Part shown: piece after piece, positions 1 through 43,924 of the stretch
Layout of the letters: every line of letters begins with the position of its first letter
Position numbering within the stretch: position 1 is the stretch's first letter
Assembly (NCBI RefSeq): GCF_004349105.1
Contig: NZ_SMLB01000051.1
Location: 1-43,924 of the forward strand
Origin: Jiangella aurantiaca
GTDB lineage: Bacteria; Actinomycetota; Actinomycetes; Jiangellales; Jiangellaceae
Direction of reading: 5' to 3'
DNA: 43,924 bases
The notes under the pieces: model-generated
What the model saw: only the letters and a program-made list of their open reading frames with translations
What the model was told of the DNA's origin: nothing
Databases searched by the model: none
Translations under genes and position numbers: made by a program

Positions 1-200
1 TCCAGGAGTACATGAAGCACGGCGCGAAGACCGACCAGGTCTTCCAGCAGACCTTCACCTGGACCGACGGCTTCCTCCACCCCGGCGACCAGCCCGGCCT
101 CGGCGTCACCCTCGACGTCGACGAGGCCGGGAAGTACCCCTACGTCCAGGCCTACCTGCCCTACAACCGCCTCGCCGACGGGACCGTGCACGACTGGTGA
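1..200 (+). CDS. Mannonate/altronate dehydratase-type enolase, C-terminal fragment
   Basis: Only the last 65 codons are present; the frame is open from base 3 and the gene starts upstream of the window. The tail, with [28 protein letters not shown] and a final H-D-W, matches what I remember of the C terminus of D-mannonate dehydratase/RspA-type members of the enolase superfamily, which end in a similar NRLEDGT..W motif. Such enzymes dehydrate sugar acids (D-mannonate or D-gluconate to the 2-keto-3-deoxy acid) in the cytoplasm, using Mg2+. The metal ligands lie outside the window, so substrate and activity cannot be judged. The first of the dispersed palindromes begins 41 bases after the stop and could end this transcript. 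Confidence 0.8.
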
Positions 201-241
201 CGGGTCACCCCGTCACCGGCGGGACGATCTCGGGCCCCGGC

Positions 242-313
242 GTTGATCTTGGAGTTGTTCGGCCAATGCGGGGTGAAATGTCCGATAGATGGCCGAACAA
301 CTCCAAGATCAAC
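242..313 (+). repeat. Dispersed palindromic element, copy 1 (72 bp)
   Basis: Perfect 24-bp inverted arms (242-265 and 290-313; the outer end reads GTTGATCTTGGAG) flank a 24-base loop. The same arms and a nearly identical loop recur at 4510-4581 (reversed) and 14313-14383. This copy lies 41 bases past the stop of the upstream gene and 104 bases before the SigB-like promoter of the hemerythrin gene. It could fold as a strong RNA hairpin and act as a terminator or 3'-end stabiliser. No flanking target-site duplication is visible. Confidence 0.9.
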
Positions 314-416
314 GGGAGGGTCCGGGAGCCGAGGTGCACCGGGTCGAGGAGTACGCCGGCCACTGCGGGCACGCCGCCCGGCGCCGTCTGACCGCCGGCT
401 GACCGCGGACCAGGCG

Positions 417-441
417 GTTTCGGCCGCCGCGCTCGGGGTAG
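417..441 (+). promoter_or_regulatory. SigB/SigF-type promoter of the hemerythrin gene
   Basis: GTTT (417-420), a 15-base spacer and GGGTAG (436-441) match the GTTT-N15-17-GGGTA pattern known for actinobacterial SigF/SigB promoters. It ends 41 bases before the ATG at 483. Confidence 0.65.
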
Positions 442-482
442 CGAACCGGAACCGTGAGCCGTCGCCAGCCGGGGAGGAAGCC

Positions 483-1040
483 ATGTCCGACGCCGCACGC
501 ACCGTCGTGGACGTCATCGTCGAGGACCACCGGGAGGTGGAGGAGCTGTTCCGGGAGGCGGAGACCGCCGTCGACCCGGCGGAGCTGCGCCGCGCCACGG
601 ACCGGGTGATCGCCGAGCTGGTCCGGCATTCCGTCGCCGAGGAGGAGTACCTCTATCCGGCCCTGCGCGAGCACCTCGACGACGGCGACGAGCTGGCCGA
701 CCGCGAGATCGAGGAGCACGCCGAGGCCGAGCGGACCATGAAGGAGCTGGAGGCCCTGGACGCCGCCGACGCCGACTTCCGGCCGAAGCTGGAACAGCTG
801 ATCGCCGAGATCCGGCACCACATCGGCGAGGAGGAGAGCGACGCGCTGCCGCGACTGGCCGCCGCCTGCCCGACGGAGGAACTGACGCGGCTGGGCGAGC
901 AGGTGGAGCGCGCGAAGCGCCTGGCGCCGACCCGGCCGCATCCGTCCGCGCCCGACCGGCCGCCGTGGAACAAGATCCTGGCGCCGGGTGCCGGGCTGGT
1001 CGACCGGGTCCGCGACGCCCTGTCCGGCCGGACGAGCTGA
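483..1040 (+). CDS. Hemerythrin HHE-domain protein
   Basis: A 185-residue soluble protein with two HHE-type helical pairs. The histidine/glutamate pattern E-D-H-R-E-V-E-E, R-H-S-V-A-E-E-E-Y-L-Y-P, E-H-A-E-A-E and H-H-I-G-E-E-E matches the diiron ligand set of hemerythrin-like domains. These bind O2, NO or peroxide, or store iron, and in actinobacteria often belong to the stress regulon. The proline-rich C-terminal 45 residues look like an unstructured tail. The ATG at 483 is preceded by GGAGG at a good distance; the frame stays open to 243 but the upstream part crosses the palindrome and is not coding-like. Its own SigB-type promoter lies at 417-441. Substrate is unknown. Confidence 0.9.
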   Translation: MSDAARTVVDVIVEDHREVEELFREAETAVDPAELRRATDRVIAELVRHSVAEEEYLYPALREHLDDGDELADREIEEHAEAERTMKELEALDAADADFRPKLEQLIAEIRHHIGEEESDALPRLAAACPTEELTRLGEQVERAKRLAPTRPHPSAPDRPPWNKILAPGAGLVDRVRDALSGRTS

Positions 1041-1060
1041 CCACGGGCCCGCGGTCCCTC

Positions 1061-1085
1061 GCATGGAGCGGGTGCCCATGGGTAT
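1061..1085 (+). promoter_or_regulatory. SigB/SigF-type promoter
   Basis: GCAT (1061-1064), 15 bases, then GGGTAT (1080-1085) fits GNNT-N14-16-GGGTAC/T. It lies 42 bases before the ATG at 1128. Confidence 0.55.
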
Positions 1086-1127
1086 CCGGCCCGGGTGAGA
1101 CCACAGAGCTCTCGAGGAGGTACCGCC

Positions 1128-1412
1128 ATGGCATCGCAGACCAGAACCACCACCGACCACGACGAGATCCGCCGCTGGGTCGAGGAGCACGACGGCCATC
1201 CGGCGCTGGTGCGCGGCACCACGTCCGGCGGTGGCGGCGTGCTGCGCATCGACTTCCCCGGCGGCGCCGGGGAAGACGATCTCGAGCACGTCAGCTGGGA
1301 CGACTGGTTCGCCACCTTCGACGATCGCGGGCTGGCGCTGCTCTACCAGACCGAGCGGTCGGGCGGCGGCGACAGCACCTTCGCCAAGCTCGTGGACCGC
1401 TCGTCGGCGTAG
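1128..1412 (+). CDS. Small conserved stress-island protein (often labelled branching-enzyme-like)
   Basis: 94 residues. It is built of a D-H-D-E-I-R-R-W helix, a Gly-rich turn, and the motif D-L-E-H-V-S-W-D-D-W-F-A-T-F-D followed by L-A-L-L-Y-Q. I recall similar short actinobacterial proteins being labelled '1,4-alpha-glucan branching enzyme', but nothing catalytic for that reaction is visible and the label should not be trusted. The protein at 7766-8107 has the same architecture (R-D-H-E-V-I-R-R-W and E-V-S-W-D-R-W-F-E-S-F-D), so the two are paralogues. The start has a GAGGAGG ribosome site. A SigB-type promoter precedes it. Function unknown; a small cytosolic stress protein is the best inference. 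Confidence 0.8.
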   Translation: MASQTRTTTDHDEIRRWVEEHDGHPALVRGTTSGGGGVLRIDFPGGAGEDDLEHVSWDDWFATFDDRGLALLYQTERSGGGDSTFAKLVDRSSA

Positions 1413-1419
1413 CGGCCGA

Positions 1420-1623
1420 TCAGGTCTCCGGCTCCTCCGGATCGGGCCGCTCGGCCTCGTCGATCAGCTCGGTGAGCCAGGCGCTCAACGCGTGGCGCAG
1501 CTCACCGGGCCGGACGTGGTGCCGTTCGGCGTAGTCGGCGAAGGCCCGCGCCAGGCCGGCGGCGGCGAGCACGGCCTCGACGTCCTCGGTAGGCTCCCGG
1601 CCCGCGTCGTTTTCGGGGCTCAC
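1420..1623 (-). CDS. Small acidic helical protein of unknown function
   Basis: 67 residues from a GTG at 1623. An ATG at 1671 is in frame but would overlap the GAF-ANTAR gene and adds 16 residues that do not resemble the paralogue. The core, LARAFADYAERHHVRPGELR then ALSAWLTELIDEAE, aligns with the 68-residue protein at 40329-40535 (LAAEFAAYVRRKGISPEGRE, ALGAWLDEMIAELE). Both are small, acidic and probably all-helical. The gene starts 13 bases after the stop of the GAF-ANTAR gene and is probably co-transcribed with it. No known family is recognised. Confidence 0.7.
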   Translation of the reverse strand: MSPENDAGREPTEDVEAVLAAAGLARAFADYAERHHVRPGELRHALSAWLTELIDEAERPDPEEPET

Positions 1624-1636
1624 GGCCAAGTGACGC

Positions 1637-2428
1637 TCATTCCAGCGACAGCGGCCGGCCGGCGGCCGCATCGGCGACGATGCGGGCGGCGAGGTCGCGG
1701 ACCTTGACGTTGCCGTTCTTGCTGGCCCGGACCATCGCTTGGAACGCCTCGTCAGGTCCGCAGCGGCGCAGGCCCATGATGATGCCCTTCGCCATGTCGA
1801 TGGCCGGCCTCGTCAGGAGGGCCCGTTCCAGGTTGGCCACGCGGGTCCGCAGCTCGTGCCGCAGCTCCAGCTCGTGCAGCACGGCCGACACCGCGGCCGC
1901 GAGGGTCTCGATACGAGCCACGGTGTCGTCGCCGAGGGACTCGGCGGCCAGGTAGACGTTGAGCGCGCCGGCCGGGTGCGCGCCAGCCGTCAACGGGGCC
2001 GCGACGGCGGCCCGCAGCGGGAGGCCGGCGACCAGCGGGCGCAGCGCCGGCCAGCGCGGGTCGGCGGCGAGGTCGGCGCTGGCGACGGTGCGCAGACCGG
2101 CCCACGCGGTCTGGCTCGGCCCTTCCGTCGCGAGCGCCTGGGCGCCGTCGATGGTCTGGGCCAGCTTGGATGAGGTGGCGACGGTCCCGGGCTCGGGCGG
2201 TGGGCCATGGGTCACGCTGACGGCGGCCTCGTCGCCGAGCGCCGCGGCGCAGATGTGGGCGACCGAGCGCAGCACGTCGGGCAGGTCGTCGGTGTGGAAG
2301 GACACCTGGACGAGGTCGAGCAGGCCGGCCACCAGACCGTCCCGCCCGCCGCGACCGGCCGGCCGCTGCCCGTCACCGAGCAGCCGCTCGGCTGCGGCGC
2401 CGCTCGGCGCCGGTGGCTGCGGTTCCAT
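1637..2428 (-). CDS. GAF-ANTAR domain transcription antitermination regulator
   Basis: 263 residues. Residues about 25-185 form a GAF sensor domain (the D-P-R-W-P-A-L...A-A-V-A-A-P-L segment is typical). The last 60 residues are an ANTAR domain with the diagnostic R-P-A-I-D-M-A-K-G-I-I-M-G and E-A-F...R-A-S-K-N-G-N-V-K-V-R-D-L-A. ANTAR domains bind paired hairpin RNAs and prevent termination. Start at 2428 is chosen because a consensus SigB/SigF promoter ends 20 bases upstream; ATGs at 2437 and 2455 are alternatives. The first 56 bases overlap the 3' end of the sigma-factor gene. Ligand and RNA targets cannot be read from the sequence. Confidence 0.85.
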   Translation of the reverse strand: MEPQPPAPSGAAAERLLGDGQRPAGRGGRDGLVAGLLDLVQVSFHTDDLPDVLRSVAHICAAALGDEAAVSVTHGPPPEPGTVATSSKLAQTIDGAQALATEGPSQTAWAGLRTVASADLAADPRWPALRPLVAGLPLRAAVAAPLTAGAHPAGALNVYLAAESLGDDTVARIETLAAAVSAVLHELELRHELRTRVANLERALLTRPAIDMAKGIIMGLRRCGPDEAFQAMVRASKNGNVKVRDLAARIVADAAAGRPLSLE

Positions 2429-3284
2429 CGCGCACATGGTCCGGCGGGTACCCATGCCGCTGGGACGACAAACGCGGTCCGGTGCCGGGCTCGGAGTCGA
2501 TGGATCCAATCTCCTGGCGAAGGCGGCGGAGGATCCGCAGCAGCAGCCGCGAGACTTGCATCTGGGTGACGCCGATATCGTTGCCGATCTCCTGCTGGGT
2601 CCAGCCGCGGAAGAAGCGCAGATACAGGATGCGGGCGTCGCGGGCGGGGAGGGCACGGCACGCCGCGGCCAGGACGACGGTGGCCTCGGCGGCGTCGTAG
2701 CCGGCCTCCGGCATGCCGAGCGCCTCATGCAGCGCCGGCCCCTCCTCGTGCGCGTCGTGCTGGCGCTGGTCGATCGAGATCGTGCTGAAGCACTCCGCGG
2801 CCCGTTCGGCCTCCCAGACGTCGTCCAGCTCGGTGCCGAGCTCGTGGGCGAGGTCGGCCGCCGTCGGCGTCGCTCCGCGCGCCTGGCTGAGCTCCTCCGT
2901 CGCCACCGTCATCGCGCTGTGCATCTCCTGGATCCGGCGCGGCGGCCGGAGCGACCACAGGTGGTCGCGGAAGTAGCGCTTGACCTCGCCGAGGATGGTG
3001 GGCACCGCGAACGACACGAAGTCGCTCCCGCGGGCGGGGTCGAACCGCCGGGCGGCGGCGACCAGTCCCAGGCAGGCGACCTGGTTGAGCTCGTCGAGCT
3101 CGACGCCCCGGCCGGCGTACCGCCGGCTGATGGCGTCGGCCAGTCCCAGGTTGTCCAGGACGACCTCGTCGAGCAGCCGCTGACGCTCCGGGCCCTGCGC
3201 GCGTGCCGCCGCCCGGAGTAGGTCGTTGGTGTGCTCGTCGTGCTCGCGGGCGGCGGTGGAGCGGTGATCGATCCGGCTGGACAT
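2373..3284 (-). CDS. RNA polymerase sigma factor, SigB/SigF/SigG subfamily
   Basis: 303 residues. Region 2 contains ELNQVACLGLVAAARRFDPA and the F-V-S-F-A-V-P-T-I-L-G-E-V-K-R-Y-F-R-D core with W-S-L-R-P-P-R-R, diagnostic of group 3 SigB/SigF factors. Region 3 follows (A-T-P-T-A-A-D-L-A), and region 4 has Y-L-R-F-F-R-G-W-T-Q-Q-E-I-G and V-T-Q-M-Q-V-S-R-L-L. The ATG at 3284 has AAGGAGG seven bases upstream; upstream in-frame residues are rejected. The C terminus runs about 45 residues past region 4 and overlaps the GAF-ANTAR gene by 56 bases. No anti-sigma factor gene is adjacent, so control is probably in trans. A close paralogue lies at 5064-5879. Confidence 0.93.
   Translation of the reverse strand: MSSRIDHRSTAAREHDEHTNDLLRAAARAQGPERQRLLDEVVLDNLGLADAISRRYAGRGVELDELNQVACLGLVAAARRFDPARGSDFVSFAVPTILGEVKRYFRDHLWSLRPPRRIQEMHSAMTVATEELSQARGATPTAADLAHELGTELDDVWEAERAAECFSTISIDQRQHDAHEEGPALHEALGMPEAGYDAAEATVVLAAACRALPARDARILYLRFFRGWTQQEIGNDIGVTQMQVSRLLLRILRRLRQEIGSIDSEPGTGPRLSSQRHGYPPDHVRDGTAATGAERRRSRAAAR
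2448..2473 (-). promoter_or_regulatory. Consensus SigB/SigF promoter inside the sigma-factor gene
   Basis: On the minus strand GTTT (2473-2470), 16 bases, GGGTAC (2453-2448). It is a full match to the SigB/SigF pattern and lies within the last 100 bases of the sigma coding region. It would start transcription 10-15 bases before the ANTAR ATG at 2428. Confidence 0.65.
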
Positions 3285-3350
3285 GCGCACGCCTCCTTGG
3301 GGATAGGGAGGTGTGGCACGTTCTTGAACCACGACAACAGCGACTAGCAC

Positions 3351-3375
3351 TTACCCGATGCCGCGCACTCATCAC
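3351..3375 (-). promoter_or_regulatory. Weak SigB-like promoter upstream of the sigma factor
   Basis: On the minus strand GTGA, 15 bases, GGGTAA; about 65 bases before the ATG at 3284. The -35 matches poorly. It would allow autoregulation. Apart from this, the 261-base gap 3285-3545 shows nothing I can support. Confidence 0.3.
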
Positions 3376-3545
3376 TCCCCAGGTGTGAGCGCGCCGGTCG
3401 GCCGGTGTCGCTGGGGTAGATGTCGCGGCGCGTAAGGGTGCGCGACGGGGAACAGCGAGAGCTCCAGGCCGGTGAGCGCCGCCGGCGACGGGCCCCAGCC
3501 GTCGTCGCCGGCCTCGTCGCCGGTGTGGACCGTCCTCGACGGCCA

Positions 3546-4433
3546 TCAGGCCGGCCCCGCCAAGGGGGCGATCGGCCGCGACGACGGCGGCGCGTCGGGG
3601 AAGTCGGCCGCGCGCGCGGTGTCGGCCCAGCGCCGCACCGCGTCGAGGTTGGCGGTGTAGGAGGCGCTGATCCGCTCGACGGCCTCAGCGCCCAGCGGCA
3701 GCCGTAGCGGCGGCGCCTCGTCGCGGTGCACCAGGTCGACGATGACGCCGGCGGCTCGCACCGGGTCGCCCTCCTGGAGGCCGTCGGCCCCGGTCATGTC
3801 GGCGCGCACCGCCGCGAGCACGCCGCGATAGACCGGGCCGGCGTCGGCCACGGCCAGTGCGTCGGGGCCGTGGAAACCGGTCCGGAACCGGCTCGGCTCG
3901 ACGATCATGACCCGGACGCCGAACGGCGCGACCTCGCCGGCGAGCGCCTCGGACCAGCCCTCGAGGGCGAACTTGCCCGCCGAGTACCCGCCGACGCCCG
4001 GGAAGGACATCCGGCCGCCCTGGCTGCTCATCTGCACGATCGTCCCGCCGCCCTGGGCACGCATGACCGGCAGGACGGCGCGCACGAGTGCCGCCGGGAC
4101 GAAGAAGTGCAGGTCCATCGCCTCGCGCAGCTCCGCCTCGCCGATCTCCTCGGCGGCGCCGACGAGCCCCCGTCCGGCGTTGTTGACCAGCGCGTCGACC
4201 CGTCCGAAGCGGTCCGCCGCCGCCCGCACGAGCGGCCGCGCCAGCTCGCTGTCGCGAGCGTCGAACGGCCACGGGGCGAGCGTCTCCGGGTACCGCTCCG
4301 CGAGGTCGGTCATCGTCTGGGGGTTGCGCACCGCCGCCATGACGGCGTCGCCCTGCTCCAGCGCTCGCTCTGCGATGGCGCGGCCGAACCCGCGCGACGC
4401 GCCGGTGATGATCCACGTGAAGGTGTCGTTCAT
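3546..4433 (-). CDS. Classical short-chain dehydrogenase/reductase
   Basis: 295 residues with every classical SDR mark: N-terminal W-I-I-T-G-A-S-R-G-F-G for NAD(P) binding, F-D-A-R-D after beta-4, V-N-N-A-G, the catalytic Ser in V-Q-M-S-S-Q-G-G, and Y-S-A-G-K. The arginine in the N-terminal T-G-A-S-R loop suggests NADP preference, as is usual in the family. It most resembles single-domain oxidoreductases annotated as 'SDR family NAD(P)-dependent oxidoreductase'; substrate unknown. The start at 4433 removes upstream codons that run into palindrome copy 2. It stands alone between the two sigma-factor units and has no SigB-like element upstream. Confidence 0.9.
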   Translation of the reverse strand: MNDTFTWIITGASRGFGRAIAERALEQGDAVMAAVRNPQTMTDLAERYPETLAPWPFDARDSELARPLVRAAADRFGRVDALVNNAGRGLVGAAEEIGEAELREAMDLHFFVPAALVRAVLPVMRAQGGGTIVQMSSQGGRMSFPGVGGYSAGKFALEGWSEALAGEVAPFGVRVMIVEPSRFRTGFHGPDALAVADAGPVYRGVLAAVRADMTGADGLQEGDPVRAAGVIVDLVHRDEAPPLRLPLGAEAVERISASYTANLDAVRRWADTARAADFPDAPPSSRPIAPLAGPA

Positions 4434-4509
4434 GGTGGCGACGCTAGGGGTGTGAGCGCGCTCGAAGGCAAACGGACTGCCGCGCGCCGGGACACGCGGC
4501 CCACCTGAT

Positions 4510-4581
4510 GTCGATCTTGGAGTTGTTCGGCCATCTACCGGACATTTCGCCCCGCAATGGCCGAACAACTCCAAGATCAAC
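4510..4581 (-). repeat. Dispersed palindromic element, copy 2 (72 bp)
   Basis: Arms 4510-4533 and 4558-4581 pair with a single mismatch at 4512/4579. The 24-base loop read on the minus strand matches the loop of copy 1 at 21 of 24 positions, so this copy is inserted in reverse. In that orientation it lies 56 bases past the stop of the gene at 4638-4904. Confidence 0.9.
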
Positions 4582-4637
4582 GCGGGAGAGTCCGGGCGAC
4601 GTCGCGCGCCGGACCGGCCCGGCGGCGCGCGCCGGCG

Positions 4638-4904
4638 TCACGCCGGGGCGGTCGGTGCGTGACAATCCTGCCGCGGCACTCGCGGCGAACCGGTCTGTAC
4701 CCGGCGGACGGCCGCGTCCAGCGGCACGAGCAGGTCAGCGGACACCGTCAGCGGCCACTCCGGGTCGTTCTCCTCGGTGGACGAGTCGACCGATTCGACC
4801 AGCCAGCGGGCGACGAACGGCAGGGCCGCCCGCAGGATCGCGCGGCGCTCGGCGGGCGTAGCGGTGTACAGCAGCTGGTTGAGCTCCGCGACCGGATCGG
4901 ACAC
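4638..4904 (-). CDS. Small hypothetical protein of the stress island
   Basis: 88 residues from a GTG at 4904 preceded by GAGGGGGAT. The first half is amphipathic helix (V-A-E-L-N-Q-L-L-Y, then R-R-A-I-L-R-A-A-L-P-F-V-A-R-W-L). A Glu/Asp-rich turn and a short hydrophobic stretch (W-P-L-T-V-S-A-D-L-L-V-P-L-D-A-A-V-R-R-V) follow. No transmembrane segment and no known motif. It is divergent from the second sigma factor and has its own SigB-type promoter at 4941-4965. Not recognised. Confidence 0.65.
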   Translation of the reverse strand: MSDPVAELNQLLYTATPAERRAILRAALPFVARWLVESVDSSTEENDPEWPLTVSADLLVPLDAAVRRVQTGSPRVPRQDCHAPTAPA

Positions 4905-4940
4905 GATCGATCCCCCTCTCTGACTGGCGACAGGACTTTC

Positions 4941-4965
4941 GTACCCCCAAGCGCCCGAGCCACTC
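4941..4965 (-). promoter_or_regulatory. SigB/SigF-type promoter
   Basis: On the minus strand GAGT, 15 bases, GGGTAC (4946-4941); 36 bases before the GTG at 4904. Confidence 0.5.
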
Positions 4966-5063
4966 GTCCGCGGGCGGCGGTTGATAACGAGTCGATGACG
5001 TGCTTCGGTGGAGAGACGTGGTCAAGCAATCGCCACTGCCCCTCCGATCTGGAGGTGAAGGCC

Positions 5064-5879
5064 GTGACTCACGTCAACACGGTGCTCGACGACCATCCGT
5101 ACGAACGCCAGCACAGGGCACGTGAACGGCGGACCCGTGACCTGTACCGCCGCGCCGCGGACGCGCGCGGCGCCGAACGCCGCCGGCTCATCGACGAGGT
5201 GGTGGTGCTCCACCTCGGACTGGCCGAGGCCATCGCCCGGCGCTACTACCGGCGCGGCCTGGACAGCGACGACGTGCTCCAGGTGGCCAACCTCGGCCTG
5301 GTCAACGCGGCGACCCGGTTCGACCCCGCCCGGGGCAAGGACTTCGTCTCGTTCGCCGTTCCCACGATCTCCGGCGAGATCAAGCGCCACTTCCGCGACC
5401 ACGGCTGGGCGGTACGGCCGCCGCGCCGGGTGCAGGAGCTGCAGGCGGAGGTGTCGGTGGCGACGGCCGAGCTGGCGCAGGAGCAGGGCGCGACGCCCAC
5501 GCCCGCCGACGTCGCGGACCGCCTGGGCGTCGAAATCGACGACGTGCGCGAGGCCGGCGCGTCGCACGAGTGCTTCAGCCCGGCCTCGATCGACTACCGC
5601 GGCGCCGACGGCGAGGAGACCTCGCTGGCCGACACTCTCGGCGAGGAGGACTCCGGCTTCGAGCGGGCCGAGGCCGTGGTCGCGCTCGAGCGCGCCTGCC
5701 GCGATCTGGACCGGCGCGACCGCCGGATCCTCTACCTGCGGTTCTTCCGTGGCCGCACCCAGGAGGAGATCGGCGACGAGCTCGGCGTCACGCAGATGCA
5801 GGTGTCGCGTCTACTGGCCCGCATCATGCGGCAGCTCCGGGCGAAGCTCGGCACCTTGCAGCCCGCGCCGGGCCGCTGA
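5064..5879 (+). CDS. RNA polymerase sigma factor, SigB/SigF/SigG subfamily (second copy)
   Basis: 271 residues, closely similar to the product of 2373-3284: D-D-V-L-Q-V-A-N-L-G-L-V-N-A-A-T-R-F-D-P-A, then F-V-S-F-A-V-P-T-I-S-G-E-I-K-R-H-F-R-D and V-R-P-P-R-R-V-Q-E-L, region 3, and region 4 with I-L-Y-L-R-F-F-R-G-R-T-Q-E-E-I-G and G-V-T-Q-M-Q-V-S-R-L-L-A. The GTG at 5064 is chosen because GGAGG lies seven bases upstream; the frame is open much further but the upstream part is low-complexity and antisense to the 4638-4904 gene. Unlike the first sigma factor it ends soon after region 4. Two paralogues 2 kb apart probably answer different anti-sigma signals, but no partner gene is nearby. Confidence 0.92.
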   Translation: MTHVNTVLDDHPYERQHRARERRTRDLYRRAADARGAERRRLIDEVVVLHLGLAEAIARRYYRRGLDSDDVLQVANLGLVNAATRFDPARGKDFVSFAVPTISGEIKRHFRDHGWAVRPPRRVQELQAEVSVATAELAQEQGATPTPADVADRLGVEIDDVREAGASHECFSPASIDYRGADGEETSLADTLGEEDSGFERAEAVVALERACRDLDRRDRRILYLRFFRGRTQEEIGDELGVTQMQVSRLLARIMRQLRAKLGTLQPAPGR

Positions 5880-5961
5880 CGTCCTGGCCACGGGCCCGGC
5901 ACCGGAGCTGTGAGCACCTCCACATCCGGGACTGACGTCAGACCTCGCGGTCGGCTGCCAC

Positions 5962-6186
5962 TCAACTCTTGCGCGCCGCCGCCTTGCCGCCCTTGCGGCC
6001 GGCCTTCTTCTTCTGGGCGGTGGTGCCACCCTGCGAGCTGTCGCCGCCCGAGCCGCTCTTCTTCCCACCGCGCTTCGACGCGCCGGGGGAGTTGGCGATG
6101 CGCGCCGCCCGCTCCTTCGACATGCCCTTGTCCTTCAGGGCCTCGTACTGCTTCTCGTTCTTGACGTTCGCCGACTTGCTGGGCAT
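5962..6186 (-). CDS. Small Lys/Gly-rich basic protein
   Basis: 74 residues: a conserved-looking start (K-S-A-N-V-K-N-E-K-Q-Y-E-A-L-K-D-K-G-M-S-K-E-R-A-A-R-I-A-N-S-P) and a disordered Ser/Gly/Lys tail ending A-A-R-K-S. Proteins with this opening are common in actinobacteria as an uncharacterised family. The composition suggests nucleic acid binding, which is inference. The ATG at 6186 has GGGAGG upstream. The gene is divergent from the ChaB/Rho-N gene, and each side has a SigB-type promoter. Confidence 0.8.
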   Translation of the reverse strand: MPSKSANVKNEKQYEALKDKGMSKERAARIANSPGASKRGGKKSGSGGDSSQGGTTAQKKKAGRKGGKAAARKS

Positions 6187-6219
6187 GGCGACCTCCCGTG
6201 GTCCGTTCCTGCCCCGCCA

Positions 6220-6245
6220 GTACCCGGGGAAGGGCGAGCCGACAC
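6220..6245 (-). promoter_or_regulatory. SigB/SigF-type promoter (minus side of a divergent pair)
   Basis: On the minus strand GTGT, 16 bases, GGGTAC (6225-6220); 33 bases before the ATG at 6186. Confidence 0.55.
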
Positions 6246-6249
6246 CGTC

Positions 6250-6275
6250 GCGTGAAACGGCGCCGTCCTGGGTAC
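6250..6275 (+). promoter_or_regulatory. SigB/SigF-type promoter (plus side of a divergent pair)
   Basis: GCGT (6250-6253), 16 bases, GGGTAC (6270-6275); 49 bases before the ATG at 6325. Confidence 0.5.
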
Positions 6276-6324
6276 CGGCCGGGTGTACACCGAATCCCGG
6301 CCAGGAGACGGAGGTGTCACGATC

Positions 6325-6732
6325 ATGCCTGCGAAGCAGGACATGCCGTCGACCATCCGGCGCTCGCCGAAGCGGGCCCAGGAGATCTGGGGCGAGGCCC
6401 ACGACTCGGCGGTCGAGACGTACGGCGAGGGCGAGCGCGCTCACCGCACCGCGTTCTCGGCGCTGAAGCACCAGTTCCAGAAGGTGGGCGACCACTGGGA
6501 GCCCAAGGACGGCAAGGGGCCGTCGGACCCGCAGGCCAGCCGCCGCACCCCGGCGGCGCGCAACCGCCCGCGCAAGTCCGCGGGCGGCGTCGATGCCAAC
6601 GCGTCGAAGAGCGACCTGTACGCGACGGCCAAGAAGCTCGGCGTGGATGGCCGGTCCAGGATGACCAAGGACCAGCTGGTCGAGGCGATCGACAAGGAGA
6701 ACCGGCGGCAGACCCGGCAGGCCCGGAGCTGA
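6325..6732 (+). CDS. ChaB-like protein with C-terminal Rho-N/SAP-like domain
   Basis: 135 residues. Residues 1-60 match ChaB-type domains: D-M-P-S-T-I-R-R-S-P-K-R-A-Q-E-I-W, A-H-D-S-A-V-E-T-Y, E-R-A-H-R-T-A-F-S-A-L-K-H-Q-F. A basic Arg/Pro linker follows, then a C-terminal Rho-N/SAP-like helix-extended-helix (S-K-S-D-L-Y-A-T-A-K-K-L-G-V-D-G-R-S-R-M-T-K-D-Q-L-V-E-A-I). ChaB was named as a cation-transport regulator in E. coli but its role is unclear; the second domain suggests nucleic acid binding. The ATG at 6325 follows a GGAGG-containing leader. The gene at 6759 is probably in the same operon. Confidence 0.85.
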   Translation: MPAKQDMPSTIRRSPKRAQEIWGEAHDSAVETYGEGERAHRTAFSALKHQFQKVGDHWEPKDGKGPSDPQASRRTPAARNRPRKSAGGVDANASKSDLYATAKKLGVDGRSRMTKDQLVEAIDKENRRQTRQARS

Positions 6733-6758
6733 CGCCGAGTTCGGTCCGGGAGGAACCG

Positions 6759-6980
6759 ATGAACCGCGAGGACGACCGGCAGGATCCCGTCGAGACCGAC
6801 CGGCCCGATCCGCCGGACGAGGATGCGGACTTCGCCGACGAGCACACGTCGACGACTTTCGCCGACGAGACGCCCGGCGGCCCGCAGAGCGGGCCCGAGC
6901 CCGAGTCGCCGACGGGCCGTGGCGGCGATGGCGGGATGGACCTCGGCACGCCACCGGACGAGTACCGGCCGCGCGGCTGA
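6759..6980 (+). CDS. Small acidic disordered protein
   Basis: 73 residues, very rich in Asp, Glu, Pro and Gly, with no hydrophobic core, so probably unfolded. The ATG has GGGAGG upstream and lies 26 bases after the ChaB-like gene, so the two are likely co-transcribed. It could be a hydration or stress protectant, but nothing in the sequence proves this. Confidence 0.65.
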   Translation: MNREDDRQDPVETDRPDPPDEDADFADEHTSTTFADETPGGPQSGPEPESPTGRGGDGGMDLGTPPDEYRPRG

Positions 6981-7028
6981 GGCCGGGCCGGTCGTCCCGG
7001 TCCGGCGGCGCGCGGCGGCCGGCGGTGC

Positions 7029-7232
7029 TCAGCGGGTGGCGATCAGGCCGGCGATCGCGAGGATCAGCAGCCCGCACAGCAGCACCACGACCACCGCGGC
7101 GAACAGGGTTCCCCGCGGCCACCGCCCGCGGGGCTCGCTCGGGTGGTCGAACCCCGTCGGCCCCTCCTTCGACGTCGGCCGTTGCGCCGGGTCCTCGTAC
7201 CCGCCGTGGTGTTCCTCGTGATGATGATTCAT
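7029..7232 (-). CDS. Small single-pass membrane protein with His-rich N terminus
   Basis: 67 residues. The N terminus carries M-N-H-H-H-E-E-H-H, a potential metal-binding cluster. After a polar stretch, residues about 43-65 form one transmembrane helix (T-L-F-A-A-V-V-V-V-L-L-C-G-L-L-I-L-A-I-A-G-L), with a short cytosolic or outer end. The arginines before the helix suggest the N terminus stays inside. A SigB-type promoter lies 11-35 bases upstream, so the transcript would have almost no leader. Family unknown. Confidence 0.75.
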   Translation of the reverse strand: MNHHHEEHHGGYEDPAQRPTSKEGPTGFDHPSEPRGRWPRGTLFAAVVVVLLCGLLILAIAGLIATR

Positions 7233-7242
7233 GCCTCGTCCG

Positions 7243-7267
7243 GTACCCGCTGGCGCACGGCGTAACC
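7243..7267 (-). promoter_or_regulatory. SigB/SigF-type promoter
   Basis: On the minus strand GGTT, 15 bases, GGGTAC (7248-7243), directly before the ATG at 7232. Confidence 0.5.
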
Positions 7268-7310
7268 GCGTACGGGGCGTGGCCCACCGCGAAACCGAGA
7301 GGAGCGAACC

Positions 7311-7721
7311 ATGCAGCACGACGAGTTCATCGCGACGATCCAGGAGCGCGCTCAGCTGGCCTCGCGCGGCGACGCCGAGCGGGCCACCCGCGCGACGCTG
7401 GAGACCCTCGGGGAGCGGATCCCCGGCGGCCTGGCCGCCAACCTCGCGGCCCAGTTGCCCATCGAGATCGGCGAGCACCTGCGCCGCACGCTGCCCTACG
7501 GCGCGACCGACGCGCCGGCCGAGCGGTTCGACGCGGACGAGTTCGTCGCCCGGGTCGCCTCGCGGTCGACCACCGACGAACCGGTCGCGGCCTACCGGGC
7601 GCGCGTCGTCTTCGAGGTGGTGGACGAGGCCACCGAGGGCGGCGTCGCCCAGAAGGTGGCCGAGACGCTGCCCGACGACATCCGCCGCCTGGTGACGGCC
7701 GGCAGCACCGGCGGCGTGTGA
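7311..7721 (+). CDS. DUF2267 family protein
   Basis: 136 residues. The tandem alpha-helical pattern (F-I-A-T-I-Q-E-R-A, A-E-R-A-T-R-A-T-L-E-T-L-G-E-R-I-P-G-G-L-A-A-N-L-A-A-Q-L-P, then a second repeat ending V-A-E-T-L-P-D-D-I-R-R-L) is that of DUF2267, a cytosolic helical domain common in stress regulons, function unknown. The ATG at 7311 follows GAGAGGAGC. No SigB-like element is seen directly upstream. The branching-enzyme-like paralogue at 7766 follows after 44 bases and is probably in the same operon. Confidence 0.85.
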   Translation: MQHDEFIATIQERAQLASRGDAERATRATLETLGERIPGGLAANLAAQLPIEIGEHLRRTLPYGATDAPAERFDADEFVARVASRSTTDEPVAAYRARVVFEVVDEATEGGVAQKVAETLPDDIRRLVTAGSTGGV

Positions 7722-7765
7722 CCGGAGAGCTCGAGCAGTTGACGATCTGCCGGAAGGAGCGCGAC

Positions 7766-8107
7766 ATGACCGACCCGACGCACAAGGCCGTCAGTGACCC
7801 GGAGGAGCACGCCGACCAGCCGGGTCAGACCCTGGTGACGCGGGACCACGAGGTGATCCGGCGCTGGGCGGAGTCGCGGGGCGCCGTGCCGGCCGGCACC
7901 GCTGACGTGCCGGGCACCACGGTGTCGCCCGGCACGCTGCAGCTGGCGCTGCCCGGCTCGGGCGCCGCGTCTGACGAGGTGTCGTGGGATCGCTGGTTCG
8001 AGTCCTTCGACCGATACGACCTGCGGTTCCGCTACCGCGAGGCCGAGGCCGACGGCACCACGAGCACCTTCTGGGAGCTCGACGCGTCCGGTCGCGAGGA
8101 GGGCTGA
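7766..8107 (+). CDS. Small conserved stress-island protein, paralogue of 1128-1412
   Basis: 113 residues with a Glu/Asp-rich 30-residue N-terminal extension. The core (R-D-H-E-V-I-R-R-W, L-Q-L-A-L-P-G, E-V-S-W-D-R-W-F-E-S-F-D, L-R-F-R-Y) repeats that of the product of 1128-1412. The ATG has GGAAGG upstream. Function is unknown; automated 'glucan branching enzyme' labels for this family are not supported by any active-site motif. Probably co-transcribed with the DUF2267 gene. Confidence 0.8.
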   Translation: MTDPTHKAVSDPEEHADQPGQTLVTRDHEVIRRWAESRGAVPAGTADVPGTTVSPGTLQLALPGSGAASDEVSWDRWFESFDRYDLRFRYREAEADGTTSTFWELDASGREEG

Positions 8108-8126
8108 CCGCCCGGCGGGGACGCGC

Positions 8127-8327
8127 TCATGGCGTCCGTCGCGCGGCCGCGAGCTGCATCATGCGCAGCGTCAGCATGCGCTTGACGACCGGGCGGTCGG
8201 CGTGTGCGGCCTCGTACTTCAGCGCGGTCGCCAGGCCGGCCTCGTCGAGACCCTTGATCAGCCGTGGCAGCCGCATGACGGTCACGTCGTCGTAGTCCGC
8301 AACGGGCGGTTCCTGGATGAGCGCCAT
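8127..8327 (-). CDS. Small hypothetical stress-island protein
   Basis: 66 residues: a polar start (Q-E-P-P-V-A-D-Y-D-D-V-T-V-M-R-L-P-R-L-I-K-G-L), then a helix with A-L-K-Y-E-A-A-H-A-D-R-P-V-V-K-R-M-L-T. It is soluble. ATG at 8327 is chosen for its GGAGG ribosome site; the longer ORF adds unconserved-looking residues that cross the promoter. SigB-type promoter at 8362-8386. I do not recognise the family. Confidence 0.7.
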   Translation of the reverse strand: MALIQEPPVADYDDVTVMRLPRLIKGLDEAGLATALKYEAAHADRPVVKRMLTLRMMQLAAARRTP

Positions 8328-8361
8328 CCCGTCCTCCCAGACGTCGGCTACTCCCGATCCA

Positions 8362-8386
8362 CTACCCGGCGGCCGCCAAAGCACAC
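8362..8386 (-). promoter_or_regulatory. SigB/SigF-type promoter
   Basis: On the minus strand GTGT, 15 bases, GGGTAG (8367-8362); 34 bases before the ATG at 8327. Confidence 0.5.
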
Positions 8387-8410
8387 CCGGCGCGGGAGTG
8401 GCGCCGGCCG

Positions 8411-8917
8411 CTACTCGGGCGGTTCTAGGGTCGCCAGCCAGACGGTGAGCAGCTCCTCGAGCCGGTCCGCCGCCTCGGCGCCGAGCTCGTCGACCAGGCG
8501 GCGCTCGTTGCGCATGTGCTCGGTGAACGCGCGGTCGATGAGCTCCTGGCCGGCAGGGGTGAGCGCGACGACCCGGCCGCGGCCGTCCGCCTGGCTGTGG
8601 CGGCGGGTGACCAGGCCGCCGCGTTCAAGGCGGTCGAGGCGTTTGGTCATCGCGCCGGTCGTCACCATGGTGAACCGGGCCAGCTCGCCGGGGGCGCGCT
8701 CGTACGGCGCGCCGGCCCGGCGCAGCGTCGCGAGCACGTCGAACTCGCCGGCGCTCAGGCCGTGCCGCTGGTAGACGAGGTCCAGCCGGGCGTCCAGGAG
8801 CGCGGCCACCCGGTGCAGCCGGCCGATGACGCCCTGGGGGCGGACGTCGACGTCGGGGCGTTCACGGGCCCACTCGGCCTGGATGCGGGCCACGCGGTCG
8901 GCGGGGCTGGCGGTCAT
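8411..8917 (-). CDS. MarR-family transcriptional regulator
   Basis: 168 residues with the MarR winged helix: L-S-A-G-E-F-D-V-L-A-T-L-R-R-A-G, recognition helix V-T-T-G-A-M-T-K-R-L-D-R-L-E-R-G-G-L-V, and the wing R-R-H-S-Q-A-D-G-R-G-R-V-V-A-L-T-P-A-G. The long helices at both ends give the dimer interface. It is divergent from an EamA-type exporter; the 32-base gap holds two palindromes that are probably its operators. It most likely represses the exporter and itself until a ligand binds. Confidence 0.92.
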   Translation of the reverse strand: MTASPADRVARIQAEWARERPDVDVRPQGVIGRLHRVAALLDARLDLVYQRHGLSAGEFDVLATLRRAGAPYERAPGELARFTMVTTGAMTKRLDRLERGGLVTRRHSQADGRGRVVALTPAGQELIDRAFTEHMRNERRLVDELGAEAADRLEELLTVWLATLEPPE

Positions 8918-8930
8918 GCCGCAAGGATAA

Positions 8931-8946
8931 AGCTTCCAAGGAAGCT
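8931..8946. promoter_or_regulatory. Perfect 16-bp palindrome, probable MarR operator 1
   Basis: AGCTTCCAAGGAAGCT lies between the divergent MarR and exporter genes. Its right half also contains AAGGAAG, which could serve as the exporter's ribosome site. Confidence 0.7.
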
Positions 8947-8949
8947 AAA

Positions 8950-9939
8950 GTGCCTTCCATGGAAGCTAGCTTGCGGTGGGTGCTGGTGACGGCGATCGCC
9001 CCGGTCGCATGGGGCTCGAACTACTACGTCATCCACCAGTTCCTGCCCGACGACCACCCGCTCTACGGCGCGGCGATCAGGGCGCTGCCGGCCGGCATGG
9101 TGCTGCTGGCGGCCTGCCGGCGGCTGCCGCGGGGCGTGTGGTGGCTGCGGTCGCTGGTGCTGGGCGTGCTGAACGTCGGCGCGTTCTTCGTCCTGATCTA
9201 CCTGGCCGCCCTGCTGCTGCCGTCCAGCGTCGCGGCGACGGTCATGGCCGCCTCGCCCGCGGTGATGATGCTGCTGGCCTGGGCGCTGCTGGCCCAGCGC
9301 CCGCGGGTGCGGCAGCTGGCCGCCGCGAGCGCCGGCCTCGCCGGGGTGGCGCTCATGGTCGGTGCAGGCGCACAGGCGCTGGACGTGCGCGGCGTGCTCG
9401 CCTCCTTCGCGGCGATGACGATGTCGTCGCTGGGCTACGTGCTTGCCCGCCGCTGGGGCGACGGCGTCGACGTGCTGTCGTCTACGGCGTGGCAGCTGGT
9501 CGCCGGCGGGGTCGTGCTGCTGCCGATCGCGGTCGCCGTGGAGGGCGCGCCGCCCGCGCTCGACCCGCCGGCGGTGGCCGGCTTCGCGTACACGACGCTG
9601 GTGGCCACCGCGCTGGCGTTCGTCGCGTGGTTCGCCGGGCTGCGGCACCTGTCCGCAGGCGCCGTCGGGCTGGTCGGCCTGCTGAACCCGGTGACCGGCG
9701 TGCTGCTCGGCGCCGGCGTCGCGGGGGAGGTGCTCACCGGCCGGCAGTTCGCCGGGCTGGCCCTCGTGCTCGGCGGGGTCCTGCTCGGCCTGCGCACGGG
9801 GCGAGCGCGCCGGCGGCGCCGCTCAGTGCGGGACGACGGCGACCGGGCAGGTGGCGTGGTGCAGGACGGCCCGGCTGGTGGAGCCGAGCAGCATGCTGCG
9901 CACGTTGCTGCGGCCACGCGAGCCGACGACGACCAGTGA
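8950..9939 (+). CDS. EamA/DMT-family exporter (10 transmembrane helices)
   Basis: 329 residues from GTG 8950, or 326 from ATG 8959. GTG is preferred because AAGGAAG lies five bases before it; that motif belongs to the palindrome, so the choice is uncertain. Two EamA repeats of about five helices are visible (P-V-A-W-G-S-N-Y-Y and later A-W-F-A-G-L-R-H-L-S-A-G-A-V-G-L-V-G-L-L-N-P-V). Family members export amino acids, metabolites or drugs. The last 39 codons run antisense through the universal stress protein gene and form a charged tail without a membrane segment. The adjacent MarR regulator suggests a toxic-compound exporter. Confidence 0.88.
   Translation: MPSMEASLRWVLVTAIAPVAWGSNYYVIHQFLPDDHPLYGAAIRALPAGMVLLAACRRLPRGVWWLRSLVLGVLNVGAFFVLIYLAALLLPSSVAATVMAASPAVMMLLAWALLAQRPRVRQLAAASAGLAGVALMVGAGAQALDVRGVLASFAAMTMSSLGYVLARRWGDGVDVLSSTAWQLVAGGVVLLPIAVAVEGAPPALDPPAVAGFAYTTLVATALAFVAWFAGLRHLSAGAVGLVGLLNPVTGVLLGAGVAGEVLTGRQFAGLALVLGGVLLGLRTGRARRRRRSVRDDGDRAGGVVQDGPAGGAEQHAAHVAAATRADDDQ
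8954..8965. promoter_or_regulatory. 12-bp palindrome, probable MarR operator 2
   Basis: CTTCCATGGAAG repeats the TTCC-N2-GGAA core of operator 1 with a centre-to-centre distance of 21 bp, two helical turns. It overlaps the first codons of the exporter gene. Confidence 0.6.
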
Positions 9940-10659
9940 GGCGTCCGAGGCCGCCCCGACGATGACGTCGGCCGGGTCGCCGGGCTCGACGACGGTGGCG
10001 ACGTCGACGGTGGCGCCGGTCGCCGCGCGGGCTCGGTCCACCGCGGCGGCGACCAGGGCCTCGGTCTCCTGGCGCTCCGGCACCGCGACGTGGCCGCGCA
10101 TCCGGTAGGCGGCGACCACCACGACCCGCGCGGAGCGCAGGCCGGCCTCGGTCAGCGCGAACCGCAGCGATGCGTCACCGTGCGCCGAGCCGTCGACGCC
10201 CACCACCACGGAGCCGTCACCGGCAGTCCCGTCGGGCGGGACGACGACCGCCGGGCAGGTCGCGTGCGTGGCGACCCGGCCGCTCACCGAGCCCAGGACC
10301 AGCGAGCCGATGGTGCTCAGGCCGCGCGTGCCGGCCACCACGAGGTCGGCGTCCTTGGACGCGTCGAGGAGCGCCTGGGCCGGCGGGCGCAGGATGAGGA
10401 AGGTGTCGACGTCGAGGTCGGGCGCCGTCTCCTTCGCGCGTTGCCGCGCGGTGTCGAGAACGTCCATCGCGTAGGCACGCAGCTCGTCGGACGGCGGCAG
10501 GGTGGCGGCGCGACCGAACGGCACGGCCGCCATCGGCATCCACAGACCGTAGACGACGTGTAGCGGGACACCGCGCAGCTCGGCCTCGGCCGCCGCCCAG
10601 TCCAGGGCGGCGCCGCTGTCGGGCGACCCGTCGACGCCGACGACGATCGCGTTGCTCAT
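9823..10659 (-). CDS. Universal stress protein with two UspA domains
   Basis: 278 residues with two UspA folds: residues about 3-140 and 148-276. Each has the ATP-binding G-2x-G-9x-G-S/T motif (G-T-R-G-L-S-T-I-G-S-L-V-L-G-S and G-S-R-G-R-S-N-V-R-S-M-L-L-G-S-T), each followed by a T-C-P-V/A-V-V strand. Each domain starts V-V-G-V-D-G-S. In actinobacteria such tandem Usps respond to hypoxia and stationary phase. ATG at 10659. A GGGTAC box 25 bases upstream suggests SigB control but its -35 is not clear. Confidence 0.93.
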   Translation of the reverse strand: MSNAIVVGVDGSPDSGAALDWAAAEAELRGVPLHVVYGLWMPMAAVPFGRAATLPPSDELRAYAMDVLDTARQRAKETAPDLDVDTFLILRPPAQALLDASKDADLVVAGTRGLSTIGSLVLGSVSGRVATHATCPAVVVPPDGTAGDGSVVVGVDGSAHGDASLRFALTEAGLRSARVVVVAAYRMRGHVAVPERQETEALVAAAVDRARAATGATVDVATVVEPGDPADVIVGAASDASLVVVGSRGRSNVRSMLLGSTSRAVLHHATCPVAVVPH

Positions 10660-10683
10660 GGTGGTCTCCGTTCTCGACTCGGT

Positions 10684-10689
10684 GTACCC
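10684..10689 (-). promoter_or_regulatory. SigB-like -10 box upstream of usp
   Basis: GGGTAC on the minus strand, 25 bases before the ATG at 10659. No GNNT appears at 14-16 bases, so this is only a partial match. Confidence 0.3.
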
Positions 10690-10792
10690 CCTGGGTCCAG
10701 GATCGTCGGCCGGACGGCCCGCGGTCCAGAGGATGAGGTCCGCCGGGCCGGTGACGTTGGTCCCGAGGCATTGCACATACCGGGCGAGTGAG

Positions 10793-10806
10793 TGCAATAT
10801 ATTGCA
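10793..10806. promoter_or_regulatory. 14-bp palindrome over the GntR start codon, probable autoregulatory operator
   Basis: TGCAATATATTGCA is a perfect palindrome in an AT-rich patch, ending on the A of the ATG at 10806. A TTGCAC (10771-10776) and the CAATAT inside the palindrome (18 bases apart) could be -35 and -10. Transcription would then begin at or near the ATG, giving a leaderless mRNA. Confidence 0.6.
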
Positions 10807-11456
10807 TGCCCGTACCGGAAGGTGAGCCCGCAATCGGCCGGCGACTGCTGCGCGACGACGTCTACGGCCGGCTCCGCGAGGCGATCGTCGGCGGCGTGCT
10901 GGCCCCGGGCGAGCAGCTGCGCGACGGCGAGCTGGCCGCCTGGCTCGGGGTCAGCCGCACTCCTGTGCGCGAGGCGCTGCTGCGGCTGGCCGAGGCGGGC
11001 CTGGTGGTGGCCCGGCCGGGCCGCTCCACGACGGTGAGCCCGCTAAACGTCCGCGATCTGCGCGACGCCCGCGACGTGGTCGCGGCGCTGCACGAGGTGG
11101 CGGTGCGCGAGGCGGTCGCCGAGCTCACCGCGGGCGACCTCGACGCCATGCGGTCGGCCAACGCGCGCTTCTGCGCGGCGGTCCGGCAGGGCGACGTCGA
11201 CGCGGCGATCCGGGCCGACGACGAGCTGCACGCGGTCCCCGTCGCCGTGGCCGCGAACCGCGCGCTGGCCGCCGTACTCGAGCGGTACACGCCCGTGCTG
11301 CGGCGGGCCGAGCGGCTGCGCTTCTCCACCTTGGGCGGGCGGGCCTCCGTCGCCCGGCACGACGAGTTGATCCGGCTCTGCGCGGCCGGCGACGCGGACC
11401 GGGCGGCGACCGTCGCCTTCGACACCTGGCACAGCCTGCCGACCCCCGAGGAGTGA
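10806..11456 (+). CDS. GntR-family regulator (FadR/FCD type)
   Basis: 216 residues. N-terminal winged helix with [44 protein letters not shown], the classic GntR signature, then an all-helical FCD ligand-binding domain with [10 protein letters not shown] and a late helical H-D-E-L. ATG at 10806 is chosen; GTG 10788 in frame would place the operator inside the gene. Its stop overlaps the leader of the ACC deaminase gene (3-base gap), so the pair forms an operon. It probably senses ACC or a related amino acid, an inference from neighbourhood. Confidence 0.9.
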
Positions 11457-11458
11457 CC

Positions 11459-12481
11459 ATGGCCCTGTCCGACTTCCCCCGGCACTCGCTGACCTTCGGT
11501 CCGAGCCCGGTCCATCCGCTGCCGCGGCTGACGACGCACCTCGGCGGTGCGGCGGTCTGGGCCAAGCGCGACGACTGCAACGCCGGCCTCGCCTACGGCG
11601 GCAACAAGACCCGCAAGCTGGAGTACATCGTCCCCGACGCGCTCGCGCAGGGCGCCGACACGCTGGTGTCGATCGGCGGCTACCAGTCCAACCACACCCG
11701 CCAGGTGGCCGCCGTCGCCGCGTCGCTCGGCCTGAAGGCGGTGCTCGTCCAGGAGCACTGGGTCGACTGGCCCGACCCGCTGAACGACCGCGTCGGCAAC
11801 ATCATGCTGAGCCGCATCATGGGCGCCGAGATCCGGCTCGACCCCGCCGGCTTCGGCATCGGGATCAAGGAGTCCTGGAACCGTGCGATCGAGGACGTGA
11901 CGGCGCGCGGCGGGCGGCCGTACCCGATCCCGGCCGGAGCGTCGGACCACCGGCTCGGCGGGCTCGGCTTCGCGAACTGGGCGTACGAGGTGGAGGCGCA
12001 GGAACGCGAGCTGGGCGTCTTCTTCGACACCATCGTGGTCTGCGCCGTCACCGGCTCCACCCAGGCCGGCATGATCGCCGGGTTCGCCGCGCTGGAGGAG
12101 GCCGGCGGGCGGCCGCGCCGGGTGATCGGCATCGACGCCAGTGCGACACTGGACGAGACCCGCGACCAGGTCGCCCGCATCGCCCGGGCCACGGCCGAGC
12201 TGATCGGCGTCGCCCGGCCGCTGCGCGACGGCGAGATCGTCGTCCTCCCCGGCTGGGCGGGCGAGCGGTACGGCGTCCCGATGGAGTCGACGCTCGACGC
12301 GATCCGGCTCACCGGCCGGCTCGAGGGCGTGATCCTCGACCCGGTCTACGAGGGCAAGTCGATGGCCGGGCTGATCGACCTCGTCACCGGCGGCGAGATC
12401 CCGCGCGACGCCACTGTCCTCTACGCGCACCTCGGCGGGCAGCCGGCGCTGAACGCGTACAGCGGGCTGTTCACCCACTGA
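11459..12481 (+). CDS. acdS: 1-aminocyclopropane-1-carboxylate (ACC) deaminase
   Basis: 340 residues, co-linear with the Pseudomonas enzyme as I remember it. It is PLP-dependent and cleaves ACC, the plant ethylene precursor, to 2-oxobutanoate and ammonia in the cytoplasm. Visible: F-G-P-S-P near the N terminus, [10 protein letters not shown] with PLP lysine K50, [10 protein letters not shown] with S77, and D-P-V-Y-E-G-K-S-M with Y297 and E298. Y-A-H-L-G-G carries L325. Tyr-Glu and Leu at these positions are the residues said to separate true ACC deaminases from D-cysteine desulfhydrases. The ATG follows GAGGAG. It allows the host to lower plant ethylene or use ACC as nitrogen. Confidence 0.93.
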
Positions 12482-12526
12482 CCCTCCGCGTGCGGCGCTG
12501 TCGGTGCCGGGCGGGAGGATGAGGGC

Positions 12527-14227
12527 GTGCAGCCTGTCGTGGTCCCGGAGCCGGGCGGTTCGGTGCGCGTGGCCGGCCGGCGGGTCACGGTGGGCGAGCT
12601 GGCCTCCGTCATCGCGTCGGCCGACCCCGCGTCGCGCTGGACCTGGGACGACACCAACCGGTGGTATCCGGCGCTGCTGGCCGCCGGGGTGCGGGTCGAG
12701 CGGGCGTACGACCTGCGGCTGGCGCACCGCATCCTGCGGCGGTCGGCGCTGGCGACCTGGCCCGAACCGGACGACGCCGAGCCCGGGTCGTGGGACACCA
12801 GGCCGCCCGCGCCGCTGACGTCCGTCCGCGACGAGCCGGCGATGCTGTTCCCCGCGCCCGGCCCGACCGACGACGTCCCGGAGCCCGACCCGGTGGCCGA
12901 GCTCGCGCTCCAGGACGCCGTCGTGGCCGGGTCGGCGGCGGCCGGGCGGCTGCGGCTGCTGTTGGCGGCGGAGTCGGCGGGCGCACTGGCGGCGGTCGAG
13001 ATGTTCCACGCCGGGCTGCCGTGGCTGGCCGACGTCCACGACGCGGTGCTGACGGAGACGCTCGGGCCGCGCCCGCGTCTGGGCGAGCGTCCGGCCCGGC
13101 TGGAGGAGCTGGCGCACCACATCCGCGCCGCGCTGGGCGCGCCGGCGACCCTCAACCCCGACTCGCCGCGCGACCTGCTCCGGGCGATCGAGCGGGCCGG
13201 CGTCGGCGCGCGCAGCCTGCGCAAATGGGAGCTGGAGCGGCTGGACCACCCGGTCGTCGAGCCGTTGCTGGAGTACAAGTCGCTGTACCGGCTGCTCACC
13301 GCGAACGGCTGGGCCTGGCTCGACGCGTGGGTGCGCGACGGCCGGTTCCGTAGTGAGTATGTCGTCGGCGGCGTCGTCACCGGCCGGTGGGCGTCCAGCG
13401 GCGGGGGAGCGCTGCAGCTGCCGAAGAGCGTCCGCCGTGCCGTCGTCGCCGACCCCGGCTGGACCTTCGTCGTCGCCGACGCCGCCCAGCTCGAGCCGCG
13501 CGTGCTGGCCGCCATGGCCGGTGACGAGGTCATGGCGGCGGCCGGCCGCGGGCCGGACGGCCGGGGCGCCGACATGTACGAGGGCATCGTCGCGTCCGGC
13601 GCGGTGCCGACCCGCGAGCTGGCCAAGGTCGGCATGCTCGGCGCGATGTATGGCGGCACGACCGGCTCCAGCGGCCAGGTGCTGCCGCGGCTGGCGAAGG
13701 CGTTTCCCCGCTCGCTGGCGTTCGTCGACGAGGCCGCGCGGGCCGGCGAGCGCGGCGAGATCGTCACGACCCACCTCGGGCGCAGCTCCCCGCTGCCGGG
13801 TGCGACGTGGCACGAGGCGCAGTCCGGCGCCTACCAGGACGACGCCGGCGACGACGACGTCGCGAAGGCCCGGTCGTACGCGCGGTCGTGGGGCCGGTTC
13901 ACCCGCAACTTCGTCGTGCAGGGCACGGCGGCGGAGTGGGCGCTGTGCTGGCTGGCCTCGATCCGGCGGCGGCTGTGGGCGCTCGGGGTGTCGTCGGCGC
14001 CTGAGGCGAGCGCCGGGCCGGTTCCGGTCCCGTTCGCCGGCCGCCCGCACCTGGTGTTCTTCGTGCACGACGAGATCGTCGTCCACACGCCGGCCGACCT
14101 CGCCGACGCCGTCGCCGCCGAGGTCCAGGCCGCCGCGGCCGAGGCCGGCCGCCTCCTGTTCGGCGACTTCCCCGTGCAGTTCCCCCTCAGCTTCGCCGTC
14201 GCCGCCAGCTACGCCGACGCGAAGTGA
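12527..14227 (+). CDS. Family A DNA polymerase without 5' nuclease (Pol I-like)
   Basis: 566 residues from a GTG with GGAGG upstream. The polymerase core is complete: motif A V-V-A-D-A-A-Q-L-E-P-R (Asp318), motif B R-E-L-A-K-V-G-M-L-G-A-M-Y-G-G, motif C F-V-H-D-E-I-V-V (Asp515), and the thumb/palm K-S-V-R-R-A-V-V. Both catalytic Asp are intact. The usual 5' nuclease is absent, and the N-terminal 200 residues lack the D-x-E of a working 3'-5' exonuclease. Similar actinobacterial proteins are annotated 'bifunctional 3'-5' exonuclease/DNA polymerase'; that exonuclease part is not supported here. Role unknown, perhaps repair or lesion bypass. Confidence 0.88.
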   Translation: MQPVVVPEPGGSVRVAGRRVTVGELASVIASADPASRWTWDDTNRWYPALLAAGVRVERAYDLRLAHRILRRSALATWPEPDDAEPGSWDTRPPAPLTSVRDEPAMLFPAPGPTDDVPEPDPVAELALQDAVVAGSAAAGRLRLLLAAESAGALAAVEMFHAGLPWLADVHDAVLTETLGPRPRLGERPARLEELAHHIRAALGAPATLNPDSPRDLLRAIERAGVGARSLRKWELERLDHPVVEPLLEYKSLYRLLTANGWAWLDAWVRDGRFRSEYVVGGVVTGRWASSGGGALQLPKSVRRAVVADPGWTFVVADAAQLEPRVLAAMAGDEVMAAAGRGPDGRGADMYEGIVASGAVPTRELAKVGMLGAMYGGTTGSSGQVLPRLAKAFPRSLAFVDEAARAGERGEIVTTHLGRSSPLPGATWHEAQSGAYQDDAGDDDVAKARSYARSWGRFTRNFVVQGTAAEWALCWLASIRRRLWALGVSSAPEASAGPVPVPFAGRPHLVFFVHDEIVVHTPADLADAVAAEVQAAAAEAGRLLFGDFPVQFPLSFAVAASYADAK

Positions 14228-14312
14228 CGGCGACCCAGCAACGCCGCCCGCGGATGGTTGAGGGATCCCTGATGCGCACGCCGAGCACGCCGAGGGCGCA
14301 GGCCCTCCCCCC

Positions 14313-14383
14313 GTTGATCTTGGAGTTGTTCGGCTATTGCGGGCGATATGTCCGATAGATGGCCGAACAACTCCAAGATCAAC
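14313..14383 (+). repeat. Dispersed palindromic element, copy 3 (71 bp)
   Basis: Arms 14313-14334 and 14362-14383 (22 bp, perfect) with a loop one base shorter than in copy 1 and nearly the same sequence. Same orientation as copy 1. It lies 85 bases past the polymerase stop. Bases 14228-14312 before it show no coding signal. Confidence 0.88.
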
Positions 14384-14395
14384 GAAGGGGGCGGG

Positions 14396-14527
14396 GTGGT
14401 CGCCGCGCTCGACCGCACGCCGCTCGCCACGTTGCCGGCCGCCGACCGCCGCGGGTTCGTCCGGGCGCTGACGGCTCTGTCGGCGCTGCCGCCCGGGGAG
14501 CTCGAGGAGATCGCCGGCCGGCCATAG
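14396..14527 (+). pseudogene. Possible remnant of a MarR-type regulator
   Basis: A 43-codon frame from a GTG directly after palindrome copy 3. The translation (L-D-R-T-P-L-A-T-L-P-A-A-D-R-R-G-F-V-R-A-L-T-A-L) resembles the last helix of MarR regulators. No start region with a ribosome site and no DNA-binding half is present, so if it is real it is the 3' end of a lost gene cut at the palindrome. Confidence 0.3.
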
Positions 14528-14536
14528 CGCGTCGGC

Positions 14537-15160
14537 TCAGTGGTTCGCCGCTGTCGCCAGCCGGATCGCCACGGCGGCCAGCAGCACGCCGGTGACCTGC
14601 TCGATCCGCGCGTTCACCGCCGGCCGGCGCAGCCACCGGCCCAGCTGGTCGACGGCGGCGACGTAGAGGCCGAACCAGGCGAGGTAGAGCAGCGCGAACA
14701 CCGCCGAGAACAGCAGCGCCTCGGCGCGCGCCGATCCGGCGTCGGCGGACAGGAACTGCGGCAGGAACGTGACGAAGAACAGGGCCACCTTGGGGTTGAG
14801 CGCGTTCGACAGGAACCCCTGCCGCAGGTAGGCTCCGCGCCGCGGCGGCACCGTGACGGGCTCGTCGGCCGCCGGTTCGCGCCGGGACCGCGCCGCCGAC
14901 CGCAGCATCTGCACGGCCAGCCAGAGCAGGTACACCGCCCCGGCGATCTTCAGCACGGTGAACGCGGTGGCCGAGGCGAGCAGCAGTGCCGACAGCCCGA
15001 CGGCGGCGGCGCTCGCGTGCACGGTCAGCCCGAGCACGCCGCCGACCATCGTCAGCAGGCCGCCGGCGCGGCCGCCGACCAGCGCGTTGCGGGTGATGAG
15101 GGCCTGGTCCGGGCCCGGCATCATGATCAGTACCAGTGCGGCGAGGGCGAAAGTCGTCAT
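14537..15160 (-). CDS. LysE/RhtB-family amino acid exporter
   Basis: 207 residues, about six transmembrane helices. Diagnostic motif M-M-P-G-P-D-Q-A-L-I-T-R-N-A-L-V-G-G-R-A-G-G, then L-T-V-H-A-S-A-A-A-V-G-L-S-A-L-L; the middle loop has F-L-S-N-A-L-N-P-K-V-A-L-F-F. RhtB-type members export amino acids or homoserine lactone from the cytoplasm. ATG at 15160 is chosen to begin the first helix; GTG 15187 is a possible earlier start. It is divergent from a LysR regulator, its likely activator. Confidence 0.9.
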   Translation of the reverse strand: MTTFALAALVLIMMPGPDQALITRNALVGGRAGGLLTMVGGVLGLTVHASAAAVGLSALLLASATAFTVLKIAGAVYLLWLAVQMLRSAARSRREPAADEPVTVPPRRGAYLRQGFLSNALNPKVALFFVTFLPQFLSADAGSARAEALLFSAVFALLYLAWFGLYVAAVDQLGRWLRRPAVNARIEQVTGVLLAAVAIRLATAANH

Positions 15161-15221
15161 GACCACAGCGTGCTCCCGCACCAACACATAGGTCCAATGT
15201 CAATCTCTACGCTGAACCATG

Positions 15222-15234
15222 CATAGACTCTATG
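15222..15234. promoter_or_regulatory. Interrupted palindrome at the LysR start, probable LysR operator
   Basis: CATAGA-C-TCTATG, six-base perfect arms, ends one base before the LysR ATG. The TAGACT inside it lies six bases before the ATG at 15236, the arrangement of a leaderless -10 box, so binding here would shut off the regulator. Confidence 0.5.
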
Positions 15235-15235
15235 A

Positions 15236-16120
15236 ATGGTCAGTCTGGTGCAGCTGCGCGTCCTCGACGCCGTGCGCCGGCACGGCTCGGTCACCGCGGC
15301 CGCGCGCGAGCTGCACTACACGCAGCCGTCGCTCAGCCACCACCTCGCCCGGCTCGAGGCCGAGACCGGCGCGCGGCTGCTGCAGCGGGTCGGCCGCGGC
15401 ATCCGGCTCACCCAGGCCGGCCGGCTGCTGGCCGACCGCGCGGCCGAGATCATCGGCCGGGTCGACTCGGCGGCGGCGGAGCTGTCCACGCTGGTCGGCC
15501 TGCAGGCCGGACGGGTCCGGCTGGCCGGCTTCGGTTCGGTGATGAGCGCGCTGGTGCCGCGGGCCGCCGCCGTCCTCGCCCAGCGGCACCCGGGCCTGGA
15601 GCTGGGGCTGACCGACACCCATCCCGAGGAAGGGTTGCAGCTGCTGCGGGCCGGGCACGTCGACGTCGCGGTGATCTTCCGGTACGACGAGACCGCGCCC
15701 GAGGAGGACGGCGTCCGCCTGCGGCACCTGCTCGACGACCCGCTCTACCTGCTCGCGACCGGTGGTGGCGGCACGCTCGCCGACCACCGCGACGCGACCT
15801 GGATCGGCGGCTGCGAGCGCTGCCGCAGCCACCTCGTCGAGCTGTGCGAGCGGGCCGGCTTCGCCCCGCGGCTCACATCGACGACCGACGACATGGTGGT
15901 CATGCAGAGCCTGGTCGCCGCCGGCCTGGGCGTGACGACGATCCCCGGGCTGGCGCTGCGGGCGCACCGGAACCCCGCGGTCACCGCCACCCGGCTCGCC
16001 GTCCCGCCGCGCCGGATCTTCGCGGCCACGTACGGCGAGCCGCCCGATCCGCCCGCGACGGCGGCGCTGCTGGCCGCGCTGGATGAGGCCGCCGCGGTGG
16101 TCGGTGAACGGCTTGTGTGA
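15236..16120 (+). CDS. LysR-family transcriptional regulator
   Basis: 294 residues with the LysR HTH (L-R-V-L-D-A-V-R-R-H-G-S-V-T-A-A-A-R-E-L-H-Y-T-Q-P-S-L-S-H-H-L-A-R-L-E) and a periplasmic-binding-like effector domain from about residue 90. It is divergent from the RhtB-type exporter, and its operator lies in the shared 75-base gap, the usual layout for LysR control of an amino-acid exporter. The ligand cannot be deduced. No ribosome site precedes the ATG, in keeping with a leaderless transcript. Confidence 0.92.
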   Translation: MVSLVQLRVLDAVRRHGSVTAAARELHYTQPSLSHHLARLEAETGARLLQRVGRGIRLTQAGRLLADRAAEIIGRVDSAAAELSTLVGLQAGRVRLAGFGSVMSALVPRAAAVLAQRHPGLELGLTDTHPEEGLQLLRAGHVDVAVIFRYDETAPEEDGVRLRHLLDDPLYLLATGGGGTLADHRDATWIGGCERCRSHLVELCERAGFAPRLTSTTDDMVVMQSLVAAGLGVTTIPGLALRAHRNPAVTATRLAVPPRRIFAATYGEPPDPPATAALLAALDEAAAVVGERLV

Positions 16121-16164
16121 TCGATTCGGCGGGTTCAGACTGTGAGGACCTCCCAGGGGGGATC

Positions 16165-17535
16165 ATGTGGGCAGCGATCTCCCCGCCCGGTGGCCCGCCC
16201 TTCGCCATGCGGCTGCGGGACGGGCACCACACCATCGGGCGGGGCGCAGACTGCGACGTGCGGGTCGCCGATCCGGCCGTCTCCGGGCACCACGCGCGCC
16301 TCGACGTGGTCGACGACGGCGTCTGGCTGGCGGACCTGGGGTCGAGGAACGGCACGGTCGCCGACGGGGTCGAGGTGTCGGAACCGATCTGGCTGACCGG
16401 CCCCGCCGAGATCCTGGTCGGCCGGACGACGATCCGGCTGTCGGACGACCAGCCGGACCTGCCCTCCCGCCCGGCTGGTCCGGCCGGCGTCCACGGCCGG
16501 ACCGTGCCGATCCCTGTCCCTGATGACGAGAACGGAACAGGCACGAGGGATCCGCGCCTGCCGTGGTACCGGCGCGGCCGAGCCGCCGTGATCGGGGCCG
16601 GATCCCTGGCGACGGCCGGCCTGGCGGTGCTCGCCCTGTGGAACGAGGTGTTCCCGGACGATCCGGAGGACGCCGCCACGATCACCTCGGCGGGCGTGGT
16701 CCGGCAGTCCTCCCTCAGCGAGTTCGTCCAGGGGGTCCCGGACCCCGAGGTCGCGCTGTCTTCGGGATCCGGGACCGCTCCGGCCGTCCCGCCCGACGCC
16801 GTCGCGATGGCGGCCGGCGACGTGGCCCCCGGTCAGACTGCCGCCGCGGAGGAGACCGCGACACCCCAGGACACCGGGTCACCGGACGACACGGAGTCGC
16901 CCGACGAGACTGGCACCCCGACGGACACCGGCACACCGACCGACTCCGGCACACCGACGGAGACCGGGTCACCGGCGGGCGCGACACCGAGCGAGCGCGA
17001 ACTGTCGCCAGAGGTCCGGACGGACGCGGCGGCGTGGCCGCCGCCCGAGGAGTTCGTCGACGACGTGGCCGCCGACCCTGTCCTGGCCCGGACGGTGTTG
17101 CCCGCTGCGCCGCAGGTCGTCGCGCGGCTGGTCTCCGACCTCACCGATGCCGAGGACTCCGGCGAACTGCTCCCGCCCGACGAGGTGGCGGCACGGCTCG
17201 CCGACGCGCTGCGGGACGTGGAGTCGGTCGACGACGATGACGGTAGGAGCGATCCTCTGGGCTGGGTGGTGGCGGTCGATCTGGAGGCGCACGGGCTCGA
17301 GGATGCCGCGTTGCTGCTCACCTGGTCGCTGCACGGACTCGACGTGCCGGTGAGCTGGGCGGCGGAGACGATCGCCTATCGGATCACGCCGGGCACGGCC
17401 CACGACACCGGCAGCATCGACGTGTGGGTGCCGGACCTGGACGTGCCCGGCACCTACCGCGTCAATCTCAGACTCGCCCTGGAGTCCGACGGCAGCCTTC
17501 TGGACCAGGGCGACCCGCTCGACCTCCCGGACTAG
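16165..17535 (+). CDS. FHA-domain single-pass membrane protein
   Basis: 456 residues. Residues 20-95 form an FHA fold (H-T-I-G-R-G-A-D-C-D, S-G-H-H-A-R-L, L-G-S-R-N-G-T), which binds phosphothreonine. A helix at about 140-160 is the only membrane segment, so FHA is cytosolic and the rest is outside if the topology is usual. A Thr/Pro/Asp/Glu-rich linker with short G-T-P-T-D-T-like repeats (about 225-275) precedes a 170-residue domain, mostly beta, ending W-V-P-D-L-D-V-P-G-T-Y-R-V-N. The domain is unrecognised. ATG 16165 follows AGGGGG. It is convergent with, and 18 bases from, a subtilase. No kinase is nearby. Confidence 0.85.
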   Translation: MWAAISPPGGPPFAMRLRDGHHTIGRGADCDVRVADPAVSGHHARLDVVDDGVWLADLGSRNGTVADGVEVSEPIWLTGPAEILVGRTTIRLSDDQPDLPSRPAGPAGVHGRTVPIPVPDDENGTGTRDPRLPWYRRGRAAVIGAGSLATAGLAVLALWNEVFPDDPEDAATITSAGVVRQSSLSEFVQGVPDPEVALSSGSGTAPAVPPDAVAMAAGDVAPGQTAAAEETATPQDTGSPDDTESPDETGTPTDTGTPTDSGTPTETGSPAGATPSERELSPEVRTDAAAWPPPEEFVDDVAADPVLARTVLPAAPQVVARLVSDLTDAEDSGELLPPDEVAARLADALRDVESVDDDDGRSDPLGWVVAVDLEAHGLEDAALLLTWSLHGLDVPVSWAAETIAYRITPGTAHDTGSIDVWVPDLDVPGTYRVNLRLALESDGSLLDQGDPLDLPD

Positions 17536-17553
17536 TGCTCGGCCCGGCGTGGC

Positions 17554-18774
17554 TCAGGGCGCCTTGCTCAGGCCCACGCCGCGATCGGCGATGTCGACGT
17601 CGGCGGCCAAGGCGCCGGTGTCGGCGCTGGCCAGCAGCCGCGAGACCACAGTGGTGGCGGCCGTCGGCAGCGGCGACGCGGCCACGTCCTCCCACCACAG
17701 CGCGGCGATGCCGGCCACGTGCGGGGTCGCCATGGAGGTGCCGTTCAGGCTCCTCAGCCCGCCACCCGTCCGGGCCGAGACGACGCCCACGCCCGGCGCG
17801 CTGACCTGAGGGAACGTGTTCGAGAACGGGGCGATGGTGAGACCGCCGGCCGACTGGGCCAGCGCCCCGATCGAGACGATGCCCTCCGCCGCGGCGGGAA
17901 GCGACGCGCCGATCTCGAAGCCGGGGTCGATCTGGCGCTCGCTCTCGTTGCCGGCCGCCGCGACGACGACCGTACCGGCCGAGAACGCGGCGCGGCTGCG
18001 GATCAACTGCATCAGCGCGTCGAACATGCGCAGGTTCCCGCGGTAGGCCTCGAGGGCGGCGGAGGTCGCCAGCTCTACCGGCCAGCCCTGGTCGACCAGG
18101 CGCTTGACCAGGCCGGGGAAGTCGAACCCCAGCGACATGGAGACGACCTGGGCGCCGCTCTGCACGGCCCACTGGATGCCCTGGAACACCATGTCGGAGC
18201 TGCCGCGGCCGTCGTCGCCGAGGACCTTGCCGATCAGCGCCGTCGTGACGCCGGGCGCGACACCGATCCGGGTGCCGTCCACCGCGCGCCCGAAGACGGT
18301 GCCCGCGACGTGCGTGCCGTGACCCTGCTTGTCCCCGTTGCCGGAGCCGGAGAAGTCCTGCTCCACGAGGGTGACGCCTTGGAACGCCGGGTGCACGGCG
18401 TCGATCCCGGTGTCGAGCACGGAGACGACCACCCCGGCCCCGCTGCGCGCCGACGTGTCGGCACCGACCGCGGACACCCCCCACGTGCTGCCGGCGGCGC
18501 TCGCGTCGGCGACGGGATCGCCCAGCTCGGCTCCGAGATCGCCCAGGGCGTCGTCGGCAACGGGCCGGGTCAGGCTGGTCGGCATCACCGGCGCGATGGC
18601 CCGGACCTCCGGATCGCGCGCCACGTCGCGGACGTCGCGCTTGTCGAGCGGCAGCACATCGATCCGCGGCTCGCCCGGCAGCTCGGTCGCCTCGAGCTCG
18701 AACCCGCCGCCGCCGAACGGCTCGCGGCTGGTGGCCCGGCTCATGTCGCGCAGGATCGCGTACGTCGTGTCCAT
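17554..18774 (-). CDS. Cytosolic subtilisin-like serine protease (S8)
   Basis: 406 residues. The S8 catalytic set is complete: V-V-S-V-L-D-T-G-I-D (Asp121), G-H-G-T-H-V-A-G (His152), the oxyanion Asn in A-A-A-G-N-E-S, and N-G-T-S-M-A-T-P-H-V-A-G (Ser347). There is no signal peptide or membrane helix, so the enzyme acts inside the cell, unlike most subtilases and unlike mycosins. The first 100 residues form an acidic N-terminal region that could be an inhibitory pro-domain. ATG at 18774 has a GGGGGG leader. It is divergent from the second subtilase at 18979 and sits beside the FHA protein. Probably part of the protease/NTPase module. Confidence 0.93.
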   Translation of the reverse strand: MDTTYAILRDMSRATSREPFGGGGFELEATELPGEPRIDVLPLDKRDVRDVARDPEVRAIAPVMPTSLTRPVADDALGDLGAELGDPVADASAAGSTWGVSAVGADTSARSGAGVVVSVLDTGIDAVHPAFQGVTLVEQDFSGSGNGDKQGHGTHVAGTVFGRAVDGTRIGVAPGVTTALIGKVLGDDGRGSSDMVFQGIQWAVQSGAQVVSMSLGFDFPGLVKRLVDQGWPVELATSAALEAYRGNLRMFDALMQLIRSRAAFSAGTVVVAAAGNESERQIDPGFEIGASLPAAAEGIVSIGALAQSAGGLTIAPFSNTFPQVSAPGVGVVSARTGGGLRSLNGTSMATPHVAGIAALWWEDVAASPLPTAATTVVSRLLASADTGALAADVDIADRGVGLSKAP

Positions 18775-18978
18775 GGTGCCCCCCTCGGTCCGCGCCGCGC
18801 CCGGCCGCGCTGACCACAGGAGAGTTCCACCAGACGATGAGCCGGTGATCTCCGTCCCCCGAAACCGGCCGCGGCAGTGTCTACCTCTGCCCTACTCGCT
18901 GCCGCACCGGCTGGCAAGCCCCTGACGCCCGGTTTGTCTGCCATGATCGACACACCGTGATCGCTGGGGGTGAGCGAC

Positions 18979-20634
18979 ATGCGAGGACGGGACCCGACGG
19001 TGGCATCGGTGCGGCTGCTCGTGCGGCCGCGAGGCGACGACGATCACCCGGAACGGCTGCGGCAGGGGATCGACCGGGTGCTCGGCGCGGCCGACGAGCT
19101 CGGCCGGCCGTGGGCGGTCGAGTCGCTGTTCCCCGGTGCGACGGAACCGGAGCTCCAGCGGCACTGGGTGGTGAGCGGAGCCGTCCAGGCGGGACCGGCG
19201 TACGACGTCACCCGCGTCGCCTATGATCTCGCTGCGGTCGTGGCGCGCGAGCTCGACGCCGACGTCGAGCCCGATCTCCCGTCGTCGGCCTACGGTGTGG
19301 AGCCGCGCGAGGATGATGCCGTCGACATCGGCGAGTCGCTCGGCGACACCCGCGGCGTCCACCTCCCGGGCTCCGACGACTTGACGTGGGTCGTCGACGC
19401 CGTCCGGGCCCGGGCCGCCTGGGCGCTGCCCCCGCCTCCCGGCGGCGCGGACCGCGGCGCGGGCGTGCTCGTCGGCTCCGTCGACACCGGCTACACCGAC
19501 CATCAGGAGCTGGCCGGCGCATGGTCGTTCGACCTGGACCATGACGTTCTCGACGGCGACGAGGACGCGCGCGACCCGCTGCGCCGGCGCTGGTACATGC
19601 CGCTGGACTCGCCCGGTCACGGCACCCACACCGCCAGCGTCATCGGTTGCCGTGGCGCCGGCGCACTGCTCGGTGTGGCGCCCCGGGCGACCATCGTGCC
19701 GATCCGCTCCGTCAAGAGCGTCGTCCAGGTGCTCGACGGCGACGTCGCGCGCGCCGTGCACGAGGCACACCGGCGCGGCTGCCGGGTCATCACGATGTCT
19801 CTGGGCGGCCGCGGCTTCTTCGGCCTGCGGACGGCCATCCGGGCGGCGCTCGACGACGGCGTCATCGTCATGGCCGCGGCCGGCAACAAGGTCGGCATCG
19901 TCGTCGCACCCGCCTCGTATCCGGAGTGCATCGCCGTCGCGGCGACCAACGCCGACAGCGAGCCGTGGCCCGGATCGTCGCGCGGGCCGGCGGTCGACGT
20001 GTCGGCGCCCGGCGAGAGCGTCTGGGTCGCCTCCGTCGACGCGCGGGCCGACCCGCCGGCGTTCAGCGAGCGCCGGCACCACGGCACGTCGTTCGCCGTC
20101 GCGACCCTGGCGGGGGTGGCCGCGCTCTGGATCGCCCACCACAGCCACGACCGGATCGTCGCACGGGTCGGCCGGGCGAACGTGCACGCGGCGTTCTTGC
20201 ACCTGGTGCGCTCGCACGGCCACCGGGTGCCGCCCGGCTGGACCGAGCACGGCTGGGAGGAGCTGTACGGCGTCGGCATCGTCGATGCCGCCTCCCTGCT
20301 CCCGGCGCCGCTGCCCGACGAGGCCGACCTCGTGCCGACGGAGGCGCCGGAGGTCGCCGACCCGGTGAGCCGGCTGAGCGCCGTCCTGGTCGGCCTCAGC
20401 CGCGAGGAGGTGCGCGTCCGGGTCGCGGAGCTGCTGGGCACCGCGCCGCAGGCGGTGGACGACCTGCCGTTGGCCGCCGTCAGCGAGTTGGTCTATCGCC
20501 TGGGCGAGGACGACATGCTGCGCGCCGGTCTCACCGCGCCGCCCGGCGACATCGAGCTCCCGGACCGGCCCGGGGCAGCGGCGCGGAGGCTGCTGGAGCG
20601 GACGGCGTCGCGCGCGTTGCGGGCCGCCGTCTAG
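18979..20634 (+). CDS. Cytosolic subtilisin-like serine protease with helical tail
   Basis: 551 residues from ATG 18979 (GGGGGTGAG upstream); a GTG at 18970 is an alternative. Catalytic Asp169 (G-S-V-D-T-G-Y), His214 (G-H-G-T-H-T), Asn303 (A-A-G-N-K) and Ser371 (H-H-G-T-S-F-A-V-A-T). The first 150 residues are a distinct acidic domain. The last 110 residues, after the S8 fold, are helical and acidic, with L-S-R-E-E-V-R-V-R-V-A-E-L-L-G-T-A-P and a possible adaptor role. No signal peptide. Its stop TAG shares four bases with the stop of the trypsin-like gene at 20631, end to end. Confidence 0.92.
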   Translation: MRGRDPTVASVRLLVRPRGDDDHPERLRQGIDRVLGAADELGRPWAVESLFPGATEPELQRHWVVSGAVQAGPAYDVTRVAYDLAAVVARELDADVEPDLPSSAYGVEPREDDAVDIGESLGDTRGVHLPGSDDLTWVVDAVRARAAWALPPPPGGADRGAGVLVGSVDTGYTDHQELAGAWSFDLDHDVLDGDEDARDPLRRRWYMPLDSPGHGTHTASVIGCRGAGALLGVAPRATIVPIRSVKSVVQVLDGDVARAVHEAHRRGCRVITMSLGGRGFFGLRTAIRAALDDGVIVMAAAGNKVGIVVAPASYPECIAVAATNADSEPWPGSSRGPAVDVSAPGESVWVASVDARADPPAFSERRHHGTSFAVATLAGVAALWIAHHSHDRIVARVGRANVHAAFLHLVRSHGHRVPPGWTEHGWEELYGVGIVDAASLLPAPLPDEADLVPTEAPEVADPVSRLSAVLVGLSREEVRVRVAELLGTAPQAVDDLPLAAVSELVYRLGEDDMLRAGLTAPPGDIELPDRPGAAARRLLERTASRALRAAV

Positions 20635-21707
20635 TCGTCCACGAGTGCGTCGTCGAAGTTGATGCCGGCGCCGGCGGTCAGCGGGTCGTCCACCAGGCGC
20701 CAGGCCGGAACGGCGAAGTTGCCGACGCCGTATCGGCCGCCGAAGTGCAGGCCCAGCACCCGGTGGGTGGCGAGGTCGAATACCGGCGAGCCGCTGTTCC
20801 CGCCCAGCGTCGAGCAGTCGTGCCGCAGGACGACGGCGGGGTCGGCGGACGCGGTGGTCCGGCCGGGCTGCAGCCGCTTGACGTTGTAGAGGTCCATGAA
20901 GATCCGCCGCATCGGCTCCGGCTCGTTGCGGCGGCCGTCCCAGGCGGGATAGCCGACGACGTAGACCTGCCGGCCGATGACGTCGTCAGGCGCGACCGCG
21001 GCGATGCGCAGGGGCGACGGCAGCGCCCCGTCGTCCCGGGGCTCGACCCGCAGCAGGGCGAGGTCGACGTCGTCGGCGTCGTGGATGCCCACGACCTCGG
21101 TGACGGTGAACTCGAGCCGGTCCGCGCTGCCGGCCTCGCGGACCAGGTCGACGGAGGAGGCGCGGCCGCTGATGAACGTCCACGCGCCGGCGATCCCGCG
21201 CGCGAACTCGAGCGCCACGTGCCGGTTCGTCATCACCAGGCCGGGGCCGACGAGGAACCCAGTGCCGACCCAGTCGAAGTCGGGATGCCCGGTGACCTCG
21301 ACCCGGCCCACCCGTGCGATCGAGTCGCGGATGGCCGCACGCTGGGCATCCAGCACCGTCCACTGGGCCGGCGGCGTCCCGAAATCGCCGCCCTGCACCA
21401 GCAGAGCCGGACGACCCTCGAGAAGTACGATCGCCTCCAGGCCGAATTCCTCGGCGGGCGTCAGTTGCGTGCCCGGGTCCTGCGCGAGCTTCTCCAGGCC
21501 GCGGGCGCCGTCCAGCAGCGCCTCGCCGCGCGCCTCGCGAGCCGCCCGCGCCAGTCTGGCGGACCGGGCGTCGGCCGCGGGCAACGCCTCCGCGGACTCC
21601 GCACTCTCCAGCTCCGCCTCGGCGCGCTTGCGCACCCGGTCGGCCACCGCGCCGAGATCGTCGAAGACCTGTGCGACGTCGGTGGCCACGGGCGACCTCT
21701 GTGCCAT
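20631..21707 (-). CDS. Cytosolic trypsin-like serine protease
   Basis: 358 residues. Trypsin-fold triad: V-G-T-G-F-L-V-G-P-G-L-V-M-T-N-R-H-V-A (His163), D-D-V-D-L-A-L-L-R (Asp215), C-S-T-L-G-G-N-S-G-S-P-V-F (Ser305), with a G-Y-P-A-W-D strand. The first 115 residues are helical and charged and end in a domain of unknown role; no signal peptide. It is the last gene of the minus-strand operon, starting 34 bases after the EAD-trypsin gene. The ATG has a GGGGGG leader. Confidence 0.92.
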   Translation of the reverse strand: MAQRSPVATDVAQVFDDLGAVADRVRKRAEAELESAESAEALPAADARSARLARAAREARGEALLDGARGLEKLAQDPGTQLTPAEEFGLEAIVLLEGRPALLVQGGDFGTPPAQWTVLDAQRAAIRDSIARVGRVEVTGHPDFDWVGTGFLVGPGLVMTNRHVALEFARGIAGAWTFISGRASSVDLVREAGSADRLEFTVTEVVGIHDADDVDLALLRVEPRDDGALPSPLRIAAVAPDDVIGRQVYVVGYPAWDGRRNEPEPMRRIFMDLYNVKRLQPGRTTASADPAVVLRHDCSTLGGNSGSPVFDLATHRVLGLHFGGRYGVGNFAVPAWRLVDDPLTAGAGINFDDALVDD

Positions 21708-21741
21708 GACCGTCCCCCCTCGTCTCGTGCCCGGGCGATCG

Positions 21742-22863
21742 CTACCGCCCGTGCGGTATCTCGTCCCACACCGCGGGGAATCGTTGTGTCAGATCGCCGG
21801 CGACGGCGGACATCTGGGTGCCGACGTTGATGTACGAGCTGGGTTTGCCCTGGAACTTCACGTCGACGCGGCGGGCGCCGCGGTGTAGTGCGCACGCCGT
21901 CCAGCCGTCGGTCAGCACCGGCGAGCCGGAGGAGCCACGCTGGGTGTCGGTGAAGTAGCGGACGTCCAGGTCGGTCGTGTCGTACACGACGTTGTTGCGC
22001 AGCCCGATGCGCTTCGGCTTGCCCTCGGGGTGCTGGATGACGTTGACCGCCACGTTCTGGGCCAGCTCGGCCTTCAACGGGTCGGCGCGGATCGGGATGG
22101 GAGAGCGTCCGGAGTCGGCGGCCAGCCGCGCGACGGCGTAGTCGAGGTCCAGTGACCACGCGACGATGCCGCTGCACGCCGCCTCGACGCCCGCGGAGGC
22201 GTCCTCGTCGTAGTCGAAGAGCACGACGGCGTGCTCGGCCTGCAGCGCGAGGTCGGCGTCGGACGCGCGCGGTGCCGGGCCGTCGATCGCCGATCGCGCG
22301 TTGATGACGTGATGGTTGGTGATGACGAGGTCCGGCGCGATCAGCCAGGCGGTGCCGGCGTGCGGATGGGCGCTCCCGCCATCGGGGTTCGTGCGCGGCG
22401 CGCCGTCCTGGTACGGCGGGACGACGATGCGCCCGACCGCCCGGCCGGCCGCCGTCCCGCCCGCGAGGAACCCGAACGGCACGGTGTCGTCGCCGAAGAC
22501 GATCTCCTCCGGCAGGTCGGCCTCGGTGGCGGCGCCCAGGTCCGGTTCGCCGGCGGCGGCACGGCTGACCTGGTCGCGGGCCTGCTCGAACACCTCGCGC
22601 GGCCCGGCCTCCGCGGTGTTGCGGGCCGCGTTGTGCAGCCAGAGCTGCAGCGGGACGCGTCCGTCGACGAGCCGTTCGACGCCGTTCATCCGCATCAGGT
22701 CCGACGTGATCTGGGCGGCCGGGATCGGCAGCTGCGGCAGCGTGGCGACGTAGAGCGGCAGGACGCCCTGGAACAGAACCGGCCGCCACTGCGGGTCGGG
22801 GTAGGCCGCCAGCGCCGCGTCGCGCACCGCGTCCACGTCGTCAGGCGACAGGTACTCGCTCAT
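21742..22863 (-). CDS. Trypsin-like protease with N-terminal effector-associated-type helical domain
   Basis: 373 residues. Residues 1-100 are an all-helical domain (D-D-V-D-A-V-R-D-A-A-L-A-A-Y-P-D-P, then L-P-I-P-A-A-Q-I-T-S-D-L-M-R-M-N-G, then V-P-L-Q-L-W-L-H-N-A-A-R) with the layout of the effector-associated domains described for STAND/protease conflict systems. This is an inference from pattern, not a measured match. Then the trypsin triad: His185 (L-V-I-T-N-H-H-V-I), Asp241 (L-D-L-D-Y-A-V-A-R-L) and Ser312 (R-G-S-S-G-S-P-V-L). No signal peptide. Its ATG overlaps the STAND stop codon (ATGA), implying translational coupling. Confidence 0.88.
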   Translation of the reverse strand: MSEYLSPDDVDAVRDAALAAYPDPQWRPVLFQGVLPLYVATLPQLPIPAAQITSDLMRMNGVERLVDGRVPLQLWLHNAARNTAEAGPREVFEQARDQVSRAAAGEPDLGAATEADLPEEIVFGDDTVPFGFLAGGTAAGRAVGRIVVPPYQDGAPRTNPDGGSAHPHAGTAWLIAPDLVITNHHVINARSAIDGPAPRASDADLALQAEHAVVLFDYDEDASAGVEAACSGIVAWSLDLDYAVARLAADSGRSPIPIRADPLKAELAQNVAVNVIQHPEGKPKRIGLRNNVVYDTTDLDVRYFTDTQRGSSGSPVLTDGWTACALHRGARRVDVKFQGKPSSYINVGTQMSAVAGDLTQRFPAVWDEIPHGR

Positions 22864-25808
22864 GGCGCCGGGGGACTTCCCGGTGGCTCCCGCACGACCG
22901 GCGGGAGATCCGCGGACATCGCGGCGGCGATCCCGGCGCGCAGCGACCCGGTGTCGTCGCGGAGCGTCAGCAGCTCGCGGGCGAGCTCGTCCAGCAGGCC
23001 GCGCTGCTCGGCGTCATGGAGCAGCCGCTCGACCTCGCCGGCGTTCGGCTCCGGCGGCCGCTCGGCCAGGGGGTCGGCGGTGCGGGAGATGACGTCGACG
23101 ACGGCGGGCTGATCGTGCGCCGTGTCGGCGATCGCCCGAGCCAGCGCTGTCCGGGCGGGCGGGGAGTGCGCGGGCAGACCCACCAGGTCCAGGGCGCGCG
23201 CGAGCACGGCAGGTACGCGGTCGCCCACTGCCGCCGCCACGGCCCGCACGAGGGATGTCTGTCCGGCGAGGATCTCCTCCGGCATCGCCTCGACCCGGTG
23301 CGCGAGCTCGGTGACGAGGTCATGCTGGTGGTGGTCGCCGGCGTCCGCCGAATCGGGCAACCGGGTCCGCTGCAGCAGGGCCCCGAGAGCGTCCAGGTCG
23401 CGGCCCATCCTGGTCGCCGTGCGCTCGGCGAGGGCGAGGTCGTCGTCCGCCCACTCGACGTCGCCGGACTCCGCGGCGATCCGGGCGGAGAGCAACAGCA
23501 GTTCCAGGTATGCGTCGCCGTTCTCCTCGATGCCGGGCTCGGCGAGTGCGTCCGCCACGGCCTGCCGCGCCTGCGCGAGGTCGCCAGTGCGCAGGAGGGC
23601 CTCGACGCGGACGGCGTGCAGCGGGCTCCCGGTGGTCCACGGCCGGCGGGCCGAGAGCAGCGTCAGCGCCTCGGCCGCGTAGCCCTGCGTGAGCAGGTTC
23701 TCCGCCTCATCTGCGGTGCGGTGCTCCCAGTCCGCCTGGTCGTCCTGCGCGGTCGCTTCGGCCGGCATGCTGCGCTGCAGCCGGGCGAGCAGCTTGGCAC
23801 TCCGTGCGGGCAGCTCGTCCGCGACTCCGTCGAGCAGCGGCGCCAGCTCGGAGAGCCAGCGTGCCTCGATCTCCTGAGCTCCCTGGCCCAGCCGGAGCCG
23901 GTGGTAGACCTCCTCGACCCGGTCCTCCGGGCGGCGCGAAGCCGCGTAGAACGCGACGGCGCGACGCTCGAGCTCGCGGGTGGCCTCGGCGCGGTCCTCG
24001 GCGACCAGCCGCACCATGACACGTCGCACGTCGGCGCGGTGCCGCAGCACGTCCGGAGCGGTGCGGTCGACGAGGTCGAGCTCGCGCGCCAGCTCCTCGA
24101 AGAGCTCGTCGGCCCGGCCCGGCCGCGACACGTCGACCCCGCAGACCGGGGCCAGCACCTGCTCGATGATCGCGGGCGTGATCCGCCGCAGGACCAGCCC
24201 GGGATGGGCGAGGCGGCGGACGTCGGGATTCGTGATGTGGCTGAGCAGCCGGTAGTAGAGCACGCCCTGGATGAGCATGTCGTCGACGGCGCCGAACAGC
24301 CGGCGGCGCCGGGCCGGCACGGTCCGCACCCAGTCGCCGTCGTCGCCGGTGTGCTGCATGCGCACGGCCACGTCGGCGGCGAGCTGCAGGCTCAGCGGGT
24401 TGCCGCCGATGCGCTCGACCAGGGCGCGGGCCACCGGGTCGGTGACGCCGAGGGTGCGCAGCAGGTGCACCGCCGCCGCCTCGTCGAGGTCGCCGAGCGT
24501 GAGCGTCGGAACCTCCTCGGCCGGGGCGGCAGGGTGGCCGACGGGGGCCCGGCCGGCCACGACCACCCGCGTCTGCGGGTAGGCGTCACGCAGCGCGGTG
24601 AACATCGCCCACATGCGGTCGAGAATGGGTGAGGCACGGTACTGCGCCTCCTCGAAGGAGTCGAGGGCGACGATCAGCGGCGGCTCCTCACCGGTCGCGG
24701 CCGGGTGCCGGGCGACGGCCCGCCGCAGCGTCCGGCCGAGGGTGTGGGCGGCCTGCGCGTCCTCGTCGCGGGTCTGCGTGTGGTACCGGTACTTGGCCTC
24801 GCGGCCCAGGCTCGCGCGGGTGGTCACCACGTCCTCGAGCTCGTCCAGCTCCTCGAACTGCTGGCGCTGCAGCCGCGACTGCGATCGCGCGGACGACCGG
24901 AGGTCGTCGAGTGCGGGTGCCTCGTCCGGGTACTGCGCGGCCAGCTGCCGGGCCATCTCGGCGACCAGACTCACCGGTTCCTGGATGCGCAGCGTGGCGC
25001 TCTCGAAGTCGACGTGGACCCACGGGACCCGCCCGCCGGGACGGTCGACGTGGTCGAGGAGGAAGCGCGCCATCAGCGTGCTCTTGCCGACGCCGCCGGG
25101 TCCCGTGACGACGAGCGGCAGCTCGCCGTTGGCGCGCCCGAGCCAGCCGTTCACCGCGCGGCCCGCGTCGGCCATCCGGGCGCGCCAGTGCCGGGCGGGC
25201 AGCAGGCCCACGTGCCTCCGGAGCACGTCGAGCTCGCGCGCCCGCCCCGCGAAGCCGTGTCGCAGCAGGGAGTGCAGTGGCTCGACGAGCCGCCGGTGGT
25301 CGAGGAGCCGCTCGATCTCCTCCGCTTCCGGCAGGCCCGGCACGCCGGGGACGAGGGACAGCCAGGAGACCGCTTCGCGGGCGTGGAGCAGCGACTCGAC
25401 GTCGAGGTTCTCGAGCACCGGCGGGTCGCCTCGGAGGTAGCGGAGGGCCAGCCGCTCGGCGGCGTGGCGCGGCGCCGAGCCGATGTTGGTCTCCAGCGCA
25501 AGCCGGGCCTCCTCCGGCCCGGCGAAGGACTGCAGCGCCGTCGCCCGGACGTCGGACCGCAGGGCCCACGCGGTGCGCGCCTGGCCGGCCCGGGCCGTGC
25601 AGTCGTCGACGAGCTGGAATCCAGTCCCCGTGGGGGCGGCACCGGCCGGATGCAGGCTCCCCGGGTCGAAACTCGTCAGCAGCGCGGCGGCCTGCCGCAG
25701 TTGCTGTTGCTCGGGCGGCACCTCGGTCTGCGCCGGCTCGGCGGAGCGCAGCCGGTCGCGCAGCCGCGCGGCGAAGTCGTCCGCGGACCAGTCAGCCGGC
25801 GTAGACAT
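22860..25808 (-). CDS. Large STAND-type NTPase with helical-repeat C terminus
   Basis: 982 residues. A helical N-terminal region of about 210 residues is followed by the NTPase: Walker A G-P-G-G-V-G-K-S-T (236-244), Walker B L-I-V-A-L-D-S-F-E-E-A (378-388), sensor-type strand V-V-V-A-G-R, and the STAND G-N-P-L (468-472). A winged-helix-like region follows, then some 400 residues of alpha-helical repeats of TPR-like type (A-Y-L-E-L-L-L-L-S-A-R-I-A-A-E-S-G-D). In such proteins the repeats sense a ligand and the NTPase oligomerises to switch on effectors. ATG 25808 overlaps the upstream NTPase gene by 17 bases. The trigger is unknown. Confidence 0.88.
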   Translation of the reverse strand: MSTPADWSADDFAARLRDRLRSAEPAQTEVPPEQQQLRQAAALLTSFDPGSLHPAGAAPTGTGFQLVDDCTARAGQARTAWALRSDVRATALQSFAGPEEARLALETNIGSAPRHAAERLALRYLRGDPPVLENLDVESLLHAREAVSWLSLVPGVPGLPEAEEIERLLDHRRLVEPLHSLLRHGFAGRARELDVLRRHVGLLPARHWRARMADAGRAVNGWLGRANGELPLVVTGPGGVGKSTLMARFLLDHVDRPGGRVPWVHVDFESATLRIQEPVSLVAEMARQLAAQYPDEAPALDDLRSSARSQSRLQRQQFEELDELEDVVTTRASLGREAKYRYHTQTRDEDAQAAHTLGRTLRRAVARHPAATGEEPPLIVALDSFEEAQYRASPILDRMWAMFTALRDAYPQTRVVVAGRAPVGHPAAPAEEVPTLTLGDLDEAAAVHLLRTLGVTDPVARALVERIGGNPLSLQLAADVAVRMQHTGDDGDWVRTVPARRRRLFGAVDDMLIQGVLYYRLLSHITNPDVRRLAHPGLVLRRITPAIIEQVLAPVCGVDVSRPGRADELFEELARELDLVDRTAPDVLRHRADVRRVMVRLVAEDRAEATRELERRAVAFYAASRRPEDRVEEVYHRLRLGQGAQEIEARWLSELAPLLDGVADELPARSAKLLARLQRSMPAEATAQDDQADWEHRTADEAENLLTQGYAAEALTLLSARRPWTTGSPLHAVRVEALLRTGDLAQARQAVADALAEPGIEENGDAYLELLLLSARIAAESGDVEWADDDLALAERTATRMGRDLDALGALLQRTRLPDSADAGDHHQHDLVTELAHRVEAMPEEILAGQTSLVRAVAAAVGDRVPAVLARALDLVGLPAHSPPARTALARAIADTAHDQPAVVDVISRTADPLAERPPEPNAGEVERLLHDAEQRGLLDELARELLTLRDDTGSLRAGIAAAMSADLPPVVREPPGSPPAP

Positions 25809-26928
25809 CGAGCACCCCTTCGGTAGCGGTGGCGATCGCACGCATATAGCAGGCGCCCTGCTGCTGGCTCTCCTGGGCTGCGGCGATCACCGCGCGGAGG
25901 GCGACCTCGACGTGCTGAGCGAGCAGTGTCTCGTCGACCGCGCCGCCGTTCGCCACGCGTTCCTGCGCCTCCCGGAGGACGACGGTGAAGAAGTCGCGCA
26001 GGTCGAGCTCACCGATGGGACTCACGGTGTCCCAGACGACCTGCTTCGGCGGCAGCGGCAGGTCGGCGAGGTCGTCGTCGTACCCGAGCAGCAGCAGACG
26101 GGGCCGGCGCACGCCGCCCGCCAGCGACATCTCCGAGACGACCGACGCGAGCTGCGCGATCAGCTCGACGGCGTCCGAGCCCGGGTCGAGCTCGTCGCAC
26201 TGGTCGAAGATGATCCACCACCACTGCTCCGGCGTGAGCTGGACCTGCTGCGCGACCCACAGCGCCCAGTAGCGCAGCCGCTTGATCGGGTCCGCGATCG
26301 CGTCGGACGGCAGGCCATCGCGGGCGATCTGCAACTGCAGCTCTCGCATGACGTCCGAGGCCGAGCTCGACCGGTCCAGGACGACGCGCGCGTACGAGAA
26401 CCCGCAAGGGGCGGCCAGGTGCTGGATCAGCTGGTAGGTGTAGGACTTGCCGACGTCGCGATCGCCGATGACGCGCAGCACGATCGGCTGTGGCCGGCCG
26501 GGCTCCGGCACGACCATGCGCCGCAGCGAGGACCGCACGGGCAGCCGGTCGATGAACACCTGACCCGACCCCGGCAGCACACGCGCCTGGTACGGATCCA
26601 CGTTGTACAGCGCCGCCTTCTCCGCCCGCAGCCGCTGGAGGTACTCCGTCACTTTGGCCAGCTCCGCCGGCTTGGCGACCTGGATCGTCGGCAGGCGGGC
26701 GAGTACGCCAAGCAGCCGGATCGACAGCGGCTCGTCGTCGCCGGGGGAGGAGTTCCGCGCCAGGTTGACGAGCATCCGCGCATTGTCGCTGGCCACGTTG
26801 GTGATGTGCCAATGAGCGATGTCGTCCGGGAAGTACGTCTTGAGCACCTGGAAGGGGTTGTCGGTGCCCACGAGGTCGTCGAGGACGAGCTGACAGACCA
26901 GGTCCCATTCGTGTTGATCGAGTGGCAT
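25792..26928 (-). CDS. P-loop NTPase with N-terminal effector-associated-type domain
   Basis: 378 residues. Residues 5-100 form an all-helical domain (W-D-L-V-C-Q-L-V-L-D-D-L, W-H-I-T-N-V-A-S-D-N-A-R-M-L-V-N-L-A-R-N, E-P-L-S-I-R-L-L-G-V-L-A-R) whose pattern resembles the N-terminal domain of the trypsin-like product of 21742-22863. The ATPase has Walker A G-D-R-D-V-G-K-S (155-162) and Walker B W-W-W-I-I-F-D-Q-C-D-E-L (236-247). It looks like the inactive-STAND/initiator ATPases of conflict systems. The first of four overlapping genes; ATG 26928 follows an AGGGGGCGG leader. It could recruit the protease through the shared domain. Confidence 0.82.
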   Translation of the reverse strand: MPLDQHEWDLVCQLVLDDLVGTDNPFQVLKTYFPDDIAHWHITNVASDNARMLVNLARNSSPGDDEPLSIRLLGVLARLPTIQVAKPAELAKVTEYLQRLRAEKAALYNVDPYQARVLPGSGQVFIDRLPVRSSLRRMVVPEPGRPQPIVLRVIGDRDVGKSYTYQLIQHLAAPCGFSYARVVLDRSSSASDVMRELQLQIARDGLPSDAIADPIKRLRYWALWVAQQVQLTPEQWWWIIFDQCDELDPGSDAVELIAQLASVVSEMSLAGGVRRPRLLLLGYDDDLADLPLPPKQVVWDTVSPIGELDLRDFFTVVLREAQERVANGGAVDETLLAQHVEVALRAVIAAAQESQQQGACYMRAIATATEGVLDVYAG

Positions 26929-26963
26929 CGTGGACCGCCCCCTTGATGCCGTGTCCCTCGTGC

Positions 26964-27407
26964 CTACGGACGCAGCTCCGCGCGTCTCTCACCGGATCGC
27001 GCCGCTTCGCCGATGCGGCGATCCGCGCGCCGGCCCCGGGCGTCGTCGTCACCGCTGCTGATCGCGAAGGATGCCTCGCCGAAGCCGCCGACGGTCAGGT
27101 ACGCGACCACCAGCGCGACCACGGCGATGACGCCGCCCAGTGCGGCGGCCCAGTTCGCCGCGGCGATGCCGGCATCCGCACGTTGGACCGCCCACCAGGT
27201 CAACGCGAGCGCCGTCGCGCAGGTGAGCAGCGAGAAGACGATCAGAACGGCCCGCCAGCGCGGGCCCAGCCACGCCGGCTGGCTGGCCGACACCTCGACC
27301 CCCGGGAGGACGTGGCCCAGCCCTTCCTCGTCGTCGCCGGCGCCGGCTCGGGTCGCCGCCTGGTACTGCTGCCACACGTCGCGCCGCACATCCTCATACG
27401 CCCCCAT
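26964..27407 (-). CDS. Two-helix membrane protein at the head of the protease/NTPase operon
   Basis: 147 residues: a cytosolic acidic N terminus of about 50 residues, helix 1 (A-V-L-I-V-F-S-L-L-T-C-A-T-A-L-A-L-T-W-W), helix 2 (W-A-A-A-L-G-G-V-I-A-V-V-A-L-V-V-A-Y-L), and a charged C-terminal tail of about 40 residues, probably cytosolic. ATG 27407 follows GGGGGG. It lies 35 bases before the EAD-type NTPase. Two-helix proteins serve as membrane effectors or anchors in several defence systems; here that is a suggestion only. No family is recognised. Confidence 0.75.
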   Translation of the reverse strand: MGAYEDVRRDVWQQYQAATRAGAGDDEEGLGHVLPGVEVSASQPAWLGPRWRAVLIVFSLLTCATALALTWWAVQRADAGIAAANWAAALGGVIAVVALVVAYLTVGGFGEASFAISSGDDDARGRRADRRIGEAARSGERRAELRP

Positions 27408-27483
27408 GGCGCCCCCCAGAACGATCTCATCCCCATTGTGAACCCGACGATCGTCCCTGGTAACCCCTCATCCGGCTCGCGCT

Positions 27484-27528
27484 TGGCGATGGGTTGCGGC
27501 GTGGTGCACGCAGGCACTGGCGATGGGT
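27484..27528. repeat. Two direct copies of TGGCGATGGGT
   Basis: The 11-mer occurs at 27484-27494 and 27518-27528, 34 bases start to start. The gap 27408-27583 is the leader of the protease/NTPase operon, so these could be binding sites for its regulator. The second copy also belongs to the hairpin at 27522. Confidence 0.5.
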
Positions 27529-27570
27529 GAGGGATCGGGGTATCCAGGGCAACCCGGATCCTCACTCATC
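27522..27570 (-). terminator. Hairpin after the ABC permease gene
   Basis: Arms 27522-27541 and 27552-27570 can pair over about 18 bases with a few mismatches and a 10-base loop. It begins 13 bases past the permease stop (27584) in the direction of transcription. No T-run follows, as is usual in high-GC actinomycetes. Confidence 0.5.
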
Positions 27571-27583
27571 TCCCGCATGACCG

Positions 27584-28378
27584 TCACGACCGCCTGTAGA
27601 GCCGGGCCGTGAGCGGGGCGAACACCGCGGTGACGGCGGCCGCCTCGGCCAGCGCAAGCCCGACCTCGGCGCCGGCCGGCTCGCCGTAGAGCAGCGCCCG
27701 CACCGCGTCGACCAGGTGCGATATCGGGTTGACGTCGACGAACGCCGCCACGGCGCCGGGCAGCGTCGCGGGGTCGACGAACACGTTGCTGACGAACACC
27801 AGCAGGAAGATCGCCATCATGCCGATGCCCTGCACGGCGCTGGCGCTGCGCACGGCGAGGCCGAGCGTCGTGAACAGCCACGACAACGCGAACGCGAACC
27901 CGACGACGAGCAACGCGGCGGCCAGCACGCCGACCACGCCGCCGTCCGCGTCGAACCCGAGCAGCAGCCCGGTGACGACGATGATCGCGGCGGTCGCGGC
28001 GTACCGGACGGAGTCGGCCAGCACGGCGCCGACCAGCGGCGCGGCCCGCCAGCCGGGCAGTGACCGGAACCGGTCGACGACCCCGGCGGAGCGGTCGGCC
28101 TGCAGCGTGACGCCGGCCTGGACGGCGGTGAGCAGCACCCCCATCACCAGGATCCCTGGCAGCAGGAACTGCAGGTAGTCGCCGGTCGTGCCGGAGATCG
28201 CGCCGCCGAACACGTAGGTGAACATGACCAGCAGCAGGATCGGCCCGATGGTGACGTCGACCAGCTGCTCGGGCACCCGCCGCAGCTTGAGCAGGCCGCG
28301 CCGGGCGTATGCGGCGGTGGTGGCGACGGCGCCGGCGCGCGGCGGGCGCGGGCCGCCGGTGAGCAGCTCGATGGTCAC
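27584..28378 (-). CDS. ABC-2 type exporter permease (DrrB-like)
   Basis: 264 residues, six predicted transmembrane helices in the ABC-2 arrangement (P-I-L-L-L-V-M-F-T-Y-V-F-G-G, F-L-L-P-G-I-L-V-M-G, A-L-S-W-L-F-T-T-L-G-L and a C-terminal N-P-I-S-H-L-V-D-A-V-R). DrrB-type permeases work with DrrA ATPases to export drugs. The GTG start at 28378 overlaps the ATPase stop as GTGA, so the two are translated together. Confidence 0.9.
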   Translation of the reverse strand: MTIELLTGGPRPPRAGAVATTAAYARRGLLKLRRVPEQLVDVTIGPILLLVMFTYVFGGAISGTTGDYLQFLLPGILVMGVLLTAVQAGVTLQADRSAGVVDRFRSLPGWRAAPLVGAVLADSVRYAATAAIIVVTGLLLGFDADGGVVGVLAAALLVVGFAFALSWLFTTLGLAVRSASAVQGIGMMAIFLLVFVSNVFVDPATLPGAVAAFVDVNPISHLVDAVRALLYGEPAGAEVGLALAEAAAVTAVFAPLTARLYRRS

Positions 28379-29319
28379 GGCTGGACCTCCTGGTGGGCGG
28401 TGAGCGCGAGGAACACCTCGTCGAGACTGGGGCGGTCGAGGGAGAAGCCGGTCATCGCGGCGTGCCGCCGGGTCAGCTCGCCGAGGATCGCGGCCGCGCG
28501 CTCGGGGTCGTCGACCGGTGCGGTGAGCGTGCCGCTGCCCGGCTCGTGGACGACCTCGAGGCCGAACGCCGACCGCAGCGTGTCCGCCGCGGCGGCCGCG
28601 CCGGCGCCGTCGTCGAACCGGACGTGCAGCCGGGCCGCGCCGATGGACGCCTTCAGCGCACTCGGCGTGCCCTCGGCGACGACCCGGCCGTGGTCGACGA
28701 CGGCGACCCGGCCGGCCAGCGCGTCGGCCTCCTCGAGGTACTGCGTCGTCAGCAGGATCGTGGTGCCCTGTGCGGCAAGCGCCCGGACGATGCGCCACAC
28801 GTCGGCGCGGCTGCGCGGGTCGAGGCCGGTGGTCGGCTCGTCCAGGACGAGCAGGTCGGGCGTGACGACGATGCTCGCGGCGATGTCCAGCCGCCGGCGC
28901 ATGCCGCCGGAGTACTGCTTGACCGGCCGGCCGGCGGCATCGGCGAGGTCGAACGCGGCCAGCAGCTCGGCGGCCCGGTCGCGCGCCGCCCGGCCGGAGT
29001 GGCCGAGCAGCCGGCCGATCAGCGTCAGGTTCTCCGCGCCGGTGAGGTCCTGGTCGACCGACGCGTACTGCCCGGTCAGCGCCAGCCGCGAGCGGACGGC
29101 GTCGGCCTCGCGCCGCAGGTCGTGGCCCAGCACGCGGGCGACGCCGTCGTCGGCGGCGATCAGGGTGGCGAGCACCCTGACCGCTGTCGTCTTGCCGGCG
29201 CCGTTGGGGCCCAGCAGGCCGTAGACGACGCCGCGCTCGACCGTCAGGTCCAGCCCGTCCAGTGCGCTGACCTCGCCGAACCGCTTGCACAGCCCCGCCG
29301 TCTCGATGGCGAGCGTCAT
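28375..29319 (-). CDS. ABC exporter ATPase (DrrA-like)
   Basis: 314 residues. Walker A G-P-N-G-A-G-K-T-T, ABC signature Y-S-G-G-M-R-R-R-L-D, Walker B L-L-V-L-D-E-P-T-T-G-L-D and the switch histidine region T-T-Q-Y-L-E-E-A are all intact. The long C-terminal extension with H-E-P-G-S-G-T is typical of DrrA. Cytosolic, bound to the permease. ATG 29319 has AGGAG upstream. Two, possibly three, palindromes overlap the promoter, so expression is probably tightly controlled by a regulator not encoded here. The substrate is unknown; self-resistance is one option. Confidence 0.92.
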   Translation of the reverse strand: MTLAIETAGLCKRFGEVSALDGLDLTVERGVVYGLLGPNGAGKTTAVRVLATLIAADDGVARVLGHDLRREADAVRSRLALTGQYASVDQDLTGAENLTLIGRLLGHSGRAARDRAAELLAAFDLADAAGRPVKQYSGGMRRRLDIAASIVVTPDLLVLDEPTTGLDPRSRADVWRIVRALAAQGTTILLTTQYLEEADALAGRVAVVDHGRVVAEGTPSALKASIGAARLHVRFDDGAGAAAAADTLRSAFGLEVVHEPGSGTLTAPVDDPERAAAILGELTRRHAAMTGFSLDRPSLDEVFLALTAHQEVQP

Positions 29320-29348
29320 AGGAGTCTCCTCGATCGATGACCAGCATC

Positions 29349-29369
29349 ATAGTGAAGTTACTTCACTAT
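29349..29369. promoter_or_regulatory. 21-bp palindrome, probable operator overlapping the -10 of drrA-like
   Basis: Perfect 10-base arms around a central T; each arm contains AGTGAAGT. It overlaps TATAGT, the likely -10 of the ABC genes on the minus strand. Typical of TetR/PadR/GntR sites. Confidence 0.65.
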
Positions 29370-29393
29370 ACCCGAGCGGCCGCTCGGGTGAAA
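29365..29393 (-). promoter_or_regulatory. Promoter of the ABC exporter genes
   Basis: On the minus strand TTTCAC (29393-29388), 17 bases, TATAGT (29370-29365). The spacer is nearly all of the 18-bp palindrome 29371-29388. Confidence 0.5.
29371..29388. promoter_or_regulatory. 18-bp perfect palindrome, probable TetR-type operator
   Basis: CCCGAGCGGCCGCTCGGG. A GAGCG..CGCTC core is common in TetR operators. It occupies the spacer of the ABC promoter. Confidence 0.6.
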
Positions 29394-29396
29394 TAA

Positions 29397-29408
29397 TTGA
29401 CATGTCAA
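29397..29408. promoter_or_regulatory. 12-bp palindrome near the monooxygenase promoter
   Basis: TTGACATGTCAA, 16 bases before the ATG at 29425. It could be an operator or contain a -35-like TTGACA. Confidence 0.4.
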
Positions 29409-29424
29409 CCTCGTTGAGGGCGGC

Positions 29425-30459
29425 ATGAGCGACCTCCATTTCGGATTGGACACCTTCGGCGACGTGCCGGAGAGCGATGACGGTGAACTGCTCACCTACG
29501 GTGCGGCGATCCGTCAGGTCGTCGAGGAGGCGGTCCTCGCTGACCAGCTCGGCGTCGACGCGATCGCGCTGGGCGAGCACCACCGTCCCGAGTACTCGAT
29601 CTCGACGCCGGAGACGGTGCTGGCCGCCATCGCCGCGCGCACGTCGAGGATCCGGCTCGGGTCCGGAGTGACGGTGCTGAGCTCGGACGACCCGGTCCGG
29701 GTGTTCCAGCGCTTCGCCACCGTCGACGCGGTGTCGGGCGGCCGGGCCGAGGTGATCCTGGGCCGCGGCTCGTTCACCGAGTCGTTCCCGCTGTTCGGCT
29801 ACGACCTCGCCGACTACGAGGTGTTGTTCGAGGAGAAGCTGCAGCTGTTCGTGCAGCTGCTCGACGAGAAGCCGGTGAGCTGGAGCGGCACCACCCGGGC
29901 CGCGCTGGAGGACGCCGACGTCTTCCCGAAGACGGAGTCGGGCCGGCTGACCGCGTGGGTCGGCGTCGGTGGCACCCCGCAGTCCGTCGTCCGCACCGCC
30001 TACTACGGCCTGCCGCTCATGCTCGCGATCATCGGCGGCTCGCCGGACCGGTTCGTGCCCTATCTCGACCTCTATCGGCGGGCGGCCGGCCAGTTCGGCA
30101 CCGTCGCGCACCCCGTCGGCATGCACTCGCCGGGCTTCGTCGCCGACACCGACGAAGAGGCCAAGGAGATCTACTACGCGCGGTACAAGGTCAACCGCGA
30201 CCGCATCGGCCGGGAGCGGGGGTGGCCGCCGATCACGCCGCGCGAGTTCGAGCACGAGATCGAGCACGGCTCGCTCTACGTCGGCTCGCCGGAGACGGTC
30301 GCCCACAAGATCGCCCGCGCCGTGCAGACCCTCGGCGTCGGCCGGTTCGACCTCATCTACACCGCCGGGTCGCAGCCGGTGAGCGCCCGGCTCCGCGCCG
30401 TCGAGCTGTACGGCTCGAAGGTCGTCCCGATGGTCCGCGACCTGGTGGCCGGCTCGTGA
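29425..30459 (+). CDS. Luciferase-like monooxygenase (LLM class flavin-dependent oxidoreductase)
   Basis: 344 residues of the bacterial luciferase fold. Typical marks: [52 protein letters not shown], and a late [10 protein letters not shown]. Cofactor is FMNH2 or F420; substrate unknown. Its stop overlaps the start of the next gene (GTGA), which is a reductase-like Rossmann protein, so the two likely work as a pair. Confidence 0.92.
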
Positions 30460-31154
30460 CCGGCGACGTGCGCACCATCGGGATCCTGGGCGCGGGCAAG
30501 CTCGGCACCGTGCTGGCCCGGCTCGCCGTCGCCGCCGGGTTCCGGGTGCTCATCGCCGGGTCCGGCGCGGCGGAGCGGATCGCGCTGATCGTCGAGATCG
30601 TCACGCCCGGCGCGGTCGCCGTCACCGCCCGGGAGGCGGCCGAGCAGGCCGACGCCGTCGTCCTCGCGCTGCCGCTCGGCAAGTACCGCACCCTCCCGGC
30701 CGACGCGCTGCACGGCAAGCTGATCCTCGACGCGATGAACTACTGGTGGGAGGTCGACGGCGACCGCGTGGACCTCACCGACCCGCGCACGTCGTCGAGC
30801 GAGCTGGTGCAGGTGTTCCTGCCCGGGTCGCGGGTGGTGAAGGCGTTCAACCACATGGGCTACCACGACCTCGAGGACGGCGCGGCGCCCGCGGGTTCGG
30901 CCGGCCGCAAGGCCATCGCCGTCGCAGGGGACGACGTGTCGGACGTGGCGGAGGCGGCGGCGATCGTCGACGCACTCGGCTTCGACCCCGTCGTCGCCGG
31001 GCCACTGGCCGAGGGTGTCCGGATGGAGCCGTTCACCGAGGTGTTCGGCGCCAACGTCCCGGCCGCGGAGCTCGAGGCCATGCTGGACCGCTTCCCGACG
31101 TCGCCGCGCGGCCGCGAGGTGGCGGCCGCACGCGCCGGCACGCTGGCGCGATGA
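30456..31154 (+). CDS. F420-dependent NADP reductase-like Rossmann protein
   Basis: 232 residues. N-terminal Rossmann motif [14 protein letters not shown], then [19 protein letters not shown], and K-A-F-N-H-M-G-Y, as in the F420H2:NADP oxidoreductase (Fno/NpdG) family. It probably moves hydride between NADPH and F420 or a related substrate for the LLM enzyme upstream. GTG start 30456 is coupled to it. The C terminus is usual in length. Confidence 0.85.
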
Positions 31155-31173
31155 GCCACGGCCGGGCCGTGCC

Positions 31174-31236
31174 GAGGAGCTGCCGCCCGGTCAGCGCGCC
31201 GACATCCTCAAGGAACGCATCTACATCACCTTCACC
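31174..31236 (+). pseudogene. Fragment of a small membrane-protein gene (N-terminal part)
   Basis: In the 281-base gap after the F420-type gene, one frame reads E-E-L-P-P-G-Q-R-A-D-I-L-K-E-R-I-Y-I-T-F-T. I remember this as the cytosolic start of an actinobacterial membrane-protein family that continues into a hydrophobic helix. Here the helix is missing and no start codon is in frame, so it looks like a deletion relic. The rest of the gap shows nothing else. Confidence 0.35.
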
Positions 31237-31435
31237 GTGGAATCCGCTGATCGCTTCCTCCGCGAGAGGCTTGACGAGACGCCGCACCTGGTCCTGCGAG
31301 GAATCGAATCGATGTCCGCGCGACGGACGAGGCCTGACCAAACGCTTCCATGCGGGTGCCCGGCGTTCCGGCGCATGCGGGCCGGATCGGCGCCGCATTC
31401 GTCGGTGAGCCGGGCATCCGCCGGATCGCCGGGTG

Positions 31436-32815
31436 TCAGCCCTGCGGTCGCGGGGTGATGACCGCTGCGACCACTGCGGACGCGGCCGCGGCGACGGCGG
31501 CCACGATGAAGGCGTTGGTGAAGCCGTCCAGGGTGGTGCCGACGATGCTGGCGGCGGCCACGCTGGAGACGACCGCCGCGCCGCTGGCGGCGCCGAACTC
31601 GTGGAACGTGCTGACGATGCCCGAAGCGATGCCGGCCTCGTGCGGGGCGACCTGGCCGAGCGCCGTCGCGGAGGCGACGACGAAGATGGCGCCGGTGCCG
31701 GCCGCGCCGACGGACACGCCGGCGACGACGGCGGCCGGGTGCAGCCAGAGAGCCGGCACCGCCATCCCCGCGGCCGCCACCAGCAGGCCGATCACCGCGA
31801 GCGGCCGGGCGCCGAGCCGGGCGATGGACCGGCCGGTGAGGTTGGCGCCGACCATCGTGGCCAGTGCGACCGGCAGGAACAGCAGGCCGGTGCGCAGCGG
31901 GCCGTAGTCGTGCGCGTGCTGGAAGTAGAACGTGCCGAGGAAGAACACCGCGATCATCAGCGCCGTCGCCAGCAGGATGAGGAACGTGCCGGTCGCCACC
32001 GGCCGCCGGGCGAGCAGCCGGACGTCCATCAGCGGGGCGCCGGCCCGCCGCTGCCACGTCACGAACGCGAGGTAGCCCACCGCGGCCAGTAGCACCAGCA
32101 GGCCGGTCGTCGCGGTCAGCCAGCCGCCGTCGCCGGCCTGGATGAGCGCGTAGATGAGCGTGCCCGACGACGCGGTGACCAGCAGGGCGCCGAGCACGTC
32201 CAGCCGCGCCCGCGGGGCCGCCGCGGTCTGACGGGGGAGCATGCGGGCCAGCGAGACCGCGATGACCAGGCCGATCGGCACGTTCACGAAGAACACCCAC
32301 GGCCAGCCGGGGCCGGCGGTGAGCAGGCCGCCGAGCAGTACGCCAAGGGCCGCGCCGCCGCCGCCGAGCGCCGACCAGACGCCGAGCGCGCGGTTGCGCT
32401 CGTCGCCGTCGAACAGCGTGACGACCAGGGACAGCGCCGACGGCGACAGCAGCGCGGCGCCGACGCCCTGGGCGACGCGTCCGCCGATGAGCAGCTCGGA
32501 CGACTCCGACAGCCCGGTGAGCAGCGACGCCGCCGTGAACACCAGCAGGCCGGCCAGCACCACCCGCTTGGCCCCGAAGAGGTCGGCGAGCCGGCCGCCG
32601 AGCAGCATCAAGCCGCCGAACGCGAGCGCGTACGCGCTGACCGTCCAGGTCAGCACCTCGCGGCCGGCGCCCAGGTCGGTCTCGATCTGTGGCAGCGCGA
32701 TCGCCACCACCGTGACGTCCAGGATCAGCATCAGCTGGGCGATCCCGAGGAACCCCAGGATCCGCCAGCGCCAGGGGTGTGGCGTGACCGCCGCGGTCGT
32801 GTCGTCGTACGTCAT
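31436..32815 (-). CDS. DHA2-family MFS drug exporter (14 helices)
   Basis: 459 residues with about 14 membrane helices. Motifs typical of EmrB/QacA: L-D-V-T-V-V-A-I-A-L-P-Q-I in helix 1, G-G-R-L-A-D-L-F-G-A-K-R in the first loop, and R-V-A-Q-G-V-G-A-A-L-L-S-P-S-A-L. It uses the proton gradient to export drugs. ATG 32815 follows GGAGG. It is divergent from a TetR gene and two matching operators lie between, so TetR repression is the natural reading. Confidence 0.92.
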   Translation of the reverse strand: MTYDDTTAAVTPHPWRWRILGFLGIAQLMLILDVTVVAIALPQIETDLGAGREVLTWTVSAYALAFGGLMLLGGRLADLFGAKRVVLAGLLVFTAASLLTGLSESSELLIGGRVAQGVGAALLSPSALSLVVTLFDGDERNRALGVWSALGGGGAALGVLLGGLLTAGPGWPWVFFVNVPIGLVIAVSLARMLPRQTAAAPRARLDVLGALLVTASSGTLIYALIQAGDGGWLTATTGLLVLLAAVGYLAFVTWQRRAGAPLMDVRLLARRPVATGTFLILLATALMIAVFFLGTFYFQHAHDYGPLRTGLLFLPVALATMVGANLTGRSIARLGARPLAVIGLLVAAAGMAVPALWLHPAAVVAGVSVGAAGTGAIFVVASATALGQVAPHEAGIASGIVSTFHEFGAASGAAVVSSVAAASIVGTTLDGFTNAFIVAAVAAAASAVVAAVITPRPQG

Positions 32816-32832
32816 GATCCGGCCTCCTGCCG

Positions 32833-32858
32833 TAACTCGTATGTGGAAGTACGAACTA
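32833..32858. promoter_or_regulatory. TetR operator 1
   Basis: TAACTCGTA, 8 bases, TACGAACTA: the same layout as operator 2, with two mismatches between its arms. Confidence 0.6.
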
Positions 32859-32873
32859 GGGAACGGAGGCGGT

Positions 32874-32899
32874 TAACTCGTATATTCCCGTACGAGCTA
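32874..32899. promoter_or_regulatory. TetR operator 2
   Basis: TAACTCGTA, 8 bases, TACGAGCTA; the CTCGTA/TACGAG core is a perfect inverted repeat. It ends 11 bases before the GTG of the TetR gene. Confidence 0.7.
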
Positions 32900-32910
32900 G
32901 ACTTCTTCGC

Positions 32911-33486
32911 GTGACGACCCGGACCCGCCGCCGCGCCGATGCCGAGCGCAGCATCGCCCGCATCGTCGCGGCCGCTCGCGAGCTGCTCGGACGTGATCCG
33001 GCGGCGACGATCGACGAGATCGCGTCGGCCGCCGGCGTCGGCCGGATGACGCTCTACGGCCACTTCCCGAACCGCGCCGAGCTGGTCGAGGCGGCGCTGG
33101 CCGATGCGCTGGCCGATGGCGAGCGGACGCTGTCCGGCGTCGGCCTCACCGGCGATCCGCGCGACGCGCTCGACCGGCTGCTGGCGTCCAGCTGGACGCT
33201 GGTCGCGGAGTCGTCGTCACTGCTCGTGGCCGCACAGGAGGTGCTGCCGCCCGGCCGGGTGCGGCAGCTGCACGGTGCGCCGGCGGCTCGGCTGGAGGAC
33301 CTGATCCGCCGCGGCCAGGCCGAGGGCGCGTTCCGCACCGACCTGCCCATCGGCTGGCTGGTGGGCGCCGTGCACTACCTGCTCAAGGGTGCGGCCGAGG
33401 AGGAGCGGGCCGGCCGGCTCGACGCCGCCGACATCCCGCGCGTCGTCACGGCCTCGGTGCGGTCGCTGCTGACACCGCCCGGCTGA
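32911..33486 (+). CDS. TetR-family transcriptional regulator
   Basis: 191 residues. The N-terminal HTH (R-I-V-A-A-A-R-E-L-L-G..A-T-I-D-E-I-A-S-A-A-G-V-G-R-M-T-L-Y-G-H-F-P-N-R-A-E-L) is the TetR pattern; the rest is a helical ligand domain. GTG 32911 is the first start after the operators. Its 3' end overlaps the phosphotransferase gene by 112 bases, tail to tail. Confidence 0.92.
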   Translation: MTTRTRRRADAERSIARIVAAARELLGRDPAATIDEIASAAGVGRMTLYGHFPNRAELVEAALADALADGERTLSGVGLTGDPRDALDRLLASSWTLVAESSSLLVAAQEVLPPGRVRQLHGAPAARLEDLIRRGQAEGAFRTDLPIGWLVGAVHYLLKGAAEEERAGRLDAADIPRVVTASVRSLLTPPG

Positions 33487-34382
33487 CTCAGGCCTCCCCG
33501 GAGCACAGCCGCCACTACGCGGCGCGCCTCGGCCATGACGCGCGGCACGTGGCTGTCATAGGTGACCAAAGCCTTCCACAGCGCCCAGCCGCGGGCCCGC
33601 GCCCACATGGCGTCGTCGGCGACGGGGCGCATCGCGGCCTTGAACGCCGCGCGCGCCTCGCCGTCGAGGAACGTCCAGGCGAGGACGAGGTCGCAGGCGG
33701 GGTCGCCGACGCCACAGGTGCCGAAATCGATGACCGCGCTCAGCCGGCCGTTGCGCACCAGCAGGTTGCCGGGCGCGACGTCGCCGTGGAACCAGATCGG
33801 CTCGCCGGTCCACGGGGACGTCACCGCGGCCTCCCACACCTTCCGGGCGGCGGCGACGTCGATCCGCTCGGCCAGCTCGGCCAGCGCCTCCTGCGTCTCG
33901 TCGCCGTACACCGACACCGGCCCGCCGCGCTGGAAGTTGTGCGTCCCCGGTGGCGGCCCGCCGTCGGCGTCGGCCGTCCACAGCGCCCGCAGGAACCCGG
34001 CGACGTCCTGCGCGAACGCCACGTCGCCGCCGCCCCGGGCGGCTCCGGCGGCCAGCGCGGTCTCGCCGGGCAGCCACCGGTTGACCGACCACGTCCACGG
34101 GTACCCGCGGCCGGGCCGGCCGACGGCGACCGGCGCGGGGATCGGGACCGGCAGCTGGGGTGCGAGCCGGGGCAGCCAGTGCTGTTCCTTGGCGACCTGC
34201 TCGCGGTAGTGCTCGGCGCTGGGCAGCCGGACGGACAGCTCGTCGCCCAGGCGGAACGTGCGGTTGTCGACGCCCTGCAGCTCGACCGGACGCACCGGCA
34301 GCCGCGCCCACTGCGGGAACTGGTCGGCGATCAGTGCGTCGACGAGCTCGGCGTCGATATCGGGCGGCTGCGGATCCGTCAT
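33375..34382 (-). CDS. APH-family phosphotransferase
   Basis: 335 residues with the aminoglycoside phosphotransferase/choline kinase fold: catalytic loop H-G-D-V-A-P-G-N-L-L-V (Asp201, Asn206) and the metal-binding V-I-D-F-G-T-C-G-V-G-D-P (Asp219). An N-terminal ATP-binding lobe holds V-D-N-R-T-F-R-L-G and R-L-P-S-A. It uses ATP to phosphorylate a hydroxyl of an unknown small molecule; antibiotic resistance is possible but unproven. The last 40 codons are antisense to the TetR gene and look like run-on. ATG 34382. Confidence 0.88.
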   Translation of the reverse strand: MTDPQPPDIDAELVDALIADQFPQWARLPVRPVELQGVDNRTFRLGDELSVRLPSAEHYREQVAKEQHWLPRLAPQLPVPIPAPVAVGRPGRGYPWTWSVNRWLPGETALAAGAARGGGDVAFAQDVAGFLRALWTADADGGPPPGTHNFQRGGPVSVYGDETQEALAELAERIDVAAARKVWEAAVTSPWTGEPIWFHGDVAPGNLLVRNGRLSAVIDFGTCGVGDPACDLVLAWTFLDGEARAAFKAAMRPVADDAMWARARGWALWKALVTYDSHVPRVMAEARRVVAAVLRGGLSQPGGVSSDRTEAVTTRGMSAASSRPARSSSAAPLSR

Positions 34383-34469
34383 CGCGGACCACCCTAGGGA
34401 CGGCAGGTCGCTCGGGCGAACGGTTTTCGGGCGCTGCGTGCGAGCTCCGCCGCTGGGTATTCCTCGTCC

Positions 34470-35495
34470 ATGCGGCTCGGGGTGCTCGACATCGGATCCA
34501 ATTCGGCACAGCTCCAGGTGGTCGAGGCCACCTCCGGAGCGCCGCCGCTGCCCGCCCACGGGGTCAAGATCCCCACGCTGCTGAACGAGGCGATCGACAC
34601 CGACGGGACCATTGCCGCCGAAGGCGTCGAGCGGGTCGCCGAAGCCGTCGCCGCGGCCGTCCACGACGCCGCCGACCAGCACGTCGACTACCTGTACCCG
34701 TACGTGACCTCGGTGGTCCGCGACGCCACGAACCGCGACGAGGTGATCGACCGCATCGAGGAGGTGGCCGGCGTGCGGCCGCAGTTCCTCACCGGCGAGC
34801 AGGAGGCCCGGCTGACCTACCTGGCCGTGCACCGCTGGTACGGGTGGTCGGCCGGGCGGCTGTTGCTGCTGGACATCGGGGGCGGCTCGATGGAGATCGC
34901 GCTGGGCCGCGACGCCGAGCCGGACCTCGCGATCTCGCTGCCGCTCGGTGCCCGCCGGCTGACCCGGCAGCTGCTTCCGGACGACCCGCCCACCCGCGGC
35001 CAGCTGCGCGAGCTGCGCCGCCACGTCCGCGACACCGTCGGCGAGGTCGCCGACCGGCTGCGCTGGGAGGGCCAGCCGGGCCGGGTCATCGCCACGTCCA
35101 AGACGTTCAAACAGCTGGCCCGCCTGGCCGGCGCCGGCCGCCAGCGCAAGGGCCCGTTCGTCCGCCGGGAGCTGGCCCGCCGCGACGTCCGCCGCTGGCT
35201 GCCGCGGCTGGCCGCGATGCCCGCCGCCGAACGCGCCAAGCTGCGCGGGGTGTCGGCCGCCCGCGCCGGGCAGGTGCTCGCCGGCGCCGTCGTCGCCGAC
35301 ACCACCATGGCGGCGCTCAACGTCTCACGCGCGGAGATCTGCCCGTGGGCGCTGCGCGAGGGCATCGTGCTCAGCCATCTCGAGACCATCACCGGCCAGG
35401 TGGCGGACGTGCCGCTGCAGCCGGTCCGCCACCTGGACGAACACCGTCCGCCGCCGGAGTCGACGACGGTGACGCCGCTGCATCCGACCGGGTGA
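34470..35495 (+). CDS. ppx: Ppx/GppA-family exopolyphosphatase/guanosine pentaphosphatase
   Basis: 341 residues. The actin-like ATPase fold is marked by V-L-D-I-G-S-N-S-A-Q-L, L-T-G-E-Q-E-A-R-L-T-Y and L-L-L-D-I-G-G-G-S-M-E-I-A. It hydrolyses polyphosphate or pppGpp in the cytoplasm and so can affect the stringent response. It has the short form without the helical HD-like C domain, as in mycobacterial Ppx proteins. ATG 34470. Which substrate it prefers is not visible. Confidence 0.88.
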   Translation: MRLGVLDIGSNSAQLQVVEATSGAPPLPAHGVKIPTLLNEAIDTDGTIAAEGVERVAEAVAAAVHDAADQHVDYLYPYVTSVVRDATNRDEVIDRIEEVAGVRPQFLTGEQEARLTYLAVHRWYGWSAGRLLLLDIGGGSMEIALGRDAEPDLAISLPLGARRLTRQLLPDDPPTRGQLRELRRHVRDTVGEVADRLRWEGQPGRVIATSKTFKQLARLAGAGRQRKGPFVRRELARRDVRRWLPRLAAMPAAERAKLRGVSAARAGQVLAGAVVADTTMAALNVSRAEICPWALREGIVLSHLETITGQVADVPLQPVRHLDEHRPPPESTTVTPLHPTG

Positions 35496-35508
35496 CGCGG
35501 TCGCAGCC

Positions 35509-37020
35509 TCAGCCCGGTGGCGGGGCGGCGGGCAGCGGCCGGACGGCGGGGCCGGCAAGCACCTGGCCGTCGGTCGCGAACCGTGAGGCGTGGCACGGGC
35601 AGTCCCACGTCTTCTCGGCGTCGTTGAATACGACCAGGCAGCCCAGGTGGGTGCAGCGGGCCGACAGGCAGCGCAGGCCGCCTTCCTCGTCGCGGTAGGC
35701 GGCGACCGCCCGCACGCCGTCGGTGACGACGCGGCCACTGCCGGGCGGGAGGGACTCGACGCCGCGCCGGGCGGTCAGGGCGTCGACCCGGTCGCCGAGG
35801 AACCGGGTCGCGACGTACGCGTTGGCCTTGACGAACTCGGTCGCGGACTGCCGGACGGTGACCCGCTGCGGGTCCAACACCCCGGCCAGCGGGTTCTCCG
35901 CGCCGGTGATGAGGTCGCGCAGCAGCAGCCCCGCCAGCGTCCCGTTGGTCATGCCCCAGTGCCCGAACCCGGTCGCCACCCACACGTTCTGGGTGCGCGG
36001 GTGGAACCGGCCGACGTAGGGGAGCGAGTCGACGGTGGTGAGGTCGTGCGCGAGCCAGCGGTACGCCGGCTCGGCGAGCCCGAGCCGCTTCCGTGCCCAG
36101 GCACACAGTGCGTCGAAGTGCTTCGTGACGCTGGTCCGGGCGCCGACGCGGTGCGGCTCGCCGCCGACGATCAGCAGCGTGCGGCCGTCCTCGCCCGGGG
36201 TGGTGCGGACGGAGTGCCGGTCCTCGGTGCTGATGTACGTCCCGGCGGGGATGCCATCCGGCCCGGCCGCCTCGGGGTACCCGGCGACGACGAGGTCGCG
36301 CCGCGGCTCCAGCCGGGCGAAGTAGAGGCCGCGGTCGAAGATCGGGTAGTGCGTCGCGACGACGACGTGCCGGCCGCGGACCGGGCCGGCGGTGGTCTCG
36401 ACGACGCACGGGTCGCCCTCGCTCAATCCGAGGGCCCGGGTCCCGGTGGCGACGGTGCCGCCGTCGCCGGGGATGCGGGTCGCCAGCTCCAGCAGCCACC
36501 GTCGCGGGTGGAACTGCGCCTGGCCGGTGAACCGCACCGCGCCGGCCACCTCGAACGGCAGGCCGGTCTCCGTCGTGAACGTCGCCGGCAGCCCGGCGGC
36601 CGCGGCGGCCTCGGCCTCGCGGCGCAGTCCGTCGACCGACGACGACCGCTCGACGAAGGTGTAGGAGTCGCGCCGCGACCAGTCCGGTTCGGCGCCGACG
36701 GCGGCCGCCTCGGTCTCGATCCAGTCGGCGGCCAGCTGCTGCCCAGCGCCGTACGCCTGCGCTGTGTCCTTGCCGAACCTGCTGGTCAGTGGCGCGTAGA
36801 TGGCGCCGTGCTGGCTCGTCACCTTCGCCGTCGTGTGCCCGGTGACGCCGGCGACCAGCCGGTCGGCGGCCTCGATCAGCGTCACCGTCAGCCCGGCCTG
36901 CTTGAGCAGGTACGCCGTCGTGATGCCGGCGATCCCGGCGCCCAGCACCACCACGTCCGCGTCCTCCAGGGGCGACGGCGCGAGCGGCGGGTCCCCCGTG
37001 CTGTCCAGCCAGTACGACAT
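35509..37020 (-). CDS. FAD-dependent oxidoreductase with C-terminal Rieske domain
   Basis: 503 residues. DAO-type domain: N-terminal V-V-V-L-G-A-G-I-A-G-I-T-T-A-Y-L-L for FAD, an early T-A-K-V-T-S-Q-H, and a late V-A-T-G-F-G-H-W-G-M-T-N-G. The C-terminal 70 residues are a Rieske [2Fe-2S] domain with C-T-H-L-G-C and C-P-C-H-A-S-R-F, all four ligands present. It transfers electrons from an amine or similar substrate through FAD to the iron-sulfur centre. It is the second gene after the zinc alcohol dehydrogenase (10-base gap), so likely one operon under the SigB-like promoter at 38241. Confidence 0.92.
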   Translation of the reverse strand: MSYWLDSTGDPPLAPSPLEDADVVVLGAGIAGITTAYLLKQAGLTVTLIEAADRLVAGVTGHTTAKVTSQHGAIYAPLTSRFGKDTAQAYGAGQQLAADWIETEAAAVGAEPDWSRRDSYTFVERSSSVDGLRREAEAAAAAGLPATFTTETGLPFEVAGAVRFTGQAQFHPRRWLLELATRIPGDGGTVATGTRALGLSEGDPCVVETTAGPVRGRHVVVATHYPIFDRGLYFARLEPRRDLVVAGYPEAAGPDGIPAGTYISTEDRHSVRTTPGEDGRTLLIVGGEPHRVGARTSVTKHFDALCAWARKRLGLAEPAYRWLAHDLTTVDSLPYVGRFHPRTQNVWVATGFGHWGMTNGTLAGLLLRDLITGAENPLAGVLDPQRVTVRQSATEFVKANAYVATRFLGDRVDALTARRGVESLPPGSGRVVTDGVRAVAAYRDEEGGLRCLSARCTHLGCLVVFNDAEKTWDCPCHASRFATDGQVLAGPAVRPLPAAPPPG

Positions 37021-37030
37021 CCGCGCCTCC

Positions 37031-38206
37031 TCAGGGCGTCAGCAGGACCTTGACGGCCCCATCGGCCTTGCGCTGGAACATGTCGTAGGCGGCTGGGGCC
37101 TCGTCGAGCGGCAGCCGGTGGGTGTGGAAGGTCTCGACGCCGAGCGGGTCGCCGTCGTCCAGCAGTGGCATGATCTGGTCGGTCCAGCGGCGGACGTTCG
37201 CCTGGCCCATGCGCAGCTGCACTTGTTTGTCGAAGAGCGTGAGCATCGGCAGCGGGTCGGCCGCTCCGCCGTAGACGCCGGCCAGCGAGATCGTGCCGCC
37301 GCGCCGCACCGCGTCGATCGCCGTGTACAACGACGCCAGCCGGTCGATGCCAGCCTTCTGCGTCAGCGGCTCGGCGATCGCGTCGGGCAGCAGGCCGGTC
37401 AGCCGTTGCAGGAACCGCGCGGTGGGCGAGCCGTGCGCCTCCATGCCGACGGCGTCGATGACGGAGTCCGCGCCGCGCCCGTCCGTCAGCTCACGCACCC
37501 GCGCGGTGACGTCGTCGCCCTCCGGGTCGACCACCGCCGCGCCGCGGGCGGCCACCCGGTCGCGGCGCTCCGGGACCGGGTCGGCGCCGACCACGCGGTG
37601 GCCGCGGTGCAGCGCGATCCGCGCGGACATGTCGCCGATCGGGCCGAGGCCCAGCACCAGGACGGTGCCGCCGGTCGGGATCGCGGCGTACTCGACGGCC
37701 TGCCAGGCGGTGGGCAGCACGTCAGAAAGGTAGAGGTAGCGCTCATCCGGGCCCTCCTGCGGGAGCTTGATCGGCGCGTACTGGGCCTGCTGGACCCGCA
37801 GGTACTCGGCCTGCCCGCCGGGCACGTGGCCGTACAGCTTCGTGTAGCCGTACAGCGCCGCACCCATGCCGTGCTCGCGCACCTGCGTGGTCTCGCACTG
37901 GGTGTGGAGGCCCTGCCCGCACATGTAGCAGGTGCCGCAGCAGATCTGGAACGGCACGACGACGCGGTCGCCGGGCGCGAGGCTGGGCACGGCGTCGCCG
38001 ACCTCCTCGACGATGCCGATCGACTCGTGCCCCATGACGTCGCCGGCTTCCATGAGCGGTGCCAGCGGCTCGTACAGATGGAGGTCGGAGCCGCAGATCG
38101 CCGTCGTCGTGACCCGGATGACGGCGTCGGTGGGCTCCTCGATCCGCGGGTCCGGGACCTCCTCCACGCGCACGTCGCGTCGGCCCTGCCATGTCACGGC
38201 CCTCAT
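37031..38206 (-). CDS. Zinc-dependent alcohol dehydrogenase (formaldehyde dehydrogenase-like, MDR)
   Basis: 391 residues. Catalytic zinc ligands: C-G-S-D-L-H and G-H-E-S-I-G; structural zinc site C-C-G-T-C-Y-M-C-G-Q-G-L-H-T-Q-C. The NAD(P) site is V-L-V-L-G-L-G-P-I-G. The length and the loop after the structural zinc are those of the glutathione-independent formaldehyde/threonine dehydrogenase branch. It oxidises an alcohol or aldehyde; substrate unproved. ATG 38206. First gene of the operon with the FAD-Rieske protein. Confidence 0.9.
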   Translation of the reverse strand: MRAVTWQGRRDVRVEEVPDPRIEEPTDAVIRVTTTAICGSDLHLYEPLAPLMEAGDVMGHESIGIVEEVGDAVPSLAPGDRVVVPFQICCGTCYMCGQGLHTQCETTQVREHGMGAALYGYTKLYGHVPGGQAEYLRVQQAQYAPIKLPQEGPDERYLYLSDVLPTAWQAVEYAAIPTGGTVLVLGLGPIGDMSARIALHRGHRVVGADPVPERRDRVAARGAAVVDPEGDDVTARVRELTDGRGADSVIDAVGMEAHGSPTARFLQRLTGLLPDAIAEPLTQKAGIDRLASLYTAIDAVRRGGTISLAGVYGGAADPLPMLTLFDKQVQLRMGQANVRRWTDQIMPLLDDGDPLGVETFHTHRLPLDEAPAAYDMFQRKADGAVKVLLTP

Positions 38207-38240
38207 GGCATCCCCTCTCGCCGTCCCGTCTGCGTCCGGC

Positions 38241-38266
38241 GTACCCGGCGGGGCGGTGGGCCATGC
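38241..38266 (-). promoter_or_regulatory. SigB/SigF-type promoter of the dehydrogenase operon
   Basis: On the minus strand GCAT, 16 bases, GGGTAC (38246-38241), 35 bases before the ATG at 38206. Confidence 0.45.
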
Positions 38267-38282
38267 GCCGCGCGGCGCACCC

Positions 38283-40238
38283 CTATTCGCGGACGCCGGG
38301 TGCCAGTGGGAGGGTCAGGACGAACGTGCCGGCTGGGCGGTCGGGGGTGCCGGGTTCGTAGGTGACGTCGCCGTTGTGGGCACGGGCCAGTTCGCGGGCG
38401 ATGTAGAGGCCGAGGCCGGTGCCGCGGGTGCCGTCGCCGGTGGTGAACCGTTCGAACAGCTGGTGGCGGATCTGCGTCGGCACGCCGGGTCCGGCGTCGG
38501 TGATCTCGACGCGGGCGGTGCCGCCGTGGGTGCCGATGCGGACGTCGACCGGCGGGGTGCCGTGGTGCAGGGCGTTGCCGATGAGGTTCTCGATGGCCTG
38601 CACCAGCCGGCCGGGGTCGGCGAGGACTTGGACGTCGGGTTCGAGGTGGGTCACGACGGGGCCGTCCGCGCGGGTCGTGCGGACGGTTTCGATGGCGGTG
38701 GCCACGAGCACGGCGAGCGATGTCGGGGCCGGTCGGAGCCGCAGGGCGTCGGCGTCCAGCCGTGAGGTGGTCACCAGGTCGGTGACCAGCCGCTGCAGCC
38801 GGGCGGCGCTGCTGGACATGCTGCGCAGCAGCCGGGTGCGGTCGGCGTCGGTGAGGTCGGACCAATGCCGGCTGAGGGTGTCGGCGGTCCCGTCGAGGAC
38901 GGAGGCGGGTGTGCGCAGCTCGTGCGCGGTCACGGCGAGGAACTGCTTCTGTTCCTCGGCTGCCTGCCGCAGCTGCTGGTTGGCCTGGGTGAGGGCGGCC
39001 GCGGCGGCGGCGCGTTCCTCTTCGGCCCGGCGGCGCTCGGTCATGTCGCGGGTGACCTTGGCGAAGCCGATGTGTTCGCCCATGTCGTTGAAGACGGCGG
39101 TGATGAGGACGTTGGCCCAGAAGCGGGTGCCGTCCTTGCGTAGCCGCCAGCCTTCCTCGCCGTACTGGCCGGTGCGCAGCGCCTGCTGGAGTTCGTCCTC
39201 CGGGTGCTGCTCCTCGCGTTTGTCCGGGGGGTAGAAGACGCGGAAGTGCTGGCCGATGATCTCCGAGGCGGTGTAGCCCTTGATCCGCTCGGCGCCGGCG
39301 TTCCAGCTGGCGACGTGCCCTAGCGGATCGAGCATGAAGATGGCGTAGTCGCGCACAGCCTCGACCAGCAGCCGGAAGCGTTCCTCGCTGCGGCGCAGCT
39401 GCTCCTCCGCGGCGCGTTGCCGGGTGATGTCCTGGACCTGGAGGAACACGTAGAGCGCCTGGCCGCGGGAGTCGCGCACGGGCGCCAGGGTGGCCAGCAC
39501 CTTGCGCGGCGGGTCGACGGTGCCGTTGAGGTCGTGCTCGAGGTGGACGATGTCGGCGGACATCCGGGTGATGTCCAACAGGGCGGCGTCGAGGAGGTCG
39601 CCGCGGCCGCTGGTCAGCCGGCCGTAGTCGAGGCCGATCAGCTCGTGCGGCTTGTGCCCCATGAGGTCGCTGAGGGCGCGGTTGGCGCGCACGATGCTGC
39701 CGGTCAGGGTCATCGTCGCCATGCCGATGGCGGCCTGCTCGAAGACCTCGTGGAACCGCTCGAGGTGTTCGTCGAGCACCTGCTGGTCGTAGCTGAGCGC
39801 GGCCCGGCCGGAACCGGCGGACCTGCCGCTGGGCCGCTCGCGCGGGTCCGGGACGACGTGGCGGTCGGGCAGTTTGGCCAGCAGCTCGCCGGCCAGGCGG
39901 TCGATGGGCAGCGACTTCTCGATGAAGCCGGCCGCGCCGAGCTCTTCCGCGCTATGCGCCAACCCGCCCTCGTCGAATCCGCTGTACACGACGACCCGGG
40001 TGGCGGGCGAGACGGCCAGGATGCCCGGCAACGCCTCGAGGCCGTCCATCACCGGCATCGACAGATCGAGCAGCAGCAGCGACGGCTGGTGCCGGTAGGC
40101 CAAACCGACGGCCTCGGTGCCGTCGCCGCCCTCGCCCACTACCTCGAGCAATCCCGACAGCCGAAGCCGCGCCGTGATGACGGCCCGAACCTCGGTGGAA
40201 TCGTCGATGACGACGACGGTCGGCAGCTGCCTCGGCAT
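38283..40238 (-). CDS. Sensor histidine kinase: receiver-PAS-PAS-HisKA-HATPase
   Basis: 651 residues. Receiver domain 1-120 with acidic D12/D13, phosphoacceptor Asp58 and Lys108; two PAS domains (about 155-275 and 285-405), the second with a C-terminal F-A-K-V-T-R-D-M-T; a short coiled coil; HisKA with T-A-H-E-L-R-T-P (His439); HATPase with N-box I-E-N-L-I-G-N-A-L-H-H-G, D-A-G-P-G-V-P and G-T-G-L-G-L-Y-I-A-R. No membrane helix. The receiver at the N terminus means it may take phosphate from another kinase and act as a relay. Signal, partner and target are not visible. Confidence 0.93.
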   Translation of the reverse strand: MPRQLPTVVVIDDSTEVRAVITARLRLSGLLEVVGEGGDGTEAVGLAYRHQPSLLLLDLSMPVMDGLEALPGILAVSPATRVVVYSGFDEGGLAHSAEELGAAGFIEKSLPIDRLAGELLAKLPDRHVVPDPRERPSGRSAGSGRAALSYDQQVLDEHLERFHEVFEQAAIGMATMTLTGSIVRANRALSDLMGHKPHELIGLDYGRLTSGRGDLLDAALLDITRMSADIVHLEHDLNGTVDPPRKVLATLAPVRDSRGQALYVFLQVQDITRQRAAEEQLRRSEERFRLLVEAVRDYAIFMLDPLGHVASWNAGAERIKGYTASEIIGQHFRVFYPPDKREEQHPEDELQQALRTGQYGEEGWRLRKDGTRFWANVLITAVFNDMGEHIGFAKVTRDMTERRRAEEERAAAAAALTQANQQLRQAAEEQKQFLAVTAHELRTPASVLDGTADTLSRHWSDLTDADRTRLLRSMSSSAARLQRLVTDLVTTSRLDADALRLRPAPTSLAVLVATAIETVRTTRADGPVVTHLEPDVQVLADPGRLVQAIENLIGNALHHGTPPVDVRIGTHGGTARVEITDAGPGVPTQIRHQLFERFTTGDGTRGTGLGLYIARELARAHNGDVTYEPGTPDRPAGTFVLTLPLAPGVRE

Positions 40239-40328
40239 CCTAGGAGTATGCCTGTCTCTCGGCCTTGCGCGCTCGCAGGCGGCGACCGCGAGCCGGCCAG
40301 GGACGTTGCCGAGGCTGGTGCAGCGGCA

Positions 40329-40535
40329 TCAGTCGCGCGGGTCGTCGACATCGGTCTCGAGCTCGGCGATCATCTCGTCGAGCCAAGCGCCGAGGGCCTG
40401 CTCGCGCCCCTCGGGCGAAATGCCCTTGCGGCGCACGTAGGCGGCGAACTCCGCAGCCAGGCCGACGGCATCGAGGTCGAGCCCGGGATCGTCCCAATCG
40501 GGCTCCGGCGAATTCACCTGTGTCGACCTCGTCAT
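40329..40535 (-). CDS. Small acidic helical protein, paralogue of 1420-1623
   Basis: 68 residues: a polar Asp-rich start, then L-D-A-V-G-L-A-A-E-F-A-A-Y-V-R-R-K-G-I-S-P and A-L-G-A-W-L-D-E-M-I-A-E-L-E-T. The helical core matches the gene at 1420-1623. ATG 40535 has GGGGGC upstream. A SigB-like element lies about 130 bases upstream. Function unknown. Confidence 0.7.
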   Translation of the reverse strand: MTRSTQVNSPEPDWDDPGLDLDAVGLAAEFAAYVRRKGISPEGREQALGAWLDEMIAELETDVDDPRD

Positions 40536-40663
40536 CGGGCCCCCATGCCATCGGGCGTGCTGCCGCGTCCCTCTTCACGGCCGTCTCCTGCGGACCGATC
40601 AGAACTTCGGGATGCATGGTACAGACCAATCTAGCTGCGGTCTTCTCGTCGTCTTCATCCGCT

Positions 40664-40687
40664 ATACCCACAAAACTAGCCCGCAAC
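40664..40687 (-). promoter_or_regulatory. Possible SigB-type promoter
   Basis: On the minus strand GTTG, 14 bases, GGGTAT (40669-40664). It would give the gene at 40329-40535 a leader of about 120 bases. Otherwise the gap 40536-40870 shows only this and the promoter at 40806. Confidence 0.35.
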
Positions 40688-40805
40688 GGTCACCATTGTC
40701 GCGGCCAAGTGTGCCGAACGGCTCGGCAAAGATCGACGAAACGGCAGCGCGTGGAGCTCCGCGGGGACGACGATGGTCTCGAGCGCACATTCCACCCACG
40801 GTCCC

Positions 40806-40829
40806 GCATGCCCCGTGAGGGAAGGGTAC
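40806..40829 (+). promoter_or_regulatory. SigB/SigF-type promoter
   Basis: GCAT (40806-40809), 14 bases, GGGTAC (40824-40829); 41 bases before the ATG at 40871. Confidence 0.5.
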
Positions 40830-40870
40830 GGACGCATGGGATGTTGCGGCTCCAGAGAGGGCGGGTCGGG

Positions 40871-41086
40871 ATGGCTGCTGGGGACATTCACACAGTGCCG
40901 CGCGGTGATCGCTGGGCGAACGTGTTCGAGGACGGCGAGCGGCTGATCGTCATCGCGGGCACGAAGGAGACGGCGGCGCGCATGGGCCGCGAGCTGGCCC
41001 GCTTGCGGGGCGTCCGGCACATCGTCCACGAGCGCGACGACCTGACGGCAGACGCCGCGCGCAGCCACGATCTCATACACGGCTGA
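40871..41086 (+). CDS. DUF2188-like small protein
   Basis: 71 residues. I-H-T-V-P-R-G-D-R-W-A-N-V near the N terminus, A-R-M-G-R-E-L-A-R-L-R-G-V-R-H-I-V-H-E-R-D-D in the middle and a His/Asp-rich end match the DUF2188 pattern. Cytosolic, function unknown, usually in stress regulons. Its SigB-type promoter fits the stress island at the left of the window. Confidence 0.75.
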   Translation: MAAGDIHTVPRGDRWANVFEDGERLIVIAGTKETAARMGRELARLRGVRHIVHERDDLTADAARSHDLIHG

Positions 41087-41110
41087 GCGGCGAGCGCATC
41101 CGGCGACAGC

Positions 41111-42103
41111 CTAGGCGAGCAGCCGCCGGGCGGTGTGCTGGTCGGTGACCAGGACGTCGATCCAGCCGCCGCGGATCGCGCCGCGGATGGCGTCGACCTT
41201 GAGCGGCCCGCCGCCGACGCCGATGCGCCGCGGCACCCGCCGCAGCTGGTCGGCGCTGATGCCGAGCACGCGGTCGTGGAGGCCCGAGCGGACGGGTTCG
41301 CCGTCGCGGTCGAAGAAGTTGAGGCAGACGTCGCCGACGGCGCCGCCCGCGGCCAGACTCTCCAGGTCCCCTGGCGGGAAGGCCGGGCCGGACGACAGCC
41401 GCTGCGGCGACGTGCTCATGCTGCCGATGCCGACCAGGACGGTCGTGAGCTCCCCCCAGGCGGCGACCGCCCGCGAGATGTACGGGTCGGCCAAGAGCCC
41501 GTCGCGCACCTCCAGCGACGCGACGACGCCGGGCGCGACCAGGTAGACCGGCTCCGCGCCGGTCAGCTCGGCCAGCCGGTCGGTGAGCCGGGTCGCCTGC
41601 ACCTGCACCGCCGGGTTGCCGATGGCGCCGAGGATCTGCACGACGACCTCGGCGGACCGGGCCGGCACCGGCGCCATAGCCTCGACGACGGCGAGCAGCG
41701 ACACCGACCGCGACGAGATCCCGATGCGGTCGCCGGGCAGCAGCGTGCTCTCGACGTACGCGGCACCGGCCGCGCCGATCGCCCCCAGCACCGACGCCTC
41801 GTCGTCGGACTGCGTGCCGGCGATGACGACGTCGCGCAGGCCGTACCGCTCCCGCAGCGCGTACTCGAGCTCGGCGAAGACCCCGGGCGGAGTGACGACG
41901 ACGGTGCGCACGACACCCAGGCCGACAGCCTCCTTGAGCAGCCGCGACACCTTCGACTGGGTGACGTGCAGCCGGGCGGCGATGTCCGGCTGGCGCAGTC
42001 CCTCGACGTGGTACATGTGGGCGACCTTGAACAACAGGGCGAGTCGTTCGGACGGGATGCTCGGCACCGCGGCGACTCTACCGACGACGGCGGACTCGGT
42101 CAC
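41111..42103 (-). CDS. SorC-type sugar-binding transcriptional regulator
   Basis: 330 residues. N-terminal HTH with R-Q-P-D-I-A-A-R-L-H-V-T-Q-S-K-V-S-R-L-L-K-E-A, then the SorC/DeoR-like sugar-binding domain (V-V-I-A-G-T, I-G-I-S-S-R-S-V, V-Q-I-L-G-A-I-G-N, and G-V-G-G-G-P-L-K-V-D-A-I near the C terminus). GTG 42103 overlaps the permease stop as GTGA, so it is the last gene of the sugar-transport operon and probably controls it in response to a phosphorylated sugar. Confidence 0.92.
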   Translation of the reverse strand: MTESAVVGRVAAVPSIPSERLALLFKVAHMYHVEGLRQPDIAARLHVTQSKVSRLLKEAVGLGVVRTVVVTPPGVFAELEYALRERYGLRDVVIAGTQSDDEASVLGAIGAAGAAYVESTLLPGDRIGISSRSVSLLAVVEAMAPVPARSAEVVVQILGAIGNPAVQVQATRLTDRLAELTGAEPVYLVAPGVVASLEVRDGLLADPYISRAVAAWGELTTVLVGIGSMSTSPQRLSSGPAFPPGDLESLAAGGAVGDVCLNFFDRDGEPVRSGLHDRVLGISADQLRRVPRRIGVGGGPLKVDAIRGAIRGGWIDVLVTDQHTARRLLA

Positions 42104-42981
42104 TTGAGCGCTCCCGCCGTCATGCCGGCGATGAAGTACCGCTGCAGGAACAGGTACGTGATGATCACCGGCAGGCAGGTCAGCGTGACGGCGGCGGCGA
42201 TGGCCGCCCGGTCGGTCTGGTACTCGCCGACGAAGAACATGATCCCGGATGCCACCGGCCGCAGGTTCTCGTGCTGGCCGTAGAGCAGCGGGATGAGGAA
42301 CGCGTTCCAGGTGAACATGAACTGGAACACCGCCAGCGACAGCAGCCCGGGCCGGGCCAGTGGCAGCATGACGTGCCAGAACACCCGCAGCTCGCCCGCG
42401 CCGTCGACTCGGGCCGCGTCGCGCAGCTCGCCGGGCAGGCCGAGGAAGAACGCCCGCATCAGGAAGATGCCGAACGGCAGCCCCAGCGCCAGCGCCGGCA
42501 CGATGATGCCCCAGTAGCTGCCCAGCAGCCCGAGGTCGCGCACGACGTAGTACTGCGGGATCATGATCGACTGGAACGGCACCATGACGCCGAGCAGGAT
42601 CAGCACGAACAGCAGCGTCGTCACCTTCGTGCGCACCAGCGTCAGCGCATACGCCGCCATCGACGCCAGCACCACCACGAGCGGCACCACGAACGCCACG
42701 TACAGGAACGTGTTGCCGAGGTAGCTGCCGAACCGGCCGGTGACGAACGCGTTGCGGTAGTTCTCCCAGTTCAGCTCCGTCGGCAGCCCGAACGGGTCGC
42801 GGCCGATGTCGGTGGAGTCCCGCAGCGACGAGATCCAGATCCACACGAACGGGCCGACGAACACCAGTGCGGCGCCGATCAGCGCGGCGTAGCGCAGCGC
42901 GGTCCAGCCATGCCGCCCGGGCCGCTTCGACGACGACGGCGCGACCTCCGCTGGGGGTGCGGTCAGTGTCGGGACGGCCAT
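42100..42981 (-). CDS. Sugar ABC transporter permease (MalG type)
   Basis: 293 residues with about six membrane helices. The EAA loop E-L-R-D-A-A-R-V-D-G-A-G-E-L-R-V-F-W-H-V-M-L-P-L-A-R-P-G contacts the ATPase. It imports a sugar together with the other permease and a binding protein outside the window; no ATPase gene is seen, so a shared MsmK-like ATPase is likely. ATG 42981 starts two bases after the other permease stops. Confidence 0.92.
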   Translation of the reverse strand: MAVPTLTAPPAEVAPSSSKRPGRHGWTALRYAALIGAALVFVGPFVWIWISSLRDSTDIGRDPFGLPTELNWENYRNAFVTGRFGSYLGNTFLYVAFVVPLVVVLASMAAYALTLVRTKVTTLLFVLILLGVMVPFQSIMIPQYYVVRDLGLLGSYWGIIVPALALGLPFGIFLMRAFFLGLPGELRDAARVDGAGELRVFWHVMLPLARPGLLSLAVFQFMFTWNAFLIPLLYGQHENLRPVASGIMFFVGEYQTDRAAIAAAVTLTCLPVIITYLFLQRYFIAGMTAGALK

Positions 42982-42983
42982 CG

Positions 42984-43924
42984 TCACACCTCGCTCGTTC
43001 GTTCGCGCAGCCGCACGAAGACGACGGTCACGATCAGGCAGACGACCGTGAGCACCACCGACAGCGCGGCGCCGTAGCCGACCTGGTTGTCGGCAAACGC
43101 GTTCTGGTAGGTGTACGTCGCGATCAGCTGCGTGCTGTTCTGCGGCCCGCCGCGGGTCATCACCCAGACCATGTCGAACGCCTGGAAGTTGTGGATGAGC
43201 AGCAGCGACGTCACCAGCGTCACGGCATGCGAGAGCTGCGGGACGATCACGTGACGGAACCGCTGGACAGCGTTGGCGCCGTCGACCTTCGCCGCGTCGA
43301 GCAGCTCCGCCGACACGTTGTTCAGCGCCGCGGAGAAGATCACGAACGAGAGCCCGATCGACGCCCACACCGACGCCGCCAGGATCGCGTACACCGCGAC
43401 GTCCGGATCGCCCAGCCAGCCGCGCTCCAGCCCGTCCAGCCCGACGGCGTCGAGGATCCGGTTGAGCACGCCGAAGCTGGGATGGTAGATCCAGCCCCAC
43501 ACGATGCCGACGACGACGGTCGGCAGCACCTGCGGCATGAAGTAGAGCGTCCGGAAGACCGCGAACCCGCGCCCCGTGCCCCACGCCAGCAGCGCCAGCC
43601 CCAGCGACAGCGCCAGCGAGGCCGCCGTCCCGAGGCCGACCCAGAGCAGCGTGTTGCGCAGACTGACGCCGAACAGCCGGTCGTCGAGCAGGTCGAGATA
43701 GTTGCCGAGCCCGACGAACGTCTTGACCGGGTTGACGCCGTCCCACTCGTGCAGCGACAGCCAGACCGACTGCACCAGCGGGACCAGCACGAACACCAGG
43801 TACAGCACGACCGCCGGGGCGAGGAACGCCGCCGCGGCCGCCACCTCGTCGGGCCGGCCGACCCGGGCCAGGGTGGCGGCGCGGATGCTCCGCTCGCGGT
43901 CCGGCTCGCTGACGTCGTCCCAGG
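42984..43924 (-). CDS. Sugar ABC transporter permease (MalF type), 5' end outside the window
   Basis: The frame is open to the window edge; no ATG lies in the last 26 codons, and a GTG at 43844 is only an internal option. About six membrane helices and the EAA loop E-L-L-D-A-A-K-V-D-G-A-N-A-V-Q-R-F-R-H-V-I-V-P are present. N-terminal residues are charged and lie before the first helix, which fits a longer start. Partner of the MalG-type protein; the substrate-binding protein probably lies just beyond the edge. Confidence 0.9.
   Translation of the reverse strand, partial: WDDVSEPDRERSIRAATLARVGRPDEVAAAAAFLAPAVVLYLVFVLVPLVQSVWLSLHEWDGVNPVKTFVGLGNYLDLLDDRLFGVSLRNTLLWVGLGTAASLALSLGLALLAWGTGRGFAVFRTLYFMPQVLPTVVVGIVWGWIYHPSFGVLNRILDAVGLDGLERGWLGDPDVAVYAILAASVWASIGLSFVIFSAALNNVSAELLDAAKVDGANAVQRFRHVIVPQLSHAVTLVTSLLLIHNFQAFDMVWVMTRGGPQNSTQLIATYTYQNAFADNQVGYGAALSVVLTVVCLIVTVVFVRLRERTSEV

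Follow-up and report, generated by a model that had tools for sequence, protein, structure and literature searches.

CARD-NLR systems, of which DefenseFinder has a subtilase subtype, are among the closest described relatives of the locus presented here. In CARD-NLR/LypABC, known from Caulobacter and from the gasdermin operon of Lysobacter, a trypsin with an N-terminal adaptor is combined with a LypA-type degenerate ATPase domain, an NLR-like protein carrying its own N-terminal domain and a LypC-type second trypsin. Lysis by LypABC depends on both peptidases and on the LypB ATPase (PMC13236601). A second related group is the NucA-trypsin 'System 3' with its EAD coupling (Kaur et al. 2020, PMC7159879), where several trypsins, S8 peptidases, STAND proteins and EAD adaptors follow the logic of a proteolytic cascade. 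In AVAST type I, the nuclease-protease pairs and Canu, a STAND or other sensor is combined with a trypsin-like protease that activates a pro-effector, and caspase-nuclease loci also occur; trypsin-activated pro-nucleases are published for AVAST and Hachiman (Tuck et al. 2025, PMC12799240). In the MoxR-vWA VMAP ternary systems, finally, an EAD5-trypsin can stand beside a second EAD5 protein, EAD5-VMAP, and MoxR, as in Rhizobium (L148).

We analysed a window of 43,924 nucleotides, a contig of Jiangella aurantiaca (NZ_SMLB01000051.1), and found in it an 11.5-kb island of eight genes with four intact serine-protease triads, two P-loop NTPases and a compact five-gene operon. Judging from sequence relationships, we regard the island as a relative of CARD-NLR/LypABC and System 3 that carries EAD5, because its smaller NTPase (NTPase2) is similar to the degenerate ATPase domain found in LypA-like trypsins, and its second trypsin resembles the trypsins that occur in fusion with NucA or with S8b-type subtilases. 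A layout that the earlier note could not name can thus be assigned to a described group. The likeness to CARD-NLR/LypABC, which extends to the rare and patchy occurrence, was computed on LypA-like plasmid and database proteins and their partners, while LypA, LypB, LypC and the Lysobacter proteins were compared by description. Several differences are evident. The first trypsin of Jiangella carries EAD5 and no CARD by Pfam, and EAD5 is unrelated to the LypA-like N-termini at the sequence level (hhalign 0.2%). The ATPase domain is part of the trypsin in CARD-NLR/LypABC but a separate gene, or fused to the STAND protein, in the EAD5 loci. There is no NucA in the Jiangella genome and no gasdermin among the eight genes, which instead include extra subtilases, an FHA protein and a 2-TM protein.

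With System 3 the island shares multiple trypsins, S8 peptidases and a STAND protein, all by adjacency. However, System 3 is mostly alphaproteobacterial, partly EAD1-based and built on a NucA core (PMC7159879), whereas the Jiangella island is actinobacterial and EAD5-based. The EAD5 loci may already be in the supplementary tables of Kaur et al. 2020. By title, PMC7159879 was the only paper in our EAD5 literature search to concern the domain, and these searches found no published experiment on any EAD5 member. The AVAST type I, nuclease-protease and Canu systems differ from the island in their MBL-fold nuclease and in having the protease fused to a defence enzyme (PMC12799240). Membership in AVAST or another PADLOC system was ruled out by a PADLOC search, which gave only generic or weak matches on the island (subtilase 9e-23, IetS, RT-protease, LmuA, mad8) and no Avs model match for the Jiangella STAND protein at E 0.1. 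A MoxR-vWA assignment of the EAD5-trypsin was likewise rejected, the eight genes containing no MoxR, vWA or VMAP.

Extent of the island

The island extends from 16097 to 27588, as defined against the empty site of a congener (G004), in which window positions 16096 and 27589 correspond to bases 9323 and 9319 of contig L144 with three bases between. The whole span is absent at this clean junction and is therefore an accessory island. It is complete in two of the 12 genus members. The order of all eight genes is kept in congener G001, although there 5.4 kb of other genes separate the second trypsin from S8b. The grouping is beyond chance because the same order is found in another genome, the empty site is clean and the core is conserved in other phyla. 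Pfam matches above the cut-off were obtained for FHA, two Peptidase_S8, Trypsin_2, EAD5 with Trypsin_2, and AAA_16; NTPase2 and the 2-TM protein gave no Pfam match above the cut-off. The domains expected by the earlier note (FHA, subtilase, trypsin, STAND NTPase) were recovered in this way, and two features that it had missed were added, namely EAD5 on the 373-residue trypsin and a TM helix in the FHA protein. All eight genes, the four triads and the two P-loop NTPases lie where it had placed them.

Operon core

The five-gene minus-strand operon begins with TM2 (26964..27407), a protein of 147 residues with two predicted TM helices (residues ~53-71 and ~88-106, hydropathy). It is followed by NTPase2 (25792..26928, minus strand), which consists of a probable N-terminal EAD5-like domain (residues 1-115) and a P-loop domain with the motif GDRDVGKS, as delimited by family alignments and hhalign. 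The N-terminus matches EAD5 in hhalign at 66% (E 5.5e-5), against 3.9% for the best of 44 null blocks; plain hmmsearch with the Pfam EAD5 model gives no match here even at E 10, and the single EAD5 match in the genome at E up to 10 is on the EAD5-trypsin. The P-loop domain matches the C-terminus of LypA-like proteins at 95% in hhalign (E 3e-8, 174 columns). By hmmsearch, the NTPase2 profile matches five of six LypA-like plasmid proteins (L161 is missed) and just two of 120 LypA-like database proteins at E < 1e-3. The domain thus appears to be a distant relative of the LypA-like C-terminal ATPase, encoded here by a separate gene. A contig scan of genomes with NTPase2 as query found no relative.

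The earlier note had taken both NTPases for sensors. Of the 91 aligned sequences of the NTPase2 family, 64 have Arg or Thr in place of the Walker A lysine, and NTPase2 is therefore probably a partly degenerate adaptor-type ATPase and not a second sensor. This loss, together with the alignment to the LypA-like C-terminal domain, also speaks against an ordinary second STAND protein.

The STAND NTPase (22860..25808, minus strand, 982 residues) starts at an ATG at 25808 and overlaps NTPase2 by 17 bases. An N-terminal domain (~1-190) is followed by AAA_16, which is barely above the Pfam cut-off, and by a long C-terminal part in which Pfam matched no repeat. The STAND motifs GPGGVGKS and GGNPL are present. 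The family profile gives full-length matches to plasmid NLR-like proteins (E 7e-159 to 1.7e-31), and against the NLR-like partners of LypA-like proteins (L156, L157, L158, L161, L163) the best stretch ranges from E 3e-81 to 5e-21.

An ATGA overlap joins the STAND gene to that of the EAD5-trypsin (21742..22863, minus strand, 373 residues), so that the compact arrangement with overlaps described before is borne out. The adaptor domain (residues 4-133; Pfam EAD5 8e-39) precedes a Trypsin_2 domain (1e-13) with the triad H185, D241 and S312, which is kept in all 105 alignment rows of its relatives, some of them redundant. Comparison of this alignment with the PDB gave 10 chains, covering the protease part only, with FAM111A as the best match (1e-10), followed by glutamyl endopeptidases and exfoliative toxin; comparisons of a LypA-like protein, the STAND protein and NTPase2 gave no useful PDB match. 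The last gene encodes the LypC-type second trypsin (20631..21707, minus strand; Trypsin_2 6e-21) with the triad H163, D215 and S305, conserved in relatives in 65, 66 and 65 of 66 alignment rows, respectively (some redundant). Its profile matches the trypsin of the trypsin-NucA fusion proteins L148, L161 and L163 (E 7e-75 to 9e-57) and that of S8-trypsin fusions (E 3e-42 to 3e-35), in which the S8 portion lies closest to S8b.

Conservation of the core in other genomes

The comparison set of 81 loci consists of the best 80 of 95 EAD5-trypsin relatives, with up to 10 kb per side, and of G001. The operon core (NTPase2, STAND, EAD5-trypsin and second trypsin) keeps its gene order in Amycolatopsis and in the majority of Streptomyces relatives, and the NTPase2-STAND-EAD5-trypsin triad is also present in Bacteroidota, an acidobacterium, a myxobacterium and Sphingomonas. 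STAND lies upstream of the EAD5-trypsin in 77 of the 81 loci and the second trypsin downstream in 66; NTPase2 was found in 68 by tblastn and in six more by gene cluster. NTPase2 and STAND form a single protein or frame in 37 of the 81 loci, and in 21 the EAD5-trypsin lies in the same frame as well, as confirmed by Pfam for L061. In two class genomes (G189, G235) EAD5 is present with no STAND, NTPase2 or trypsin match. A variant occurs in Paracoccus, where an EAD1-trypsin, an EAD1-NTPase2 and a STAND protein are found together.

Flanking genes

Distant genomes conserve only this four-gene operon core. S8a, S8b and the FHA protein are absent from all 80 EAD5-trypsin loci (best 80 of 95 relatives; tblastn, E 1e-6, up to 10 kb per side). 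This absence is what a composite island would show, in which TM2, NTPase2, STAND, EAD5-trypsin and second trypsin form the system, and S8a, the FHA protein and possibly S8b would be cargo of their own at the same integration spot. The intervening genes in G001, the occurrence in congener G002 of S8b alone at the integration spot without the operon, and the different genes occupying it in G010 are consistent with such an arrangement. The conserved eight-gene order in G001 argues against it, and we regard it as possible but somewhat doubtful. The evidence varies among the three genes.

S8b (18970..20634, plus strand; Peptidase_S8 8e-33) is convergent with the second trypsin, the stop codons overlapping. 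Among plasmid proteins, its nearest relatives are S8 proteins linked to STAND and S8-trypsin proteins (37-42%), and across the five plasmid lineages examined, subtilases of the S8b type either are fused to a LypC-type trypsin or stand beside LypA-like trypsin and STAND genes. This independent plasmid evidence, which runs against the cargo reading, ties S8b to STAND/trypsin loci, and S8b is likely a part of the system.

S8a (17554..18774, minus strand; Peptidase_S8 2e-38) belongs to another S8 subfamily. Its relatives adjoin caspase, CHAT, TIR, NucA or trypsin genes in the four plasmid lineages examined, but its orthologues in three actinobacteria have no such system genes nearby. With evidence thus mixed, its participation is possible. 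The FHA protein (16117..17535, plus strand; FHA 5e-14) may start at 16165 and comprises an FHA domain (residues 39-94), a Pro/Thr-rich linker and a C-terminal domain, with one predicted TM helix at residues ~156-174 (hydropathy). Its C-terminal half is present in three of 393 class genomes, its linkage is seen at the genus level only, and its membership is unproven.

No convincing TM segment was found in any of the four proteases by 19-residue hydropathy (best values 1.48 for S8a, 1.62 for S8b within the catalytic domain, and 1.08 and 1.39 for the trypsins), in agreement with the earlier note.

Predicted effector slot

The slot beside the core varies among genomes, with a NucA endonuclease, a caspase, an alpha/beta-hydrolase or a phospholipase D elsewhere and the 2-TM protein in Jiangella. 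In the 64 Streptomyces loci, caspase C14 is found upstream in 50, NucA in 45 and the alpha/beta-hydrolase in 32, the best match of each family being on the same strand throughout (families assigned by Pfam on example loci). In four of five EAD5-bearing Streptomyces genomes, the sole Endonuclease_NS match sits 4.3-5.3 kb from the EAD5 gene. The Jiangella genome has no Endonuclease_NS match, which rules out NucA as its effector. Homologues of TM2 occupy the same slot in Amycolatopsis (L048, 5566-6033; 38%, E 3e-14) and in G001 (83%). The slot genes are predicted to be interchangeable effectors, and TM2 would be a candidate membrane effector.

Proposed mechanism

Homology, fusions, synteny and the behaviour of the island give good support to the proposal of the earlier note, a conflict-type system in which a STAND switch drives a protease effector or a proteolytic cascade, with corrections to its naming, its membership and the role of NTPase2. 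We consider it likely that the locus is an NLR-like conflict island executed by proteases and leading to cell death or arrest. STAND in complex with NTPase2 would act as sensor and switch, and a trigger would cause STAND to oligomerise, as its membership of the STAND class and the published studies of AVAST and LypB suggest. NTPase2 may then pair through its EAD5-like domain with the EAD5 of the trypsin, given the similarity of the two domains and the EAD1/EAD1 pair in Paracoccus, bringing EAD5-trypsin copies together and activating them. The active trypsin could in turn switch on the LypC-type trypsin, together with the subtilase partnered with it, S8b, as a second tier, and cleaved effectors would cause death or arrest; elsewhere a caspase partner, the NucA nuclease or an enzyme of the phospholipase type may play this part, and in Jiangella the likeliest candidates are the 2-TM protein, the subtilases or both. 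The island is thus predicted probably to kill or arrest the cell on sensing phage or another trigger.

More tentatively, the conserved machine may be an NLR-like STAND with NTPase2, to which swappable homotypic adaptors (CARD, EAD1, EAD5) and swappable protease-activated killers (gasdermin, NucA, phospholipase D, hydrolase, caspase, subtilase, 2-TM protein) are attached. Jiangella would then have an inflammasome-like, two-tier cascade of four proteases that ends in an undescribed membrane effector and uses an adaptor unrelated in sequence to CARD. The recurrence of the LypA-type ATPase domain, NLR and LypC-type trypsin around an EAD5 or EAD1 adaptor connects the literature on EAD conflict systems, which were predicted in 2020, with that on CARD-NLR/Lyp systems, which have been under experimental test since 2025. 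If true, swapping of CARD for EAD becomes a rule for the inflammasome-like pathways of bacteria that can be tested directly, and the triple fusion of Streptomyces, one protein of ~1,800 residues with NTPase2, STAND, EAD5 and trypsin, is a handy single-protein target for biochemistry and structure.

The same machine might serve programmed lysis or developmental death and not antiviral defence. Streptomyces, a filamentous and developmental genus, accounts for 64 of the 80 loci (best 80 of 95 relatives). LypABC, which releases gene transfer agents, is required for GTA-mediated lysis (PMC13236601). The patchy presence within the genus and the signs of mobility, namely relatives on plasmids and a serine recombinase adjoining the Amycolatopsis locus, are more in keeping with an accessory conflict system than with a core developmental one, and we find this alternative unlikely.

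S8 and trypsin families are common, and the mycosin model recognises both S8 proteins, yet far below its cut-off, which together with the lack of a convincing TM segment led us to reject secreted mycosin-like processing; chance adjacency of ordinary turnover or export-linked processing genes is highly improbable in view of the EAD5 domain, the STAND linkage, the triple fusions, the swapping in the effector slot and the empty site.

Organisation of the gene island

Between the LysR gene (15236-16120) and the ABC transporter region that starts from about 27590, the high-GC DNA of the window, whose closest named protein matches are from Jiangella mangrovi (88-91%), holds eight genes, encoding an FHA protein, two subtilases (S8a and S8b), a second trypsin, an EAD5-trypsin, a STAND protein, a separate P-loop protein (NTPase2) and a 2-TM protein. 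The earlier note had described these eight genes, their intact catalytic and nucleotide-binding motifs and a five-gene minus-strand operon running from the second trypsin to the 2-TM protein, and this description proved accurate; within the operon, two gene pairs overlap, by 4 and 17 bases, and the other two are 34 and 35 bases apart. Domain libraries added one feature missed by the sequence-only reading: the N-terminus of the 373-aa trypsin is Effector-associated domain 5 (Pfam EAD5, E 8e-39). In the survey by Kaur et al. 2020 (PMC7159879), EAD5 serves as an adaptor in predicted conflict systems and is grouped with the EADs mainly recruiting effectors. Near the left end of the window, two opposite-strand ORFs (243-330 and about 4490-4580) have near-identical first 25-30 residues (LILELFG.CG.KCP.DGRTTPRST) and therefore mark a short inverted repeat.

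A conserved core of STAND, NTPase2 and two trypsins

Searching genome contigs with an alignment of the EAD5-trypsin gave 95 relatives; the best 80 and the congener G001 provided 81 loci, which were scored by tblastn with the proteins of the window. The STAND gene lies directly upstream of the EAD5-trypsin in 77 of these loci, the second trypsin directly downstream in 66, and NTPase2 is present in 68 by tblastn and in 6 more (L085, L088, L089, L091-L093) by blastp gene cluster; 64 loci are from Streptomyces and the counts are therefore not independent. STAND is missing from four loci, of which L028 and L086 begin near the match and L084 and L094 do not. Of the eight genes grouped in the earlier note, S8a, S8b and FHA were matched in none of these best 80 of 95 relatives (tblastn, E 1e-6). 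The pairing of STAND with the EAD5-trypsin, accompanied by NTPase2 (by tblastn or cluster), extends to Chitinophaga, Niastella, Flavobacterium, Spirosoma, Sphingomonas, Pyxidicoccus, an acidobacterium and an uncultured Cytophagales.

In 37/81 loci NTPase2 and STAND are in frame with each other without an intervening stop codon, and in 21/81 the single frame also takes in the EAD5-trypsin; at L061 (5672-11179) one 1,835-aa protein carries AAA_22, AAA_16, EAD5 and Trypsin_2. These in-frame fusions imply that the three proteins form one complex.

EAD5 scored above cut-off in 9 of the 393 class genomes sampled. In G189 and G235, of another genus of the class (loci L097 and L099), it occurs without STAND, NTPase2 or trypsin matches nearby, and tblastn found no other system part beside it in either; EAD5 also serves other settings there. 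In Amycolatopsis (L048, 711-16350) the module is flanked on one side by a protein with an NPHP3_N/NACHT-like match and on the other by a serine recombinase and a weak FtsK match, a setting that resembles an integrative element.

Adaptor domains and nucleotide binding of NTPase2

A Paracoccus plasmid locus (L159) bears EAD1 both on the trypsin and on an NTPase2-type gene (Pfam 8e-11 and 2e-13), with STAND alongside. Profile comparison of the NTPase2 N-terminus with EAD5 gave 52% (E 1.5e-4), rising to 66% (E 5.5e-5, 92 columns) after addition of six plasmid-locus EAD5 regions, including second EAD5 copies, while the best of 44 null blocks, cut from the STAND, trypsin and LypA-like alignments and used in forward or reversed form, reached 3.9%. 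Evidence against such a domain is that plain hmmsearch with the N-terminal profile returned nothing among 53 genes, picked from plasmid loci related to the STAND or S8b of the window and from further plasmid loci, and that in the window's genome the Pfam EAD5 model matches the trypsin only, even at E 10. NTPase2 and the trypsin of the window probably both bear EAD5-type domains.

Among 91 NTPase2 sequences, Walker A reads GRS in 61, GKS in 26, GTS in 3 and GKT in 1, and all 91 have the Walker B aspartate. Since the Walker A lysine is often replaced and this aspartate retained, it is plausible that Streptomyces NTPase2 binds nucleotide without hydrolysing it. On a Rhizobium phaseoli plasmid (L148, 7623-18248), genes for a trypsin-NucA protein, an EAD5-trypsin, an EAD5-VMAP protein and MoxR stand in a row, an EAD5 pair within a MoxR-vWA system.

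Relation to CARD-NLR and LypABC systems

According to Banks et al. 2026 (PMC13236601), LypA consists of CARD, trypsin and an ATPase domain without Walker residues, LypB of an N-terminal domain, AAA+ and TPR-like repeats, and LypC of trypsin and a NucA-type endonuclease; lysis requires all three proteins, and the endonuclease catalytic residues are dispensable. Profiles of the present family were compared with the same 53 genes. The NTPase2 P-loop profile matched the C-terminal half of LypA-like trypsins (those with a C-terminal ATPase domain) in L156, L157, L158, L162 and L163 (E 3e-14 to 4e-5) but missed the one in L161; it also matched stand-alone genes in L159 (2e-34), L155 (7e-14) and L160 (3e-4). 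With hhalign, the P-loop and the LypA-like alignment, which includes one protein of Caulobacter sp. NIBR1757 (P0185), paired at 95% (E 3e-8, 174 columns), and five parallel pairings stayed at or below 1.3%. The kinship is distant, as only 2 of 120 LypA-like database proteins were reached by plain hmmsearch with the P-loop at E < 1e-3. The STAND profile matched neighbouring NLR-like proteins, from 7e-159 in L159 to 1.7e-31 in L163, as well as an L162 fragment of 188 aa (7e-9). For the second trypsin, the profile matched the trypsin part of trypsin-NucA proteins in L148, L161 and L163 and, in L157, L158 and L162, the trypsin that forms the C-terminal part of S8-trypsin fusions (Pfam on two).

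The suggested bridge to LypABC is built on look-alike proteins, not on LypA, LypB and LypC themselves. The kind of system is not new, and a described relative exists for nearly every element. The adaptor here is EAD5 whereas it is CARD in LypABC and CARD-NLR systems, the ATPase domain has moved from the trypsin to STAND, and swapped effectors, two subtilases and the 2-TM protein set the present system apart. A literature search outside the Kaur tables and Wein et al. 2025 did not find this variant in print.

A putative effector slot

On the upstream side of the core, the 64 Streptomyces loci carry a caspase-like C14 gene in 50, a NucA endonuclease in 45 and an alpha/beta-hydrolase in 32 cases (families identified by Pfam on examples; at least 3/64 contigs are too short upstream to judge the slot), and the best match of each kind lies upstream of NTPase2 on the same strand every time. 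Four of the five Streptomyces with EAD5 in the class sample have exactly one Endonuclease_NS match, and the EAD5 gene is 4.3 to 5.3 kb away from it; none was found in the fifth or in G001, nor by genome search in the window's genome. Of the 16 non-Streptomyces loci, 5 have PLD-type genes, 5 have a different kind of trypsin and 2 have NucA (downstream in L093). Trypsin-LCAT fusion proteins occur in L087 and L092, and the slot of Amycolatopsis L048 holds the 2-TM protein, as in Jiangella. We infer that the slot takes interchangeable effectors, with the 2-TM protein as the local candidate. In Sphingomonas, a 1,121-aa DUF7379 and CHAT protein (L091, 1659-5024) adjoins the core and is possibly another swapped effector.

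Subtilases and the FHA protein

S8a and S8b share 29% identity and belong to different subfamilies. S8b has 15 plasmid matches (E 1e-25) in five genera, namely Rhizobium, Sinorhizobium, Ruegeria, Paracoccus and Polaromonas. One example was examined per genus; in each, a LypA-like trypsin gene is adjacent or at most 1.6 kb away and a STAND gene comes after it, the one in Sinorhizobium (L162) being truncated. Three of the five S8b relatives are fusions with a LypC-type trypsin. The window's S8b gene converges on that of the second trypsin, and their stop codons overlap. S8a has 8 matches in the plasmid collection (E 1e-30). In each of the four proteobacterial lineages examined, the relative has caspase, CHAT, TIR, NucA or trypsin genes around it; that of Nonomuraea (L154), on a record of 11.9 Mb that is evidently a chromosome, follows a NACHT gene. 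Beside the S8a orthologues of three actinobacteria (L173-L175), tblastn found no other system part, and the neighbours look ordinary. The C-terminal half of FHA is present in 3/393 class genomes, once outside the genus, on a 6.6-kb contig where the FHA part is unmatched and no other system part was found. From these plasmid, actinobacterial and class-genome contexts, S8b is a likely member of the system and S8a a possible one, and membership of FHA is unproven; FHA is perhaps a membrane-side input.

A stretch of an Agrobacterium plasmid (L146, 2186-21173) is a dense peptidase conflict cluster, in which an S8a relative and another S8 lie close to genes for a trypsin-NucA fusion and a caspase and to two TIR and four CHAT genes.

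A putative proteolytic cascade

The most economical reading of gene anatomy and homologies would be a cascade from STAND/NTPase2 through the EAD5-trypsin to the second trypsin and S8b. STAND and NTPase2 would sense a trigger and oligomerise, EAD pairing would cluster the EAD5-trypsin, and the clustered protease would activate the second trypsin and S8b, the products of which would carry out cell death or arrest, in the window perhaps via the 2-TM protein. Tuck et al. 2025 (PMC12799240) report that trypsin-like proteases of AVAST and Hachiman cleave and activate a pro-nuclease and that the Hachiman protease is toxic upon forced dimerisation; proteolytic cascades of such kind were predicted earlier by Kaur et al. 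2020 (PMC7159879).

Variability of the site within the genus

In the congener G004, the LysR gene is joined directly to the ABC region and the span of the eight genes is missing; at the junction, the L144 counterparts of window 16096 and window 27589 are bases 9323 and 9319, respectively, with three bases between. This is the sole clean empty site among the six congener regions fetched (G004, G010, G007, G002, G011 and G009). G010 has TetR-like and GroEL-like genes instead (L145, 7764-10091; names read from sequence), G007 another long ORF and G002 S8b alone, while neither flank gene was seen in the G011 region and the G009 contig stops before the spot. NTPase2, the FHA C-terminal half and S8a (E 1e-60) are each present in 2/12 genomes of the genus and S8b, strongly, in 3/12. 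These contents and patchy counts mark the module as accessory and the site as variable, and the LysR-ABC junction appears to be a hot spot within the genus.

G001 has all eight genes in the same order and orientation as the window; the second trypsin and S8b are separated there by 5.4 kb, in which a VanY-like gene, a histidine kinase gene and IS-type genes were recognised from sequence. The presence/absence pattern of the island favours acquisition of the eight genes as a unit, and G002, with S8b alone, speaks against dependence of S8b on the rest of the module. An internal deletion in G002 is hinted at by a GC-rich hairpin-like stretch of the island's right end (about 27526-27572), which there lies directly after S8b. 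Just past the 2-TM gene of G001 is an AbiEii toxin/AbiEi antitoxin-type pair (L095, 4805-6303; Pfam), and AbiEii genes lie near relatives on a Caulobacter plasmid (L155, Pfam) and a Sphingomonas plasmid (L147, annotation) too.
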